Below are positions 1 to 64,000 of a stretch of 64,000 nucleotides of DNA, piece after piece; the stretch's first letter is position 1, and the number at the start of each line of letters is the position of its first letter. Both the position numbers and the translations under genes were made by a program. Source of the stretch: an uncultured Lachnospiraceae bacterium (GTDB taxonomy: Bacteria > Bacillota > Clostridia > Lachnospirales > Lachnospiraceae); assembly GCA_947626715.1 (NCBI GenBank), contig CANQTG010000001.1, positions 1-64,000 on the forward strand, written 5' to 3'. The notes under the pieces were generated by a model. That model ran no database searches. It had not been told where the DNA came from and saw only the letters and a list, made by a program, of their open reading frames with translations.

Positions 1-497
1 AGCAGAAGCTCCGCCCCGTACTGCTGCGCATACGGCGCTTTGGAAAGCGCGTCCGCCCTTTCCGCTCCCATATCCACAAACAGGGCCGGAAGCTTTGCCG
101 ACCTCATGACCTCCATTGAGAAGCATTCCCCGTCGATCGAAAGGGTATGGACGCCTTCTTGCAGGGTCCGTATCTTCCCCGAAGAAGGGAGCGCGGCCCC
201 GTCGATCGAAAGCGCGCTCTTTTCCTTCGTCCATAGGCGCAGCGTATCACCCTCCTGCCAGAATGCGGGCAGGAACAGATAATATTTATTTTCCTCTTCC
301 TTCCGCCAAAAGCGGATGACCCTGTGCCTGTGATGTGCTAACGGAAGCGATACGTAGATCTGCCCCGCCTCCTTCTGCCAGTCCTGCGCATACGGCAGTC
401 CGCCAAGTCCTACCACTCTGCCGCCCCGCAGCAGGATCCCCAAAAGCAGCAGGGCGGAAAACGCCGTCATCACAAAGCGGCCGCGTAGTTTCCTCAT
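1..497 (-). CDS. CotH-like extracytoplasmic protein, N-terminal part (cut by window edge)
   Basis: Reading leftwards from an ATG at 497 the frame stays open to base 1 (165 codons), so the gene continues outside the window. The product starts with a short basic stretch and one hydrophobic segment (about residues 9-32), a signal anchor that would place the rest outside the membrane. It then matches the start of the complete CotH-like protein at 12305-14080: both carry a YLFLPxFW segment near residue 65-75 and a SxKLPALF segment some 50-60 residues later. The ATG overlaps the TGA of the upstream epimerase (ATGA), so it is the last visible gene of the leftward operon. The kinase-like core is not in the window; the family call rests on this paralogy. 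Confidence 0.7.
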   Translation of the reverse strand, partial: MRKLRGRFVMTAFSALLLLGILLRGGRVVGLGGLPYAQDWQKEAGQIYVSLPLAHHRHRVIRFWRKEEENKYYLFLPAFWQEGDTLRLWTKEKSALSIDGAALPSSGKIRTLQEGVHTLSIDGECFSMEVMRSAKLPALFVDMGAERADALSKAPYAQQYGAELL

Positions 498-1510
498 TCT
501 GCCTTCCCGTTATCCTGAATACGATAATATTCCAAAAACCATGCCGCAAACTTTGCAAGCCCTTCCTCGATCGGGGTGGACGGCCTAAAATCAAAGTCCC
601 GCATCAGCTCCGTTACGTCCGCATACGTCTGGTACACGTCGCCCGGCTGCATGGGATAATATTCCTTCACAGCCTCCCTGCCGAGGCATTTTTCCAATAC
701 GGCGATAAAATCCATCAGCTTTACCGGCCTGTTGTTGCCGATATTGTAGATCTTATAGGGAACGCCCTTTTGATTGGGAAGCGGCGGGCTGCAGAGGATA
801 TTGCAGATCCCCGTTACGATATCGTCTATATACGTGAAATCCCGCAGCATATCGCCGTTATTATAGATCTGGATCGGTTCGCCGCGCATGATCTTCCTTG
901 CGAATTTAAAATAAGCCATATCCGGCCTGCCCATCGGCCCGTAGACCGTAAAGAAGCGCAGCCCGGTCGCCGGATAGCCGTACAGCTTGGAATACGCGTG
1001 CGCCATCAGTTCGTTGGACTTTTTGGTCGCCGCATACAGGCTCACAGGCTCGTCTACCTTATCCTCCGTAGAAAACGGCACCTTTTCATTGCCGCCGTAG
1101 ACGGAGCTCGAAGAGGCGAATACCAAATGCTCCGTGCCAAAGCGCCGGCACGCTTCCAGAATGTTCGCAAAGCCTACCAGATTGGAGGCCACATAGGAAT
1201 CGGGATTCTCAATGCTGTAGCGCACGCCCGCCTGCGCTCCGAGGTTGACCGTGATATGGGGCTTTTCCGTCTCAAACAGGCGAAAGACCGCCTTCTTGTC
1301 CGCCAGATCGCCCTTTATAAAGGTATATCCCGGAAAGGCGCGCAGAACGGACAGCCTGTCCTCTTTGAGCGAGACCTCGTAGTAATCGTTTAGATTATCA
1401 AAGCCGATCACCTCCGCCCCCTGCTCCAACAGCCGTTTTGAGAGATGAAAGCCGATAAAACCGGCTCCCCCGGTGACAAGATATCGTTTCGTCCGATCCA
1501 GTTCTTTCAT
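494..1510 (-). CDS. NAD-dependent epimerase, UDP-glucuronate 4-epimerase type
   Basis: 338-residue extended SDR enzyme. The Rossmann motif GGAGFIG is at residues 14-20 and the catalytic YxxxK (YAATK) at 159-163, with an SSSSVYG segment just before it. The N-terminal FDNLNDYYEVSLK block is typical of the CapI/UDP-glucuronate 4-epimerase group, which interconverts UDP-GlcA and UDP-GalA in the cytoplasm; UDP-glucose 4-epimerase activity cannot be excluded from sequence. The start has a near-perfect AAGGAGG site seven bases upstream. It is the only nucleotide-sugar enzyme in the left operon, so the glycan modified there probably contains a uronic acid (inference). Confidence 0.85.
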   Translation of the reverse strand: MKELDRTKRYLVTGGAGFIGFHLSKRLLEQGAEVIGFDNLNDYYEVSLKEDRLSVLRAFPGYTFIKGDLADKKAVFRLFETEKPHITVNLGAQAGVRYSIENPDSYVASNLVGFANILEACRRFGTEHLVFASSSSVYGGNEKVPFSTEDKVDEPVSLYAATKKSNELMAHAYSKLYGYPATGLRFFTVYGPMGRPDMAYFKFARKIMRGEPIQIYNNGDMLRDFTYIDDIVTGICNILCSPPLPNQKGVPYKIYNIGNNRPVKLMDFIAVLEKCLGREAVKEYYPMQPGDVYQTYADVTELMRDFDFRPSTPIEEGLAKFAAWFLEYYRIQDNGKAE

Positions 1511-1535
1511 ATTTTCCTCCTTATCCGATCCGCTC

Positions 1536-2381
1536 CTAGTTCGTATGCGTATAAAAATCTTCCCGGCCGGGATCCGTCAGGGATTCATATTCCGCTTTCT
1601 TTTCCTGCGCAAACTCCGCCCGGTCAAAGATATAGATATCGTAATTGTCGGCCGTCGTCAGATAACTGAACTCATACTCGTCGATCGGCTTAGTCCCTAC
1701 GATCGGCGTCCCGGTGCGCAGGACGATGTATTCCACGCCCTGCTGCTTGGCATAGTCCGTGACCGCAAAGGAGCGGACGGGGCTCGCCTCCATCGCTTCG
1801 TACAGAGGATTGTTATTCCAGCCCTGCACAAGCGCATCCCGCCCGTAGGCGAGCAGGATACTGGCGTCATACTGACGGATAAACTGCAGCAGCTCGGCCG
1901 GCACGACCGCTTTTACATCCCGTCCTTCCACATGCATGACGTCTGCGACGGAGAGGACGGCCTCCGGCAGATGATAGGGATTCTCGGCCTTCGTGACCAT
2001 CGGATTCTTATAGATCAGGCTCCCGCCGCGTACGAGCAGCAACGCGATCAAAAGCCCCGCTAACAGCCGCCGCCTTCCCGTCTCGATCATGCTCAGGATC
2101 CTCGCGCCCGCATACGCCGTGACCAGCCCCATCGGGACCAGCCAGAGGATACGGTAATAGACGCCCGGTTCCAGAAACACGCGCATGGCCACATACGCGA
2201 ACAGCGGAAAGAAAAACAGGGCGAGCGCGGCGGCGGTCAGATATACGAGCGTCAGCCGGATCTCTTTTTTCTCTTCCGTCAGCCACAGATACAGGAGCGC
2301 CGCCAGCACGAACACCGTCGTCATACTGCCGCCGCCATAGTCTTTATAGACCGTCAGGATCGTTTCCAACAGGCCGCCCAT
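1536..2381 (-). CDS. DUF6077-like membrane protein, C-terminal half (split gene)
   Basis: 281 residues from an ATG at 2381 with an AAAGGAGG site; a longer open frame upstream only reads antisense-like junk over the neighbouring gene. The first 120 residues are hydrophobic (about four membrane segments), followed by a soluble domain of about 150 residues. In order and character it matches the C-terminal half of the intact 626-residue protein at 53584-55464: an RILWLVPMG-type membrane segment corresponds to RLFWCIPIL there, and AVVPAELLQFIRQYDASI corresponds to VIAPEDLGHYLRQYSSNI. The N-terminal half is the preceding gene. Either a frameshift split one gene, or this lineage carries it as two coupled genes. 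Family label DUF6077 is from memory. Confidence 0.6.
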   Translation of the reverse strand: MGGLLETILTVYKDYGGGSMTTVFVLAALLYLWLTEEKKEIRLTLVYLTAAALALFFFPLFAYVAMRVFLEPGVYYRILWLVPMGLVTAYAGARILSMIETGRRRLLAGLLIALLLVRGGSLIYKNPMVTKAENPYHLPEAVLSVADVMHVEGRDVKAVVPAELLQFIRQYDASILLAYGRDALVQGWNNNPLYEAMEASPVRSFAVTDYAKQQGVEYIVLRTGTPIVGTKPIDEYEFSYLTTADNYDIYIFDRAEFAQEKKAEYESLTDPGREDFYTHTN

Positions 2382-2410
2382 GTCCCGCCTCCTTTCTCTT
2401 CCCTTTGGCG

Positions 2411-3454
2411 TCACTTTAAGAACAGATACAAAAGCCCATAAAAAACGCTTGGCATAAGACAGGCCCCTATCTGAAAAACGAGCGCCGCCCTTTTTTGGGA
2501 TACCGCCACGATCAGCGCCGCAAGAAAAAGCAGGATCGGGACGGTAAAGATCCCCGTACTCGTCGTAAAGACCGTATCCGTCACAAGAATGAACAGCAGC
2601 CCCCACTCCCCCGCGTCCATTTCCTCTTTTGCGATAAAGATGAGCCACAAAAACAGAGCCGGGATCATCAGATTCGGAAACATCGCCTTGCCCTGCCAAG
2701 TCCGCGTATAGGCAAAGCTCTCCGGCGTATAGATCGACACGTTCCCAAACAGATACCACAGATTTAAGAGCAACAGGAACACCCATTGATTCTTTCTCTG
2801 CATTGGAAAGAGCTGCTTCCCGAGCTGCCCATAAATACAGTACATCAAAAACAAAAACAGGATGCTGATATAACTATGGCACAGTATTGTCACATGGATC
2901 CCGCAGATATCCGAAAGCCATGCCAGAAAGACGGGCGCCGTGGACAGGGCGTGGCGGATATCCAGCTCCCCGTCCGCCCCGTAATAGGGCGTATAGCGGT
3001 ACATCGTATCCGTATGCTGGCTCGTGAGCGAAGCCGCCACATAAAAGGAATCGTCGCCGTCCAAATACTGCATGTGGAACGCAAAAAACATCTGAAGCAC
3101 GATCAGTCCTATCACGAGCAGCATGAGCGGAAGCTGCCCCTTTTCCGGCGCGGATCCCCTCGCCTTTTCCATACACGGCCCGATACAGCCATGCCCGATC
3201 AGCAGGGATAGCAGCGCCAGAGCGGCGATTCCGATCGTATAGCTATGGACAAGCGCATGATACGACGCCTGCGCGGCGATAAACGGCACCGCCATGACCT
3301 GAAACGCCGCAAACATCATAAACCAGCCCGCCAGCCAGACCATTCCCAGCGACTGATGTTCTTTTTTCATAAAGCGCACCGGCGCCAGTCCCAAGCACAG
3401 GGGCAGAAGCCATGTGCAAAGCGCCAGCAGCCCCAGCTGCAAACCCGCCGCCAT
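2411..3454 (-). CDS. DUF6077-like membrane protein, N-terminal half (split gene)
   Basis: 347 residues with about nine membrane segments; ATG at 3454 preceded by AGAGGTAAG. An acidic YLDGDDSFYVA loop near residue 130 corresponds to YRGNTDDSYYLTKA in the intact homologue at 53584-55464; acidic first-loop motifs of this kind are usual in GT-C type transferases, so a membrane glycosyl- or modification transferase is likely but unproven. The frame ends with TGA at 2411, in a loop between two membrane segments, 30 bases before the ATG of the second half, which is in another frame. It follows directly (no gap) after the SGNH gene. Confidence 0.6.
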   Translation of the reverse strand: MAAGLQLGLLALCTWLLPLCLGLAPVRFMKKEHQSLGMVWLAGWFMMFAAFQVMAVPFIAAQASYHALVHSYTIGIAALALLSLLIGHGCIGPCMEKARGSAPEKGQLPLMLLVIGLIVLQMFFAFHMQYLDGDDSFYVAASLTSQHTDTMYRYTPYYGADGELDIRHALSTAPVFLAWLSDICGIHVTILCHSYISILFLFLMYCIYGQLGKQLFPMQRKNQWVFLLLLNLWYLFGNVSIYTPESFAYTRTWQGKAMFPNLMIPALFLWLIFIAKEEMDAGEWGLLFILVTDTVFTTSTGIFTVPILLFLAALIVAVSQKRAALVFQIGACLMPSVFYGLLYLFLK

Positions 3455-4507
3455 TTATCTTACCTCTGTAAATAACGCGGCATAGTCATATTCCTCTACC
3501 ATACGTTTCATCTTCTGCAGCTCCTCTTCATAGTTCTCCACGGCGATCCTGTGCCTCCCATCCGAAAAGCAGTCCGTCATATAGCGGTTGATACGCTTCC
3601 TGTAATGTCCGGTATCCGCATACAGATCCAGATCGCAGACGATCTCTTCATCCCCCGGAAAGAAAAACAGCTCCACGTTATCATACGCTAACAGTTTTTC
3701 CATAAAATAACGGTATTCATACACGACCGCATCCAGCTGATTGTTCTGCAGGTATTCATACCAGTACAGAATGCTGTACGGCGGGAAGAACAGGGTAAAT
3801 TCCGTATCGGGATGGGATTCGATGATCGGCAGGATATTGGCCTGCAGATTCGCCTCCAGACCGTCGATGAACATATCCTCGGGAAAGCGCGCGTCGTTCT
3901 TCTCCGGGACCTGATAGTGCGACAGCACATACTCCCTGCTATAGCACCCTTCCAGCGCCTCCTCCGAGGAATAGACATGGCTCAGGCTGGCGGGCTCCCA
4001 TTCTACGAGCGGCTTTAAGATATAATCCAACAGCACATCCTTATTATACCAGTAGTTCACGTCGTCGAAAAGATTCTTATTATACAGATATTCCGGCAGG
4101 GGATACTTCGTTTCCGCGACGCCGCCCGTATACGAGGCCAGATCCACGCCCCAGAATACCCGCTTTAATTCCCCGCCATTTTCATCCGCCTTTTCCATGA
4201 TGTTCCTGATATCCCGCGGATACGCTCCGTTATACGGCAGCTTGAGCATATGCAGCCCCATATCCTGTAAAAACCAATCCGTCTCAAAATTCACGGTCAT
4301 GGAAGAGCCCAGCATAAGGCTGTCATACTCCATATGACGGGCCATGCCCGGATTTTGGCTGAGCTGATTGTCGATCTGGTAGGGAAAGCCCGGCAGAGGC
4401 GCATGGTAATGAAAAAAGGGATCCACCGCAATCACCAAAGCCGCGGCCGCCGCAAGGCCCGCCAATATCAAGATACAGGTTTCCTTCCACCATCTTATGT
4501 AAGTCAT
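3455..4507 (-). CDS. SGNH/DltD-AlgJ-like partner of the MBOAT acyltransferase
   Basis: 350 residues from ATG 4507; a TTG at 4528 would add seven residues and overlap the MBOAT stop. One N-terminal membrane segment (about residues 13-29) anchors an outer domain. The SGNH block I motif LMLGSSMT lies near residue 65 and a late ADTGHY sequence supplies the catalytic Asp/His pair. In alginate, teichoic acid and cellulose acylation, such proteins take an acyl group delivered by an MBOAT protein and place it on the polymer outside the cell. The gene lies directly downstream of an MBOAT gene, the expected pairing. Acyl group (probably acetyl) and acceptor glycan are inferred, not visible. Confidence 0.75.
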   Translation of the reverse strand: MTYIRWWKETCILILAGLAAAAALVIAVDPFFHYHAPLPGFPYQIDNQLSQNPGMARHMEYDSLMLGSSMTVNFETDWFLQDMGLHMLKLPYNGAYPRDIRNIMEKADENGGELKRVFWGVDLASYTGGVAETKYPLPEYLYNKNLFDDVNYWYNKDVLLDYILKPLVEWEPASLSHVYSSEEALEGCYSREYVLSHYQVPEKNDARFPEDMFIDGLEANLQANILPIIESHPDTEFTLFFPPYSILYWYEYLQNNQLDAVVYEYRYFMEKLLAYDNVELFFFPGDEEIVCDLDLYADTGHYRKRINRYMTDCFSDGRHRIAVENYEEELQKMKRMVEEYDYAALFTEVR

Positions 4508-4524
4508 CGCCGTACCCAGCTTTC

Positions 4525-6003
4525 TCAAAAATTAAAGTATAAAAACGCGCTGACCTCGGAAAAGGAGAAAACCGACCACAAAAGCAGGACGGAAACGCCC
4601 AGCGCGCGCAGGCGGGTCGGCCGAAAGCGCTCTATTTTTTCATTCACATTCTTACAGCAAAGCAGGATCAGCCAAGCCGCCGCCAGATAAGCCAGCGGCA
4701 GGATATAAGCGCTCTGCGGCAGGCCGGTCAAATGCAGGAGCTTTAGGCAGTAGAAAAATTCCGGCGTCTGGAACTGCTCCAAAAACCCCGCGGGGACGCT
4801 CCCCGGCGCATAGCTCCCCGAAACGAGCCCCTTTAGGATAAACAGCGCCTGTCCCATACTCTCCGCGCGGAAAAATATCAAAGAAAACAGGAAAAACACC
4901 ATCGTCCCCAGCCATGTGAGCGCCGCCGGCAGCTTTTCCAACGCGGGCAGAAAGCGCTTTGTCAATATGTATACCGCGCCGTGCAGAACGCCCCAGCACA
5001 AAAAGGTCCAGCCCGCGCCATGCCAGATACCGCTGAGCAGATAGACCATAAAGACGTTAAGATCGGCGCGCCGTTTCCCCTTCCGGTTCCCGCCCAGCGG
5101 GATATAGACATATTTCGTCAGAAAGCGGCTCAGCGTGATGTGCCAGCGTTTCCAAAAGTCGATCAGATTTACCGCTTTATAGGGAGAGTTAAAATTCACC
5201 GGGATCGTGATATTGAACAAAAATCCCGTCCCTCTGGCCATATCGCAATAGCCGCTGAAATCAAAATACAGCTGCACCATATAGGATACGATGACCAAAA
5301 GCAGCGTCAGGGCGCTCAGCTCCTCGATACGGGCAAAGCCCCACGATACCGCCCTGCCAAAGACGTCCGCGATCAGCACCTTTTTCGCCAGCCCGCAGGC
5401 AAAGGCATATATCCCCTTCGACGCGTTTTCCGCCTGAAACCCCTTTCTGGACGGGTCCTGAAACTGCGTTATCATCTCGTCATACGTTACGATCGGGCCG
5501 GCGATCAGCTGCGGGAAAAAGGAAACGAACAACGCGTAGTCCAAAAAAGAATAGTTCCCCGTCTCCTCCCTGTAGGTATCCACTAGGAATCCCACCTGCT
5601 GGAACGTAAAGAAGCTGATCCCTAAGGGCAGCACCAGATGCTGCAAGGCAAGATCCGCATGGAAAAGGGCGTTTAGGTTCTCCAGAAAGAAATCAAAATA
5701 CTTATAATAAAACAATACGCCCAGATTGGCCGCCGAACCGGCCGCCGTCAGGTACAGGCACCGTCTTTTTCTCTCCGGTCTGCCCCGCTCTCCGAGTATC
5801 AGGCGGTACAGCAGATAGTTTCCTAAGATACTGCCCGTGATGACCGGCAGATAACGGATATTGAACCATGCGTAGAACCAAAGCGACATGGCCAGCAGCC
5901 AAAGCTTCCCCCACGCATACCTGCCCTTCGCATTACAGGCAAAATAGCCGGTCAGGGTCAGCGGCAGAAACAACAAGATAAAGATATAGGAATTAAACAG
6001 CAT
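4525..6003 (-). CDS. MBOAT family O-acyltransferase (AlgI/DltB-like)
   Basis: 492-residue polytopic membrane protein. It has the family's hallmark stretches: WKRWHITLSRF at about 284-294, YVYIPLGGNRKG at about 298-309 and SGIWHGAGW at 324-332, in which His328 is the expected catalytic histidine. Its role is to pass acyl groups through the membrane to an extracytoplasmic partner, here the SGNH protein that follows with coupled translation. An AAGGA site lies just upstream of ATG 6003, which overlaps the end of the acyltransferase 3 gene. A second MBOAT/SGNH pair exists at 15346-18360. Confidence 0.92.
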   Translation of the reverse strand: MLFNSYIFILLFLPLTLTGYFACNAKGRYAWGKLWLLAMSLWFYAWFNIRYLPVITGSILGNYLLYRLILGERGRPERKRRCLYLTAAGSAANLGVLFYYKYFDFFLENLNALFHADLALQHLVLPLGISFFTFQQVGFLVDTYREETGNYSFLDYALFVSFFPQLIAGPIVTYDEMITQFQDPSRKGFQAENASKGIYAFACGLAKKVLIADVFGRAVSWGFARIEELSALTLLLVIVSYMVQLYFDFSGYCDMARGTGFLFNITIPVNFNSPYKAVNLIDFWKRWHITLSRFLTKYVYIPLGGNRKGKRRADLNVFMVYLLSGIWHGAGWTFLCWGVLHGAVYILTKRFLPALEKLPAALTWLGTMVFFLFSLIFFRAESMGQALFILKGLVSGSYAPGSVPAGFLEQFQTPEFFYCLKLLHLTGLPQSAYILPLAYLAAAWLILLCCKNVNEKIERFRPTRLRALGVSVLLLWSVFSFSEVSAFLYFNF

Positions 6004-7006
6004 AGTTATCCTTCCCGGGGATCCCGCAGCAGATACGAAGCGCCCTTGCCTTTGGCAGCACGCGGCTTGAGAGCGCGAGCACGAGCAGCGTATCCAATAC
6101 GAAATTACCCGCTATGATCAGGACGGGAGACGCAAGGCCCGCGGCCGATACGAGCAGCGTCCTGCTGCCCACCAGCGCATAGGCGTCCAGAAGATACATC
6201 TGCAGGGACCACGTCCCGCAGGATACGAAAAACGCCGCCAGCCTTCCCCTGACAAAAGCGGTAAGGGCAAAAAAGAAAACAAAGGAAGCGAGCGCGCACG
6301 CCATCTCCGCAAAACGCGCCCACTGCGGCATCCCCTCCTCCAGTCCCAGAAATCCGGCAAAGCAAAGCAGAGTCAGCAAAAGGGCAGGAAAAGCGTTTTG
6401 TCTTTGCAGCAAAAGCGGCAGCGCCGTATCCGCCCGCTTTCGCAGGCCATAGCCTAACAGGAAATACCAAAGATACTGACAGACCATATTCATCAGCAGA
6501 AGATCCGTCACATACGGCTTTAGGGCAAACAAAAGCGCCGCGGCCAGAACGGCCGCCCTCCTGCTCCTTTTCTCTTTTTTCAAAAGCTTTTCGTACAGCG
6601 GGAACAGCATGACGATCACAAACAGCGTCCACAAAAACCAGTCGCTCCCGCCGTAGAGCGCGAAATCCGTCAGCGCGCCGCGAATATCCATCTGCTCATG
6701 GACAAGCGGATTGGGGACTAAGCGCGGCAGGATATCCAAAACGGAAAACACGATATGGGGGATCAGGATACGTCCGCACTTTTTCAGGGCATATTTCCCA
6801 TAATCGCCGTCGAAGGAATAGCAGAAGCCCGATACCAGAAAAAATAAGGGCATCTGCAGCGTCCACAAAAACGTATGCAGCGTTTTGCACCACCAGATCT
6901 CATGAAGATTTATCGGGAACACGATCACGGAATGATACAGCAGCACCATCAGGATCGCCATCCCCCGCAGCATATCGATCTCCCGGAAACGTTTTAATTC
7001 CGCCAT
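5993..7006 (-). CDS. Acyltransferase 3 family membrane protein
   Basis: 337 residues with about ten membrane segments. The N-terminus FREIDMLRGMAILMVLLYHS is the classic acyltransferase 3 (OafA/WecH/YiaH) signature, with the conserved Arg and a His at the end of the first helix. These proteins O-acetylate sugars of surface polysaccharides at the membrane. The GAGGTGA site before ATG 7006 and a sigma-A-like promoter 25-50 bases further upstream make this the first gene of the leftward operon. Together with the next two genes it gives this operon two independent acylation systems. Confidence 0.88.
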   Translation of the reverse strand: MAELKRFREIDMLRGMAILMVLLYHSVIVFPINLHEIWWCKTLHTFLWTLQMPLFFLVSGFCYSFDGDYGKYALKKCGRILIPHIVFSVLDILPRLVPNPLVHEQMDIRGALTDFALYGGSDWFLWTLFVIVMLFPLYEKLLKKEKRSRRAAVLAAALLFALKPYVTDLLLMNMVCQYLWYFLLGYGLRKRADTALPLLLQRQNAFPALLLTLLCFAGFLGLEEGMPQWARFAEMACALASFVFFFALTAFVRGRLAAFFVSCGTWSLQMYLLDAYALVGSRTLLVSAAGLASPVLIIAGNFVLDTLLVLALSSRVLPKARALRICCGIPGKDNYAV

Positions 7007-7029
7007 ACGTCACCTCACTGAATTAGATT

Positions 7030-7058
7030 ATTTTACCATACTCTCGTTTTTATGACAA
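7030..7058 (-). promoter_or_regulatory. Promoter of the left operon
   Basis: On the minus strand TTGTCA (7058-7053) is followed after exactly 17 bases by TAAAAT (7035-7030); the acyltransferase 3 ATG is 24 bases further on. Good match to a housekeeping sigma-A promoter. It faces away from the promoter at 7082-7110. Confidence 0.6.
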
Positions 7059-7081
7059 CGTTATCGCCGTTTTTTCCTGAA

Positions 7082-7110
7082 TTGACACTTTCCCGAAAAT
7101 ATATGATAAT
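7082..7110 (+). promoter_or_regulatory. Promoter of the rightward operon 7169-11028
   Basis: TTGACA at 7082-7087, 17-base spacer, GATAAT at 7105-7110, with a TATGAT overlapping just upstream. The ATG at 7169 follows about 58 bases later. The two divergent promoters are only about 25 bases apart, so one regulator could control both operons. Confidence 0.65.
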
Positions 7111-7168
7111 AGAAAAAAAGCGGAACGGAGCCCCGCTTCCGTTCGTAAGACCAAAGGATGATCCCAGA

Positions 7169-7822
7169 ATGAAACGCGTTACGATCCAAAAGCTGTTTTC
7201 CTGTTATCCATATGTTATCGCCCTGCTGGTCCTGCTGCTCTGCCTTGCGGCGTATCCGCTGCAGCTGATCGGCCGTACCGAATATGAAAGCGGCTCGCTT
7301 GAGACGGGTATCTTTCCCAATCTGGATCTTTCCGGCGGCGAGACCGCCATCTGCACATTTACCCCGTCCCGCGGGCACTTAACCTCCGTTTCCTTCCGCT
7401 TTCTGATCAGCGGGAAGGCCCCTGACGGGAGCGTTACGCTGGAATTATACGACGAACAGCAGAAAAAGCTCGCTTCCTGCATACTGGAAGCCGGGGACGT
7501 CATGAATTACCGCTGGATAGACTTCCCCGTAGATCTGTCTCTTGAAGCCGGGAAGACCTACGCATGGCGTCTGCAGGCCTCCGACTATGAGGAAGCCTCC
7601 CTGTCCCTGTACGGCGGGAGCCCCGATATCGGCCCCGTCGAGACCCAAACCTTCTATTACAACGGTCTGGAGCAGGAGACTATAACGCCCGCCGCCGTCT
7701 ATACCTATACCGGCCGGATCGAACGGGAGTCGGCTCTTCCTTATTATACGGCTTTTTTGCTGCTCGGCCTGATCTTATACGGCGCGTTCCGAAAATTTGA
7801 AAAAAACGACGGGGATATCTGA
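7169..7822 (+). CDS. Membrane-anchored protein of unknown function with outer beta domain
   Basis: 217 residues from ATG 7169, chosen because AAAGGATG lies eight bases upstream and the translation opens with a basic stretch and a membrane helix (about residues 12-30). A second helix lies near the C-terminus (about 185-203). Between them is a domain of roughly 150 residues rich in alternating hydrophobic strands, with LEAGKTYAWRLQA-type turns reminiscent of jelly-roll carbohydrate-binding modules. I do not recognise the family. It is coupled to the next gene (TGA and ATG two bases apart), whose N-terminus has a similar outer domain, so the two may form a complex (inference). Confidence 0.65.
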   Translation: MKRVTIQKLFSCYPYVIALLVLLLCLAAYPLQLIGRTEYESGSLETGIFPNLDLSGGETAICTFTPSRGHLTSVSFRFLISGKAPDGSVTLELYDEQQKKLASCILEAGDVMNYRWIDFPVDLSLEAGKTYAWRLQASDYEEASLSLYGGSPDIGPVETQTFYYNGLEQETITPAAVYTYTGRIERESALPYYTAFLLLGLILYGAFRKFEKNDGDI

Positions 7823-7823
7823 T

Positions 7824-10070
7824 ATGGCAGACAAATTCATAAAAAAACTGATTCCTTATCTCATGTTTGCGCTCGCAGGCGTCTTTTTCCTGCGCATGGG
7901 CGACGAAAGCCGCACGCCGGTCACCATAGACGCCTGCGATATGATAAAATCCGCGGGCTATGAGGACGATACCGCCATCGGCCTGACGCCGGACAGCCAG
8001 TTTTCCGGCGTCATGCTGACCGGCGCTTCCTATCTGCTGGACGCCGGGGACTACCGTATCGGTATCGCCTACCGCACCGACGGCGGCGGAGATGAGCTCG
8101 TCCTTTATGACAACGGCAGGGAGCTTGCCGTCCATGAGCTTGACCCGGATGCCACCTATCAGGAATACCCGTTTACACTGGAGCATTCCTGTCCCGATTT
8201 TTCCTATGAGATCCGCTATGGCGGCGAAAATTCCATTCTTATCCAGAGCGTCACGCTCTCCGCAAAGAAGCGCTTTTACCGCGATACCGACTTTTTGATC
8301 ATCGTCTTTCTCCTTTTGACCGCCGCGTTCGCTCTCTGGCGTTACCGTTTTGCCCGCAAGGGGCGCGGCATACGGGAGGATTATATCGTCTTAACGCTGC
8401 TTGGCATCGGCGCTTTTTCCTCCCTTCCCTACTTCAATACCGGCCTAAGCTGGGCCGTAGACCTGTGCTATCATCTGATCCGTATCGAAGGGATCAAGGA
8501 CGGGCTCATGGCGGGCCAGTTCCCCGTCGTGATCTACCCGGAGGCGCTGCATGGAAACGGCTATTTAAACTGCATGTATCCCAATCTCCTGCTCTATTTG
8601 CCCGCTTTTTTGCGCATGAAGGGCGTCTCTTTGGCAGACAGCTTTAAATTCCTAGTCATTTTGTGCAACTTCGCCACGGCGTTTCTCACCTATCACTGCG
8701 CCAGAACCATCGGCGGGAACCCAAAGGCGGCGCTGCTCGCCTCCCTGCTCTACTCCTGCTGCCCATACCGCTATACCAATATCTATGCCAGAGGCGCGGT
8801 CGGGGAATTTCTTGCCATGACCTTTTTCCCGCTCATCTTTGCCGGACTTTATCATGTCCTGCTCGGCGATCGGAAAAAATGGGGATATCTCGTGCTCGGC
8901 ATGAGCGGGCTTTTGCAGACGCATATCCTGAGCGTGACGCTGGGCGCTCTCTTCTGCACCCTCTTCTGCGTCCTCTATCTAAAGCCGCTCCTGCTCGAGG
9001 GACGCATCCTATCGCTGTGCAAGGCGGCTCTTGTCAGCCTGCTCATAAATCTCGGCTTCCTCGTCCCTTTTCTGGACTTTTATCAAAACGGGAATCTCTG
9101 GACCGACGCGCTGGAGCTGGGTACCTATCAGGAATATACTCTGAATCTGTCGGGGCTTCTTGGGAGCCAGACGACGGGGGATTATTACGTCTTAACGCTC
9201 GGCGTCCCGCTCGCTTTCTGCCTTATGATCTCCCTTGCCTATGTCCTCTTGGAGGGAAAGAAAGCCGGAGAGGACGGCTATCTGCGTTATCTGTTCTTAC
9301 TTGGCGCGTTCCTGCTCTTTATGTCGCTGAATTTCTTCCCCGGCTGGGAGATGATGACGCTTCCTTCCTTAAAGCTCCTGTTAGAAAAGGTACAGTTCCC
9401 GTGGAGGCTCTTAGGGCCTGCCAGCCTGCTCTTTGCCATGACGGGCAGTATCTGCTGTTTTCGCTCGAACATGCTTTCCCGGTACGGGCGCGTCCTTTTT
9501 ATCGCGCTCGCCGGGCTCTGTATGCTCTCCGCCACCCGGTTTAAAAGCGAGGATTTTGCCTATCCTGATAACAGGATCTATACCCGCGGGCATGAAAGCA
9601 AGCTGATCGGCATCCCGAAAGGGGCCAACACGGTCGTCTATCCCTTCGAATGGCGTCCCCGCCATACCGTCGATTCCGATCTTACGACCGAGCCTTCTCT
9701 TTCCGACAGTTCCCAGATCAGCCTTCAGTCCATTAAGCGGGAAGGGACGACCACTACCCTGCAGTACAGCTGCTTGTCCGAGGATCAGTATATCGAAGTC
9801 CCCGTGATCTATTACATGGGCTATGAGGCGGTCGATGAAAACGGCGCTCCGGTCCCTTTGGAAAGCGGCTATAATAACCGGATCCGCGTTACGCTAAGCG
9901 GCGACGCAAAGCCCCATACCGTAACGCTCTCCTACCGGATCCCGCTCTCCTACACGCTCTCTGCATGGATCTCCATTCTAAGCGCCGCCGGATATCTCCT
10001 GTTTTTAGCAGCGCCGTACCTGCGCAGGGCCACTCTTACCGCCGGAAAGGAAAACAACGATGTTAGATAA
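7824..10070 (+). CDS. Large membrane protein, '6-pyruvoyl-tetrahydropterin synthase-related' (PTPS_related) type
   Basis: 748 residues from ATG 7824; an in-frame TTG at 7797 is less likely. Layout: one N-terminal helix, an outer beta domain (about 30-150), then about twelve membrane segments and a C-terminal outer domain closed by a final helix near 715-735. The block around residues 210-260 (WAVDLCYHLIRIEGI followed by GNGYLNCMYPNLLLYLPA) is characteristic of the PF10131 family, which despite its name consists of GT-C-like membrane proteins, probably glycosyltransferases. It overlaps the next gene by 11 bases, a GT2 that could supply a lipid-linked sugar donor. Confidence 0.75.
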   Translation: MADKFIKKLIPYLMFALAGVFFLRMGDESRTPVTIDACDMIKSAGYEDDTAIGLTPDSQFSGVMLTGASYLLDAGDYRIGIAYRTDGGGDELVLYDNGRELAVHELDPDATYQEYPFTLEHSCPDFSYEIRYGGENSILIQSVTLSAKKRFYRDTDFLIIVFLLLTAAFALWRYRFARKGRGIREDYIVLTLLGIGAFSSLPYFNTGLSWAVDLCYHLIRIEGIKDGLMAGQFPVVIYPEALHGNGYLNCMYPNLLLYLPAFLRMKGVSLADSFKFLVILCNFATAFLTYHCARTIGGNPKAALLASLLYSCCPYRYTNIYARGAVGEFLAMTFFPLIFAGLYHVLLGDRKKWGYLVLGMSGLLQTHILSVTLGALFCTLFCVLYLKPLLLEGRILSLCKAALVSLLINLGFLVPFLDFYQNGNLWTDALELGTYQEYTLNLSGLLGSQTTGDYYVLTLGVPLAFCLMISLAYVLLEGKKAGEDGYLRYLFLLGAFLLFMSLNFFPGWEMMTLPSLKLLLEKVQFPWRLLGPASLLFAMTGSICCFRSNMLSRYGRVLFIALAGLCMLSATRFKSEDFAYPDNRIYTRGHESKLIGIPKGANTVVYPFEWRPRHTVDSDLTTEPSLSDSSQISLQSIKREGTTTTLQYSCLSEDQYIEVPVIYYMGYEAVDENGAPVPLESGYNNRIRVTLSGDAKPHTVTLSYRIPLSYTLSAWISILSAAGYLLFLAAPYLRRATLTAGKENNDVR

Positions 10071-11028
10071 AATCGCCGTTCTGATACCATGCTATAACGA
10101 AGCGCCCACGATCGAAAAGGTGATCCGGGACGCCAAAAACGCGCTGCCGGACGCGGTCGTCTATGTCTACGACAACAATTCCACCGACGATACCGCGAAG
10201 CTTGCAGGGCAGGCGGGCGCGGTCGTCAGATACGAATATAAGCAGGGGAAGGGCAACGTCATACGCCGCATGTTCCGGGAGATCGACGCAAAATGTTATA
10301 TCCTGATCGACGGAGACGACACCTATCCTTTGGAGCAGGCCGCAAAAATGGCGGAATATGTGCTTGAGCGTCACGCCGACATGGTGGTCGGGGATCGGCT
10401 TTCCTCCACCTATTTTTCCGAAAACAAGCGCCCGTTCCACAATTTCGGCAACAGCCTTGTGCGGGCGAGCATCAACCGGCTCTTCCATACGGATATCAAG
10501 GATATCATGACCGGCTACCGCGCGTTCAGTTATTCCTTCGTCAAGACCTTCCCCGTCCTTTCGCAGGGCTTTGAGATCGAAACGGAGATGACGATCCACG
10601 CGGTCTATAACCATATGCAGATCGAAAACGTCGTCGTAGACTATAGGGACCGGCCGCAGGGCAGCGTCTCCAAGCTCAACACCTATTCCGACGGCTTCCG
10701 TGTCATACGGATGATCCTGCGCCTGTTCAAGACCTACAAGCCGCTGGCATTTTTCTCCATGATCGCGTCGTGTCTGCTGCTGCTCTCCATCGGTTTCTTT
10801 CTTCCGGTTTTCATCCGGTTCCTAGAAACGCACCTTGTCCTGCAGATCCCTACCCTCGTGGTCTGCGGCTTTGCCGCGCTGGCGGCGATACAGGCCTTTT
10901 TCGCCGGCCTGATCCTGAGCAATATGAGCGAGAACAATCGAAGGGATTTTGAATATCAGATGCACCGGACGCAGGATACGTACAAGGCCCTGCTTAGAGA
11001 AGAGCGGGAAGCAGGGGACTCAGACTAA
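10060..11028 (+). CDS. Family 2 glycosyltransferase, polyprenyl-phosphate sugar synthase type (DPM1/GtrB-like)
   Basis: 322 residues: an N-terminal GT2 domain (about 1-225) with the start motif LIPCYNEAPTIEKVI, DNNSTDDT and the DxD-type metal site DGDDTYP near residue 85, followed by two membrane helices (about 228-250 and 262-285). This architecture makes undecaprenyl- or dolichyl-phosphate-linked hexoses on the inner membrane face, used by GT-C proteins outside, so it fits the PTPS_related neighbour. An AAAGGAAA site precedes ATG 10060 inside the previous gene. Its 3' end overlaps the convergent flippase gene by nine bases. Confidence 0.88.
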   Translation: MLDKIAVLIPCYNEAPTIEKVIRDAKNALPDAVVYVYDNNSTDDTAKLAGQAGAVVRYEYKQGKGNVIRRMFREIDAKCYILIDGDDTYPLEQAAKMAEYVLERHADMVVGDRLSSTYFSENKRPFHNFGNSLVRASINRLFHTDIKDIMTGYRAFSYSFVKTFPVLSQGFEIETEMTIHAVYNHMQIENVVVDYRDRPQGSVSKLNTYSDGFRVIRMILRLFKTYKPLAFFSMIASCLLLLSIGFFLPVFIRFLETHLVLQIPTLVVCGFAALAAIQAFFAGLILSNMSENNRRDFEYQMHRTQDTYKALLREEREAGDSD

Positions 11029-12315
11029 GGAAGAGCCCGGATCCTCCCAGCTCTGGATATGCCGCCAAAAACGGTATCCGAAAATGAGCAGCGTCGCCAT
11101 GCTGGCGGCAAACAGCGCGGCGTTGACCCCGTCTACCCCAAACCACAGGATACAGGGAGCGGAGAGCCCGGCGGCCACGAGCATACCGGCCAAAGCCCCG
11201 GCCAGCATTCCCCGCCCGTCGCGCAGGATCGTCAGGATCATTCCCAAAAACCAGATCATCGCGATAACGCCGCAGCAAAAGACCGTCGGCAGAAGCAGAT
11301 ACGCGTAAGGACGTATCCTTTCCGTAAACAGCAGCGTAAGCGCCCATTCCCCCAATAACGCGCAGCACAGCAGGGCAAACGCCGTCAGACCGGCGAGCGC
11401 CGCCGTCAGCCTCCAAAACAGTCTCAGGAACTTCTTCTTTTCCCCCTCCCGCCGATACGCGGAAAACAACGCCGTAAACGTCGTAAAGATATAAGAGGCC
11501 AGAAGCTGGATCACCGAAGCCGGAATCGCCGCCGAGCTGTAATATCCCAGCGTCTCGCTTCCGGCGATCCTTTCCAGAAAATAACGCGTGATCGGCACGA
11601 CCGCGTTCAGGCAGACGGCGTAGGCAAACAGCGGCAGGCACTCCCTTGTCAGCGAAAGCAACGCGTTTTTATCCCAGCGCAGCGCAAACGGCTGCAGACG
11701 GCGCGAACGCGGGATATCAAACAGCGCGATCACCAGATAGACCGCCGCCAGCATCGCGAACGTCGTAACGGATAAGCTCCCGCTTACCGACTCTGCCACG
11801 ATAAAGACAAGCAGCATCAGGATCCCGCGCAGCAGAAAGGACGCTCCGGCGATATCAAGCCGCCACGCCTTCTGGTCGATCCCGTGAAACACATCTGCGA
11901 TCGGCTCGCTTAACCGATAGAGCATAAACAGGCATAAAAATACCGTCACGGAAAGCGGATAGCCGTTTGCCAGCACAAACAGCCCGTACAGGGCAAAGGC
12001 CGCGATACTCGCCAGCAGCCTGTGCGTTACATAAATATCCGCGCTGTATTTCCCGCTCGTATCCGATACTTGAAAATTACGGATACAAAAATAAGAGAGA
12101 TTGGTAAAAACATTGGTCAGGGACAGCCCCAGCGCAAAATATCCCGCAGCCGAATAATCCGCCAGATGGACGATCAGGATCGTCATCAGCCACTGCGCCC
12201 CGATAAAGGCGACCGAGCCCGCGACATTCCAGAACATATTTTTTCTGACGACCGAAGCCGGGGCCTCTATCGCTCCTTCTTTCCGTTCCGTTCCCTTTTC
12301 CGTCCTACTCTCCAT
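11020..12315 (-). CDS. Wzx-like oligosaccharide flippase (MATE/PST superfamily)
   Basis: 431 residues with about twelve membrane segments after a hydrophilic, charged N-terminus of about 25 residues. The beginning of the membrane part (NMFWNVAGSVAFIGAQWLMTILIV) has the usual Wzx layout. Such proteins flip undecaprenyl-diphosphate-linked repeat units outward. It is the last gene of the leftward operon that starts at 20150 and overlaps the CotH-like gene by 11 bases. It is the only Wzx-type flippase seen; three ABC-type flippases occur further right. Confidence 0.82.
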   Translation of the reverse strand: MESRTEKGTERKEGAIEAPASVVRKNMFWNVAGSVAFIGAQWLMTILIVHLADYSAAGYFALGLSLTNVFTNLSYFCIRNFQVSDTSGKYSADIYVTHRLLASIAAFALYGLFVLANGYPLSVTVFLCLFMLYRLSEPIADVFHGIDQKAWRLDIAGASFLLRGILMLLVFIVAESVSGSLSVTTFAMLAAVYLVIALFDIPRSRRLQPFALRWDKNALLSLTRECLPLFAYAVCLNAVVPITRYFLERIAGSETLGYYSSAAIPASVIQLLASYIFTTFTALFSAYRREGEKKKFLRLFWRLTAALAGLTAFALLCCALLGEWALTLLFTERIRPYAYLLLPTVFCCGVIAMIWFLGMILTILRDGRGMLAGALAGMLVAAGLSAPCILWFGVDGVNAALFAASMATLLIFGYRFWRHIQSWEDPGSSLV

Positions 12316-14080
12316 CTTCCTCTTTCCTTACATAGACCGCCCTGAGCGTAAACGCAGTCCCGTCATACGCTTCTGTAAAATCGTAGCGTTCTCCGGTATC
12401 CCCGCGGATCCAATGAGAGAAGCGGAAGCCCTCCAGCTTGGGATCCCTCGGTTCATGGAGCGTCCTGCCTTCTACGGCGTCGATCTTCGTCACATACATC
12501 ATACCCGCGCCCGGATCGCACTCGATCTGGCCATACCCTCGCCCTTCCAGCCAGATATCGCTCAAAAACTCCTCTCTCTGGCGCAGAAATTCTTTTATGC
12601 CGTCGATCTCGGCTTGATATTCTTCCTCAAAGTCCAGTTCTTCCCCGTACTTAAAATCCTCGAACGGATCCCAGCGCATATAATCCAGATAGGCGCAGTC
12701 CCATATCTCATCCCGATACGCGTCGATCCGCCCGTTTAACATCTCCTCGATCGCCGGAAGCGCGTTCTTTTGGTATTCCGTTTTCACCAGCTCTTGAAAC
12801 GACGGGATCCAGTACAGGTCGTACCACCACGAAGCGCCCTTTTGCTCTGTCGCCGCATAGAGCCCTCTCGGCTCCTGATAATTGACGGGACGGGTCTGCT
12901 CGATCAGCGGATTCCCCAGCGTTTTGTCATAATCCCATACCGGCCCCGCATAGAACCTGCCGTTATCCCGATAGAAATACTGGCTCGCAAACATCGCGTC
13001 CAGATTCTTCCCGATCTCTTCCATCAGATATTTTCTGGCAAAGCTTTCCTCATCTACAGTCTCCGTATCCGAAAGGCCGCTTTGGATCTCATCTTCCAAA
13101 GCCTGAAAGGAGCTCTCGATATCGGCCGCCTGCGTATCCGTAAGCGCGCCCGGATACTCGATCACGACATGCTGGCCGCCTTTCGTCACAAAATAGCGCA
13201 CCGCCTCCTCCAGCCGCGTCTCGTCGTCATATTCCAGAGCCGCCAAAAAATCCGTCCCACCTTCCGGCGTTTTCTGCGTCAGTGCCTCCGCCTCCAGCCT
13301 TTCCGCCGGTTTTTCCGAGAGCAGATAGCAGCCCCGATACTCGTGATTGATATACAGATCCACAAACCCGCTCGCCGGCGAATAAGGCAGTCCTATTTCC
13401 CCCGCCATATCGTACAGGATCTTATTGCGCAGGAGCGATTGGTCCTGCCGATTGGCCAGCAGGATATATTTTCCCCTTGCGCCGCTCCCCAAAAGATCGG
13501 CGGTCTCCGCAAGCGTCATCTGATACGGCTTCTTATCCTCTAGGAAGGTGGAATTTCCCCGCGATCTTAACTTTTTAAGCTGGCCGCCGGCCCTTAACGT
13601 CCCGTCCGGCTCTATCATCTGATAAAGGCCGCGCTCGCCGTTCCCTTTCTCTTTTTCGATATACGAAAGACTGCCGGAGGCCGTCTCGATAAATAACGCG
13701 GGCAGCTTTGAGGAGGCAAGGACTACGACCGTAAACGTGCTCTCTCCCGCGCAAAGGCGGTGTTCCCCGGTCGCCAGATACACGGTTTTCTTCCCTCTCC
13801 CCAAAGCCTCCTGATCCCAGCTAAGCCGCCGCTTCCCCTTTACCTCGATATCCGCCGGATCGCCCTGCTCCCAGAAGGACGGCAGAAACAGATATTCCTT
13901 CCCGTCATAATAATTGTGCCAGAGCGTTAATCCGATCCTCTCGTCCTTTGCCCCGATCGTAACGCCGATATCCTGAAACGAGGCCGGCTGTTTGTCATTC
14001 CAATACAGGCGCAGCGCGATATAGGAAAAAAACAGGGCCAGCGATCCCAGTAAAATAAAAGTCCTCCGTTTTTTCCTCAT
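12305..14080 (-). CDS. CotH kinase-like extracytoplasmic protein
   Basis: 591 residues. A membrane helix at about 7-26 anchors the protein; the conserved CotH core follows: RSRGNST (172-178), KKPYQM (183-188), GKYILLANRQD (203-213), LRNKI (217-221), a YINHEYRGCYLLSEK block (243-257) and the metal-site motif WDYDKTLGNP (382-391). CotH of Bacillus spores is an atypical protein kinase; non-spore relatives are poorly understood. The last 40 residues (GFRFSHW, then FTLRAVYV) resemble the small beta repeats (Flg_new/InlB B type) of surface proteins. ATG 14080 overlaps the stop of the GT4 gene. Its place inside a polysaccharide operon suggests a glycan- or surface-linked role (inference). Confidence 0.82.
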   Translation of the reverse strand: MRKKRRTFILLGSLALFFSYIALRLYWNDKQPASFQDIGVTIGAKDERIGLTLWHNYYDGKEYLFLPSFWEQGDPADIEVKGKRRLSWDQEALGRGKKTVYLATGEHRLCAGESTFTVVVLASSKLPALFIETASGSLSYIEKEKGNGERGLYQMIEPDGTLRAGGQLKKLRSRGNSTFLEDKKPYQMTLAETADLLGSGARGKYILLANRQDQSLLRNKILYDMAGEIGLPYSPASGFVDLYINHEYRGCYLLSEKPAERLEAEALTQKTPEGGTDFLAALEYDDETRLEEAVRYFVTKGGQHVVIEYPGALTDTQAADIESSFQALEDEIQSGLSDTETVDEESFARKYLMEEIGKNLDAMFASQYFYRDNGRFYAGPVWDYDKTLGNPLIEQTRPVNYQEPRGLYAATEQKGASWWYDLYWIPSFQELVKTEYQKNALPAIEEMLNGRIDAYRDEIWDCAYLDYMRWDPFEDFKYGEELDFEEEYQAEIDGIKEFLRQREEFLSDIWLEGRGYGQIECDPGAGMMYVTKIDAVEGRTLHEPRDPKLEGFRFSHWIRGDTGERYDFTEAYDGTAFTLRAVYVRKEEDGE

Positions 14081-15291
14081 CGGCTTCTCCCAAACCTTCT
14101 CTCATGCCTGCCCATCTTTTGCAGAAAGGCGGCTCTGGCATAAAATTCCGTAAGCGCTCCCGCATTCTTTGCCACGTCATATCCGCTGTCGCCTACCAGC
14201 TTGGCATAAGCGCCGCGCCGCGCTTCTATTTCCGCGCCGTTTCCCGCCCCCGGGCCTTCGCCCAGCATAGCAAGCGCTTCCTGCGCCCACTCCTCCGGCG
14301 TCGCCGATAACGGCAGCGCCCTTACGAGATCCGTCAGGGCCACCTCCTCGGTAATGGTATCCGCCATCAGAACCGGCAGCCCCGCCGCCTGCGCTTCGAT
14401 CAGCGTCAGCGGGATCCCTTCGAACAGGGAAGGAAAGATCACGGCGTCCGCCGCCTGCATCAGCGCGGGAACGTCCGCGCGCATTCCCAAGAAGCGCACC
14501 TGCGACGCGATCTCCAGCTCCTTCGCCAAAGAGCGCAGCTCTTCTTCCAGCCGTCCCACTCCGCACAGCCAAAGCCGCGTATCCGGCTCTCGCTTTACGA
14601 TCTCTTTCATAACATGCAGCAAAAATCTGTGATTCTTCTGCTCCTCCAGCCGCCCGACATGGAGAAATACCCGCAGCGCATCCTGCCTCTGCCCCGCCCC
14701 GCTTTCCTCCGCCAAAAGCTCCCGGCGCACCCGCTGGCGGATCTGGCGTTCAAAGCGGAAGGCCTCCGGCTCGATCCCGTTTTTCAGAATGTAAAATCTG
14801 GGTTTTTGGCAGGCCGCTTTTCCAAACAGCCATATCCCCGCCGGTTTCGAGCAGGCAAAGAGATAATCCGCCTGATAGCGCAGCGGATACTGCAATATCG
14901 TCTTGACCAGCGCGGAAAGCCCGCTGCCGGAAGACGTATTGTGACTGTGGGCGATCGTAACCATGCCCGCCCGCTTCGCCTCCTTTAAGTAGAGGGAAGC
15001 GGTGCTGCGCATATGGCCGTGCACGATATCGTATTCCCTATGCTTTTTAAAGAAGCGCCGCCACTGCCTTCTGTAACGCAGGGCCGTAGACGCGCAAAAG
15101 GGCTCCATCGAATAGATATGCCCGCCCATTCGCAGCACTTCCTCCGTATAGTCGCAGATATCCTGCGTATGGATCACAAAGTCAAAGCTGACGCGCCCCC
15201 GGTCAATATAGCGGTACAGATTCATCACCATGGTCTCTGCGCCGCCCCGATCAAGACGTCCCAGCACATGCAACACATGCAGTTTCCCCAT
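14077..15291 (-). CDS. Family 4 glycosyltransferase (EpsF-like)
   Basis: 404-residue GT-B enzyme. The start HVLGRLDRGGAETMVMNLYR is the donor-independent N-terminal signature of the EpsF/GT4 group, and the C-terminal half carries the donor-site motif FPSLFEGIPLTLIEA (Glu-x7-Glu). It would add a sugar, with retention, to a lipid-linked intermediate in the cytoplasm. GGAGG lies seven bases before ATG 15291. The donor cannot be read from the sequence. Confidence 0.88.
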   Translation of the reverse strand: MGKLHVLHVLGRLDRGGAETMVMNLYRYIDRGRVSFDFVIHTQDICDYTEEVLRMGGHIYSMEPFCASTALRYRRQWRRFFKKHREYDIVHGHMRSTASLYLKEAKRAGMVTIAHSHNTSSGSGLSALVKTILQYPLRYQADYLFACSKPAGIWLFGKAACQKPRFYILKNGIEPEAFRFERQIRQRVRRELLAEESGAGQRQDALRVFLHVGRLEEQKNHRFLLHVMKEIVKREPDTRLWLCGVGRLEEELRSLAKELEIASQVRFLGMRADVPALMQAADAVIFPSLFEGIPLTLIEAQAAGLPVLMADTITEEVALTDLVRALPLSATPEEWAQEALAMLGEGPGAGNGAEIEARRGAYAKLVGDSGYDVAKNAGALTEFYARAAFLQKMGRHERRFGRSR

Positions 15292-15345
15292 ATCGGCCTC
15301 CGCTTCCCTTTCCTCTCCCTTATTCGGCGTTTTCCTTTGCCTTCC

Positions 15346-16779
15346 CTACTCCGCCTGGCGCACGCCATGCGCCGGGTCATAGGCGTCAAACCCCACCGCG
15401 TCCACGAACTGCCCCCATTCGTTATCATAAAGAAAGATTGTCAGCCCGTCGTCTACAAGCTGGTACATCTCTCTGTTATAGCTGATACTATATCCCGTCA
15501 GCCTGAGCGTATCAAAGCCCTGCTCCCAGAACCACTCCCCATCGGACGGGCCGATCAGGCCGCTGACACACTGTCCGTCCACCACCGCGAACGAACCGCC
15601 CTCTAGGAGCTTTTCCCCGTCTAAACCGAACGCTTTCGCCAGCTCGCGCAGGAAGTCCTCCATTCCCGTAACGTCCCCGCTTACGCAGAACGCCGCCGTA
15701 TGCCCGTCGTAGGGAAGCCTGCTCATATATTCCGGCAGGCCGCCGATCCGGCTCATCTGCTCGTTTTTCCGGTCATGCTCCCGTTCCCGCAGCGCGATAT
15801 CCCACGAATTATCCGCATCCATCCTTCGCCAATCCGTCAGCTCATAGTGCGACGTAAGATACTCTCCCATATAATCCGATGCCTTTTGGGAGCCGTAACG
15901 GTTCAAATGGCTGTTATCCCGAAAATCCTGCGCCGTATCGATCTGCAGTTCCTCCATCAGCGCGTAATAATCGATAAAGGGGAGTCCGTATTCCTCCGCC
16001 AGCGCCTCGACCGCCTTCGTCTGCCCGATATTCCAGCCCACGTTCGGCGATTTGAACAGCAAAAGCTCCGTCCCGTTCTCTTTACATAGCTGCAGCATAC
16101 GCCGAAAAATCTCCAGATTCCGCTCCGGTATGACGGCGCTTTCCTCCTCATAATAGGAGGAGAAATCTAACGGAGCGTCGGAGACCAGATCCGGCGTATA
16201 GGCCCCCTTCGCATAATTGACCGTCTTCTCTTCAAAATCCTCCCTCGTCAGCTCCTGCCAGCGGTCTTTGTACTGCGCGATCGGGATCAGATAGGAAAGC
16301 CCCTTTCCTCTGTCCCTGCGGAACATGTCGGATAAGCCTTTCAGCTTTGTCCCGGAAAAGGGCATATCCGTGATCCCGTAGTTTAGATTGTCCGCCTTCG
16401 ACGTATCGAGCTCTTCAAAAATGCTCAGCACCTCTAACGCCATGACCTTCGGCCTCTGCCTCTGAAAAGCTTCCTGCATAAACAGATAGCTCAGCTCAAA
16501 CGGCTGTCCCGAACTGCCAAAATCATAGGACGCGATCCCGTAATCCTCATAGAGCACCAGCGGATCCACCGTGCAGAACATCGTGCTCGCCCCCACGAAC
16601 AATACCTCTATAGAATCCTCTTTCTCCGCATAAAAGCCGTTTACGTTATCGGTCCCCCGATGCCCCATATCCAGTTTCAGGGTCTGCTGGATATAGAGAA
16701 ACGCCGCGGTCAGGATCGCTGTGAACAAAACGATCTTACAGAAAATCTTTCCCGCATTTCCAAGCTTGAACCATTTCAT
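15346..16779 (-). CDS. SGNH-like extracytoplasmic protein, partner of second MBOAT
   Basis: 477 residues from ATG 16779 (MKWFKLGN..., then a membrane helix at about 13-33); an ATG at 16818 would add 13 residues and neither start has a convincing ribosome site. The SGNH block I sequence VLFVGASTM is near residue 60 and the late catalytic Asp-x-x-His is in DNSHLNRYG near residue 310. The C-terminal 150 residues after the hydrolase fold form an extra region absent from the first SGNH protein (3455-4507). The gene directly follows an MBOAT gene, repeating the acyl-transfer pairing of the left operon. Acyl group and acceptor are unknown. Confidence 0.72.
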   Translation of the reverse strand: MKWFKLGNAGKIFCKIVLFTAILTAAFLYIQQTLKLDMGHRGTDNVNGFYAEKEDSIEVLFVGASTMFCTVDPLVLYEDYGIASYDFGSSGQPFELSYLFMQEAFQRQRPKVMALEVLSIFEELDTSKADNLNYGITDMPFSGTKLKGLSDMFRRDRGKGLSYLIPIAQYKDRWQELTREDFEEKTVNYAKGAYTPDLVSDAPLDFSSYYEEESAVIPERNLEIFRRMLQLCKENGTELLLFKSPNVGWNIGQTKAVEALAEEYGLPFIDYYALMEELQIDTAQDFRDNSHLNRYGSQKASDYMGEYLTSHYELTDWRRMDADNSWDIALREREHDRKNEQMSRIGGLPEYMSRLPYDGHTAAFCVSGDVTGMEDFLRELAKAFGLDGEKLLEGGSFAVVDGQCVSGLIGPSDGEWFWEQGFDTLRLTGYSISYNREMYQLVDDGLTIFLYDNEWGQFVDAVGFDAYDPAHGVRQAE

Positions 16780-16860
16780 AGCCGTACCAGATATCAGGCA
16801 GAACGCCTGCGATCTCATCCTTTCTTTTCTTACTCTGCGTTTCCGCGCCGCCGCGGCGGA

Positions 16861-18360
16861 TCAAAATCCGAAATAAGCAAAATTCCTCACATCATAGGCC
16901 GGCCCGTAGGCTCCCAGCACGATACAGGAAAGGATCAGCATAAGCAGAAATCCCCAGCGGAACCAGATACACTGTCTCCCCAGCCAACCGTCGATCCGCT
17001 CTCCCGTCCTGTACTTTATCCCGTCCATCACAAAGAACAGGATCAGCCCGGCAAGGGCCGCTTTCCAGCACTTTTCGCTGACTCCCATCGTATAGAGGCT
17101 CCCGTCGAACAGCACCCACGGATCCCATTTGCACAGGATCCGCCTTAAATACCCCGCCGCATCTTTCAGCGTCGCGGATTTAAAAAAGACAAATGCAATG
17201 ATGTTTAGGAGCCATGTCTTTACGATCCGCATTCCCCGATAGGCAAAGGACTGCGTCCGGGTATGCAGCCTGCGATTTACGGCATCGACGATCGGTTCTA
17301 AGCGCCGTTCCGCGACCTGATACAGCCCGTGAAGAGCGCCCCATACCACGAAATTCCAGCTCGCGCCATGCCACAGGCCGCTGATGAGAAAGGTAAGCAG
17401 CAGATTGATATCCTTGCGGAGCTCTCCCTTGCGGTTCCCGCCCAGCGGGATATAGACATAATCCCGCAGCCATGTGCTCAGGGACACATGCCAGCGGCTC
17501 CAATACTCCCGCAGGCTGTGGGCAAAATACGGCGCGTTGTAATTATCCTGCAGGGTAAAGCCCAGTATCCCGGCCGCTCCCTGCGCTATGCTCATATAGC
17601 CGTTGCAGTCCGCATACAGCTGAAAAAAGAATACGGTAACTCCCAGCGCCAGCTCGACAGAGCCATACTGCCTGTAATGTCCAAAGACTTCATCGCTGAA
17701 TATCGCAAGCCGGTCGGCGATCACCAGTTTCTGAAAATATCCCCAGACCATCAGCGTAAGCCCCCCGCTGATCCGTTCCCAGTTCCATAGCTTCCAGCTG
17801 CGGCAGGCGCGGATCTGAAGCAGGAAGGCATCCGCCCGCTCAATTGGGCCGGACATCAGCTTAGGGAAAAAGGAAGTATACAGCGTAAAATCCAAAAGAT
17901 TTCTCTCCGCCGATATCTTCCCCCGATACACGTCCGCAAGATACGAGATCATCTGAAGGATATAATACGAGATCCCGATCGGCAGGATCAGGGAAACGGG
18001 AGCCTTTACGCCGCCCGCGCCGAATATCCGCAGGATCCGGTTCCCGTTTTCGATCAAAAATCCCAGATATTTGCAGGCCGTCAGGATCCCCAGCAAAGCC
18101 AGCACGCTGACGAACATTCCGATCCGCCGCGCTTTCTCCTTTGGTGCGCCCCGCCTGTGCAGCCGCTCCAAAAAAAGGCCCGCCGCGTAGGAAAGCAGCG
18201 TGCTGACAAGCAGGATCAGCAGATACTTATCGTCAAAATGCAGCACAAAAAGCAGGCTGACCAGTAAAAGCCAGCCTCTTCTCCACCTGCCCGGTATCAG
18301 GAAATAGCATACGAGCACGACAGGCAGAAACACAAAAAACTGATATGAAGTAAACGACAT
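16861..18360 (-). CDS. MBOAT family O-acyltransferase, second copy
   Basis: 499 residues, polytopic, with YWSRWHVSLSTWLRDYVYIPLGGNRKG and SGLWHGASW in the usual order; the His of the latter motif is the predicted active site. The similarity to the MBOAT at 4525-6003 is confined to these family motifs, so they are old paralogues rather than a recent duplication. GGAGAAT lies just before ATG 18360, which is two bases after the GT39-like gene. With its SGNH partner it forms the second acyl-transfer module of the window. Confidence 0.92.
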   Translation of the reverse strand: MSFTSYQFFVFLPVVLVCYFLIPGRWRRGWLLLVSLLFVLHFDDKYLLILLVSTLLSYAAGLFLERLHRRGAPKEKARRIGMFVSVLALLGILTACKYLGFLIENGNRILRIFGAGGVKAPVSLILPIGISYYILQMISYLADVYRGKISAERNLLDFTLYTSFFPKLMSGPIERADAFLLQIRACRSWKLWNWERISGGLTLMVWGYFQKLVIADRLAIFSDEVFGHYRQYGSVELALGVTVFFFQLYADCNGYMSIAQGAAGILGFTLQDNYNAPYFAHSLREYWSRWHVSLSTWLRDYVYIPLGGNRKGELRKDINLLLTFLISGLWHGASWNFVVWGALHGLYQVAERRLEPIVDAVNRRLHTRTQSFAYRGMRIVKTWLLNIIAFVFFKSATLKDAAGYLRRILCKWDPWVLFDGSLYTMGVSEKCWKAALAGLILFFVMDGIKYRTGERIDGWLGRQCIWFRWGFLLMLILSCIVLGAYGPAYDVRNFAYFGF

Positions 18361-18362
18361 TC

Positions 18363-20150
18363 CTATTCTCCTTTTCTGACCGTGAGCGGGACCGTTCCCA
18401 GTTCCTCATACCAATAGCGTTCCCCGTTGCGAAGCTGCAGCCTAACCTCCGTATCGCCCTTCCAGTCAAACTGCAGCGGCATATCAAAATAAGCGCCGGG
18501 CGCTAAATTGCCCCAGAGATTGGTGCCGATATCCTCACGCTCCCTGCAGGCGATCCGGATCTCATCATATTGGGAATTTAAATACGCCGTCCCGGTATTC
18601 CATATCCTGAGCGTAACATAGCAGGTATCCCCCTCCTCCTCCTGCGAGAGCAGCTCATACGCCGCCCTTCCTTTCCGATCCGCGGGGGATTTCGCATAAT
18701 AGTACAGCGGCGTTTCATAATTTTCCGTCACGATCTCCAGACTGCCCCTTTCTGCGGCCGCATCCAGCAGCGGGTCAATCCGCTCCGCCGGCGCGTGAGA
18801 AGCTAAAATATAGCAGCGGTCCTGACTCAGCACCTTTTCAATATCGCCCTGTGCCTTCTCCTTATCCAGCGTCTCCGTGCCCCAGATAATATTTTCTTCC
18901 TTCGTCTCCCCGATACGATCCGTCTCATAGCCGATCTTATATTTCGTGACGGGGATACTCTGATAGTAAACATAGACCTTTTCACCGGGCTCAAGATTTT
19001 CCCGAAGCCAGTCGATCGAAAAATTGGCCTCTTCCCCTTTCCAGTATACGTTTTCGCTGTGACGGTATACCAATATGCCGTTATTGGTCAAAAGCAGGGC
19101 GGCGGACAAAAAGAGCGCCGCAAGCTGCGCCTTAGCGCCGCCCGCCGTCATTCTGTCGAGCGCATAAAACGCCAGTATGGCAAAGAGCGGATACGAAAAG
19201 CACCAGAGCCTGTCCGCCACGGGAAACATATGGATCCATGAAGCAAACAGGGCGATCAGAAAGCCCAGCAGGATAACCGCGCAGTAGCGGTTCCTTTCCC
19301 AAAACAGCCCGATCAGAAAGGCCGCCGCGACCAAAGCGGCGATAAAGAGCCGCGCCTCCCGAAAGGTGATGAAGATCTCGTAAAGCATCGCCTGCGCCAG
19401 CTTCAGATCCGCAATACTGCGGGGAATGAGCGGGAAATCCGCATTTCCCCAATAGCTCTGCATAGCGCCGCTCCCGGCCGTCTCCCTCAGCCAGTAAAAA
19501 TAATAGACCGCAAAGCTCAGCCCCACGCCGATACCCGCAAGGACGCTCCTCTGCGCGCGCTTTCGATCCCTGCCCGCGATACCGCATAGAAACTCATATA
19601 AGAGCGCACCGCCGATAAAGAAACAGGCCGGATTGGCGCCCCATAAAAAGACCATAAACGAAAGCGCCATTTTCCGCCAGCTCATCCCTTTTTCCCGATA
19701 GCGATAGTAAACCGCCAGCACCAGCAGCACCCAGACGCACTCCGATACATACTGCTTGAACACGTTGGAATACTGCAGCATAAAATTCATATTCGCCAGA
19801 AAGGCCGGCACCAAGATCGGATACCGGAGCCCGAACAGCCTCTTTGCAAGGACGGCGCTCAAAAACAGGGCCGCCGCAAAGGAAAGGATCGAAAAGCTGC
19901 GCAGGACAAACTCCGTATTGCCAAACAGCACCGTTAAAAGCTTTACCAGATACAGATACAGGACCGGCGCGCTCTGTTCCCATTCAAACACCCCGTCCGT
20001 TAAGGTCAGCAGCGACCGCTTGCTAAAGGAATAGGCCAGCATAGCCTCGTCAAACCAGAGCGAACGCCCTACGCAGTTCATAAAGATACTGACGCCAAGT
20101 CCCGCAAGGATAACCGCCAGACCAATCAGGTCCACGGTCTTTTTCATCAT
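18363..20150 (-). CDS. GT39-like (GT-C) membrane glycosyltransferase, copy 1
   Basis: 595 residues from ATG 20150; an ATG at 20186 would add 12 residues. About eleven membrane segments are followed by an outer C-terminal part of some 200 residues. The first outer loop holds GRSLWFDEA (about residues 31-39), the Asp-Glu site of protein O-mannosyltransferase/ArnT-type enzymes that use polyprenyl-phosphate sugars. The gene at 22453-23949 is a clear paralogue (GRSLWLDEA, NVFKxYVSECVWVLLVL, NPxCFFIGG in the same order). Copy 1 has an additional C-terminal beta-rich domain of roughly 100 residues not present in copy 2. Confidence 0.82.
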   Translation of the reverse strand: MMKKTVDLIGLAVILAGLGVSIFMNCVGRSLWFDEAMLAYSFSKRSLLTLTDGVFEWEQSAPVLYLYLVKLLTVLFGNTEFVLRSFSILSFAAALFLSAVLAKRLFGLRYPILVPAFLANMNFMLQYSNVFKQYVSECVWVLLVLAVYYRYREKGMSWRKMALSFMVFLWGANPACFFIGGALLYEFLCGIAGRDRKRAQRSVLAGIGVGLSFAVYYFYWLRETAGSGAMQSYWGNADFPLIPRSIADLKLAQAMLYEIFITFREARLFIAALVAAAFLIGLFWERNRYCAVILLGFLIALFASWIHMFPVADRLWCFSYPLFAILAFYALDRMTAGGAKAQLAALFLSAALLLTNNGILVYRHSENVYWKGEEANFSIDWLRENLEPGEKVYVYYQSIPVTKYKIGYETDRIGETKEENIIWGTETLDKEKAQGDIEKVLSQDRCYILASHAPAERIDPLLDAAAERGSLEIVTENYETPLYYYAKSPADRKGRAAYELLSQEEEGDTCYVTLRIWNTGTAYLNSQYDEIRIACREREDIGTNLWGNLAPGAYFDMPLQFDWKGDTEVRLQLRNGERYWYEELGTVPLTVRKGE

Positions 20151-20245
20151 ACTCTGACATTTCCAGTTGTGCAGTCGATCGCCCATACCGCCGCCTAGCC
20201 CTCCCCGCCCTGCGCTTAACGTTTCGTTGCGGATTTCATTCTTTC

Positions 20246-20274
20246 AGTATAACAAATCAGGAAAATCATGTAAA
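20246..20274 (-). promoter_or_regulatory. Promoter of operon 11020-20150
   Basis: Minus strand TTTACA (20274-20269), 17-base spacer, TATACT (20251-20246), about 95 bases before ATG 20150. The neighbouring gene on the plus strand (ATG 20360) has only weaker candidates, for example TTGTTT and TAGCAT 17 bases apart near 20284-20312. Confidence 0.55.
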
Positions 20275-20359
20275 CTCTGTCGTTGTTTTATTTTATAAAG
20301 TATGGTAGCATGAAACTGACGATTTGGACATACTATTTGGCGAAAAGGTGAGCTTTCTT

Positions 20360-21538
20360 ATGAAAATCTGTTTTGTACTCCCGCATTTCTATCCGTATGT
20401 GGGCGGCGGGGAACGCATTTTCTACGATATGGCAAAGGGTCTGGCGCAGCGCGGCCATAAGATACGCGTCATCGCGCGCAATGTCGGGAAGGAATATCTC
20501 GGGCACAAAAAGGTCGAGGGTCTGGATGTCTGGTATCTCCCGTGGAAATCCATGTTCGGCCACCCGCTGATCCCGGCGGGGGATCTGGAAGAGCATATCG
20601 CTTGGTGCGACATCGTCCACGCTTCCATCTTCACCCCGGCCTTTCCTGCCAGCCGTCTGGCCCGCAAATATAAAAAGCCCTCCGTACTGACCGTGCATGA
20701 AGTCCGGGGCGCAAAATGGTTCTGGGCGGAGGACATCGTCCATGCCAGCGCCTTCTGGCTGTACGAGCAGTTCACCTGCCGCCAGCCCTTCGACGTATAC
20801 CACGCGGTATCGCAGGCGACAAAGCGGGATTATCTGAAGTACTGCGGCAGAAAGAACGTCGTCTGCGTCTACAATGCCGTCAACGAGATGGACACCTCCG
20901 TCGCGGAGAGGTCCTCCCTTAACCTGAGGGACTATTTCTCACTCGGGGAAAACGAGCGTATCTTTCTCTACTACGGCAGGCCCGGCCAGACGAAGGGCAT
21001 TTACGTCTATCAGGAGGCGATACGCCTGCTGCGGCAGCGAAACGTGGATCTCACCGATATACGCTTTTGTTTTATCCTCGGGGCGGAGCCGGTAAAGCTC
21101 AGGAAACGATTCCTAAATTCCATTCGGAAATACGGCTTGTCGGATACGGTGCTGGTGCGGGACTCCCTCCCCAGAGAGGATCTCTGCCGCTGTATCCTGC
21201 AGGCCGACTATGTCGTCGTGCCCTCCATTACCGAGGGCTTTGGCCTCAGCGCGCTGGAAGCCTGCCAGATGGGCAAAAAGGTCATTTCCAGCACCGGCGG
21301 CGCGCTGCCGGAGGTCGTGTACGGGGACTGTCTCTTTTTTGAGAACCGAAACAGCGGAGCGCTCGCGGACTGTCTCCAGAAGGTCATTCAAAAGAAAGAC
21401 GCCGCGTTTTCCCATGTGCCGGAACGCAGCTTCCCCTATGAAGCTATGGTCGACGGTATCGAAACCATTTATAAAAAATTATTAAGAAAGAAAAGGCAAA
21501 AAGATGAAACGCATAAACCTGCTCCTGCCCACCTATAA
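20360..21538 (+). CDS. Family 4 glycosyltransferase
   Basis: 392 residues from ATG 20360, which has AAAGGTGAG eight bases upstream and begins MKICFVLPHFYPYVGGGERI, a standard GT4 N-terminus (GGGER glycine loop). The donor-site motif VPSITEGFGLSALEACQMG with its Glu-x7-Glu pair is near residue 290. Retaining, cytoplasmic, sugar nucleotide-dependent by family; donor unknown. The 3' end overlaps the following GT2 gene by 35 bases, so the two are co-translated. Confidence 0.88.
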   Translation: MKICFVLPHFYPYVGGGERIFYDMAKGLAQRGHKIRVIARNVGKEYLGHKKVEGLDVWYLPWKSMFGHPLIPAGDLEEHIAWCDIVHASIFTPAFPASRLARKYKKPSVLTVHEVRGAKWFWAEDIVHASAFWLYEQFTCRQPFDVYHAVSQATKRDYLKYCGRKNVVCVYNAVNEMDTSVAERSSLNLRDYFSLGENERIFLYYGRPGQTKGIYVYQEAIRLLRQRNVDLTDIRFCFILGAEPVKLRKRFLNSIRKYGLSDTVLVRDSLPREDLCRCILQADYVVVPSITEGFGLSALEACQMGKKVISSTGGALPEVVYGDCLFFENRNSGALADCLQKVIQKKDAAFSHVPERSFPYEAMVDGIETIYKKLLRKKRQKDETHKPAPAHL

Positions 21539-22451
21539 CGGCGAATCCTATCTGCCCGCTCTGTTAGACAGTCTCAAAAACCAGAGCTATCCCGCGCTCA
21601 GGATCTATGCGCGCGACGACGGCTCCCAAGATGGCACCGTTGCGATCCTGCGCCGCTTCCGTCAGACTCTGACAGGCGGCAAAGAGCTCGTCCTTGTCAA
21701 CGATATCGATCAGGACTGGAGCAATCAGGGGCCGCATCAGAATTTTCATCACATTCTGCGCAGCATGGAGCAGGCCGATTACTATTTCTTCTGCGACCAA
21801 GACGACGTATGGGATCCCCATAAAATAGAACGCGCCGTCTCCCTGATGGAGAAATGCCCCGCCGATGTCCCCCTCCTCTATACCCACAACTATTATGTCT
21901 GCGACGGCGAGCTGCGGATACAGCATACCCTGTCTAAGCAAAATAAATGTATCCGCCCAAAACAGATGGCGCGCATAGAACTGGCAAAGGTGATCATGAC
22001 AGGCACTTGGGCGGGCGTCGGTATGGCGCAGGGCTTTAACCATACGCTCAAAAAGCTGGCCTTCGATCGCGGCAGCGTCACCCCATCGATCGCGGTAGAC
22101 TGCTGGGTCTCATGGGTCGTGGCGGGAATGAACGGGATCCTGATCTACGACGCCAGACCTCTGGCGCGCTACCGCAGGCATCATACCACGTTCAGCGCAG
22201 GCGGCGCAGACGGACTTGCGCGCTATCTGGACTGGCAAAAGCACAAAGACCGGCACTGTCAGAACATTGTAAACGGGATCGCGGATTACCGCCGCCTTTA
22301 CCGGGATCTCGTATCTCCGAGCCGCGCGGCCTTTCTGGATCTGTATGCGGGCAAAAAAAGGATACGGAAGCTTTTCTATCCGCACAGGCTCCGTGACCGC
22401 CTTTTAGAAGAGATCGCATTCCGTATCCTGATCCTCATTGGAAAGATATGA
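21504..22451 (+). CDS. Family 2 glycosyltransferase, rhamnosyltransferase-like
   Basis: 315 residues. LLPTYNGESYLPALLDSLKNQSYP, RDDGSQDGT and the metal site FCDQDDVWDPHK (about residue 95) are GT2 hallmarks; the DQDDVW form is common in rhamnosyl/fucosyltransferases of O-antigen clusters. Inverting enzyme acting on the cytoplasmic side. Its stop lies one base from the stop of the convergent GT39-like gene, with no space for a terminator. Acceptor and donor cannot be deduced. Confidence 0.87.
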   Translation: MKRINLLLPTYNGESYLPALLDSLKNQSYPALRIYARDDGSQDGTVAILRRFRQTLTGGKELVLVNDIDQDWSNQGPHQNFHHILRSMEQADYYFFCDQDDVWDPHKIERAVSLMEKCPADVPLLYTHNYYVCDGELRIQHTLSKQNKCIRPKQMARIELAKVIMTGTWAGVGMAQGFNHTLKKLAFDRGSVTPSIAVDCWVSWVVAGMNGILIYDARPLARYRRHHTTFSAGGADGLARYLDWQKHKDRHCQNIVNGIADYRRLYRDLVSPSRAAFLDLYAGKKRIRKLFYPHRLRDRLLEEIAFRILILIGKI

Positions 22452-22452
22452 G

Positions 22453-23949
22453 TTATCTGCAGAAATAATACAGCCTTGTCCCGTAGACGTCCAGCACCGT
22501 TTCCAAAGAGCCGTATCCCTCCAGCTCCTCTAACAGAGGATCCAGCGTCTCGCTGTCCGCTTGGGAGGTCAGGATATAGCACTTATCCTCCGGCGCGATC
22601 AGGTTAAGGTCGTCTTTGGCAAGCACGCTGGTCGCCCAGATGATATTATCCTCCGGCACATTCCCGATCCGGTTCACGCCGTATCCGATCTTATAGCTCA
22701 CGGCGGGAATGCTGTTATAAAAGACATAGACCTTCTCATCGGCCTGAATATGCTCCTGCACATAGGCGATCAGAGGGTTCGTTTCATTCCCCGCCCAATA
22801 TACCTCGTCTTTCTCCCGATAGGTCTTGATCCCGCTGTTCGTCAGCACTAGCACCAGCAGGATGAGCACCGCAAAGATCTCTCCCCTGCGCGTCCCTTCC
22901 TTGATCAGCATCAGATCCGCGAAATAAAAGGCCAGTATCGCAAAGAGAGGGAACGAAAACGCCCATAGCCGGTCCCGCACAGGGAATCTGTAAAGAGACG
23001 ACGCAAACAGCGCTAGGAAAAAGCCGATCGCCAGCACGATACCATACCAATTCTTCTTTACGATCCCTACTATCAGCCCCCCCAATACCATAGCAAGCAG
23101 CAAAAAACGCAGCTCCTTATGGCACGCGCCGAACAGCGTGCGGATCAGCTTCCAGCCGACCGCCCACTCGTCCCGGTTAAGGGAAAACAGCGGGAATCTG
23201 TCATTGATCCAGTATTTCTGCATAAAATCATCCGTCGCCGCGGCCCGCAGCCAATAAAAATAATAAAAGAGGAAGCTCGCGCCGATCCCGCAGCCGCCAA
23301 TCACGCTATGCCATAGCTTTTCCTTATTTTTCTCAAAAATGCCCGCCGCAAATTCACAGCTCAGGATCCCGCCGATAAAAAAGCAGACCGGATTGGCGGC
23401 CCATATCAATATCATGTAAGAAACTATCATCAGATACCAGCTTATCTTTTTCTCCCGGTACCAAGCATAGATCAGCAATACCAGCAATACCCACACGCAT
23501 TCCGAAACGTAAGGCTTAAAGACATTGGAATAGCGCAGCAGAAAATTGGTATTCGCCACGAACGCGGCGCATAAGAGCGGATACTTACAGCCAAACAGCT
23601 TTTTGGACACATACCCGCTCAAAAAAATGGTCAGGATATAACAGAATACGGAAAACAGACGCAAGACCCATTCGGAATCCCCAAGCAGCGTCATCAGCAG
23701 CTTGACGATATACAGATAAATGACCGGCGCGCTCTGCACATAATCAAGCGGACTGGCAGTGAGCTGCAAAAAAGACCGGTTCTCCAAAGAGGATACCAGA
23801 TACGCCTCGTCCAGCCAAAGCGAACGGCCTACCCCGTTCATATAGATACTGACGCCGATCCCTAAGACAATGATCGCAAGACTCCCCGCGTCTAACAGCA
23901 GCTTCCATTTATTTTCTTTTTTCCAACCTTCAATCCAAGATCTTAACAT
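22453..23949 (-). CDS. GT39-like (GT-C) membrane glycosyltransferase, copy 2
   Basis: 498 residues from ATG 23949, preceded by AGGAAACC; upstream in-frame starts lack a site. Eleven or so membrane segments, with GRSLWLDEA near residue 40 as the predicted catalytic loop. Paralogue of 18363-20150 but ending right after the last soluble stretch, about 100 residues shorter. The two copies sit on the same strand either side of a rightward GT4/GT2 pair. It is transcribed alone, through a long leader (about 330 bases) that contains the hairpin element at 23991-24250. Confidence 0.82.
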   Translation of the reverse strand: MLRSWIEGWKKENKWKLLLDAGSLAIIVLGIGVSIYMNGVGRSLWLDEAYLVSSLENRSFLQLTASPLDYVQSAPVIYLYIVKLLMTLLGDSEWVLRLFSVFCYILTIFLSGYVSKKLFGCKYPLLCAAFVANTNFLLRYSNVFKPYVSECVWVLLVLLIYAWYREKKISWYLMIVSYMILIWAANPVCFFIGGILSCEFAAGIFEKNKEKLWHSVIGGCGIGASFLFYYFYWLRAAATDDFMQKYWINDRFPLFSLNRDEWAVGWKLIRTLFGACHKELRFLLLAMVLGGLIVGIVKKNWYGIVLAIGFFLALFASSLYRFPVRDRLWAFSFPLFAILAFYFADLMLIKEGTRRGEIFAVLILLVLVLTNSGIKTYREKDEVYWAGNETNPLIAYVQEHIQADEKVYVFYNSIPAVSYKIGYGVNRIGNVPEDNIIWATSVLAKDDLNLIAPEDKCYILTSQADSETLDPLLEELEGYGSLETVLDVYGTRLYYFCR

Positions 23950-23990
23950 AAACCGGTTTCCTATTTCTCTTTTATTATGATATAATATGA

Positions 23991-24068
23991 GCACTTAGCG
24001 AGGTATTTTCGAGCTTAGTGCGAATAGATACCTGACTTCTTAATGAGGTCTTTTCGAATTTAGAAGTC
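23991..24068. repeat. Tandem imperfect hairpins with shared loop
   Basis: Hairpin A pairs GCACTTAGC (23991-23999) with GCTTAGTGC (24013-24021), 8 of 9 positions; hairpin B pairs GACTTCTTAA (24034-24043) with TTTAGAAGTC (24059-24068), 9 of 10. Both loops contain GAGGT-N-TTTTCGA, so they are diverged copies of one unit. A TATAAT lies close outside each end (23981-23986 and 24073-24078). A third partial copy, GACCTCTTAA, is at 24261-24270. Confidence 0.6.
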
Positions 24069-24084
24069 ATGGTATAATGAACTC

Positions 24085-24260
24085 CAGAATCCGTCTGCTT
24101 CGCAGCTGCCGCGCAAGCAATGAGCAGTGTGAGAACAGAGAACGGCGAAATCCCTGCTTGCAGGCGATTTTGCCGGGCGCTGTTTTCATAGGGCGAAGCC
24201 CGTAAACGAGAAAATCGAAGATTTTCGAGTGCGCGCTGCGAAATCATGATACCGTTGCCT
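24085..24260. other. Structured intergenic segment, no coding sequence
   Basis: The 383 bases between 23949 and 24333 hold no credible gene. This part contains several short perfect stems: GGGC-GAA-GCCC near 24192-24202, GAAAATC-GAA-GATTTTC near 24210-24226, and GCTTCGCAGC-type pairs near 24110. Composition and stem density suggest a folded RNA leader (minus strand) or an inserted palindromic repeat family; which one cannot be told from a single copy. Confidence 0.45.
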
Positions 24261-24277
24261 GACCTCTTAACACTGCT

Positions 24278-24307
24278 ATGATAACTTACAACCACAGGAA
24301 ATGTCAA
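24278..24307 (-). promoter_or_regulatory. Candidate promoter for 22453-23949
   Basis: Minus strand TTGACA (24307-24302) and TATCAT (24283-24278) with an 18-base spacer. Transcription from here would include the whole hairpin element before reaching ATG 23949. Confidence 0.4.
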
Positions 24308-24332
24308 TTTTTTTCCGCCGCCGGGAGAGACT

Positions 24333-24977
24333 ATGTTTAAGGAAGCCTTTGTCATTCTCATCATTCTTTTTCTCTTTTACCTGCTGTGCAGGGCGCTGCT
24401 GAAAAGAAACCGGCGCGCCGCGGCCATTCTGGCCCTTACGGCTCTCGCCGTATCCTGCCTTGCCAATATCGTTTACAACGCCCGAGTCATGTTCCCTGAT
24501 TTTTATCTCGATACCGTAGGCGGCCGTTTCCGCTACGGCACATTTTCCGGCAATCTCTTAGCGTGGTCGGACGGATTTATGTTTCAGGATGAGATCCTTT
24601 TCCCGATCCTCCGCGGCCGCAGCGTATCGTTAGATGATACCGCCGCTTTCTACGAAAAGTTTTTTACGCTCTATTCCGATTCCTGCACATCGGTCGCGAT
24701 CGGGAAAGAAGCGCGGGACAGTCTCCTTGCGCACAAGGGCGATTTTGATTTTCATCACGAGTTCAGCTGTATCGGGATCATGGACTATGTCACAGACAAA
24801 ATCCCGGCGGAGCTCGCCTATGACTTTGAACGGGAACGCTACCCCGACGTCTATATCAACACGGCTTCTCTGAAAGCCCAGCCCCGCCTGACGGTCATGA
24901 TGGACAGCGATTATACGCTCTATGTCATGGGGGAATCCTACTATGAAGAGATCACGGGAGGTACGGACAATGCATAA
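24333..24977 (+). CDS. Small membrane protein of unknown function
   Basis: 214 residues; GGGAGAG lies just before ATG 24333. Two hydrophobic segments (about 5-22 and 34-52) separated by a basic loop are followed by about 160 soluble residues that should lie outside the membrane. I recognise no motif. It overlaps the next membrane protein by eight bases. The arrangement of a small anchored protein before a large multi-membrane protein repeats the 7169/7824 pair, so it may be an accessory subunit (inference). Confidence 0.62.
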   Translation: MFKEAFVILIILFLFYLLCRALLKRNRRAAAILALTALAVSCLANIVYNARVMFPDFYLDTVGGRFRYGTFSGNLLAWSDGFMFQDEILFPILRGRSVSLDDTAAFYEKFFTLYSDSCTSVAIGKEARDSLLAHKGDFDFHHEFSCIGIMDYVTDKIPAELAYDFERERYPDVYINTASLKAQPRLTVMMDSDYTLYVMGESYYEEITGGTDNA

Positions 24978-26640
24978 AAAACTGACAGGACTTAGCATCC
25001 TTTTTGCCTCGGCCTGCTGCCTTTTCTTTCTTATCAGCATGTTTTTCAATAACGCTTATCTGGAAGCGCTCACTTACGACAACGCTTTTTCCTATCAGCT
25101 CCGCCAGCTTGCTTCCATTCTGCTCTTATGGGGGATCGGGCTCTGCTTCCTGCTCTTGATCCAAAGCGCTCTGCCTATGGTCTGGGCGCTTCTGCTCGCC
25201 TTTCCGACGGGGCTCTGCCTGTGGGTGCTGCCCGGTATGCTCCTTCTCATGCTTGAGCTCCCCTATACCTTCTCTTTGACGATGGCGCTGATCGCGTTTT
25301 TTTTCCTGTGCCTGCTCCTTTTTCGCCTGCGCCAAAAAAGCGGTCTATCTGGACGCATGCAGACGGCCTTAAAGAGACGTTCCCTGTCCCTTCGCGCCTC
25401 GCTTCCCGCCCTCCTGCTTTTGTTTGGCTTTGCGTTTCTGGCCTCCAGCGGCTTTCTCTATGTCTTTCTCAGCTATGATTCCTACTTTTACTTTACCAAC
25501 TACGGAAATACGCTGGCGATCGTAAAGAATTTTCGGGATATCGTAGGCGAGAACAGCTTTACGCTGACCAATATCAGCCAGTTCCTGCCCCTGTTAAACG
25601 CCTATACCGCTTTCTGGGGCCTCGATCAGTGTTTCCAGATACAGGCCTTTCTGACCTTAAACATCGCCGCCTGCTTTTTCTATGCTCTGTACCGTTATGT
25701 CCTAGAGACGGAAAAAGACCCCGGGCGTTTCCTGCTGTTTCCCGCATGGAGCATACAAAAAAAGGCGCTGCTCTACGCCGCGCTCCTGACCCTCTTTCTG
25801 ATTACCTCTACTTCCTTTCTGACCATATCCTCATGGATCCTTGCCAATATGTACTGTATGGCCTATCTGTTTCTTTGTATGCTTTTAACGGAACGAGTCC
25901 TGCTGCCTTCGCAGGGCGAAGCCCCGATCCTAGCGGCTCTGTATTTTGCGGCTCTCACACTGCTGCGCAAGGACGGCATTATCTTTGTCTGCTTCTTTTT
26001 GGTCTGCTATATGATAAAGAGCGAATGGAAGAAACGGACGCTCTTTTTCCTTTTCCTCCCCTCCGTCGTACTCGAGCTTAGCTGGCTCTTCTATGTCCGC
26101 GTCATATTAAAGGCGGCGGTCGAACAGGCGTCCTTTACCTCTATCGCCAATAACGCGAACGTCGCGTTTGTGATCGCGGCCATCTGCGCCGCCTGCCTAT
26201 ATCTCTTTGTCTTCCATCCCCTGTTTGCCGAAAAGCTCCCGTTCCCCGAGACCCTGCCGCTCTATGCGGGCCTATCGGTCCTGCTCATACTCCTGACGGC
26301 CCGCGACTGGAATCAGGTCGTAGACAACATTGATATGACGATCCGAAATATGCTCCTTTACCCCTCCTCATGGGGGATCAGCGCCCTGCTGTTCGGCGTA
26401 CTTCTTACCGTCACCCTGCTGCATCGGCCGTTTTGGGATACCGACACCTTTCTCTGGCTCGGATATGTGATCCTGAATTTTATCTCCTACTGCGCGGTCG
26501 GCAAAAAGCTCTGGGTCAACTGGGACGATTCCTACAGCCGGATCGTCCTGCAGATCGTCCCTGTCTTTGTCTTTATCTGTGGGAAGAAGTTACTTTCCCT
26601 CCTTCGATCCGATACACCAGATCGCAATTCTGTATCGTAG
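24970..26640 (+). CDS. Polytopic membrane protein, probable GT-C type transferase
   Basis: 556 residues from ATG 24970, selected for its GGGAGGTACGGACA ribosome site; a 16-residue upstream extension has none. About thirteen membrane segments. The loop FLSYDSYFYFTNYGNTLAIVKNF (shortened here: YDSYFYF near residue 170) with an acidic residue at the start of an outer loop and downstream aromatic residues resembles membrane sugar transferases or polymerases. It could be the missing polymerase, but no Wzy signature is visible. Its last 68 bases overlap the convergent ABC transporter gene. Confidence 0.6.
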   Translation: MHKKLTGLSILFASACCLFFLISMFFNNAYLEALTYDNAFSYQLRQLASILLLWGIGLCFLLLIQSALPMVWALLLAFPTGLCLWVLPGMLLLMLELPYTFSLTMALIAFFFLCLLLFRLRQKSGLSGRMQTALKRRSLSLRASLPALLLLFGFAFLASSGFLYVFLSYDSYFYFTNYGNTLAIVKNFRDIVGENSFTLTNISQFLPLLNAYTAFWGLDQCFQIQAFLTLNIAACFFYALYRYVLETEKDPGRFLLFPAWSIQKKALLYAALLTLFLITSTSFLTISSWILANMYCMAYLFLCMLLTERVLLPSQGEAPILAALYFAALTLLRKDGIIFVCFFLVCYMIKSEWKKRTLFFLFLPSVVLELSWLFYVRVILKAAVEQASFTSIANNANVAFVIAAICAACLYLFVFHPLFAEKLPFPETLPLYAGLSVLLILLTARDWNQVVDNIDMTIRNMLLYPSSWGISALLFGVLLTVTLLHRPFWDTDTFLWLGYVILNFISYCAVGKKLWVNWDDSYSRIVLQIVPVFVFICGKKLLSLLRSDTPDRNSVS

Positions 26641-28306
26641 AAAGACGGTGAGCGATGATGATGAGCGTCTTGCTGCCCGCCAGATAGTCGATCGCCTCCA
26701 TGACCGCCGCCTCGGTATCATTGTCTAACGCGGAGGTCGCTTCATCTAATATCAGCACCTCGGGATCATGGTACAGCGCTCTGGCGATTCCGATCCTCTG
26801 GCGCTGTCCGCCGGAGAGACGCACGCCCCCTTCCCCGATCACGGTATCCAGCCCATTCTCCAGCGTATCCACAAATTCCTTTAGCTGCGCCTCCCGCAGG
26901 ACCTCCTGCAGCCTTTGTTCATCTGCGCGCTTCCTGTCTATGCCAAACAGGATATTCTCCCGGATCGAAGCGTCCAGCAGGGAGATCGTCTGCGGGATAT
27001 ATCCCAGCTTCTGATTCCATGCGCGCATTGCGCGGCGGATATCTACGCCGTCTACCAGCACCGCGCCCTCCTGCGGCTCCAAAAGTCCCAGTATCATATC
27101 CGCCAGCGTCGTTTTTCCCTCTCCCGACGGCCCGATAAAAGCGACCGACCGGTTTTTGGGAATGACCAGCGAAGCATGGGAAAAGACCACCTTTTCCGTA
27201 TGCGGATAATGAAAGCTGACGTCTTTTACCTCAATCTTATCCTGAAACGCCAGCGCCTGCGTATCCGCCGTTACCTTCCTGCCTGCGAGCAGGCTGTCGA
27301 TCTCCTTTAGGTCATGATAGATCGCATCGATCGCCGGCTTGCTGAACATGATACGGCTCAGATATTCCGCCATGCGGTTGGCCGACGGCAGCATACGGAA
27401 GGCCGCTACCGCGAATACGGAGATCGTAGGGATAAAGGACGCGGCGTCCTCTCCAAGCGCTACCCGGATACATACAATCAAAAGCAGGCTCGATATCGCG
27501 ACCGTCTCCATCACGGGCTTAGGGATCATGCCGTATACCTTGAATCGGCGGTTGCTCTCCGCATAATCCTTATATTCTTCGTTATACGCTTCTACAAATA
27601 CCTGCTCCCGGCTCAGGACTTTGATCTCTTTGATCCCGCCAAGCGCTTCCAGCACAGCCTGTCTGGTGCTGCCCTGCTTCTCCCGGCTCCTTTCGCCCGC
27701 AATCCGCAGCCGCCTGCGGAACACCTTTAAAAAGACAAGGCCGAATACCGCCATGAGCGCGATGACTCCCAGAGTAATGCCAATGTCCTGATACAGCAGA
27801 AAAAGCAGCAGGGAAAAACAGACCCCGCCTTCCGACGCGAGCTGGAGCCCCGCCAGTATCGCCTCAAAAAAGGAAACCGTATCCTCATTGATATTGCGGC
27901 TCAGCTCCGCGCTGTTATGATCCAAATGAAACAGATAAGGCTGGTTCATATAGCAGTCCATCATCTTATAGGACAGTCTGCGCTGGTTCTCGTAGGTAAA
28001 ACGATACTGCATACTGTGCATGAAATACACGTAGATATTTTTCAGGATATAGACCGCTATGATAAGCCCGCCCAGAAAGACGACATAATCATTGATATCC
28101 CGAAAGCCTAACGCGGCATAGACGCCGCCTAAGATCGGATTTTCCAAGATCGCCCCAGGAGAGAGCACTGCGCTGATAAACGGCAGTACCGCGCTCACGC
28201 CCACCAGCTCCACAAACGCGCCGACGATGATAACGGCAAAAAGCAGGAGCGCCTTCAACTTCTGCTTTTTATCAAAAACATAACAAATTTTTCCCCATGT
28301 GCTCAT
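26573..28306 (-). CDS. ABC flippase, half-transporter (PglK-like), copy 1
   Basis: 577 residues from ATG 28306 (GTG 28312 is also possible). Six membrane segments (about 20-320) precede the ATPase: Walker A GPSGEGKTT, signature LSGGQRQRIGIARAL, Walker B VLILDEATSAL and H-loop IIAHRLST. PglK-type proteins flip lipid-linked oligosaccharides as homodimers. The domain order and the NCD(L/A/T)xYxIxxGxxV tail are shared with the ABC proteins at 34799 and 55705. Its last 22 codons lie opposite the end of the rightward membrane protein gene. Confidence 0.88.
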   Translation of the reverse strand: MSTWGKICYVFDKKQKLKALLLFAVIIVGAFVELVGVSAVLPFISAVLSPGAILENPILGGVYAALGFRDINDYVVFLGGLIIAVYILKNIYVYFMHSMQYRFTYENQRRLSYKMMDCYMNQPYLFHLDHNSAELSRNINEDTVSFFEAILAGLQLASEGGVCFSLLLFLLYQDIGITLGVIALMAVFGLVFLKVFRRRLRIAGERSREKQGSTRQAVLEALGGIKEIKVLSREQVFVEAYNEEYKDYAESNRRFKVYGMIPKPVMETVAISSLLLIVCIRVALGEDAASFIPTISVFAVAAFRMLPSANRMAEYLSRIMFSKPAIDAIYHDLKEIDSLLAGRKVTADTQALAFQDKIEVKDVSFHYPHTEKVVFSHASLVIPKNRSVAFIGPSGEGKTTLADMILGLLEPQEGAVLVDGVDIRRAMRAWNQKLGYIPQTISLLDASIRENILFGIDRKRADEQRLQEVLREAQLKEFVDTLENGLDTVIGEGGVRLSGGQRQRIGIARALYHDPEVLILDEATSALDNDTEAAVMEAIDYLAGSKTLIIIAHRLSTIQNCDLVYRIEGGKVTSSHR

Positions 28307-28331
28307 TTTCACACGCTCCGTTTCCCCGCCT

Positions 28332-29684
28332 TTATTCCAGCTCTTTCCACTCCCACGGAAAGCGCTCGATATCTTCCTCTACCAGCTCCGTCCCCATCTG
28401 AACCTCGATAAATTCAAGGCCGCCCGCAGTCGCCATCGCATGTCTCTGCCCTTTTTTGATATAGAGCACGTCTCCCCGGCGCACCCTCCTTATCTCGCCG
28501 TCCAAAAGGAAGAGGCCCTCCCCGTCGATGATCGTCCATACCTCGTCCCGCAGACGGTGCATTTGATAGCTGATGTTCCTGCCGGCCTCGATATACAGGT
28601 GCTTGGTCAGGGAATTTTCTCTGCCGTGCCGGCACTTCGCAAAATCCAAAACCTTATATTCCCCCCACTGCCGCTTTTCATACATCGGGCGGTTATGGAT
28701 CTGTTCCACATAGGGATTTAAAAAAGAACTGGCGTGCTTGTCGCTGACGAGGATCCCGTCCGCGCTGGCCACGACCACCGTATCCTGCAGGCCCAGCGCT
28801 ACGACCGGGATCCCCAGCTCATTGATGACATGCGTATTGCGGCAGTCCTCGCCCCGGATGACAAAGCCGCCGTCCGGCTCTCTCATCTGCTCCGTTAAGG
28901 TGTTCCACGTTCCTAGATCGTTCCATTCCCCATCGTAGCTTACATAGATCATGGAATCCAGCCCTGCGATCACCGCCTCGTCAAAGCTGCGGCGCGGCAG
29001 AGCGTCATAGCTTTCATACAGGCGGTCAAAGCAGATCTCTCCCGTTTCCTTTTTCAGCAGTTCCCCGGCAAACGAGGCGCGAAATACGAAAACGCCGCCG
29101 CTCCAAAGCGCACGGGAAGCGATCAGGCTGCGCGCCGCTTCCAGCTCCGGCTTTTCTATAAATCTCCGTACCCGGCCATACGGCGCATCCGGCAGATTTT
29201 CCCCCGCGATATACCCGTACTTCTGGGAAGGGTAGGTAGGCTTTACTCCCAGCAGGCACACAGACGCGCCGGAACGCAGCAGGGCCTGCTCCATCTGGGC
29301 AAGCTTATCAAAATAATCCTGTTCCACATAGGAATCCACCGGCAGTACCGCAAAGACCTCATTCTCCGCTGCTTTCTTTTTTTCCAGCAGATACGCCGCC
29401 GCCAGCAGGATCGCCGGATAGGTGCCCTTTCTTGACGGTTCCATGATACGCTCCGCACCGCCCGGAAGCTGACGCCGCAGCGAATCCGCCTGCGCTTCCC
29501 CGGCCACGATCAGGATATCCGCGGCCGGACAGCTTGTCCTTACCTGCCTGTAGATACGCTGTATCATAGACTCGGAATCCCCGTTTTCATTCTGTAATAC
29601 CTTTAAGAACTGTTTGGAGCGCGCCTCGCCGGACAGGGGCCAGAGCCGCTTTCCGGAGTCGCCGGACAATAGTATGATCTTCAT
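28332..29684 (-). CDS. manC: Mannose-1-phosphate guanylyltransferase / mannose-6-phosphate isomerase
   Basis: 450 residues in two parts. Residues 1-330 are the nucleotidyltransferase, with the activator loop SGDSGKRLWPLS (7-18) and the Lys of RSKQFL; the FIEKPE segment near 160 belongs to the sugar-phosphate site. Residues 340-450 form the cupin isomerase domain with EAGRNISYQMHRLRDEVWTI-type metal ligands (His, Glu) and GQRHAM. The product is GDP-mannose, used directly or converted to GDP-fucose by enzymes not in the window. AAGGAAGAG precedes ATG 29684. GDP-fucose is what the two fucosyltransferases of this cluster would need. Confidence 0.93.
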   Translation of the reverse strand: MKIILLSGDSGKRLWPLSGEARSKQFLKVLQNENGDSESMIQRIYRQVRTSCPAADILIVAGEAQADSLRRQLPGGAERIMEPSRKGTYPAILLAAAYLLEKKKAAENEVFAVLPVDSYVEQDYFDKLAQMEQALLRSGASVCLLGVKPTYPSQKYGYIAGENLPDAPYGRVRRFIEKPELEAARSLIASRALWSGGVFVFRASFAGELLKKETGEICFDRLYESYDALPRRSFDEAVIAGLDSMIYVSYDGEWNDLGTWNTLTEQMREPDGGFVIRGEDCRNTHVINELGIPVVALGLQDTVVVASADGILVSDKHASSFLNPYVEQIHNRPMYEKRQWGEYKVLDFAKCRHGRENSLTKHLYIEAGRNISYQMHRLRDEVWTIIDGEGLFLLDGEIRRVRRGDVLYIKKGQRHAMATAGGLEFIEVQMGTELVEEDIERFPWEWKELE

Positions 29685-29729
29685 TCGTTCTCTTCCTTTC
29701 GCTTCCTATAAGGCCGCACAGATATTTTC

Positions 29730-30803
29730 TTATCCGATATACGCTGCGATCTGTCCATCCACGCACGATACCGCGTCTCCCCCGGGACGGCATTCCAGAT
29801 ACCCCTCGATCGCCTTATCGAGCGCCGTCTCTATCGTCCATACCGGTCTCCAGCCAAACGACCGTTTCAGCCTAGAGCAGTCCAGCTTCAGATAATTCGC
29901 CTCATGGGGGCCCCCGTCGCCGCGGCTCACCCATCGAAGCGCCTCTCCCGTCCGGGCCTGCCAGATCTTACAGAACAGCTCCGCCAGTTCCCCTGCCGTC
30001 ACGCAGTCGCTTTCATCCGGCCCCACATTATAGCTGCCCGCCAGTGCTCTGTTTTCATACTGCCCTTTGGCGGCCATCAGATAGGCCATGACCGGCTCCA
30101 ATACATGCTGGAACGGCCTGACAGAATCAGGATTGCGGATTATGATATTCTTTCCGGCAAACGCCGCCGCGATACAATCCGGGACGATACGATCCGCCGC
30201 AAAGTCCCCGCCGCCTATCACGTTCCCCGCGCGCATTGTCGATACCGCGAGCTCTCTGCTGCCAAAAAAAGCGTTCCGATAACTGTCCGTCACCAGCTCC
30301 GAGCAGGATTTGGAATTGGAATACGGGTCATATCCGTTCAGCTCCTCGTTTTCCCGATAACCCCATTCCCATTCCCTGTTTTTGTATACCTTATCCGTCG
30401 TGACATTGATAACGGAACGCACCGACTCGCTCTGACGCACGCATTCCATGACATGTACCGTTCCCATCACGTTGACGTCATAGGTATACACGGGCTCCTG
30501 ATAGGATCTGCGCACGATCGGCTGCGCCGCCATATGGATCACGATCTCCGGCTTTCGCTCTGTAAAGACCGCCTGCAATTTCTTCAGGTCGCGGATATCT
30601 CCCGTTACACAGTCCATCCGCTTCTCGAGCGAAAGTATCGTAAACAGGCTGGGAACCGTCGGCGGCTGCTGCGCATAGCCCGTTACCTCAGCGCCCATGC
30701 GCAGCAGCGCGCTGCACATCCATGCGCCTTTAAAACCGGTATGGCCTGTCACCAGTACCCTTCTGCCCCGGTAAAAATCTGATAATTCCTGCATTCGTAT
30801 CAT
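29730..30803 (-). CDS. rfbG: CDP-glucose 4,6-dehydratase
   Basis: 357 residues from ATG 30803, which overlaps the upstream stop (ATGA) and has AAGGGA six bases before it. GHTGFKGAW (about 21-29) is the dehydratase's typical NAD motif; the catalytic YSNSK follows near residue 160, with the NVTTDKVY segment before it. It converts CDP-glucose to CDP-4-keto-6-deoxyglucose. The preceding and following enzymes of this route (cytidylyltransferase and RfbH) are not adjacent but 7-9 kb away at 37640-39767, in DNA of lower G+C. Confidence 0.93.
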   Translation of the reverse strand: MIRMQELSDFYRGRRVLVTGHTGFKGAWMCSALLRMGAEVTGYAQQPPTVPSLFTILSLEKRMDCVTGDIRDLKKLQAVFTERKPEIVIHMAAQPIVRRSYQEPVYTYDVNVMGTVHVMECVRQSESVRSVINVTTDKVYKNREWEWGYRENEELNGYDPYSNSKSCSELVTDSYRNAFFGSRELAVSTMRAGNVIGGGDFAADRIVPDCIAAAFAGKNIIIRNPDSVRPFQHVLEPVMAYLMAAKGQYENRALAGSYNVGPDESDCVTAGELAELFCKIWQARTGEALRWVSRGDGGPHEANYLKLDCSRLKRSFGWRPVWTIETALDKAIEGYLECRPGGDAVSCVDGQIAAYIG

Positions 30804-31966
30804 CGTATTCCCTTCCCCTCGTCCGCCCGTTTTTTCAGGATAGCTTCCATGACGGCCGTATACTGCCCCGCGATCCCTTTCCATTGGAACCGTTCTTCTA
30901 CCAGACGCAGGCTTGCCTCTCCCATGCGCCTGCGTTCTTCATCCTGCACGCACAGGGCGAGCAGCTTTTCCTGAAACTGCTCTACCGGCGCCGCATAGCC
31001 GTTATCCCCGATCAGCTCTTCGCTGCCCTCGCAGGGCGTCATAACAATGGGAAGGCCGCTCGCCATCGCCTCCAACACGACATTGGGCATCCCTTCCTTA
31101 CGGGAAGGCAGAATAAAGATATCCGCCGCCTGATAATAGGCGGGCAGCTCCTCCTTCTTCTTCTGCCCTACAAACGTCACGCAGCTTCCTAGCGCCATAT
31201 CCGCGGCGATCTTCTCTAATTCCCGCCGGTAAGGGCCGTCCCCGACTACGGTCAGATGAAGAGGCTTTTTCGCCTCCCTCTGCAGCTCCGGCAGCATAGG
31301 CAGAATATACTGTAACCCCTTGCGCTCGATCAGCCGGGACACAAACAGCAGCTCTATCCCCGCCGCGCCTCCCTTCGATCCCTTTTTATAAGAGGGATGG
31401 AAATGAGAGGTATCGACGCCGTTCGTAATGATCCGTATCTCTTTTTTATCATAAAAATCCAGCGCCAATTTCTTTAGCCCGCGGCTGTTCGCTATCAGCG
31501 CATCCGCCTGTTTCCATATAAACGCTTCAAACGGCCCCAGCGCTTTATAAAGGAGACGGAACCGTTCCTGAAATCCCGGAATATCCCCGCCTCCAAAGCG
31601 GATGAGATAGGGAAGGCCATACCGCAGTTTCAGATAACAGGCAACAGGGCCGGCCGGAATGGCAAAAAACGCCTGACAGATATCAAAACGCTCCCTCTTT
31701 TGCAAAGCCGACGCCCGTATCATCGCTTTCCACAAATAATCCAACATCTCGGGAAAATTGCAGTGCTCGATATGCTTTCTCCTTGCCTTTAAGCGGATGA
31801 TATGAACATTTTCATGTCTTTCCTCTTCTGGAAGACCGGAAAACCAGACGGTCACGACCGTGACCTCATGTCCCATAGCGGCATATTCCCGGGTCAGGTT
31901 CAGGCAGGCATTGGCTCCGCCGCCGCCCACCGGAGGATATTCATGTGTGATTATCAGTATCTTCAT
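30800..31966 (-). CDS. Family 4 glycosyltransferase
   Basis: 388 residues; starts MKILIITHEYPPVGGGGANACLNL with the GT4 glycine-rich loop, and has the donor motif LPSRKEGMPNVVLEAMASG near 290. Retaining cytoplasmic transferase; donor not predictable (GDP-mannose is at hand from manC two genes on). Translationally coupled to rfbG. It is the last gene with the GC-rich composition of the left half; the next gene upstream in the transcript is clearly AT-rich. Confidence 0.88.
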   Translation of the reverse strand: MKILIITHEYPPVGGGGANACLNLTREYAAMGHEVTVVTVWFSGLPEEERHENVHIIRLKARRKHIEHCNFPEMLDYLWKAMIRASALQKRERFDICQAFFAIPAGPVACYLKLRYGLPYLIRFGGGDIPGFQERFRLLYKALGPFEAFIWKQADALIANSRGLKKLALDFYDKKEIRIITNGVDTSHFHPSYKKGSKGGAAGIELLFVSRLIERKGLQYILPMLPELQREAKKPLHLTVVGDGPYRRELEKIAADMALGSCVTFVGQKKKEELPAYYQAADIFILPSRKEGMPNVVLEAMASGLPIVMTPCEGSEELIGDNGYAAPVEQFQEKLLALCVQDEERRRMGEASLRLVEERFQWKGIAGQYTAVMEAILKKRADEGKGIR

Positions 31967-32062
31967 GAAAACAACTCTACTTTCTTATCTTTTCAAAGAT
32001 TTCTTCTTTTTATATCCTTCCTGCATTTAACAATATCATTTTTCTGACGGCCTCAAGCAGAT

Positions 32063-32827
32063 TTATGATTTTTTCGTTTTAAACTGCCGCAGAACTTTAA
32101 GTGTTCTCCGAATATCTATTATAAACGCGCCTTTTATCCCATTCTTTTTTAAGCCTTGATGACCTTCCCACAATGATAACATGTAACTCTTTAATCCTTG
32201 TGTACTGGTTCCCCCATAATACATTTTAACGATAACCTCTGGAACATAAACCAATCTGGCTTCCTGACCGTACAAACACCGAAGCATAAACTCATAATCG
32301 GCCGAGCATTTATACGACGTATCATACAATCCGCATTTTTCATATACTTCGCGTTTTAAATATAAAGTAGGATGTCCCGGCATCCACCCCTCTCTGAAAC
32401 TTCCAATCCCCATATGCCAAAAGCGAACAATTTTACCATCATTTACATATACAAGGTCTGCATGAGCTCCCACGCAGAATTCTCCGCCGCTTTCTATTGC
32501 CCCGACCATATGCTCCACTACATGCGGATGTGCCAAACAATCATTAAAAAACACTACGATATCTCCACTGCACATATGATATCCCTTATTCATTGCATCA
32601 TAGATACCACGATCCGGCTCTGATTTCCATATCAGCCTGTCATTTCGACCGCATGAGACCAATCTATTTTTATACTGCTTTATCAAATCCAGCGTTCCGT
32701 CAGTAGAGCCTCCATCTGCAATCACAATTTCTATTTCAGAGTATTCCTGAATCAAAATAGAATCTATCGTTGTTTTCAAGGTTTTAATACAGTTATAAGT
32801 AGTCAATATAAAAGATACTTTCTTCAT
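32063..32827 (-). CDS. Family 2 glycosyltransferase (WcaA-like)
   Basis: 254 residues from ATG 32827 (MKKVSFILTTYNCIKTL); an ATG at 32869 would add 14 residues and overlap the upstream stop. ADGGSTDGT and SEPDRGIYDAMNKG are diagnostic for this GT2 subgroup. The metal motif usually read as NSDD is here FFNDC, a noticeable substitution, so metal binding may differ. AT-rich. Position: between two membrane-transferase/GT4 genes in the long leftward unit. Confidence 0.83.
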   Translation of the reverse strand: MKKVSFILTTYNCIKTLKTTIDSILIQEYSEIEIVIADGGSTDGTLDLIKQYKNRLVSCGRNDRLIWKSEPDRGIYDAMNKGYHMCSGDIVVFFNDCLAHPHVVEHMVGAIESGGEFCVGAHADLVYVNDGKIVRFWHMGIGSFREGWMPGHPTLYLKREVYEKCGLYDTSYKCSADYEFMLRCLYGQEARLVYVPEVIVKMYYGGTSTQGLKSYMLSLWEGHQGLKKNGIKGAFIIDIRRTLKVLRQFKTKKS

Positions 32828-32868
32828 GTTTTTCCGTTTATATTTCTCCCTCCCCGATACAATTCCCA

Positions 32869-34797
32869 TCAGGATATCCTATCAACACTTTCAGCCCATA
32901 AGATTGCATAATCAGCGTTTTCTCCATAATTCCATATACACCGATAAATATCAGTTCCATATTCTATACAGGTTCCGATCTCCATATCGCCTGTGTGAAC
33001 AGCTAAAATACACTCCGGTTGCCAGAAAATATTTTTATCGGATAATACAATCGGATGTATCGTCGTATTTTCATTTTTTAATGCAACCCACAAAGGATAT
33101 TCGTAAGTGTCTCCGCCTAACAGCAGACCAATATTTTTTGCTCCCATTTTTTCTGCAGTCGCTGTCAATTCTCGATAAGGTTCTGTTTCCTCCTGACGGT
33201 TCAAAAAATAAAGATCAAATCTCGCTTCTCCGTCCCATACCGCCTGCGCATATGAATCCGCCTGCATTTTTATAGTCCTAATCCCATCTGGGAGCATTAA
33301 CAATAAAACGATACTCATGACTAATATATTCATATAACGGTACTCTTTTTCTGCATTTATTGTATAGCCGATAAAAATACATATCAAAGGCAAAATTGGC
33401 ATCAACAATCTGGTACCCCATGGCTGCCATCTAATACAGAAAAGCATCGTCCCTGTTGAACATAATAAACTGCATATATATGTTAAATTTATTACTTCCT
33501 TCCTCTTCTTTTTTTTAATGAGAGAATATAACAAATGCAATATTGCAAATATACAAACAATCCCTGATATTAGGAACAAGGTTCGTGCCCCTGCTGTATC
33601 ATGATGATACGATTTTACGGCGCCTCTTCCCTCAGAATAACCATAATACGCAGATATTTCCAAGTCCTCTATATCAACCTGCAAATAATCCGCCAATTTA
33701 ACGGTCATCTGCCAGAAAGCGTCTGGCTGTTCTTCCCCTGCGATCTCCAGCGTCAAATTCTTACAGCCATTCAATAATAAATACCTCGGAGATATTGTTT
33801 TAACCATCAGATTCCCCGCCACCTGTTCAAGCGCCAAAATGTTCCCGGTACTCTTATAATTTCTAACAAAACTGGGAAACGCCAGTAAAATAATAATGCC
33901 CGCTGCCAGTACAACTGATTTGAAAATAGTCATAACAGATTCCTGTTTTTTCAAACATACAAGCAACAGCCATAATAACAATAAAGGCACCATAAAACAG
34001 ATGCTGCTTTTCGTTAGATATCCAAATCCAATGCTGCATGCACAAAACACTATATTATGCATATTTTCTGACGAACATAAAGGCAAAGGAGACTTCCCTA
34101 TTTTTAATATAAACCATGCAATCATCAGCAAGTACATAGTTGCTAGTAAATCGACCTGCGTCGTCATACTTTCTGCGATCGCTAATGGACACAACATAAA
34201 TAACAGAGCCGAAAAAAGCGCTCCTCGCTTATCTGTTCCTAATTTTATACTAATTTTATAAGTCATCACCGCAGATAATACATAAGCGAGCCATTGTACT
34301 ATATTAACTAGCTTATCGCTTTTTAAAAGCAAGCATAGATGCAATATAATATATTCTGTAAAATTTGAATAATACAACTGGCGCAGAATACTGGTGGAAT
34401 AATAAGCTACCGATCTGTTTTGTATCCAATTTGCAACTCTAGCCATATGATATGTCATGGAATCCCAATTATTGGGAACGATCGTATACGATAATATAAA
34501 CATTATCAAAGCTAACAATAAGATCAATACCGACAATAAGCGTTCAAACCATTGCCCCCCCCTCCACACATCTTCTTTCAATTTATCTTTCGCATATATC
34601 CATGCGCTGCCTTTTCCACTTTTCATTCTCTTTAACATAAGGAGCACACTTAAAAGGCCGAAAATAATCCAAATTGTCCTTATAGCCGTATAAGTAAGGA
34701 ACTGCATAGCGCTCAATATTTCCGTTGAAAACCAGATTATCATTGAAAAGCAAATAATAATCTCAGGAAAACTCTCTCTCTGCTTCTCTCTATCCAT
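32869..34797 (-). CDS. GT39-like membrane glycosyltransferase carrying a G8 tract
   Basis: 642 residues, about twelve membrane segments and an outer C-terminal domain. The loop NNWDSMTYHMARVANW (about 119-134) is the acidic catalytic region seen in protein-mannosyltransferase/ArnT-type GT-C enzymes. Near residues 78-81 the codons for Arg-Gly-Gly contain eight consecutive G (34555-34562 as C on the plus strand), striking in AT-rich DNA; as sequenced the frame is open. Slippage there would truncate the protein before the catalytic loop. GGAG lies 11 bases before the ATG. Confidence 0.82.
   Translation of the reverse strand: MDREKQRESFPEIIICFSMIIWFSTEILSAMQFLTYTAIRTIWIIFGLLSVLLMLKRMKSGKGSAWIYAKDKLKEDVWRGGQWFERLLSVLILLLALIMFILSYTIVPNNWDSMTYHMARVANWIQNRSVAYYSTSILRQLYYSNFTEYIILHLCLLLKSDKLVNIVQWLAYVLSAVMTYKISIKLGTDKRGALFSALLFMLCPLAIAESMTTQVDLLATMYLLMIAWFILKIGKSPLPLCSSENMHNIVFCACSIGFGYLTKSSICFMVPLLLLWLLLVCLKKQESVMTIFKSVVLAAGIIILLAFPSFVRNYKSTGNILALEQVAGNLMVKTISPRYLLLNGCKNLTLEIAGEEQPDAFWQMTVKLADYLQVDIEDLEISAYYGYSEGRGAVKSYHHDTAGARTLFLISGIVCIFAILHLLYSLIKKKKRKEVINLTYICSLLCSTGTMLFCIRWQPWGTRLLMPILPLICIFIGYTINAEKEYRYMNILVMSIVLLLMLPDGIRTIKMQADSYAQAVWDGEARFDLYFLNRQEETEPYRELTATAEKMGAKNIGLLLGGDTYEYPLWVALKNENTTIHPIVLSDKNIFWQPECILAVHTGDMEIGTCIEYGTDIYRCIWNYGENADYAILWAESVDRIS
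34555..34562 (-). repeat. Homopolymer tract, eight G in coding strand
   Basis: Run of eight C on the plus strand inside an otherwise AT-rich gene. In frame as sequenced (phase ON). Potential slipped-strand mispairing site. Confidence 0.55.
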
Positions 34798-34798
34798 T

Positions 34799-36574
34799 CT
34801 ACATCAACTCCTCATATAGGCGTCTGACAGCTTTTCCATCTTTGATTTCATAAATGGCATCACAATTTTTAATGGTGGTCAATCTGTGCGCAATAATGAC
34901 CAAAGTCATTTTGCCATGCAGAGAATCGATAGCTTCCATAACCGATTTCTCTGTTTCGTTATCCAAAGCAGAAGTCGCCTCATCCAAAATCAATATTTCT
35001 GGATTATGGTATAAAGCTCTTGCAATTCCGATTCTTTGCCTCTGTCCGCCTGACAAGCGCACGCCCCTGTCTCCTACTTTAGTATGGATTCCTTTCGGGA
35101 GCTGCCGCACAAAATCTAATAGTTCAGCTTTTTCTAATGCAATTTCAACGCTGTTTTCATCTATCTCCAGAGGTTCCACTCCAAACGCTACATTTTGACA
35201 GATAGAGGTATCAGAAAGATAAATGCTCTGAGGAACATATCCAACCAGACGTCCCCACAATGCCGGAATCCTTTGAATATTAATATTATCCAGAAAAACT
35301 TCTCCTTCGTCAGGGCGCAAAACTCCCAGAAGCAGATCCGCCAATGTAGATTTCCCTGCGCCTGATTCTCCTATAAATGCAACTGATTTCCCTTTAAGAA
35401 TTTTTAGGCTTAATTGATTCAGTACCGTTTTTTGATCTTTGTTATATGTGAAAGTCACATTCTGTATATTAATAGACTCCTTAAAAGCAAAAGTCTGATC
35501 GGATTCTCCATCTTCCGAATCGATATGATAAAAGCTATCATTATACTTACGCGCATCTATTATATTTTCATATACTGCATTCAGACTCGGAATAGAACCT
35601 GAGATCGTATTGATTGCAACAGAGATCTTCCCAAGCGCAGGTAAGATTCGAAACGCTCCGATCGCGAAAGACGCCAATACCGCTACAAGGCTTTGTGAAT
35701 TAGAAATATTTACAATTCTGATTCCTAAGATAGTCATGATCCCTACAATACAGATTGCCTCAATAATATACGCCGGTATTTCTCCCCCCACATTCTGAAC
35801 CACCGTGGCATTTTGGCGTTTAATGGTATTTTTTTCAAATTCCTTAATAAAATATTTCTGTTTTCGCATCACTAGGACTTCTTTAATCCCATGAAACGCC
35901 TGTAGCAATGCCTGTGATGAAAGAATACTATAGGTCCTGATCAAGAATCCTGCCTGCAACATTTTCTTCCTGAAAATAACAAAAATCAATAATAAGCAGA
36001 TTAACGCCGATAAAATAATCCCTATGGCGATCTGCCAATCTGCATAGCACATATAAATACAGATAAATGCCGCTATCATTATCTGTGTCGCCGCCTGAAG
36101 CAAACCATTTATAATTTGATATAGGGAGCCTACATCGCCATTAACTCCCTGTATCAATTCATTTACGTTCCGTTCTAGGAAAAATCGGTATCCGCGGTTC
36201 ATATAAGACTGCATCATATATACGGAGCACTCTCTTTGTATCTTACATGAATACTTAAACTTTAACCATGCAAAAAAAATAAAATATAGATTCTTAAATA
36301 TATAAATCAAAATAACTGCAATTATAATGGAAGCGACTAATTTATCATTTGTACGAATATCACAAAGATCCGTTATTTTCTTGATATAAGGATTTCTAAA
36401 AAGCTGTTCCGGCTGCAACAGCGCATTCACTAACGGCACAATAATAGAAACCCCTAAGGTTTCCAACACTGCCGCAATAAAAGAGCACACAAGAACAATC
36501 GAACCCATCATTTTTTGGTTTCGATTTAATATACGTGAAAGTTTCTGTAAAGTGTCTATCGTTTCTCGTATCAT
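34799..36574 (-). CDS. ABC flippase, half-transporter (PglK-like), copy 2
   Basis: 591 residues from ATG 36574, with GGAG eight bases upstream; a longer frame to 36691 only covers the end of the neighbouring gene. Six membrane segments, then Walker A GESGAGKST, signature LSGGQRQRIGIARAL, Walker B ILILDEATSAL and IIAHRLTT. Closest relatives in the window are the ABC proteins at 26573 and 55705. Predicted to flip a lipid-linked oligosaccharide. A single base separates its stop from the GT39-like gene downstream. Confidence 0.88.
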   Translation of the reverse strand: MIRETIDTLQKLSRILNRNQKMMGSIVLVCSFIAAVLETLGVSIIVPLVNALLQPEQLFRNPYIKKITDLCDIRTNDKLVASIIIAVILIYIFKNLYFIFFAWLKFKYSCKIQRECSVYMMQSYMNRGYRFFLERNVNELIQGVNGDVGSLYQIINGLLQAATQIMIAAFICIYMCYADWQIAIGIILSALICLLLIFVIFRKKMLQAGFLIRTYSILSSQALLQAFHGIKEVLVMRKQKYFIKEFEKNTIKRQNATVVQNVGGEIPAYIIEAICIVGIMTILGIRIVNISNSQSLVAVLASFAIGAFRILPALGKISVAINTISGSIPSLNAVYENIIDARKYNDSFYHIDSEDGESDQTFAFKESINIQNVTFTYNKDQKTVLNQLSLKILKGKSVAFIGESGAGKSTLADLLLGVLRPDEGEVFLDNINIQRIPALWGRLVGYVPQSIYLSDTSICQNVAFGVEPLEIDENSVEIALEKAELLDFVRQLPKGIHTKVGDRGVRLSGGQRQRIGIARALYHNPEILILDEATSALDNETEKSVMEAIDSLHGKMTLVIIAHRLTTIKNCDAIYEIKDGKAVRRLYEELM

Positions 36575-36629
36575 TTCATATCTCCGTACTGCCCTTTCCA
36601 TATAGTAAATAATGAACGTTTTTCCTAAA

Positions 36630-37582
36630 TTATACTCGTTCGCTTTCTTCTTTACAGATAAGCAATCTCTTTTTTCCATATCTGGCGGCAAAAAATGAAA
36701 AAACGCTTGTATAAGAGCCTAATATATATTCGCAGCGAGATAAACATAAACAATCGACAATTCCCGATTTCATCTCACCGCTTTCCTCTCTTCCCCATTC
36801 CTTATCCTGTTGTACTTTTAACCTGTTTCCATATATATTCTTTAATTTTTTCTCTTCAGATATGTCATCTGTCGCAAGAAAGAACCGTGCTTCTTTCTGT
36901 CCCTCTATGATTTCATCTATTTTTTTAATAAACGCATTTGTATTGCTTACTTTAGCAGCTCTTTGATGATCGGTTCTTCTTATATGGATACCGATAACTT
37001 TCTCTCCCGGAATAATTATCTTTTCTGCTCTCTCCAGATATTCTTTTCTAAACTTAATAACGCCATAATCAATATTTTCCTGTCCTTTGTCCTTGACTAT
37101 CCCACAAAATGCATGAATATAAATTTCTCTATCTCCCATGAGCCTTTTACGTATATTATTCCATGTATTGGACATATGTTCATAATATTTATCACTAAGC
37201 TCTTCCACATTCTTTGCTGGGAAATAACTGAAATAATTCTCTCTAAATACCATTTGAGATAATTTTTCGCATAATCTGCTTTTAAATAACGCTGTAAGGA
37301 ATCTGACGGCTCCTATAAGATGAATGCGCTTAATATTTGACCAAAATCCACCATACTTATCATAATTAAGATACTTCAGGTCTATTTCGATAACTTTTAT
37401 CTCAATATCAGCGAATATATCAGCGGCAAAGACTTCCCGAAAACTTATACCGCAATCTTTATCCACCGGCCAGACGATCACAAGCTTTTCCTTCTCCCCC
37501 CCCTCATTGATTTCACTAAATGATATGCATGAGCCAATGTAACGCATCTGCTCATCAAGCCGCTATAAACCTGTATATACAT
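36630..37582 (-). CDS. Fucosyltransferase-like protein, frameshifted at a G8 tract
   Basis: Two frames make up one gene. From ATG 37582 (site AGAGGATGAGG) the product begins MYIQVYSGLMSRCVTLAHAYHL, a normal N-terminus for this family (YSGLxxR glycine loop), but stops soon after the G tract at 37496-37503. The rest, starting LVIVWPVDKDCG, is in another frame to 36630 and contains IGIHIRRTDH, the HxRR fucose-donor motif of GT-B fucosyltransferases. One added G would give an uninterrupted protein of 317 residues. The downstream frame alone (from ATG 37547) lacks the donor-fold start. Probably a phase-variable gene caught OFF, or a sequencing slip. Confidence 0.75.
37496..37503 (-). repeat. Homopolymer tract, eight G, at the frameshift
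   Basis: Eight C on the plus strand. It lies at codons 27-29 of the fucosyltransferase-like gene, exactly where the reading frame changes. Nine G would restore the frame. Confidence 0.7.
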
Positions 37583-37639
37583 TTCCTCATCCTCTTACTT
37601 AACATCCTGAATCGTATTCCGTCAATCCGCCTAAAGAGA

Positions 37640-38974
37640 TCAGCCTTCTATAGCGGTCTTGAGCGTATCTGTCATATAATCTATCATCTCATCTGTCATC
37701 CCCGGGTATACGCCAATCCAAAAAGCATCCCTCATAATCCTGTCCGTAACCCTCAATTCTCCAACCACGCGATAGCCCTCTCCGCTTATCCGCAGTTCAT
37801 CAAAGCATGGATGGTTGATTAGATTCCCTGCAAAAAGCATTCTGGTCTGTATTCCTTTCCTCTCCATCAGCCTGACTATATATTCTCGGTCTACTCCCCG
37901 GCAGAGAATCAAAAAGCCAAACCAACTTGGATTCGCATGTTCACAAGGCTGTGGTAAAATCATTTTATCCTGCAGATCTTCCAAATTTTTATATATTCTA
38001 TTAAAATTATATCGCCGCCGTTCTGTAAACGCCGGAAGCTTCTCTATTTGCGCACAGCCAATCGCCGCCTGCATATCAGTAGCTTTTAAATTATATCCGA
38101 AGTGCGAATACACATATTTATGGTCATAGCCTTTCGGCAATTCTCCATAATGCCCGTCGAAACGATGGCCGCACATATTATCATGCCCGGACGGGCAGAT
38201 ACAATCCCTTCCCCAATCCCGCATTGAACGAATAATTTTATGCAATAATGCATTATTGGTGTATACTGCCCCGCCCTCTCCCATCGTCATATGATGCGGC
38301 GGATAAAAACTAGAAGTCGCAATATCTCCTATCGTTCCTGTAAAATACCACTTGCCATCTATCTCATATTGCGAACCGAGCGCATCGCAATTATCTTCTA
38401 CAAGCCAAAGGCTATATTTTTCACAAAATTCTTTAACTTTTTTCAGATCAAAAGGATTCCCCAAAGTATGCGCAAGCATTACTGCTTTCGTTTTTTCTGA
38501 AAGCGCCTCCTCTAACATATTTACATCCACATTGTATTGAGGGATCGTCACATCCAAAAACACCGGGATTGCCCCGAATTGGATCATCGGCGCAACCGTC
38601 GTCGGGAATCCCGCCGCTACAGTAATAACCTCATCACCACGTTGTATACGTCTTTCTCCAAGTAAAGGAGAAGTAAGCGCCATAAAAGCAAGCAGATTCG
38701 CCGAAGAACCCGAATTTACAACAGAACAATACCGGATATTCAGATATTCCGCCAGTTTCTTTTCAAATGCATCCGTATATCGCCCGGATGTCAGCCAGAA
38801 CTCCAATGAGCTGTCCACCAGATTTCTCATTTCTCTGCTGTCATAAACCCTAGAAGCATAAGGAATTCTCTCGCCAGCTTTCCATGCTTTCTTCTCATGG
38901 TATTTCTCGCAATATACTTCTACCTGCCGTAATATCGTTTCCCTTGCCTCCTGCTCAGACATGTTATCAAACAT
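37640..38974 (-). CDS. rfbH: CDP-4-keto-6-deoxyglucose 3-dehydrase (E1, RfbH/DdhC/AscC)
   Basis: 444 residues from ATG 38974 (GGGAG upstream); a 66-residue extension in the same frame is not protein-like. This PLP/PMP enzyme of aminotransferase fold has the diagnostic replacement of the catalytic lysine by histidine in FYPPHHMTMGEGGAV (His227-His228) and a cysteine cluster C258-x-C260-x7-C268 plus C196 for its [2Fe-2S] centre. It removes the 3-hydroxyl of CDP-4-keto-6-deoxyglucose together with a reductase (E3), which is not seen in the window. It follows rfbF by 16 bases. Confidence 0.94.
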   Translation of the reverse strand: MFDNMSEQEARETILRQVEVYCEKYHEKKAWKAGERIPYASRVYDSREMRNLVDSSLEFWLTSGRYTDAFEKKLAEYLNIRYCSVVNSGSSANLLAFMALTSPLLGERRIQRGDEVITVAAGFPTTVAPMIQFGAIPVFLDVTIPQYNVDVNMLEEALSEKTKAVMLAHTLGNPFDLKKVKEFCEKYSLWLVEDNCDALGSQYEIDGKWYFTGTIGDIATSSFYPPHHMTMGEGGAVYTNNALLHKIIRSMRDWGRDCICPSGHDNMCGHRFDGHYGELPKGYDHKYVYSHFGYNLKATDMQAAIGCAQIEKLPAFTERRRYNFNRIYKNLEDLQDKMILPQPCEHANPSWFGFLILCRGVDREYIVRLMERKGIQTRMLFAGNLINHPCFDELRISGEGYRVVGELRVTDRIMRDAFWIGVYPGMTDEMIDYMTDTLKTAIEG

Positions 38975-38990
38975 ACATCTTCTCCCAATA

Positions 38991-39767
38991 TTACCAAATC
39001 TTCCAAGGCGCATCCTCTGATTCCCAGAGCGATTCCAGATAATTCTTATCTCGCAGCGTATCCATCGGAGACCAAAAGCCCTCATGCCGATACGCCACCA
39101 TCTCACCCGCTTCTGCAACGGCTTCCAACGGGCCGGCTTCCAGCATCTCTCCGCCATCTCCCAAATAATCAAATATTTTACGATTCATAACCATAAAGCC
39201 CGCATTTACCCATGCTTGGTCAACCCGCGCCTTTTCTTTAAATCCTTTTACTTGATTTGTTTGGGGATCGATCTTCAACGCCCCAAATCTTCCCATTGGC
39301 TGCGTTGTTGTAATCGTTACTGTTTTTTTGTATTTATGATGGAACGCCAATAACTCTGAAATATCAACATCAGCCACACCGTCTCCATAAGTTAGGAAAA
39401 ATTCTTCGTCTTCGCCAATATAATCCCGAACCTTTAATATCCTGCCCGCCGTTAATGTATTTAATCCCGTATTGACCAGAGTTACCCGCCACGGCTCCGC
39501 AAAAACTTCATGAACTAAGATCTCTTTGTTTTTCAACAAAAATGTACTATCTGACTGATTAACATAATAGTGTATAAAATATTCTTTTATCATCTGGCCT
39601 TTATATCCACAGCAGATAATAAACTCATTATACCCGTAATATGAATACAATTTCATGATATGCCAGAGAATTGGTTTCCCTCCTATTTCTATCATAGGTT
39701 TAGGGCGCATATACGATTCTTCGCTAATGCGCGTACCCATACCCCCTGCTAAAATTACCAATTTCAT
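38991..39767 (-). CDS. rfbF: Glucose-1-phosphate cytidylyltransferase
   Basis: 258 residues. The start LAGGMGTRISEESYMRPKPM carries the full nucleotide-binding signature GGxGTR and the PKPM lysine; GGKPILWHIMK and the CGYKG segment are also as in RfbF/DdhA. It makes CDP-glucose from CTP and glucose 1-phosphate, first step of the CDP-6-deoxyhexose route that continues with rfbG (29730) and rfbH (next gene). It is ten bases from a second, divergent member of the same family. Confidence 0.94.
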   Translation of the reverse strand: MKLVILAGGMGTRISEESYMRPKPMIEIGGKPILWHIMKLYSYYGYNEFIICCGYKGQMIKEYFIHYYVNQSDSTFLLKNKEILVHEVFAEPWRVTLVNTGLNTLTAGRILKVRDYIGEDEEFFLTYGDGVADVDISELLAFHHKYKKTVTITTTQPMGRFGALKIDPQTNQVKGFKEKARVDQAWVNAGFMVMNRKIFDYLGDGGEMLEAGPLEAVAEAGEMVAYRHEGFWSPMDTLRDKNYLESLWESEDAPWKIW

Positions 39768-39776
39768 ATATTTTTA

Positions 39777-40544
39777 TCATCCTCCAATCCATGGCGCCAT
39801 TCCGGCATTCCAAAGATTTTCAGCTTCACTCAGATCCCTTTTAGTCTCAACCGCCAGCCAATAGCCTGAGTGCTTATAAAACGCGAGCTGTTCCTTTTCT
39901 GAAAGTCTTACAAATAAATATTTTTCCAAATTATAATTCCCATCTAAAAAATGAAAAACTTTCGGTGAGAAAACAAAGCAGTCGCCATTCGCCCATGCAT
40001 TATCGCTTTCCTCACGGCCTGTGCTGCTATAGCTTAATTTTCCAGCCTTATCAAACGGAAGCAGCTCTTTTCTTCCCGAAGGCTTTACCATCGCAATCGT
40101 AGCAGTTTTCCCTTTTTGCTGATGATATTCTACCATTTGCAAGGCATTGATATCAGATAGACAGTCGCCATACGTAACAATAAAATCACCGTCAATATAT
40201 TTCTCTATCATGCTGATCCGCTGTCCGGCAGCCGAAAACAAACCCGTATCAACAACTGTAACCTTCCAGTCCTCTGTCCGTTTCTTATGTATCTCTACAA
40301 TATTACTCCGTAAGTCCACTGTAATATCGGATTCATAAATATAAAAATCTACAAAGTATTCTTTAATATAATCTACCTTGTATCCCCCGCATACAATAAA
40401 TTCTGTAAATCCGTATTGTGAAAAATGTTTCATGATATGCCATAAAAGAGGTTTCCCTCCAATATCCACCATAGGTTTGGGTATCCCTTCCCTATCATTA
40501 CTTATGGAGCTCTGCATACCGCCGGCTAAAATTACTACTTTCAT
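39777..40544 (-). CDS. Divergent cytidylyltransferase-like protein lacking the GTR signature
   Basis: 255 residues, alignable end to end with RfbF next door (IPKPMVDIGGKPLLWHIMK, ICCGYK/VCGGYK, TYGDCLSDIN for TYGDGVADVD). The nucleotide loop reads AGGMQSSISNDREG instead of AGGMGTRISEES, so the Gly-Thr-Arg that contacts the triphosphate is gone. It could activate another sugar phosphate, act as a subunit, or be inactive. I recall similar 'LAGGxQS' proteins in other clostridial surface-sugar loci, so this is probably a genuine subfamily rather than decay. Ribosome site is weak (GGGTAG). Confidence 0.75.
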   Translation of the reverse strand: MKVVILAGGMQSSISNDREGIPKPMVDIGGKPLLWHIMKHFSQYGFTEFIVCGGYKVDYIKEYFVDFYIYESDITVDLRSNIVEIHKKRTEDWKVTVVDTGLFSAAGQRISMIEKYIDGDFIVTYGDCLSDINALQMVEYHQQKGKTATIAMVKPSGRKELLPFDKAGKLSYSSTGREESDNAWANGDCFVFSPKVFHFLDGNYNLEKYLFVRLSEKEQLAFYKHSGYWLAVETKRDLSEAENLWNAGMAPWIGG

Positions 40545-40573
40545 ACGCTACCCACAATAACCCCCATCAGCCA

Positions 40574-41455
40574 TTAATAAATTAATGAATATTCATCAAT
40601 ATCAGCCTGATTTTTCTGATACCATAAGTATAACTTCCTGACAGCTTCCTTCATATCCGTATAAACCATATCCGGCAGTTCATTAAGGAGTCTGCCATTA
40701 TTGGCAGTATATTCATTCCCCAAGCCCTCCTGACAGACTATGATTTTTTGCGGTGTCTCTGATACTTCATTAACTATTTCCGCAAGATTATACAAATCTA
40801 TCGGTTCCCCACATACCGCATTATATGTATGGAACATCGGTTGATCTAACTTCATAAACTTTTCTAACATACAGCAGAAATCATCTATCCACAAATAATC
40901 AAAATAACAATTTCTTCTCATGGATAATGGAATGCCTTTTAACGATTTACAGCACAAATTGGAAATATATCTGACCTTCCAATTTTCGTATTTCCCAAAA
41001 ACTCCAAATAAACGCAGATTATAAATATTCTCACTACTCTCTATCATCTGATTTACAGTATATTTCATCAATCCATATTGATCCACGGGAATCGAGTGAT
41101 CCGATAAATCTATTTCACGTACCATCTGGATAGGATATCTTTTATCATACTCAGCGCCTGAACCAGTATATATCATCTTCCCATATAATGCAGAGTACTT
41201 GGCCAAATTATGAAATATACGTAAATTGCATTGCAGGATTTTAGTTTCATCTATGGACTTGTTTATTCCATTCCCATAAACGGCAAAATGTAAAACAACA
41301 TCATACCCCTTTAATAAGTACTGCCTGACTGCATTTTCATCCATACAATCCAGTTCCTTACTGGTTGGGGCGTGTATGGTATATCCTCTTTGCAGCAGAT
41401 ATTCTTTCACATTTCTTCCTAAGAAGCCAGAACCGCCTGTTAATAATATTTTCAT
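40574..41455 (-). CDS. NAD(P)-dependent SDR, epimerase/reductase type
   Basis: 293 residues, extended SDR. LLTGGSGFLGRNV (4-16) is the cofactor loop, YTGSGAEY the active-site Ser region, and YGLMK (about 141-145) the catalytic YxxxK. Similar in size to GDP-fucose synthase/CDP-abequose synthase-like reductases. Placed between the cytidylyltransferases and the ThDP enzyme, it could be the reductase that finishes a CDP-linked branched dideoxy sugar (the YerF role in yersiniose synthesis); this is inference. AAGGTGATT precedes ATG 41455. Confidence 0.8.
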   Translation of the reverse strand: MKILLTGGSGFLGRNVKEYLLQRGYTIHAPTSKELDCMDENAVRQYLLKGYDVVLHFAVYGNGINKSIDETKILQCNLRIFHNLAKYSALYGKMIYTGSGAEYDKRYPIQMVREIDLSDHSIPVDQYGLMKYTVNQMIESSENIYNLRLFGVFGKYENWKVRYISNLCCKSLKGIPLSMRRNCYFDYLWIDDFCCMLEKFMKLDQPMFHTYNAVCGEPIDLYNLAEIVNEVSETPQKIIVCQEGLGNEYTANNGRLLNELPDMVYTDMKEAVRKLYLWYQKNQADIDEYSLIY

Positions 41456-41499
41456 TATTCAATCACCTTATTTTTACCGATGTTTTTCACTTTCCAATC

Positions 41500-42747
41500 T
41501 TATATTGCATACAACACCGTTTCAGACAAATAATTGCTATAGTGTCTAATATATAATTTATATTCTGGCACTAATGTTTTTATATAATATGGTATCTCCC
41601 ATAAATCTTCTTTTTTATGATAAATACAAATAGCAAGTTTAGGCTTGTCTTTCAACAAAATATGTTTTGCTCCTTTTAATGCTCCTAGTTCAGAGCCCTC
41701 AATATCCATTTTAATGAATGTCACTTTTTCCTTAATATATGAGTCAAGTGCGATTACCTTTACTTTTTCTGAAGCTATATCGAATTGCTTTGAAGGATCT
41801 CCAACCGCTCCTAATATTCCTAACTCCGAAAAGTGAGAGGAAGAATTTCCCAAAGGAGAAAATTCCAAGTATTCGTTATCACTCCACAAGCCATACGGCA
41901 ATAATTCAATCTTATCTACTGCCAGATTACTTATTTTTTCTTTACATTTTTCAACATTTGCCTTATCAGGTTCAAAAGCATAGATCTTTTTATATTCTAG
42001 GCCCAACTCAGCCATTTTCTTAATAAATAACTCTCCTGTAGAAAAATCAAAGCAGCCTCCGTCAACAAATACCTCATCTTCTCCAAAATCCATTATTTTA
42101 TCAAAATACTGTTTCTCAAACGACTCTTTAAGAAAATAATAATCGTAATATTTATATATATCCTCCTCATGTATGCCTTTTTCTACTAACAAGCTAAATA
42201 TCTCTTCACAGACACCTTTATGCATAGGGCTAATAATAATAACATGGTTATTCATAAGCTTCTGCTCTAATAGCTCATCCAATGAAATGACAGATATTCC
42301 ATCTATTTTTGTATGCAGTTTCTCCGCACTACTGTCGCAAAATCGGCTGACTCTTACTCTCCCCCCCTCTTTCGGAAGGGACTGATCATTTAATCCAAGT
42401 CCAAACACGCAGCAGAATTCTCTACACAGTCCCCTTTGCTTGATCAATTTGACCATCTCTACATAATTCGGATGAAGGAGAGGTTCTCCATAACCATATA
42501 AATTGATAACTTTGATCCGCTCTGGAAATTCTTCCAAATCATCCAAGATCTTAAGGAATAATTCCATAGACATTTTTTCATGTCTTTCCTTTATCATAAA
42601 ATCGCTATTATTGCATGGACAAAATTTACAGGCAAAATTACACGCTCCACACGGATCTAAAAACAAGACAAAGGGGGCTTCTAAAGGTACCGCTTCTTCC
42701 AGCTTGGTCCTTGCATTACTATATTCTAATCGATCTCTATTGAGCAT
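41500..42747 (-). CDS. Chimera: truncated radical SAM domain joined to FkbM methyltransferase
   Basis: 415 residues. Residues 1-110 are the start of a radical SAM protein: C36-x3-C40-x2-C43 for the iron-sulfur cluster and GYGEP (85-89) for SAM binding. After GLCRE the radical SAM barrel stops and a Rossmann-like FGLG segment, FCDSS and VISLDELLE follow (115-160), the usual N-terminal module of FkbM proteins. Residues about 215-415 are the FkbM domain (VFVDGGCFDFSTGELF, YAFEPD, FIKMDIEGSE). Only half a radical SAM barrel remains, so that activity is doubtful; sugar O-methylation by FkbM is plausible. A G7 tract encodes residues 127-129. Confidence 0.75.
   Translation of the reverse strand: MLNRDRLEYSNARTKLEEAVPLEAPFVLFLDPCGACNFACKFCPCNNSDFMIKERHEKMSMELFLKILDDLEEFPERIKVINLYGYGEPLLHPNYVEMVKLIKQRGLCREFCCVFGLGLNDQSLPKEGGRVRVSRFCDSSAEKLHTKIDGISVISLDELLEQKLMNNHVIIISPMHKGVCEEIFSLLVEKGIHEEDIYKYYDYYFLKESFEKQYFDKIMDFGEDEVFVDGGCFDFSTGELFIKKMAELGLEYKKIYAFEPDKANVEKCKEKISNLAVDKIELLPYGLWSDNEYLEFSPLGNSSSHFSELGILGAVGDPSKQFDIASEKVKVIALDSYIKEKVTFIKMDIEGSELGALKGAKHILLKDKPKLAICIYHKKEDLWEIPYYIKTLVPEYKLYIRHYSNYLSETVLYAI
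42361..42367 (-). repeat. Homopolymer tract, seven G in coding strand
   Basis: Seven C on the plus strand within the FkbM N-terminal module, in frame as sequenced. Third poly-G tract in 8 kb of mostly AT-rich coding DNA. Confidence 0.4.
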
Positions 42748-42785
42748 TTATCCTGTCCCTCCCTTTATTTTATCTATAAAAAACT

Positions 42786-44558
42786 TCAGTTTTCGTCATA
42801 CGGCCACATTCTCTCCAACGGTCCTGACATCATTCTGCCATTTTTTCCAACAATCGCTTTTACTCTTGGCGATACCGTTTCTTCCGGCGAAACCATCAAC
42901 TCACACAATAACGGAGTGTTATCCTCCATGATTTCCGGTAATATCATATCCAATTCTTTGTTATTATGAATTCGATAAGTTTTAAATCCATATGCTTCCG
43001 CCACCTTAGCAATATCGGGCATAGTCAAGCCGCTTCCCGCTTCACTGGCTACATAATGACCCTCAAAATTATTTCTTTGCATAGCGCGTATACTCGCATA
43101 GCCATCATTATTCCATATAAACATTTTCACGGGAAGCTTCAATCGATGTAGCGTTTCCAACTCCTGAATATTTAACTGAAACGCCCCGTCTCCATTGATC
43201 AATATAGTTCTCCTCCTGCCGTTTGCTATACATGAACCAATCGAATAAGGCAGCCCGAACCCCATTGAGCCAAGTCCTGCGGCATTTTTCATTTTCTGCC
43301 CCTTTTTCAGCTTGAACGCCTGATAGGTAATCTCTCCCGCTCCACCCGAACTTTCAGGTACAATAACATCATCTTCCTTCAACAGCTCGCATAATTTACC
43401 AATAAAGTAATATGCGCTGACATAATCTTCTCTCCCTGCATGTTCTTTTGTAATAACCGGATATTTCCTTCGTACTTCCTTAGAATATACAAGCCATTGA
43501 CGCCACATATTTTTCTGTTTTATAATAGCAGAAATATTTTTATCGTCTTCTATACAGCTCAGTAAATCTGCTAAAAATTCTTTGGCATCGCATACTGCCG
43601 TCACCTTTTTATCAACATTCATTCTTCTGATTTCATTTTCATCAATATCTACAATAACCTTTTTAGCGCATTTCCCAAAATTTTTATCATTAAATGCCGT
43701 AACGCTGGTATCCAAACGACAGCCAATGGACAAGATAAGATCCGCTTCCTGTAAGATCAGGTTGGCGCCTCTGTCGCCCATAATGCCGGGATGACCCACA
43801 TATCGTGCATCCTCTTCGCCAAACATATCGATTGTTTTCCATGTAGTTTCTACTGGAATCGGCAATTTATCCAATAGACGATACAAGGTTTCCACCGCAT
43901 TTGCCAGCTTAATACCATTTCCCGCCAACAGCAATGGCTTTTGGGAGCGTTTCAGCAATTCTACTGTTTTGACAATAGCATCCGTTATATCATTTTTATT
44001 ATATTGCTCCGGTTTATAGCCGCACAAGCTCTGCTCATCTAACATAACAGCCTGTACATCTAAGGGAATATCCAACCACACAGGCCCAAACCTTCCTGTT
44101 GTCGCTTCATAATATGCTTTCTCTAAATGATATTTTATTTCCGTTGGTTCTAAGATCTGTACCGCATACTTTGTAATCGGTTTCACCATAGGTATTATCT
44201 GCACTTCTTGTGAGCCGATCTGTCTAACACCTTTATCGCCAACCAAATCCTCTCTCTTGGATTGTCCTGAAATAATAAACATTGGCGTAGAATCTATCCA
44301 GCCTGCCGTAACGCCCGTAATTGCGTTGGTCGCGCCGGGGCCTGATGTAACCAATACCACTCCCGGCGTATTTGTATGCTGCGCATATGCCTCTGCAGCG
44401 ATCGCAGCTCCCTGTTCATGTAAAAAACAGATATATTCAATATTAGACTTTCCAATAGAATCATCCAGATGCATCGCTCCCCCTCCCGGAAGCATAAACG
44501 CATGTTTGACCCCTTTATTCTCTAAAAATTGAAATACATAATCTGATAGCTTAATCAT
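42786..44558 (-). CDS. ThDP-dependent enzyme, acetolactate synthase-like (YerE type candidate)
   Basis: 590 residues with the three-domain pyruvate-decarboxylase fold: catalytic Glu48 in LHEQGAAIAAEAYA, SGPGATN, the central domain, and the ThDP/magnesium motif GDGAF (456-460) to NN (483-484). The C-terminal PLERMWPY end is unusual for true acetolactate synthases. Next to RfbF/RfbH the best functional match known to me is YerE of Yersinia, which adds a two-carbon unit from pyruvate to C4 of CDP-3,6-dideoxy-4-ketohexose. An alternative is an aldehyde-transfer step in a different sugar. GAGGGACGT precedes ATG 44558. Confidence 0.83.
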   Translation of the reverse strand: MIKLSDYVFQFLENKGVKHAFMLPGGGAMHLDDSIGKSNIEYICFLHEQGAAIAAEAYAQHTNTPGVVLVTSGPGATNAITGVTAGWIDSTPMFIISGQSKREDLVGDKGVRQIGSQEVQIIPMVKPITKYAVQILEPTEIKYHLEKAYYEATTGRFGPVWLDIPLDVQAVMLDEQSLCGYKPEQYNKNDITDAIVKTVELLKRSQKPLLLAGNGIKLANAVETLYRLLDKLPIPVETTWKTIDMFGEEDARYVGHPGIMGDRGANLILQEADLILSIGCRLDTSVTAFNDKNFGKCAKKVIVDIDENEIRRMNVDKKVTAVCDAKEFLADLLSCIEDDKNISAIIKQKNMWRQWLVYSKEVRRKYPVITKEHAGREDYVSAYYFIGKLCELLKEDDVIVPESSGGAGEITYQAFKLKKGQKMKNAAGLGSMGFGLPYSIGSCIANGRRRTILINGDGAFQLNIQELETLHRLKLPVKMFIWNNDGYASIRAMQRNNFEGHYVASEAGSGLTMPDIAKVAEAYGFKTYRIHNNKELDMILPEIMEDNTPLLCELMVSPEETVSPRVKAIVGKNGRMMSGPLERMWPYDEN

Positions 44559-44567
44559 ACGTCCCTC

Positions 44568-45626
44568 TTATTTCTGTCCTCCAAACATTTTATATTCTAC
44601 ATATTCCGCCATTACATGCCCAATAAAAATATGCGCCTCTTGGATACGCGGTGTAATGAGAGAAGGGATTTTAATTATATAGTCTGCCGCACCATTCAGC
44701 TCCGGATTTTCAAATCCTCCCATCATCAGCACAGAAATCAAACTATTTTTCTCTGCATACCGTAATGCCGCCAGAACATTTTTACTATTCCCGCTCGTTG
44801 TGATCCCTATGACCATATCGCCGGCTTGAGCTTTTGCTTCTAGTTGTCTTGCAAATATCCGTTCAAAACTGTAATCATTTCCAATCGCCGTTAAGGTGGA
44901 AGTATTTACCGACAGCGCTTCCGCATTTAGCCCCGGCCGCTCTTTATAGAAACGGCTGATAAACTCCGCCGCAATATGTTGTGCGTCAGCAGCGCTTCCG
45001 CCATTTCCGCATAAGTAAATTCCGCCGTCATTTTCCAATATTGAAATAATCCTGTCCCCGATCTTCATAACCGTGTCCATAAGTTCCTGATCGGACGCCA
45101 GCTTTTTAAATATGTTGGTATGTTCCTCTAAACGCTGTAAAAAATAATTGTGCGCACACCCTTCATCATTATATTTTTCTAATATGGAAATGATTTCCCA
45201 GATACAACCCATTCCGCCATCGTTCTGCAAAATGATATCCGCCGCATTCTTGGCTTTATCTATCGCATTAGCCGGACATAAACCCAAACCCGCATAAGCA
45301 AGCGGTTCTATATCATATTTACCATCACCTATGTAACAAATATTCTCTCTGGCAACTCCTGTTCCCTGCTCGATTTGCTGCATAGTCTCTCTTTTCGTTT
45401 TATTCCCACGATAAAAATATTCCCACGGGAATCTCTTTTCAAAATAATCTACGATTTCTGTATCTTCGCCCGTAATAGCCGCCAATTTGTACCCTCTGCG
45501 ATGCAATTCAAAAATAGCGTCAATATCCTTCAGATTGATCTGCTTCTGTTCATTTCCATTAGAATCAATGATAACAGAGCCGTCTGTAATAACCCCATCA
45601 ATATCAAATACGATCAGTTCTATCAT
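44568..45626 (-). CDS. Fusion of KdsC-like HAD phosphatase and GmhA-like SIS isomerase
   Basis: 352 residues. Residues 1-155: HAD superfamily, KdsC/NeuB-associated type, with DIDGVITDG (nucleophile Asp8, Asp10) and IGDGKYD near 99-105. Residues 160-352: sugar-isomerase (SIS) domain with CGNGGSAADAQHIAAEF (206-222) and TTSGNSKN, as in sedoheptulose 7-phosphate isomerase GmhA. One chain would thus isomerise a ketose phosphate and dephosphorylate an ulosonate phosphate. It lies between a NeuB-like synthase and the ThDP gene. Single-domain versions are usual; the fused form is less common. Confidence 0.87.
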   Translation of the reverse strand: MIELIVFDIDGVITDGSVIIDSNGNEQKQINLKDIDAIFELHRRGYKLAAITGEDTEIVDYFEKRFPWEYFYRGNKTKRETMQQIEQGTGVARENICYIGDGKYDIEPLAYAGLGLCPANAIDKAKNAADIILQNDGGMGCIWEIISILEKYNDEGCAHNYFLQRLEEHTNIFKKLASDQELMDTVMKIGDRIISILENDGGIYLCGNGGSAADAQHIAAEFISRFYKERPGLNAEALSVNTSTLTAIGNDYSFERIFARQLEAKAQAGDMVIGITTSGNSKNVLAALRYAEKNSLISVLMMGGFENPELNGAADYIIKIPSLITPRIQEAHIFIGHVMAEYVEYKMFGGQK

Positions 45627-45647
45627 TTTGATAAACCATGCCTTCCT

Positions 45648-46472
45648 CTAACCTCTCAGTTTTCTTTTAACTTCCTCTTCCTTTGCAGTGAGTACCTTCT
45701 CACCTGTTCCCATGATTTTTTCCGTATCTCTGATATTCTTTACGAGCGCGCATAGCTCATAGGGCTCTATTGAAGCTTTCTGATCTGAACCATACATTGT
45801 CTTGTCTAACGTAATATGTCTTTCTACGGAGGCAGCGCCCGCTGCCACAGCGCACATACTCACCAATATCCCTTCTTCATGTCCGCTATAGCCCACCCTG
45901 CATTGGTATCTGTCTCCAAGCGTTTTTATCAGCTTCAGGTTCGCATCCTCCATCGGCATTGGATAGGTGCTGTTGCAATGCAGCAATTCAAACGGGCAAT
46001 CCCGCTTTCTGAATATTTCCACCGCATGATCGATCTCGCTTAACGTACTCATTCCCGTAGCAATAAAAGTATATTTTCCTTCTTTTGCAATCTCCGTAAG
46101 CAAATCATCTCTCGTCAGCATAGCAGACGCCACTTTATTATATTTACAGTTATATTGTTGTATAAAAAGCTGTGAGTCAATATCCCATGCCGACGCATAC
46201 CATTCTATCCCTTTTTCATGGCAGTATCTGTCAATCTCATCATATTCTTCCTTGCCAAACTCCAAGCCTTCCTTTTGGGCGCGCTGCGTTTCTCCCCAAG
46301 GACTTTGCCGAGGGCTGTCCAGATATTCTTTTGTATATACCTTGTCCACAGTCCGTTTTTGAAACTTCACCGCATCACATCCGGCCACAACAGCCGCGTC
46401 AATCAAACGCTTTGCTAAACGAATATCCCCATTATGATTGATTCCTATTTCTGCCGCAATAAATGTACGCAT
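45648..46472 (-). CDS. NeuB/SpsE-family synthase lacking the SAF domain
   Basis: 274 residues from ATG 46472 (GGGAGAGGCATT upstream). The NeuB barrel is complete: AEIGINHNGD (6-15), VKFQKR, ATGMSTLSEI, LHCNSTYPMP and GYSGHEEG. Members condense phosphoenolpyruvate with an aldose to give a 2-keto-3-deoxy acid such as neuraminic acid. The protein ends shortly after the barrel (KEEEVKRKLRG), so the C-terminal SAF domain of about 60-70 residues, which lies over the active site in NeuB dimers, is absent. Substrate is therefore uncertain. No CMP-sugar synthetase is present in the window. Confidence 0.88.
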   Translation of the reverse strand: MRTFIAAEIGINHNGDIRLAKRLIDAAVVAGCDAVKFQKRTVDKVYTKEYLDSPRQSPWGETQRAQKEGLEFGKEEYDEIDRYCHEKGIEWYASAWDIDSQLFIQQYNCKYNKVASAMLTRDDLLTEIAKEGKYTFIATGMSTLSEIDHAVEIFRKRDCPFELLHCNSTYPMPMEDANLKLIKTLGDRYQCRVGYSGHEEGILVSMCAVAAGAASVERHITLDKTMYGSDQKASIEPYELCALVKNIRDTEKIMGTGEKVLTAKEEEVKRKLRG

Positions 46473-46691
46473 AATGCCTCTCCCTCGCATAATATTAATA
46501 GTTTCATTTCCTCCTCTTAAATCAGCATCGGTTCAGAGCTTGTTAGCGCTACCCTTCTTTCTTTAGATGATACAAAATCATTTGGAAAATGTTTTATTTA
46601 TCTCTTGATATACTACCGCTAGCCTTATAAATATATAACATAAATCTCTCTATTTTACAACCACCATCTTGCTTTTAATAAAGCTACGCCT

Positions 46692-47684
46692 TTAAAAGCA
46701 AGGCTTATTCCTACATTTTCTTTGATAAAACCATATTATTTTATATACATAATCCATTATCCAACATGGGCAAAGCGAAATAATCAATATTACAGGTATC
46801 GGTACATTACTGACCAATTTCCATTTATCCAAATATTTTATACATTGCCTAAAAGTGTATCCATGCAGCCTTCGTAATTTAATAAAACCAATCCACGAAA
46901 ACCACGTGCTGGAACTAAACTTTTTTATGACTGCCCGTTTTTCTTTGCTGTAAACATCCGGAAGTTCCATTATCGTTTTATAAGTCTTTTCAACAAAAAC
47001 CGATAAAGTTCGTTTTTCTTTTACATGTCCTGAAATTTCTAATGGCATCTCAAGAAGTGCCGGATAGTTTTCCCCTCCAAGGCAAAGCAGCAAGCCTTTA
47101 AAATCATTTATTTCGGCAATACTTCTAAGCACTATTTCTATATCCATATATTTTTCATCCGTAACGCATTGTTTTACATTCTCCACAGTATAGTTTTTAA
47201 ATATATCTCTATGGAGTATAGGTATCGCTAACATTTGTAACTTCCATGCACAATCCCTGAAAAATTCTATTCGGTCAAAATATTCCGTTGTTTCTTCTCC
47301 TTTTCGGTATAATGCATTATAAACAATAATATCATACTCTTTATCCAAATATTCCATTACCTTATCAATTCCCTCTATCCGTGGTAAAAATTTATCAGAA
47401 CAGTGCCAAAGATACTCAGCATCAACTTTTAACTTACTATCAGATACTCTCTGAATATCTTGCTGTGAATCATAATGAGCATAATGAACATTTTCAAATC
47501 CCAATTTGTGATATTCCTCAATAATGATTTCCAGACGTTCATCATCGCTTCCATCAAATAAGTATAAGCCTATATTTCTTTTATATAAAGGACTAACCAA
47601 CTTTCGTAATAATTCTCTCACAAAATCCTCTCTATCTTTGGTAAGGATACTAATAGCCAGCTTGTATTTATATTTTCTTTCCAT
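46692..47684 (-). CDS. Family 2-like glycosyltransferase without clear DxD
   Basis: 330 residues. The N-terminus KLAISILTKDREDFVRELLRKL and LFDGSDDE are GT2-like, but the expected metal motif is replaced by YLWHCSDKFLP near residue 95. The rest of the central region resembles the family of transferases encoded in capsular clusters with ILHRDIF before the acceptor helix. A hydrophobic C-terminal segment (about 290-315) may tether it to the membrane. GAGGGAAAG precedes ATG 47684. About 200 bases separate it from neuB with no gene visible. Confidence 0.7.
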   Translation of the reverse strand: MERKYKYKLAISILTKDREDFVRELLRKLVSPLYKRNIGLYLFDGSDDERLEIIIEEYHKLGFENVHYAHYDSQQDIQRVSDSKLKVDAEYLWHCSDKFLPRIEGIDKVMEYLDKEYDIIVYNALYRKGEETTEYFDRIEFFRDCAWKLQMLAIPILHRDIFKNYTVENVKQCVTDEKYMDIEIVLRSIAEINDFKGLLLCLGGENYPALLEMPLEISGHVKEKRTLSVFVEKTYKTIMELPDVYSKEKRAVIKKFSSSTWFSWIGFIKLRRLHGYTFRQCIKYLDKWKLVSNVPIPVILIISLCPCWIMDYVYKIIWFYQRKCRNKPCF

Positions 47685-47696
47685 ATCTTTCCCTCT

Positions 47697-48620
47697 CTAT
47701 TCTCTATGATTTAGGCGATTTATACTTTCTCTTTCATTATGTAACATACTCAAATATTCTTTGCGAGTTTCCAATGCATTTTCATACATAAAACGCAATC
47801 GTTCTCTTAATCCGCGATATTTAACATTAGTTGATACATCTTCTAAATGAATTACCAAAATATCAGGAAGGTAAACCGTTAAAAGCCCTTTTTCTCTCAA
47901 TTTATATAATAAGGTATCTTCTTCTTTATAAAAAGCTTTTTTTTCAATAAGCATATCATATTTTTCAAAAAATTTTTCTGAAAATATCCAAAAGCATCCA
48001 TGAAGCATCACATCCTTTTTTACGAGCTTTACACACATAGGCTGATCATTCTTTTTAATAATATTTTTTAAACAGTTTTCTAATTTACGGATTTGCATAA
48101 CAAAAAAATAATAAATTACCATTAAATGTATCTTATCCAAAATTAACATTTTTTTTAGCCATATCATGTATCGCTTAATCTGCTCTTCCGTTTCCAACTG
48201 ATCTTCCGTCATATTAACATCTGCACCATATTTATTAATAATACGCGGTCCCGCCACTGCAAATTTATATTGTTCATAGTATTTTTTGATTTTTTCATAA
48301 AAAGCAGTTTCTAATAAAAGCGTATCATTATTCATAAGTATTAAAAAATTATATTTATATTTCCGATTTACATAATGGATTCCATAATTATTTCCACCCG
48401 AAAAGCTTGTATTTCCCTCATTGTGGATCAGATCAATATATTCATTTTTTCTATATCTTTTTTGCAGTAAGATATATGAATTGTCAGGAGAATTATTATC
48501 CACAATTACAATTTGATAATTATCCGTATCAATATTTTTTATTATATATTCCACACACTCAAAAGTTGTTTCAACTGCCATATAATGAAGTATAATAAAA
48601 ATTATTTTTTTTTCCATCAT
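47697..48620 (-). CDS. Family 2 glycosyltransferase (RfbN-like)
   Basis: 307 residues from ATG 48620, preceded by AAAGGGAGT; a 33-residue upstream extension is not conserved-looking. ILHYMAVETTFECVEYI, VIVDNNSPDNS, EGNTSFSGGNNYGI and the LMNNDTLL metal region are standard for the rhamnosyltransferase-type GT2 group. Codons 3-5 lie in a run of nine A (GAAAAAAAAATA), another potential slippage site. Strongly AT-rich. Confidence 0.82.
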   Translation of the reverse strand: MMEKKIIFIILHYMAVETTFECVEYIIKNIDTDNYQIVIVDNNSPDNSYILLQKRYRKNEYIDLIHNEGNTSFSGGNNYGIHYVNRKYKYNFLILMNNDTLLLETAFYEKIKKYYEQYKFAVAGPRIINKYGADVNMTEDQLETEEQIKRYMIWLKKMLILDKIHLMVIYYFFVMQIRKLENCLKNIIKKNDQPMCVKLVKKDVMLHGCFWIFSEKFFEKYDMLIEKKAFYKEEDTLLYKLREKGLLTVYLPDILVIHLEDVSTNVKYRGLRERLRFMYENALETRKEYLSMLHNERESINRLNHRE

Positions 48621-48788
48621 TTTACTCCCTTTATTAAACCAACTATTTTCATTTCCTTTTTTAATCAAATGAACTGTTGATTGCTTTTCTATAAACACAC
48701 TTTGTCTCAATCCTAACAATTTTATACGACTGATCCTTTGATATATGAAAATGTCTGATTAAATAAACGGCCTTTATATTTTTACCTT

Positions 48789-49895
48789 CTATTTATTGTT
48801 AATGTACTTAATGATCGGAAGCAATACAACTTCATTATCTACATTATGAACCGCATAATCTCTTATTTCACGATTAAGAGTCCTTTTAGGCTTATGTAAA
48901 TACAATTTATCAAGATATCTTACTATCTCTGCAATATCGACAGGCATATTATTATTAGGAAATACCAAGCCATATTTCATATCATTTGAAAAAAGATCGT
49001 CTTCAGCCCCTAGTATAACTGGAAGACCTTTTGCCAAATATTCTCTTGCTTTAATCGTACTTAATTTGGCAATATTATCTTTATATACTCCAAATGCTGC
49101 CAATCCAGCATCTGCAATATTATATAAATCATTCAATTCTTTACCAAACTTTGTCCCGTAAAATTTCACATAGTATTCCAGCCTGTATTTTTTTACTAAG
49201 TGCTTATATTTAAGGCATTCCGGCCCATCTCCTACAATATGCACATAGACCCTACTATTTCGTTCAACTTGATAATATTTACGCAATCCCTTAATGATTC
49301 TTTCATAACCATGATGCCTAAGGAAAAAAGCGACTGCAATCAAATGTATTTCATTTGAATTATATTCATCAGAAGGCTCCAATAAAGAAATGGATTTTAC
49401 ATTTACTCCATTCATTGTCCGAATTGTAGGAACTCCAAACAGCTTATCATCATCAGAATACGTTACAAATCTGTCAATATTTTCTTTATATTTGTGCCTA
49501 TAAATTATTTCCTTAACATACATAAATGCTGTATAATAATGTGAAAGCATTTCTTTTTTATATGGATATGTTGGAATTTCAACAATTATTTTACATGCAG
49601 GATATTTTCTTTTAATATCTTTTAAAAAAGCAAGATATAATTTATCCACATATATTCTTCTAATATATACAAAATCTGGATCAAGCAATTCATTTAAAGC
49701 CGATTGATACTCTCTTGTAAAGGAGCTACAAGGCATAAGTTCTTTTATACGCTGTACAAAGGTCCTTTTCGATGTTTTTATTAAAATTTCTTTCATTATA
49801 AATTTACGTGACAGCACTTCAATTTGCATTTTAATTTTCTTATTAACCCCTGATGAGCCAAAATTCTCCGCATAAATATAATATCCCCTTTTCAT
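48789..49895 (-). CDS. Family 4 glycosyltransferase, divergent
   Basis: 368 residues from ATG 49895, which follows the upstream stop by eight bases and uses its GAGGAG. The opening YIYAENFGSSGVNKKIKMQ has the GT4 glycine loop, and IVGDGPECLKYKHL is the C-domain phosphate-site strand. The usual EGF-x-E motif is replaced by a variant around AAFGVYKDNI..KAREYLAKG, so the donor pocket is altered. Cytoplasmic; sugar unknown. Confidence 0.75.
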   Translation of the reverse strand: MKRGYYIYAENFGSSGVNKKIKMQIEVLSRKFIMKEILIKTSKRTFVQRIKELMPCSSFTREYQSALNELLDPDFVYIRRIYVDKLYLAFLKDIKRKYPACKIIVEIPTYPYKKEMLSHYYTAFMYVKEIIYRHKYKENIDRFVTYSDDDKLFGVPTIRTMNGVNVKSISLLEPSDEYNSNEIHLIAVAFFLRHHGYERIIKGLRKYYQVERNSRVYVHIVGDGPECLKYKHLVKKYRLEYYVKFYGTKFGKELNDLYNIADAGLAAFGVYKDNIAKLSTIKAREYLAKGLPVILGAEDDLFSNDMKYGLVFPNNNMPVDIAEIVRYLDKLYLHKPKRTLNREIRDYAVHNVDNEVVLLPIIKYINNK

Positions 49896-49903
49896 TGCAA
49901 ATT

Positions 49904-51064
49904 TTACTCCTCTATATATGTCTCCCAATATTTTACCAATTTCTCTGGAGATAAATCTTGTACAAATGCTAATGCATTTTTGCTCAAATCATATCTCTTT
50001 TCATAACTATCTGCCATATTAAGCATTGCCTCTGCGAAATCACAAACTTCAAAACACTTCACTGTTTCAGCTCCACCACTTTCTTTAAAAGGAATCATCG
50101 CCGGAATATCAAAACTAATAACGGGAAGCCCCGTTTCAAACGCTTCCGTAACGCTCATGGGAAAACCTTCATATCTAGATGTTAACAAATAAACTGACAT
50201 TTCCGACAGCAATTCTCCTATATTTTCCACATGGCCCAAAAAAACAATTCTTTCTCCTAGTTTAAGTTCGCTTACTCTTTTTTCTAACTTTCGTTTCAGC
50301 ATTCCATCTCCTGCTATAAATAAATCCCATTCCTTATCTACTTTAGCAAATATATTAAAAGCTTCTATCAATAAATCAAGTCCTTTACTATAAACAAGCC
50401 TAGCACATGTAACAAAATGTTTCTTTGTCAATTTACTTTTTTTTTCATTTTTAAAACTTTTAGGATTGTAAATGACTTGACAATCAATATCTAAAAATTT
50501 TTTATATTTTTGAGCATAATCATGATTCAACACAATAACATGATCCAAGTATTTCGCATTCTTTTTAAAGATATTTTCATGATGGTATAGATAAATATAC
50601 TTTTCTCTAAAATATGCTTCAAAAGAATTGTGTTCCCACCCTATTGCCTTGAACTCATGGGAATATATTCGACACACTTCTCCTAAAATAATTGTAAGTT
50701 GCCACGAAGTAGCTATTACAGCATCATAATTCCCCTCTATTAGTGCATTCATTTTTTTTGAATAACTTTGAGGACAATATGCACGTTCCAGAATAATCGG
50801 TGAAAACAAATCATATACAAGCCATGGGGTCAAATGTGTCATTATGCGAAACAAGAATGATACTATATCTCCTTTATAGGGGAAATACTGCTTAATTTTT
50901 ATCTGGGGTGAAAGATAATATAAACGTTCTTTATTATCAGCTGTATTCATAGTAAAAATAGTCACCTCATGTTTTTTTGCAAATTCATTAGCCATAATAC
51001 AAACTACTCTTTGTTCACCCCCCATGCTTCCTATTGAATTAGTAAAGATAGCAATCCTGCTCAT
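49904..51064 (-). CDS. Family 4 glycosyltransferase
   Basis: 386 residues. IFTNSIGSMGGEQRVVCIMANEF at the N-terminus and LTSRYEGFPMSVTEAFETG near 300 are classic GT4 motifs of galactosyl/N-acetylhexosaminyl transferases in capsule loci. Retaining enzyme. It sits eleven bases after the next upstream GT4 gene, one of three consecutive GT4 genes that presumably act on successive residues of one repeat unit. Confidence 0.88.
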   Translation of the reverse strand: MSRIAIFTNSIGSMGGEQRVVCIMANEFAKKHEVTIFTMNTADNKERLYYLSPQIKIKQYFPYKGDIVSFLFRIMTHLTPWLVYDLFSPIILERAYCPQSYSKKMNALIEGNYDAVIATSWQLTIILGEVCRIYSHEFKAIGWEHNSFEAYFREKYIYLYHHENIFKKNAKYLDHVIVLNHDYAQKYKKFLDIDCQVIYNPKSFKNEKKSKLTKKHFVTCARLVYSKGLDLLIEAFNIFAKVDKEWDLFIAGDGMLKRKLEKRVSELKLGERIVFLGHVENIGELLSEMSVYLLTSRYEGFPMSVTEAFETGLPVISFDIPAMIPFKESGGAETVKCFEVCDFAEAMLNMADSYEKRYDLSKNALAFVQDLSPEKLVKYWETYIEE

Positions 51065-51075
51065 AAAAGCGCCCC

Positions 51076-52260
51076 CTATTCTTTTTCTAAAATATGCCGA
51101 TAAATATCTTGCACACTACGATAAGCCACATCTTGTCTATGCATTTTTTTAACATATCTATAAGCTCGCTCTTTATATTCTTCACCATCACCTTCTAACG
51201 CCTGCAGCATTTTTATTGCAAGATCATGAATATCATTATTTTTAAACAGCAGCCCGAACTCATTCTCTCCTATTAATTCTGAATTAGCTCCACTATTTGA
51301 AGCAATTACAAGATTATAAGACAACATAGCTTCTAATGTCACTCGACCATATGCCTCACTCCGAGAAGGAACTATCTCTGCATCGACCATTTCCCGCAAG
51401 GAATTCATATCCTTTATATAACCCACAAAAAACAGATTATCCAAATCATGTTGACTTATATAAAGCTGTATTTCTTGCATATATTTTTTAGATTTAGTGA
51501 GAGATGTTGTGGTCCCTGCAAAATATATCTGAAATCGCCGTTTGTCCACTTTCATTTGATGAATTAAAACATTATCTGCCTCTACTACAAGTTTTTGATT
51601 TTTCCCCGAGCTTATATTTCCTGTAACCAAAAATGTAAATATATGGTCTTCTTTTCTTTTTCCTGCTAGAGGCACAGGGAGATTTTCTTCTATTTTTCTA
51701 GGAACAATCCCATCATATATTATTCGTGTTTTCTCATCAATCGTAAATTGTTTATAAAATTCATATAATGTTTTTGAAATAAAAATAACCATATCGCTGT
51801 TTTGGTACACATAATTCAAACTTGCTTCTTTGCCAAACATATATTCCAAATTATAATCTGCATCTCCATATTCACGAAAATGCCATACATGTTTGCAACC
51901 TGTTTTCGTTGCCACTTGCGCACCTATATCTATAACGCTTGAATTTGAATGGATGATATCTATCCCATTTTTTTTTACATATTGCGAAAGACGCATTACC
52001 GAAATTTTTTGGAACCAATGCATGAGCCTGAATAATCGTTTCTGCACACAAGACCACTCTTTAGGCTGCTGCCACCACCCAAAAAAGCACGGGAAAGTTT
52101 TTATTCCCATTTTTTTTAATTTTTTATCAATAGGACAGCCTCGATACAATACAATAACTGAAACATCATTTCCCAATTCTCGTAATCCATTAACCAATTC
52201 CACCAATGAATGATTTGCTCCACCCATTTTTCGTTCATGGGCAATATATAAAATTTTCAT
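51076..52260 (-). CDS. Family 4 glycosyltransferase
   Basis: 394 residues; MKILYIAHERKMGGANHSLVELVNGL start and VPSRSEAYGRVTLEAMLSY donor motif. GAGGAG lies eight bases before ATG 52260. It is preceded by the longest gap in this part of the transcript (52261-52494, 234 bases), which contains no gene; a weak minus-strand promoter such as TTGTGA-17-TATATC can be read there but is not convincing in AT-rich DNA. Confidence 0.87.
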   Translation of the reverse strand: MKILYIAHERKMGGANHSLVELVNGLRELGNDVSVIVLYRGCPIDKKLKKMGIKTFPCFFGWWQQPKEWSCVQKRLFRLMHWFQKISVMRLSQYVKKNGIDIIHSNSSVIDIGAQVATKTGCKHVWHFREYGDADYNLEYMFGKEASLNYVYQNSDMVIFISKTLYEFYKQFTIDEKTRIIYDGIVPRKIEENLPVPLAGKRKEDHIFTFLVTGNISSGKNQKLVVEADNVLIHQMKVDKRRFQIYFAGTTTSLTKSKKYMQEIQLYISQHDLDNLFFVGYIKDMNSLREMVDAEIVPSRSEAYGRVTLEAMLSYNLVIASNSGANSELIGENEFGLLFKNNDIHDLAIKMLQALEGDGEEYKERAYRYVKKMHRQDVAYRSVQDIYRHILEKE

Positions 52261-52494
52261 TTTTTATCTCCTCATACTTGTCAATTTTTATTTCCTTTAC
52301 GACATTTCATAGAAACAATCATTCCGGCTCATGCATTGATTTCAAAAAATTTCGGTAATACGTCTTTCAAGAAAGGCAGGATTTTAATCTTTAACTATTC
52401 ATTGCCCATATACTATTAATATCATATAATACTTAATATCCCTGATATATTCATTTTTTATAAATATCACAATAATATAATTCCACGTTCCGTA

Positions 52495-52881
52495 TTATCT
52501 CTTCTCTTTTTCCTCTAAACTCTTATTATTTTCCTTTTCTAGATCTCTAATCCTTTTTTCTAGCCTTGATATAGTTTGTATAAGCTGCCTTATTTTATTA
52601 GTTTGTTTCGAAACAATAGAAGTTAAAGATAGTAAAATACATAATATAAAAGCCGTTGCCCAAATAAACAACCCATTCATACTATTTTGAATGCCGACTA
52701 AATGATTTAAAAATACAAGCAAGTGAGAAAAAGCAATTAAAATCCCCATTACCACACCGACAAAAAGCCAAAGTAATGTATATTTTAGCGATAACATTTT
52801 ATTTTTCAAAAACACACACATCATTATAAAATAAAAGAAAACCGCAATAATCAAAACTATTCGTAATCTTTCCGGCAACAT
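52495..52881 (-). CDS. DUF2304 small membrane protein
   Basis: 128 residues from ATG 52881 (AGGAGATCATA upstream). Three membrane segments (about 5-24, 34-56, 66-88) followed by a charged, coiled-coil-like tail rich in Arg, Lys and Glu: the DUF2304 layout. These proteins are almost always encoded next to a DPM1-like GT2, as here, and are thought to assist the polyprenyl-phosphate sugar synthase or move its product. One base separates it from that gene. Confidence 0.82.
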   Translation of the reverse strand: MLPERLRIVLIIAVFFYFIMMCVFLKNKMLSLKYTLLWLFVGVVMGILIAFSHLLVFLNHLVGIQNSMNGLFIWATAFILCILLSLTSIVSKQTNKIRQLIQTISRLEKRIRDLEKENNKSLEEKEKR

Positions 52882-52882
52882 A

Positions 52883-53587
52883 TTATGATCTCCTAATCCC
52901 AAAGCCAAGACGGCAAATAAGCAAAGCTATGCTCACTTTTATCATATAATAAACAGATTTCCACAAATTAATAGAGCTTTCCCCCGAAATACGTTCACGC
53001 ATGATAACCGGAATTTCCGTAATTTTTCCTCCATGCATAATAGCCGCCACAATAGCTTCCGGCTCCGGATAATCCTGTGGATAATCTCTAGCATATATAT
53101 GAATAAAACGCTTATTAACAGCACGGAAGCCGCTTGTAACATCTTTCACTTTTTTCCATGTGCAAAACCAGATGATCACGCTCAAGATCTTAATCCCAAG
53201 CCTTCTGATATTGGATGATTGAAAGCCCTCCTTCTCCATAAAACGGCTGCCGATCACAATATCTGCCTCTCCGCTTTCGATTTTTGGGATCATTTCTTGT
53301 ATATATTGAACATCATGCTGTCCGTCTCCATCTACCTGTATTGCGATATCATAATCATTTTCTACCGCATACTGGTAACCATTTTGCACCGTTCCGCCAA
53401 TTCCCAGATTAATCTGATGATCCAAAAAATTATAACCACTTTCCACACAAATTTTTTTTGTATTATCCTGAGACATATCATTTATTACAAGATAATCATA
53501 TTGTGGATAATTTTTTTTGATTTCTTCAACCACTCTACTTATATTTTTTTCTTCATTATAGGCGGGAACAATAATTAATACTCTCAT
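52883..53587 (-). CDS. Family 2 glycosyltransferase, polyprenyl-phosphate sugar synthase type
   Basis: 234 residues. IIVPAYNEEKNISRVVEEI, VINDMSQDNT and QVDGDGQHD (DxD) match the DPM1-like GT2 group without the C-terminal membrane helices; the DUF2304 partner likely supplies membrane contact. VTSGFRAVNK is also typical. It would load undecaprenyl phosphate with a sugar used by an outer GT-C enzyme, plausibly the DUF6077-like protein encoded just upstream (ATGA overlap). Confidence 0.9.
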   Translation of the reverse strand: MRVLIIVPAYNEEKNISRVVEEIKKNYPQYDYLVINDMSQDNTKKICVESGYNFLDHQINLGIGGTVQNGYQYAVENDYDIAIQVDGDGQHDVQYIQEMIPKIESGEADIVIGSRFMEKEGFQSSNIRRLGIKILSVIIWFCTWKKVKDVTSGFRAVNKRFIHIYARDYPQDYPEPEAIVAAIMHGGKITEIPVIMRERISGESSINLWKSVYYMIKVSIALLICRLGFGIRRS

Positions 53588-55464
53588 TTCAATTTATCTC
53601 TTCTCAGTTCAACAATCTGGTAACCGCCTACATAAGCGATCTCCGCGTCTTGAAAAATTATGGGTATTTTTTCTTCTTCTGAATAAACAATATAATCCGT
53701 ATCCAAATAATAAATAATTTCTGAAAATCTAGGATTTCTGTCCAGCTCGTGAGTATAAATACTTTGGTAAAAGGAATAATATGTATACTCAAAATCCCCT
53801 ATTTTTTCAGAAGAAGATCTCATTGAGCATGGATATATAATATTAGAGGAATATTGTCTCAAATAATGTCCTAAATCTTCTGGCGCTATTACTCTTATTT
53901 CCGAGCGCATTCCATTATCAAGCATATAATCTGCTACTTCTATTATATTTCCATCTAATTTATATTGATTTGTAGCCTTTTCTACATCACGAAAAATGGA
54001 CCACTGTGGCGTTCCCCACACATACAATAAGAGAGCGCCAATGACTACAATAATTTTTCTGTTTTGATTCAGTGTTAAAACCGTCTCTGAAATCGCATAT
54101 GCTATCATGTACAGAATCGGTATACACCAAAACAATCTATAATAAACCACTTGCGACGTTATATAATTGGATATTATATTATAAAAAAAAGGATTTAGAA
54201 AAATCAACCATAACACAAAACAGCCTTTCCCAAAAACGCATTTATTAATAGTATTTTTTCCAAAAATAATATAAATAAAACTTAATATCCACAAGAGAAT
54301 CAAAGGCGTCATTTGAAAAAATTTCTGCATCCAATATCCCCATGTAATATCAGGATCAATCCCTAGCATCCCCGCCCGAATTCCCTTGGAGAATATTTGA
54401 TATAAAATCATAACGGCAAATACACCAACAAATGCCACTACCCCTCCTATATAAGGAAGCAGTTTTTTTACCTTTTTCCAGCCAATTCTAAACAAATATG
54501 GCAGTCCGTATACGAAACAAAATATCGGTGCTAAAATAAGTCCTACAATTTCACATTCCACACATGCTAATATAATAATAAGATTATATATCCAATACGA
54601 TATTTTATATATATAGTCTTCTTCTTGATAAAGATACAAAATACTATCCAGTAAGCAAAAAAGTAAAATATTTAATACCGCGACTCCGTACCACGGATAC
54701 TTGACAATCCAAAACTCCCCCCAAATATCAGACTTATTTACAACAGACCACATTGCCAATAAGCAATATACAAGTAAAAACCAGAATTTTTGATGTTCAT
54801 TCTTATTAATTTTATTTGCCAATGAAATTGTTACACACATCCATATAATAATTAAAGTCACTCCAAAAGCAGAATGAGCTAATGTAGTGGGACTTATTCC
54901 AAAACTATCCGCCCAATATGCTATATATATCGGCCAAGACGAGATATCAGCACGTGAAAATAAACTTGTTTCATTTAATCCATTGCTCGCTTCTGTAAAT
55001 GTTGGATTTAAATCATTCCTAACAATAGCCGTTGCTGCCTTAGTGAGATAATAACTATCATCAGTATTTCCTCTATACTTCAAGAAAAAAGCATTAAAAA
55101 TGAAAACAAAAATAAGTAATACAACAAAAATATATTTTGCAGGATAATGATAATTCATTATAATATGATTCGCTATACGCTTTTTTTTAAAGAACAAATA
55201 TACTCCAATAAACATCGATAGAAAAAGCGCTATGTCATAAAGGTGCTTTAATACGTTAAAGGTGCAGGAGCTCTTCCATGCAAACAACCAAATCACTTGA
55301 AATAATGCCATCGAGTAAAAAAAACCTCTATATATATAGCTAAAACATCTGCCTGACATATTTAAGATCTCTGATATAAAATATCCAAGCGCCATCAATA
55401 TCAAAGGGTATAATAAGATAAATGAGTATACCCCCATTGGCACATCTTTAATATATCTTAACAT
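53584..55464 (-). CDS. DUF6077-like polytopic membrane protein (intact)
   Basis: 626 residues with about fourteen membrane segments and a C-terminal outer domain of about 150 residues. Key loop: YRGNTDDSYYLTKA near 130, acidic as in GT-C enzymes; IAPEDLGHYLRQYSS near 530 is shared with the split protein at 1536-3454. No biochemical function is established to my knowledge; together with the GT2/DUF2304 pair it looks like a three-gene module for adding a side-branch sugar outside the membrane (inference). AGGAGG lies 13 bases before ATG 55464. Confidence 0.72.
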   Translation of the reverse strand: MLRYIKDVPMGVYSFILLYPLILMALGYFISEILNMSGRCFSYIYRGFFYSMALFQVIWLFAWKSSCTFNVLKHLYDIALFLSMFIGVYLFFKKKRIANHIIMNYHYPAKYIFVVLLIFVFIFNAFFLKYRGNTDDSYYLTKAATAIVRNDLNPTFTEASNGLNETSLFSRADISSWPIYIAYWADSFGISPTTLAHSAFGVTLIIIWMCVTISLANKINKNEHQKFWFLLVYCLLAMWSVVNKSDIWGEFWIVKYPWYGVAVLNILLFCLLDSILYLYQEEDYIYKISYWIYNLIIILACVECEIVGLILAPIFCFVYGLPYLFRIGWKKVKKLLPYIGGVVAFVGVFAVMILYQIFSKGIRAGMLGIDPDITWGYWMQKFFQMTPLILLWILSFIYIIFGKNTINKCVFGKGCFVLWLIFLNPFFYNIISNYITSQVVYYRLFWCIPILYMIAYAISETVLTLNQNRKIIVVIGALLLYVWGTPQWSIFRDVEKATNQYKLDGNIIEVADYMLDNGMRSEIRVIAPEDLGHYLRQYSSNIIYPCSMRSSSEKIGDFEYTYYSFYQSIYTHELDRNPRFSEIIYYLDTDYIVYSEEEKIPIIFQDAEIAYVGGYQIVELRRDKLK

Positions 55465-55502
55465 CTATTATATAAACCTCCTGCATTCGCCAACAAAAAT
55501 AT

Positions 55503-55763
55503 TTATATTACATAGCCGCTTCTTAAAATAATTCCAGCCAGCTTTTTATTATCTATACTGTAACACATAATCATTTCGATATTTTCTTTTATCTTGATTC
55601 TAAGGCTTCCATGCAACAGAAAATATAATTCATTTATAAATCTATTCTCATCACTGCCTATACGCAACAATTCTCCTCTTCTAAAAGCATCTGTATTTAT
55701 TATATTATAAATTTTTCCCCTTAACAACTGCCCTTCCTTCAACAATTTCGTAAATTGTATCAC
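55503..55763 (-). CDS. Doubtful small ORF or gene remnant
   Basis: 86 codons starting at GTG 55763 inside the end of the ABC transporter gene (59-base overlap, other frame). No ribosome site. Only the part after 55704 is free of the other gene; it reads like ordinary soluble protein (RIGSDENRFINELYFLLHGSL) and may be the tail of a decayed gene. It fills the gap between two real genes, which is why it is listed. No family recognised. Confidence 0.2.
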   Translation of the reverse strand: MIQFTKLLKEGQLLRGKIYNIINTDAFRRGELLRIGSDENRFINELYFLLHGSLRIKIKENIEMIMCYSIDNKKLAGIILRSGYVI

Positions 55764-57537
55764 AGTTTTGAATTGTATTCAACCTATGTGCTACTATAAT
55801 CAAAGTAAGCTTCCCTTGTAAGCTATCAATGGCCTCCATAACGGCAGTCTCAGTTTCCATATCAAGCGCTGCCGTTGCTTCATCCAGTATGAGAATTTCC
55901 GGCTTATGATAAAGTGCTCTGGCAATAGCAATACGCTGTTTCTGACCTCCAGAAAATCTTATTCCCCGCTCCCCAACAACTGTTTCTAAACCATCTGGTA
56001 AGCTCTCAATAAACTCTTTTAATTGGGCTTGTCTCAACGCCTCCCAAATGTCATCATCATCTATCTCGCTTTTCGGGATTCCAAACGCTATATTGTTTCT
56101 AATAGTATCATCCAGTAAAAACACTGCTTGAGGAACATATCCCACTATATCTGCCCACATCTCAGGAACAGTAGATATATCTATTCCATCTATCATAATA
56201 GCTCCGCGTTGAGGAAGCAATAGTCCTAAAATTATATCCAATAACGTAGTTTTTCCAGCTCCTGACACCCCTATAAAGCCAACCGACTCCCCTTTTTCAA
56301 TCGTTATAGAAACGTCTTCCAATACTGCTTTTGTTTGATTTTTATACTTCCATTCCACATGATTAATTATTATACTTTTCTTAAAAGTTAATACTTTTTT
56401 TTGTTTTACAGAAGAAATGTCAAAATCAATATTATCTATCTGGCTTTCTTTTGATCCATTTGTCTCTTTCACATTTTGATATACATTAGCCAAACAAGCT
56501 CTATAATATACAATATCCGTCAAACGGCTTGAAATTTTCCCTATGGAGGGAAAAAGTTTGAACGCAGCCATTGCAAAAGCTCCTAACACGGGAACAAAAT
56601 TAGACATATTCTCCGGCGAGACCACCAAGCGTATACATACAATTCCAATTATTCCGCTTACGCACACCCCTTCAGTAATACGATCCGGGCTATTAGAAAT
56701 AGTGCCATTTATCTTGGAAATTTTTCTTTCCATCTCCGAAATTGTCTTGTATTCTCCGATAAAGAATTTCTTCTTTTGCATAACATATATTTCTTTAATA
56801 CCTGTTATCATTTGAAATATTGTTTTACTTTTTAATGCGCCTATCTCGCGGTATTTTCTTCCAATTTTCTTCATTATTGGCTTAAAGCCAAATACTATTC
56901 CTGCCGATACGATCGCCATCACTATTAAAACTCCAACAGCTATTACAAAATCTTCTACAAACAAAAAAGTACCGATCAATAGAATAGTAAATACTTCCGT
57001 CAGTATTTGTAATAAATCCGACAATATTGCATATACTCCATTTATATCTCCCGTACAGCCTCTAAGTACCTCAGAACTGTTAATATCCAAATAATATTCA
57101 TACGGCCGTCTCATATACGATTCCAACATATTATTAGAAATTTCCATTTGAATTCTTGAGCTAAAGGCGTACTGCATATAATAAGAAAAAATCATATATA
57201 AATTTTTAAATATATATATAAAAATTAATCCTATTCCCATTCCCAAAAGCAGCGAAGAAGCAGAATCCAGATCAAATATATATATTAGCTTTTCTGCCAG
57301 CCAATAATTCTCCGCTCGTTCTGGATCTACTACTGCTTGTATAAAAGGAACTATCGCTGTTACTCCCAACAGTTCCAAGAGAGAGCTTATTAAAATCGTT
57401 AGCAAAACTAATATCATTCTTCCTTTCTGCTTTCTGTTTAAAATATAGTTTAATTCCCTTATTATTTGTAATAGATTTGAAAAATTACTCTTCATTTTAT
57501 TTCTTGTATGATGTTTTATAAAAGCACAAAGCACCAT
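55705..57537 (-). CDS. ABC flippase, half-transporter (PglK-like), copy 3
   Basis: 610 residues; ATG 57537 is supported by AAGGAAGGGAAT directly upstream, better than ATG 57495. Six membrane segments, then Walker A GVSGAGKTT, signature FSGGQKQRIAIARAL (Phe for Leu at the first position), Walker B ILILDEATAAL and VAHRLNT. Same tail pattern (NCDTIYEIVEGRAV) as copies 1 and 2. Probably exports the unit built by the transferases at 57621-64000. Confidence 0.88.
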   Translation of the reverse strand: MVLCAFIKHHTRNKMKSNFSNLLQIIRELNYILNRKQKGRMILVLLTILISSLLELLGVTAIVPFIQAVVDPERAENYWLAEKLIYIFDLDSASSLLLGMGIGLIFIYIFKNLYMIFSYYMQYAFSSRIQMEISNNMLESYMRRPYEYYLDINSSEVLRGCTGDINGVYAILSDLLQILTEVFTILLIGTFLFVEDFVIAVGVLIVMAIVSAGIVFGFKPIMKKIGRKYREIGALKSKTIFQMITGIKEIYVMQKKKFFIGEYKTISEMERKISKINGTISNSPDRITEGVCVSGIIGIVCIRLVVSPENMSNFVPVLGAFAMAAFKLFPSIGKISSRLTDIVYYRACLANVYQNVKETNGSKESQIDNIDFDISSVKQKKVLTFKKSIIINHVEWKYKNQTKAVLEDVSITIEKGESVGFIGVSGAGKTTLLDIILGLLLPQRGAIMIDGIDISTVPEMWADIVGYVPQAVFLLDDTIRNNIAFGIPKSEIDDDDIWEALRQAQLKEFIESLPDGLETVVGERGIRFSGGQKQRIAIARALYHKPEILILDEATAALDMETETAVMEAIDSLQGKLTLIIVAHRLNTIQNCDTIYEIVEGRAVVKGKNL

Positions 57538-57620
57538 ATTCCCTTCCTTATTTTAATATTACGACACTATATTCATTAATATATTGTCGTTTTCCATACC
57601 TCACTTGTTATTATTTTAAT

Positions 57621-58373
57621 CTATCCGTCTTTTCTCACTTCATCTATACCTCTCAATTTATTATATCCACCCCATTTTCTCTTATCTAGCATGATTATCT
57701 TTTTTTCAAATGGCAATTTACTATCTTCTGGAAATAAATATGCCGGCGAAATAATCTTGTATTTTATTTCACTTTCATGTTCATAAATATACTTATTTAA
57801 ATGACTTTCATCATGCCACTTTGCAATTATATTACGCTCCAAATCTATTATGATATTTTTAGATAACTCTTCCATTAATGCAATATACTCATTTGCTTTT
57901 CCTCCATTAAACCCACCCGCAAAATAAGCTTCGCCCTCACCCATAGGTATATACGCTTTAGATAATGGGTTTCTATCATATGTAAAATCATACGCTGTTC
58001 TATCAAAAGGGCCCGGGGACAATGTCACGAAAAGACTTTCTTTTCCGGTTGGCAATATTTCTTTCTCTTCAATTTTTTCTTGAACAATTAAATTTGCATT
58101 CATAAATATTATATAATCATACATTTTTAATTCATCTTTTATCCTTAAAAAATATTCATAGCGATTTAACGTCGGAAAAGGCCAAGGCTCTTTTTTTTGA
58201 TAGCAGGGATGTACTTTTTCAATTATATTATTCATTATCACAGCATTATCTGTAAAAACATAATAATGTTTTTCTGAATTTATAAGAAAATTTTTTTCCG
58301 TATTTTTATAAAAAAGCGGCCAAAAAATTGCATATTCTCCAGTACATACATATAAGATCGCCACTTTACTCAT
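57621..58373 (-). CDS. Family 6 glycosyltransferase (blood-group A/B transferase type, NxN form)
   Basis: 250 residues, the usual bacterial GT6 length. LYVCTGEYAIFW (7-18), YYVFTD (37-42), PWPFPTLNRYEYFLRIK (63-79), the metal-site equivalent NAN (92-94) in place of DxD, YFAGGFNGG (150-158) and KWHDESHLNKY (185-195) match the bacterial GT6 enzyme BoGT6a of Bacteroides motif by motif. Family members add Gal or GalNAc in alpha-1,3 linkage to a galactose, often one already carrying alpha-1,2-fucose; NxN forms work without metal. A family 11 fucosyltransferase gene lies 2 kb upstream in the same transcript. AGGAGG precedes ATG 58373. Confidence 0.92.
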   Translation of the reverse strand: MSKVAILYVCTGEYAIFWPLFYKNTEKNFLINSEKHYYVFTDNAVIMNNIIEKVHPCYQKKEPWPFPTLNRYEYFLRIKDELKMYDYIIFMNANLIVQEKIEEKEILPTGKESLFVTLSPGPFDRTAYDFTYDRNPLSKAYIPMGEGEAYFAGGFNGGKANEYIALMEELSKNIIIDLERNIIAKWHDESHLNKYIYEHESEIKYKIISPAYLFPEDSKLPFEKKIIMLDKRKWGGYNKLRGIDEVRKDG

Positions 58374-59202
58374 TTTTTATAATCCTCCTTATTTTCCTTA
58401 TATACTTAGAAGCTTTCAATTTTATGTATCTAAAAAAGACTATCTCCGGTTCACCTAGCCACTCAATATAATATTTTATTGTGATCCTCAGTCTCTCATC
58501 TTTTTTTAAACCATTTCTCCATTTTCTAAAATCAGTATTAATCAACCTTTTTAATTTCATTGAAATATGCCTTTCTCCCACCCCATAACACCTTATAAGC
58601 GGATTTGATAGATATGCTATTTTTGTATAACAACATGCCCTCAGTAAAAAGGCCAAGGCTTCAGCTCCCTGTACGGAAGGAAAGTTTCCGCATTTGAAAG
58701 CAAGCGAAGAATGTATCAGCAATGAGCTGAAAAAAATCAGACGATTATGTAACAAATCCACAATACTGTAAGTGCCTGTAGGAAGATATCTGTCATAAAC
58801 ATTAGGTGGAACATTCTTAGATTTTTTATCCACATGTACATTTGTACAATTTATCTGTACTTCGTAATGGAGACAGGAAAATATTTGAGCTTCTAATTTT
58901 GCTGCCAGCCATTTATCTCCACATTCTAAAAAAGCTATCCATTCTCCATGTGAATTTTTTATACCATGATTCACATATTCGCTTTTTTTCCAATCATTAT
59001 CACACGGCACGTATTTAACTCTATCATCTTCCCCTATTAATATTTCTATCTTCTTATTTACATGTGGATCCAGTCGATTAGCGCATAATAAAACTTCCAA
59101 AGAAACAACCGTTTGTTTTAGCACGCTTCTAACACTATCTTCCAGCAACTCAATATCTTTATCTACTAATACAATAACTGAAACCAAGCATCTATTCTCC
59201 AC
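58366..59202 (-). CDS. Family 2 glycosyltransferase, divergent
   Basis: 278 residues starting with GTG at 59202 (GGGGGA nine bases upstream; it overlaps the preceding stop). VSVIVLVDKDIELLEDSVRSVLKQT and GEWIAFLECGDKWL have GT2 spacing, but the first motif lacks the usual Tyr-Asn and the DxD reads ECGD. The C-terminal third is basic (KLKASKYIRKIRRIIK), suggesting membrane-surface contact. Activity plausible but less certain than for its neighbours. Confidence 0.72.
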   Translation of the reverse strand: MENRCLVSVIVLVDKDIELLEDSVRSVLKQTVVSLEVLLCANRLDPHVNKKIEILIGEDDRVKYVPCDNDWKKSEYVNHGIKNSHGEWIAFLECGDKWLAAKLEAQIFSCLHYEVQINCTNVHVDKKSKNVPPNVYDRYLPTGTYSIVDLLHNRLIFFSSLLIHSSLAFKCGNFPSVQGAEALAFLLRACCYTKIAYLSNPLIRCYGVGERHISMKLKRLINTDFRKWRNGLKKDERLRITIKYYIEWLGEPEIVFFRYIKLKASKYIRKIRRIIKNE

Positions 59203-60169
59203 CCAGTTTTTCCCCCTTTAACTTTCCATATAATTCTATAAATTTACGGATTCCTATCATTTTTGAAATTGCAAAAATCATTTTATCTTTCCAATAATTA
59301 CTATATTTAAAATAATCAAGATATTTTTCAGCTTCGTTTATCCATCGTGTTGCATCTTCAATATCATATATAAAAACCGCTTCTAAACAAACTTCTCTAA
59401 TAAGATTCGCATATAATGTATACAACTGATTTTTTAATATAGGATTTATCTCACGCGTCTTGAAATAGTTTGTCCAGTCCTCCAGATTTCTCCATCTATC
59501 ATCATATCGCTTAGGATTATATGAATGTATTATAGAACCGCTTCGTACTCTGTAATAATAATAAGGTTCCATTCCACATACTTTTTTTGCTTCTATAATA
59601 ATTTTATCGATTAATTGGAAGTCTTCCGCCAATCGATTTAATTTAAATTGAAAATTTTTCTCCTGCCAAAAACTACGTCGAAAAATTTTCCCCGCAGCCG
59701 ACCAATTCGCTCTGATTTTGGTTGTTTCCAAAAGAGCTTCTTCTCCCGTCTTACCATCGAATAATGATCTGTCAAGTCTTTTATCCAAAACGATTTGGCT
59801 TTGCTCAACTTTATAAATTCCCTCGGATAAAATAACATCCGGATCATATAATTCAATATTTTCTGAGGCTTTCTCAAGCGCCCATTCTTCAATATAATCA
59901 TCCGAATCTATAAATAAAAGATATTTCCCGCCAGCGCTTCCAATACCGCAATTTCTCGCATCTGATAAACCGCCATTATTTTTATGTATAATTTTTATTT
60001 GAGAATATTTTTGTGCATAAATATCACATATACTACCGCTTTCATCAGTAGAGCCATCATCTATTAAAATCAGTTCATAATTGTCACAACTTTGTCTTAA
60101 TATACTCTCAATACAGTCTTTTAACCAAGCAGCAACATTATATACTGGTACGATTATACTAAAGAGCAT
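59192..60169 (-). CDS. Family 2 glycosyltransferase (EpsH/CpsJ-like)
   Basis: 325 residues. FSIIVPVYNVAAWLKDCIESIL, LIDDGSTDESGSICD, NGGLSDARNCGI and the metal site FIDSDDYIE (about 87-95) are textbook GT2. LNRLAEDFQLIDKII in the middle is the acceptor-side motif also seen in the partial GT2 at the right edge, its nearest relative in the window. GGAGGGAAGG precedes ATG 60169. Confidence 0.9.
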   Translation of the reverse strand: MLFSIIVPVYNVAAWLKDCIESILRQSCDNYELILIDDGSTDESGSICDIYAQKYSQIKIIHKNNGGLSDARNCGIGSAGGKYLLFIDSDDYIEEWALEKASENIELYDPDVILSEGIYKVEQSQIVLDKRLDRSLFDGKTGEEALLETTKIRANWSAAGKIFRRSFWQEKNFQFKLNRLAEDFQLIDKIIIEAKKVCGMEPYYYYRVRSGSIIHSYNPKRYDDRWRNLEDWTNYFKTREINPILKNQLYTLYANLIREVCLEAVFIYDIEDATRWINEAEKYLDYFKYSNYWKDKMIFAISKMIGIRKFIELYGKLKGEKLGGE

Positions 60170-60193
60170 CCTTCCCTCCTGATTTTTAACACT

Positions 60194-61039
60194 TTACATT
60201 CTTATCCAATTCCCACATTTAATATCTGGACATTCAGCCATATTTTGCCACTGTTTAGGTGCTATTACTATTTTCCGGGGATTTTGATTCAACCATGAAG
60301 CCCACCAGCTAAAACTACTATTGGCAATAATATTATGCTTACAATTTGCCATTAATTTCATATCATGAATGCTGCTCACTGCATCTCCTAACTCTACAAA
60401 AAATACATTTTCAAAAGCCCCCATAAATTGTTTGCTCCATTTCATATCATCGGAAAATACATAGTATTGGGGATTTTCCATCCTTTTCTCTATATAGTGA
60501 ATCGCATTCTGATAATACTCTTTTGTACATATACCCCCATATTTGCTTATATTTTCTAAATAATCTCCTCTTCGAATATGGACGCTGACAGAATCACCCT
60601 CCCTAATTCTATGTAAAATATCATCTTCTTCACGCGTCACAGATTCTGGAAAGGTAAAATCTTCCAATAATTCACCTCTAATATCTATGAAATACTTCTC
60701 GCTTTGCCAATAACCCTCTAATAATGCACACCTTTTATTAAACACCTCCGACAGATATACGCTTGGGACATGTTCTATATATAATAATTCATTAAATCCT
60801 ATATGCTTTTCAAGCCATCTAATCAATGAATTGTCTCTTAATTTTTTTTCTAATTCAGAACACGTCCGCAACTTTATTGGGAAATACTTTAACTCCAATT
60901 TACGAGATTCATTCACATTTTCATCAAAAAATCTCCAAATATCTACTTTAACTTTAGGATAACGTTTCTGCAATTTACGGTACAATGCATACTGAAACAT
61001 TTGATTTCCCAATCCACCATATATTTTTACTATAGGCAT
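60194..61039 (-). CDS. Family 11 alpha-1,2-fucosyltransferase
   Basis: 281 residues from ATG 61039 (AAAGGAG nine bases upstream). GGLGNQMFQYALYR (8-21), VHIRRGDY (153-160), YYVFSDD and the C-terminal ANSSFSWWASWL are the family 11 motifs; HxRRxD contacts GDP-fucose. These enzymes make Fuc-alpha-1,2-Gal, the H determinant. GDP-fucose would derive from GDP-mannose (manC at 28332), but gmd and fcl are not in the window. Followed by a GT2 gene 25 bases away. Confidence 0.92.
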   Translation of the reverse strand: MPIVKIYGGLGNQMFQYALYRKLQKRYPKVKVDIWRFFDENVNESRKLELKYFPIKLRTCSELEKKLRDNSLIRWLEKHIGFNELLYIEHVPSVYLSEVFNKRCALLEGYWQSEKYFIDIRGELLEDFTFPESVTREEDDILHRIREGDSVSVHIRRGDYLENISKYGGICTKEYYQNAIHYIEKRMENPQYYVFSDDMKWSKQFMGAFENVFFVELGDAVSSIHDMKLMANCKHNIIANSSFSWWASWLNQNPRKIVIAPKQWQNMAECPDIKCGNWIRM

Positions 61040-61056
61040 CCACAATATCTCCTTTG

Positions 61057-62175
61057 CTAAAATTCAAATCCTTTCATTTCTATCAGCCATTTCCTTTTCA
61101 TCCTATGCTTATAAAATATATCCTTTATATATCTCCAAGACTGTGGAAGTATAATTTTTATAATATTTGTAAACATATATTGATCCATTAATATTTTCTT
61201 CCCTTGGGGTCTATTTATTTTATACAATGATTTTCTTAACCACCAAAAAAACAATTCTTGCTTATACGTATCGGGATCATATATCTGGTTCCGATCGTTA
61301 GCACTAACTAACAAACGGATTAAGTTTATATTTTCCTCCACATTTCCATATATTTCTACATCACGCATATGTGTGTATAACTCTTTCTGCCTCTCTGTGC
61401 TATCAGGCAATAGTCGGGTCATACATCTAATCTTTGTTACATCTGCAAAATTTCTTTGCTCCTGCTGTTGAATATTACTAATTCGATTCCCATAAATCCT
61501 TGATATAAATAGCACCTCTTGTTGACAATACAATTTCCCATGTTCGATACATCTAACCCACATATTATAATCTTGTGCTATTTTTATATCTTCAGCATAT
61601 TTAATACCATTATCCTCTAAAAATTTTTTTCGAAACATAACTGTCGGATGAGCAAATTCAATATTGGAAAAAGAGAGTCTTATTCTAATTCTTTCCTGCG
61701 CAAATTCTCTATAAACACCGGTAAATTGAGATTTACGCGCAAATTCCTCTCGTAATGGAACAATATCTTTTCCACTATATAAAAAAGAAACACAAGCTAA
61801 TACATCAATTTCTTCATGACTATTCATATATAAGACTTGTCTTTTAATACGATTTTTAAAGCAAATATCGTCCGCATCCATTCGCGCAACATAATCCCCT
61901 TTTGCCTCCTGCAAAGCAATATTCAAAGTAACTGTCAGTCCTTTATTTTGGGTATTTCTAATAAGACGAATCCTGTTATCCTCATATTTTATTTTTCTTT
62001 CATGTCGATAATCCATCAGAAATTTTGAACACCAGTCGTCAGAAGCATCATCAACTATAATAAATTCTATATTACTATAACTCTGATCTAATATACTATC
62101 CATCGCAATACGCAAGTATTCAGTTTTTGTATTATATACACCCATAATAATTGAGACAAGAGGTTCGTTTTTCAT
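61057..62175 (-). CDS. Family 2 glycosyltransferase
   Basis: 372 residues: VSIIMGVYNTKTEYLRIAMDSIL, IIVDDASDD, RNTQNKGLTVTLNIAL, metal site RMDADDICF near 98 and IAQDYNMWVR near 215 in the standard order for capsule GT2 enzymes. The C-terminal 100 residues are rich in aromatic and basic residues. AGGATG sits just before ATG 62175. Donor not predictable. Confidence 0.9.
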   Translation of the reverse strand: MKNEPLVSIIMGVYNTKTEYLRIAMDSILDQSYSNIEFIIVDDASDDWCSKFLMDYRHERKIKYEDNRIRLIRNTQNKGLTVTLNIALQEAKGDYVARMDADDICFKNRIKRQVLYMNSHEEIDVLACVSFLYSGKDIVPLREEFARKSQFTGVYREFAQERIRIRLSFSNIEFAHPTVMFRKKFLEDNGIKYAEDIKIAQDYNMWVRCIEHGKLYCQQEVLFISRIYGNRISNIQQQEQRNFADVTKIRCMTRLLPDSTERQKELYTHMRDVEIYGNVEENINLIRLLVSANDRNQIYDPDTYKQELFFWWLRKSLYKINRPQGKKILMDQYMFTNIIKIILPQSWRYIKDIFYKHRMKRKWLIEMKGFEF

Positions 62176-62176
62176 T

Positions 62177-63391
62177 TTAACATCCTATTAATTCTATCCA
62201 CTTACTAACCATTCGGGACACATCTAGATCAGCTATTCTATTTTCAATATTACTTTTAAAGAAAAGATATAACTTTTGATCTGTAAGTATTCGGATTATA
62301 CCTTCCGCTAAAAGTGTTTCCTCTTTTGTTATTGGTTCACGCCCATCATACATATTACCATCGCACTTTGGCGTCAAAATTCCACATGAGGAAATCTCTA
62401 TATTGTCTGTTACTCTCTTATACGGATCCGTTAAAGGCGCCAATATCTCTCTAGGACCATAATCAATATCTGTTGAAACTACAGGAACTTTTAAACATAT
62501 TGCCTCTGCTATTACATTCGAAAACCCTTCATGCACAGAGGATACCACAAGCGCCTTTGCTCTTGCCAAATATGGAAATGGGTTTCTGCAAAATCCTCCA
62601 AATACAATATTTTCTGACAAATCCAATTCTTTTACCAATCTCTTCAAATATTTTTCTTGGCTTCCCTTTCCCAAAATAATAAGTTTAATATCTGGTATTC
62701 TTTCTTTCACCTTCACAATCGCTCTAATTAAATGCCAAAATGCTTTAGGAGGTTCCAATCTTCCCATGGCAACTATTAAATGACTGGTTTCTACTCTTTC
62801 CAGAATCCCTTTTTCAGGATTCTCATATGACAATTCTTTAATTCTTGCAACATCAAAACCATTTAAGATTGTTACCACCTTTTCTTTTGGAAGTCTATAA
62901 TTATCCACTAATTCACTGCTTACTCCTGCAGATACTCCTATTATATAATCTGCATATTTATAGAATATTTTTACAAGCGGATCAACAATATATCGATATA
63001 CTTTCTGCGTTTTAAATGCAGAAAGATTACAATGCACTGATAACAAAACTTTACAGTACTGTTTTCCAGAAACAACATTAGCAATATTAGCGCTATCCAT
63101 AAAACTTATTACTGCCGTATATTTTTTTTTCTTTTTTAACTTTCTCAATCTAATAACTCTTAATAAAAACACATATATTTGATAAAATATATTCTGCCTA
63201 TCCTTAACAGGCAAGACACCCAGATCAATCAATCTGCCTTTATATGGAAAAACGATATTACTAATATCATTTAGTATAATATCAATTTCCCAATCATCAG
63301 GGAAATTCGTTACCATATTAGACAAAATCCTCTGTGCTCCGCCTTCATTCAAAGATGATATTACAAACGCCACTTTTTTCCCCATTTTCAC
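62177..63391 (-). CDS. Family 4 glycosyltransferase (PglA/PglJ-like)
   Basis: 404 residues from GTG 63391 (AAGGATTAAA upstream; ATG 63385 is possible). FVISSLNEGGAQRILSNMVTNF, GRLEPPKAFWHLIRAI and VSSVHEGFSNVIAEAICLK are strong GT4 motifs; the 'N-acetylgalactosamine/galactosyl' group of capsule enzymes has the same start. A run of nine A around 63122-63130 encodes the lysine cluster LRKLKKKKKY, a possible slippage site. Retaining, cytoplasmic. Confidence 0.88.
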   Translation of the reverse strand: MKMGKKVAFVISSLNEGGAQRILSNMVTNFPDDWEIDIILNDISNIVFPYKGRLIDLGVLPVKDRQNIFYQIYVFLLRVIRLRKLKKKKKYTAVISFMDSANIANVVSGKQYCKVLLSVHCNLSAFKTQKVYRYIVDPLVKIFYKYADYIIGVSAGVSSELVDNYRLPKEKVVTILNGFDVARIKELSYENPEKGILERVETSHLIVAMGRLEPPKAFWHLIRAIVKVKERIPDIKLIILGKGSQEKYLKRLVKELDLSENIVFGGFCRNPFPYLARAKALVVSSVHEGFSNVIAEAICLKVPVVSTDIDYGPREILAPLTDPYKRVTDNIEISSCGILTPKCDGNMYDGREPITKEETLLAEGIIRILTDQKLYLFFKSNIENRIADLDVSRMVSKWIELIGC

Positions 63392-63392
63392 T

Positions 63393-64000
63393 TTAATCCT
63401 TATATATTAATTTTTCTTTTTTTATTCGATACCTTTTTAATATTCCCAGCAGTACGCATGTCCAATTTAAGCCTATTATTTTTAACATACAGCGAATTAT
63501 CTTTTCCTCCCTTTCTTCTGTATAATCCAAATAAAAAAGCAGTTTTTTTATCATTCTAAACATTTCTTTTTTTTCTTCTTTTTCAAATAAATACATATTT
63601 CCTAAAATATTATGACAAAGCGACTTTGCAAACGTTTTGCGAAATGCCAAAAGCAGCTCATTATCCAGCTCCTTTTCATCTAAATATGCCTCCCAATCAA
63701 TCAAATTCAAAAGTTCATCATACTTCCACTGTTTATTCCTTAATGCAGAAGTGGAATTCTCACCAAATCGACGGTAAAAATAAAAAGAACTTATCATTAC
63801 TACACAATCTGCTTCCAGTACTACTCTATCAATTAATGCAAAGTCTTCTGCCAGTCTCCCTTTAGGAAATCGAAATCTATGTTGTTTCCAAAAATCCAAA
63901 CGATAACATTTCCCGCACGGGCTCCAGTTAGAGGCTGTTTTCATCGTTTTTATAAGTGTATCTCTGCCAGACATACCTTGATAATCTTTAGATTCCCAAT
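63393..64000 (-). CDS. Family 2 glycosyltransferase, C-terminal part (cut by window edge)
   Basis: The frame is open from the stop at 63393 to the right edge (about 202 codons); the ATG at 63974 is internal. NWSPCGKCYRLDFWKQHRFRFPKGRLAEDFALIDRVV aligns, segment by segment, with the middle of the GT2 at 59192-60169 (SWSAAGKIFRRSFW-like, LAEDFQLIDKII), so the missing N-terminus should hold the catalytic Asp residues. It is the earliest gene of the leftward unit that is visible; the promoter must lie further right. Confidence 0.8.
   Translation of the reverse strand, partial: WESKDYQGMSGRDTLIKTMKTASNWSPCGKCYRLDFWKQHRFRFPKGRLAEDFALIDRVVLEADCVVMISSFYFYRRFGENSTSALRNKQWKYDELLNLIDWEAYLDEKELDNELLLAFRKTFAKSLCHNILGNMYLFEKEEKKEMFRMIKKLLFYLDYTEEREEKIIRCMLKIIGLNWTCVLLGILKRYRIKKEKLIYKD

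Follow-up and report, generated by a model that had tools for sequence, protein, structure and literature searches.

A fucosyltransferase-like gene on the minus strand of the 64,000-nucleotide stretch analyzed here (the window) is divided between two reading frames at a run of eight G. We assign a probability of roughly 0.8 to the reading that this gene is a phase-variable locus, currently OFF, within a Lachnospiraceae phasome. As in a contingency locus, a homopolymer lies within the reading frame, its length decides in silico whether the full protein is encoded, such tracts are in excess in the genome, and the rest of the gene is intact. The data behind this reading come from one assembly per species; the genome that contains the window is a draft in 162 contigs, estimated at 95% complete.

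The split gene and its product

The locus comprises the following features:

36630–37582, minus strand: fucosyltransferase-like gene (NodZ/FUT8-type), split and OFF as assembled, with two frames meeting at G8

37591–37596, minus strand: probable Shine-Dalgarno sequence AAGAGG, 8 nt 5′ of the ATG, read from the sequence

37504–37582, minus strand: 5′ coding part (MYIQVYSGLMSRCVTLAHAYHLVKSM), the N-terminal glycine-loop segment, which aligns with residues 1–26 of homologues

37496–37503, minus strand: G8 tract, the proposed switch, within a short insertion absent from 24 homologues

36630–37495, minus strand: 3′ coding part (P0001), which contains the HIRRTDH motif; Pfam O-FucT match under the curated threshold (E = 3e-5); family profile against PDB NodZ, E = 2.6e-8

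Eight C on the plus strand at 37496–37503 read as G8 on the coding minus strand. The 5′ frame starts at ATG 37582 (MYIQVYSGLMSRCVTLAHAYHLVKSM...) and stops 5 codons beyond the tract, and the 3′ frame (GEKEKLVIVW...HIRRTDH..., P0001, 289 aa) is open between the tract and a stop at 36630. Both parts fall into one frame if the tract has 9, 6, or 12 G; the joined 9-G reading is 317 aa, and no other stop or frame break was found across the 317 codons. The ORF listing starts the 3′ ORF at ATG 37547, but the gene almost certainly does not begin there. The original prediction was thus borne out on two frames that meet at the G8 tract, on nine G restoring a 317-residue protein, and on a proper ribosome site and start, for which AAGAGG 8 nt ahead of ATG 37582 is plausible. 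It had also described poly-G at the start of the gene; the tract does lie within the 5′ portion, but 27 codons in and not at the very start.

The gene product is predicted to be a NodZ/FUT8-type fucosyltransferase-like enzyme, in agreement with the earlier assignment. Its Pfam O-FucT match scores 24.2 bits against a curated cut-off of 31.5 and so does not reach the curated score, which sets it apart from the NodZ/FUT8/POFUT superfamily. The likeness to that superfamily lies in the HxRRxD motif, the N-terminal glycine loop, and a profile match: a profile built from seven family members matched PDB NodZ (2hhc) over most of its length, followed by FUT8 and POFUT2. The alignment (A1) shows no variation at the HxRRxD residues (H199, R201, R202, and D204) or at residues G8, L9, and R12 of the N-terminal loop.

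Comparison with homologues, which had been proposed as a check, found both parts in one continuous protein in all 24 aligned homologues from family genomes. The tract-bearing loop is three residues longer in the window protein than in these 24, the window row of the alignment being the joined reading minus one glycine codon (equivalent to six G); the tract therefore sits in a lineage-specific insertion. The closest homologue (L107, 41% identity), from another genus, has an in-frame G8 of its own elsewhere in the gene, and a scan of genome contigs found no close homologues of the joined protein.

A gene that is out of frame could also be a fixed pseudogene, lost through a one-base slip and now decaying, and a poly-G run is a natural site for a first lesion. 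A second lesion is absent from all 317 codons, however, and HIRRTDH and the other invariant family residues are retained. Furthermore, frame breaks at G tracts affect 16 genes across two species (listed below), which random decay would not yield. We therefore regard a fixed pseudogene as very unlikely.

The neighboring gene encodes a PglK-like ABC transporter (flippase), and genes for a NeuB-like synthase and a KdsC/GmhA fusion are part of the surrounding cluster; this gene content is consistent with a locus for a cell-surface glycan. The structure affected by the fucosyltransferase-like gene is presumably at the cell surface. A second tract lies in the same region:

34555–34562, minus strand: second G8 tract, at residue 78 of a gene for a PMT_2-type membrane glycosyltransferase, which it leaves in frame (ON)

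32869–34797, minus strand: PMT_2/ArnT-like glycosyltransferase with the second tract (Pfam PF13231, E = 2.6e-9)

In the 32–64 kb part of the window, two runs of at least eight C were seen compared with 0.37 expected (P about 0.05), and G7 counts across the whole window were not above shuffles. The two window tracts alone are only marginally above chance from local composition, so the case rests on genome-wide data.

Several further observations were made in the window. GC content falls from approximately 54% to 28–43% at about 32 kb (1–32000 compared with 32001–64000), and the tract-bearing glycan cluster is in the low-GC half. At 41500–42747, a radical SAM N terminus is in frame with an FkbM methyltransferase and contains a G7 run at 42361–42367; this looks like a fusion. 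A membrane protein gene at 1536–3454 is apparently in two overlapping frames near 2411–2786, with a junction that lacks poly-G. A second fucosyltransferase-like ORF at 60194–61045 is intact, carries a GLGNQMFQ motif, and is GT11-like by eye with no NCBIfam match.

Excess of G8 tracts across the genome

Genome-wide run counts were obtained from pattern searches and retrieved sequence stretches. Runs of exactly 6, 7, and 8 G numbered 86, 23, and 49 in the genome under study and 99, 14, and 34 in a complete congener genome (G007). Summed over 13 other Lachnospiraceae (G010–G022), the same counts decayed smoothly (2003, 197, and 26). Relative to these 13 genomes, the odds for the G8/G7 ratio were about 16 in our genome (P about 1e-19) and about 18 in the congener (P about 3e-16). 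Among 397 family genomes, most of which have 0–3 runs of exactly G8, our genome ranked third, below only G341 (107) and G192 (88). Two genomes from the same order, G063 and G076, contained 182 and 509 overlapping G8-mers, respectively. Longer runs were also present, with eight tracts of G9 and two of G10 in our assembly; the longest tract was G10 here and G11 in the congener. Tracts were clustered in the congener genome, with 21 neighboring pairs within 15 kb compared with 8.1 in simulation (maximum 18 in 10,000 runs).

Loss of mutS was considered as a cause of the G8 excess and rejected because the gene is present in our genome; a match was found in all 82 genomes searched, 77 of them above the family cut-off.

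The tracts are concentrated in glycan loci, and most tract genes that could be assigned to a family encode proteins that decorate glycans: methyltransferases (FkbM, TylF, and others), acyltransferases (MBOAT and Acyl_transf_3), a pyruvyltransferase, radical SAM proteins, RgpF, and PMT_2. Non-glycan tract genes are few (histidine kinase, AraC regulator, PTS, solute-binding protein, and ROK), and none is broken. For the PTS gene, 17 relatives encode the same two glycines by interrupted codons; judged from these sequences its G8 is incidental, so not every G8 in the genome is a switch.

Frame breaks and promoter spacers

Automated counting of runs of at least eight G inside ORFs gave 14 in frame and 5 broken in our genome and 9 in frame and 10 broken in the congener. 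For A/T runs of at least eight in the same loci, the counts were 31 and 0, and 10 and 1, respectively. Pooled, the in-frame and broken G runs (23/15) differed from the A/T runs (41/1) with P = 3e-5. Two loci, L026 and L086, look like adjacent genes and were removed by eye after the automated counts were known, which gave 23/13 and P = 1.5e-4. Inspection by eye also led to the exclusion of other apparent breaks, taken to be pairs of neighboring genes or a spurious frame upstream (L005, L046, L047:12080, L052, and L058, in addition to L026 and L086), but only L026 and L086 had been in the automated count. The automated thresholds also missed some broken genes, and a hand-curated list contains 16 genes that are frame-broken at a G tract:

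Our genome (6): window 37496, L007, L041:3417, L044, L047:7321, L053:3837

Congener G007 (10): L082, L096:2261, L096:8365, L097:2497, L097:7447, L097:13201, L102:3279, L102:15233, L104:5368, L104:6395

The curation was done by eye once the counts were known; the test of frame breaks therefore draws on the automated figures.

Indel errors are most common in homopolymers. In a draft of 162 contigs a miscounted G is possible, in which case the tract would really have nine G and the gene would be ON and intact. Against such an error, the same assembly gives eight G9 tracts and two G10, the frame is broken in either direction (+1 restores it at G8, −1 at G9), A/T runs of at least eight are almost never broken (41 intact, 1 broken), and the same pattern is found in the independent complete genome of the congener. 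An assembly or sequencing error is thus unlikely, and even if nine G were true, the tract would likely be a switch caught in the ON state.

All ten G8-OFF genes on the curated list need +1 and are joined at 9 (P = 0.002 under equal odds), and all five G9-OFF genes need −1 and are joined at 8 (P = 0.06 under equal odds), both P values depending on the hand curation; the one G10-OFF gene is joined at 8 or 11. The uniform shift of the G8-OFF genes would also suit programmed recoding, in which slippage of the ribosome or of RNA polymerase at the G run yields some full-length protein from the 8-G gene with the DNA unchanged: a −1 ribosomal frameshift or one extra G in the RNA would supply it. The five G9-OFF genes, however, require a shift in the other direction, many genes are in frame at G8 and need none, and tract positions differ between homologues, which makes recoding highly improbable. 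The break directions match alternation between 8 and 9 G, as expected, and not a single recoding signal.

A second group of tracts lies outside ORFs. In the two genomes, 6 of 49 such tracts are situated between a TTGACA-like box and a −10 box with a spacing of 15–18 bases; the shuffle mean was 0.39, and six were reached in none of 1,000 shuffles. These are the G8–G9 tracts at L013, L051, L055, L056, L060, and L083. In addition, a G10 lies in the sigmaD-like promoter spacer of one of the two flagellin genes (L061, G000:C140, 1101–1110; L224); by eye, this spacer is one base longer than the one in the tract-free promoter of the paralogous gene (L209). From the spacer sequences, the flagellin G10 is a possible transcriptional switch.

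These data support, indirectly but strongly, the phase-variation design first proposed for the fucosyltransferase-like gene, through the genome-wide G8 excess, the clustering of tracts, and the breaks at tracts. In the mechanism that we propose, the enzyme would decorate the cell-surface glycan made by the surrounding cluster, and the tract would occupy a loop, tolerant of change, that follows the first helix. During replication, slipped-strand mispairing would add or remove one G, such that 9 G would give the single 317-aa enzyme (ON) and 8 G, as assembled, would end translation at the stop past the tract (OFF). The gene would belong to a genome-wide set of switches that mostly alternate 8 with 9 G and lie in genes for transferases acting on glycans (methyl-, acyl-, glycosyl-, and, by motif, sulfotransferases), with a second class of tracts acting from promoter spacers. 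We infer slippage in living cells, its reversibility, the substrate of the enzyme, and an effect at the surface. The switching rate may be low, given the presence of MutS and a tract length, G8, that is short by the standard of hypermutable tracts.

Relation to known phase-variable systems

The best-known cases of phase variation through repeat slippage are in Gram-negative pathogens of mucosal surfaces. For Campylobacter, a review describes poly-G phase-variable surface-glycan genes (PMC8355987). The resemblance to that account extends to intragenic and intergenic G tracts, genes for glycan modification, and switching of frame or promoter by tract length, a mechanism that we infer for the genomes studied here; the differences are that our genomes are from Gram-positive Lachnospiraceae, the tracts are mostly G8–G9, mutS is present, and the switching is predicted from sequence. 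A sortase-pilus switch in Bifidobacterium breve, for which tract variation was measured by deep sequencing (PMC9187656), also belongs to a gut Gram-positive commensal and has a G run that joins two ORFs only at certain lengths. It differs in that it concerns pilin genes with G11/G12 in an actinobacterium, whereas the tracts described here are shorter and affect glycan enzymes at many loci. Among 99 genomes surveyed in another study, only nine showed over-representation of poly(G) runs of 7 and/or 8 (PMC2831843).

In class Clostridia, phase variation is described in Clostridioides difficile, where it proceeds via invertible promoters and therefore by site-specific recombination, not repeat slippage (PMC11868660). 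The literature searched, a scope with few subscription journals and no bioRxiv preprints, contained no poly-G phase variation in Clostridia. The expectation of few clostridial examples therefore held: the invertible promoters of C. difficile were the only ones found. As far as these searches show, the mechanism is of a known kind, and what is new is the taxon together with the extent of the repertoire; a multi-locus poly-G repertoire in Lachnospiraceae contrasts with the DNA inversion described in the Clostridia literature that was found.

We consider it likely that several Lachnospiraceae lineages, including this uncultured genus, run a Campylobacter-like phasome of short, mostly 8–9 G tracts. 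Through the reading frame it would control dozens of enzymes that decorate glycans, and through spacer length some promoters, among them that of one of two flagellin genes, to give combinatorial surface variation in gut commensals. If this is true, surface sugars, and perhaps flagellin, would be diversified from cell to cell in common commensals of a family that is dominant in the gut. Such diversity would be relevant to phage resistance, to recognition by the immune system, and to differences between gut strains.
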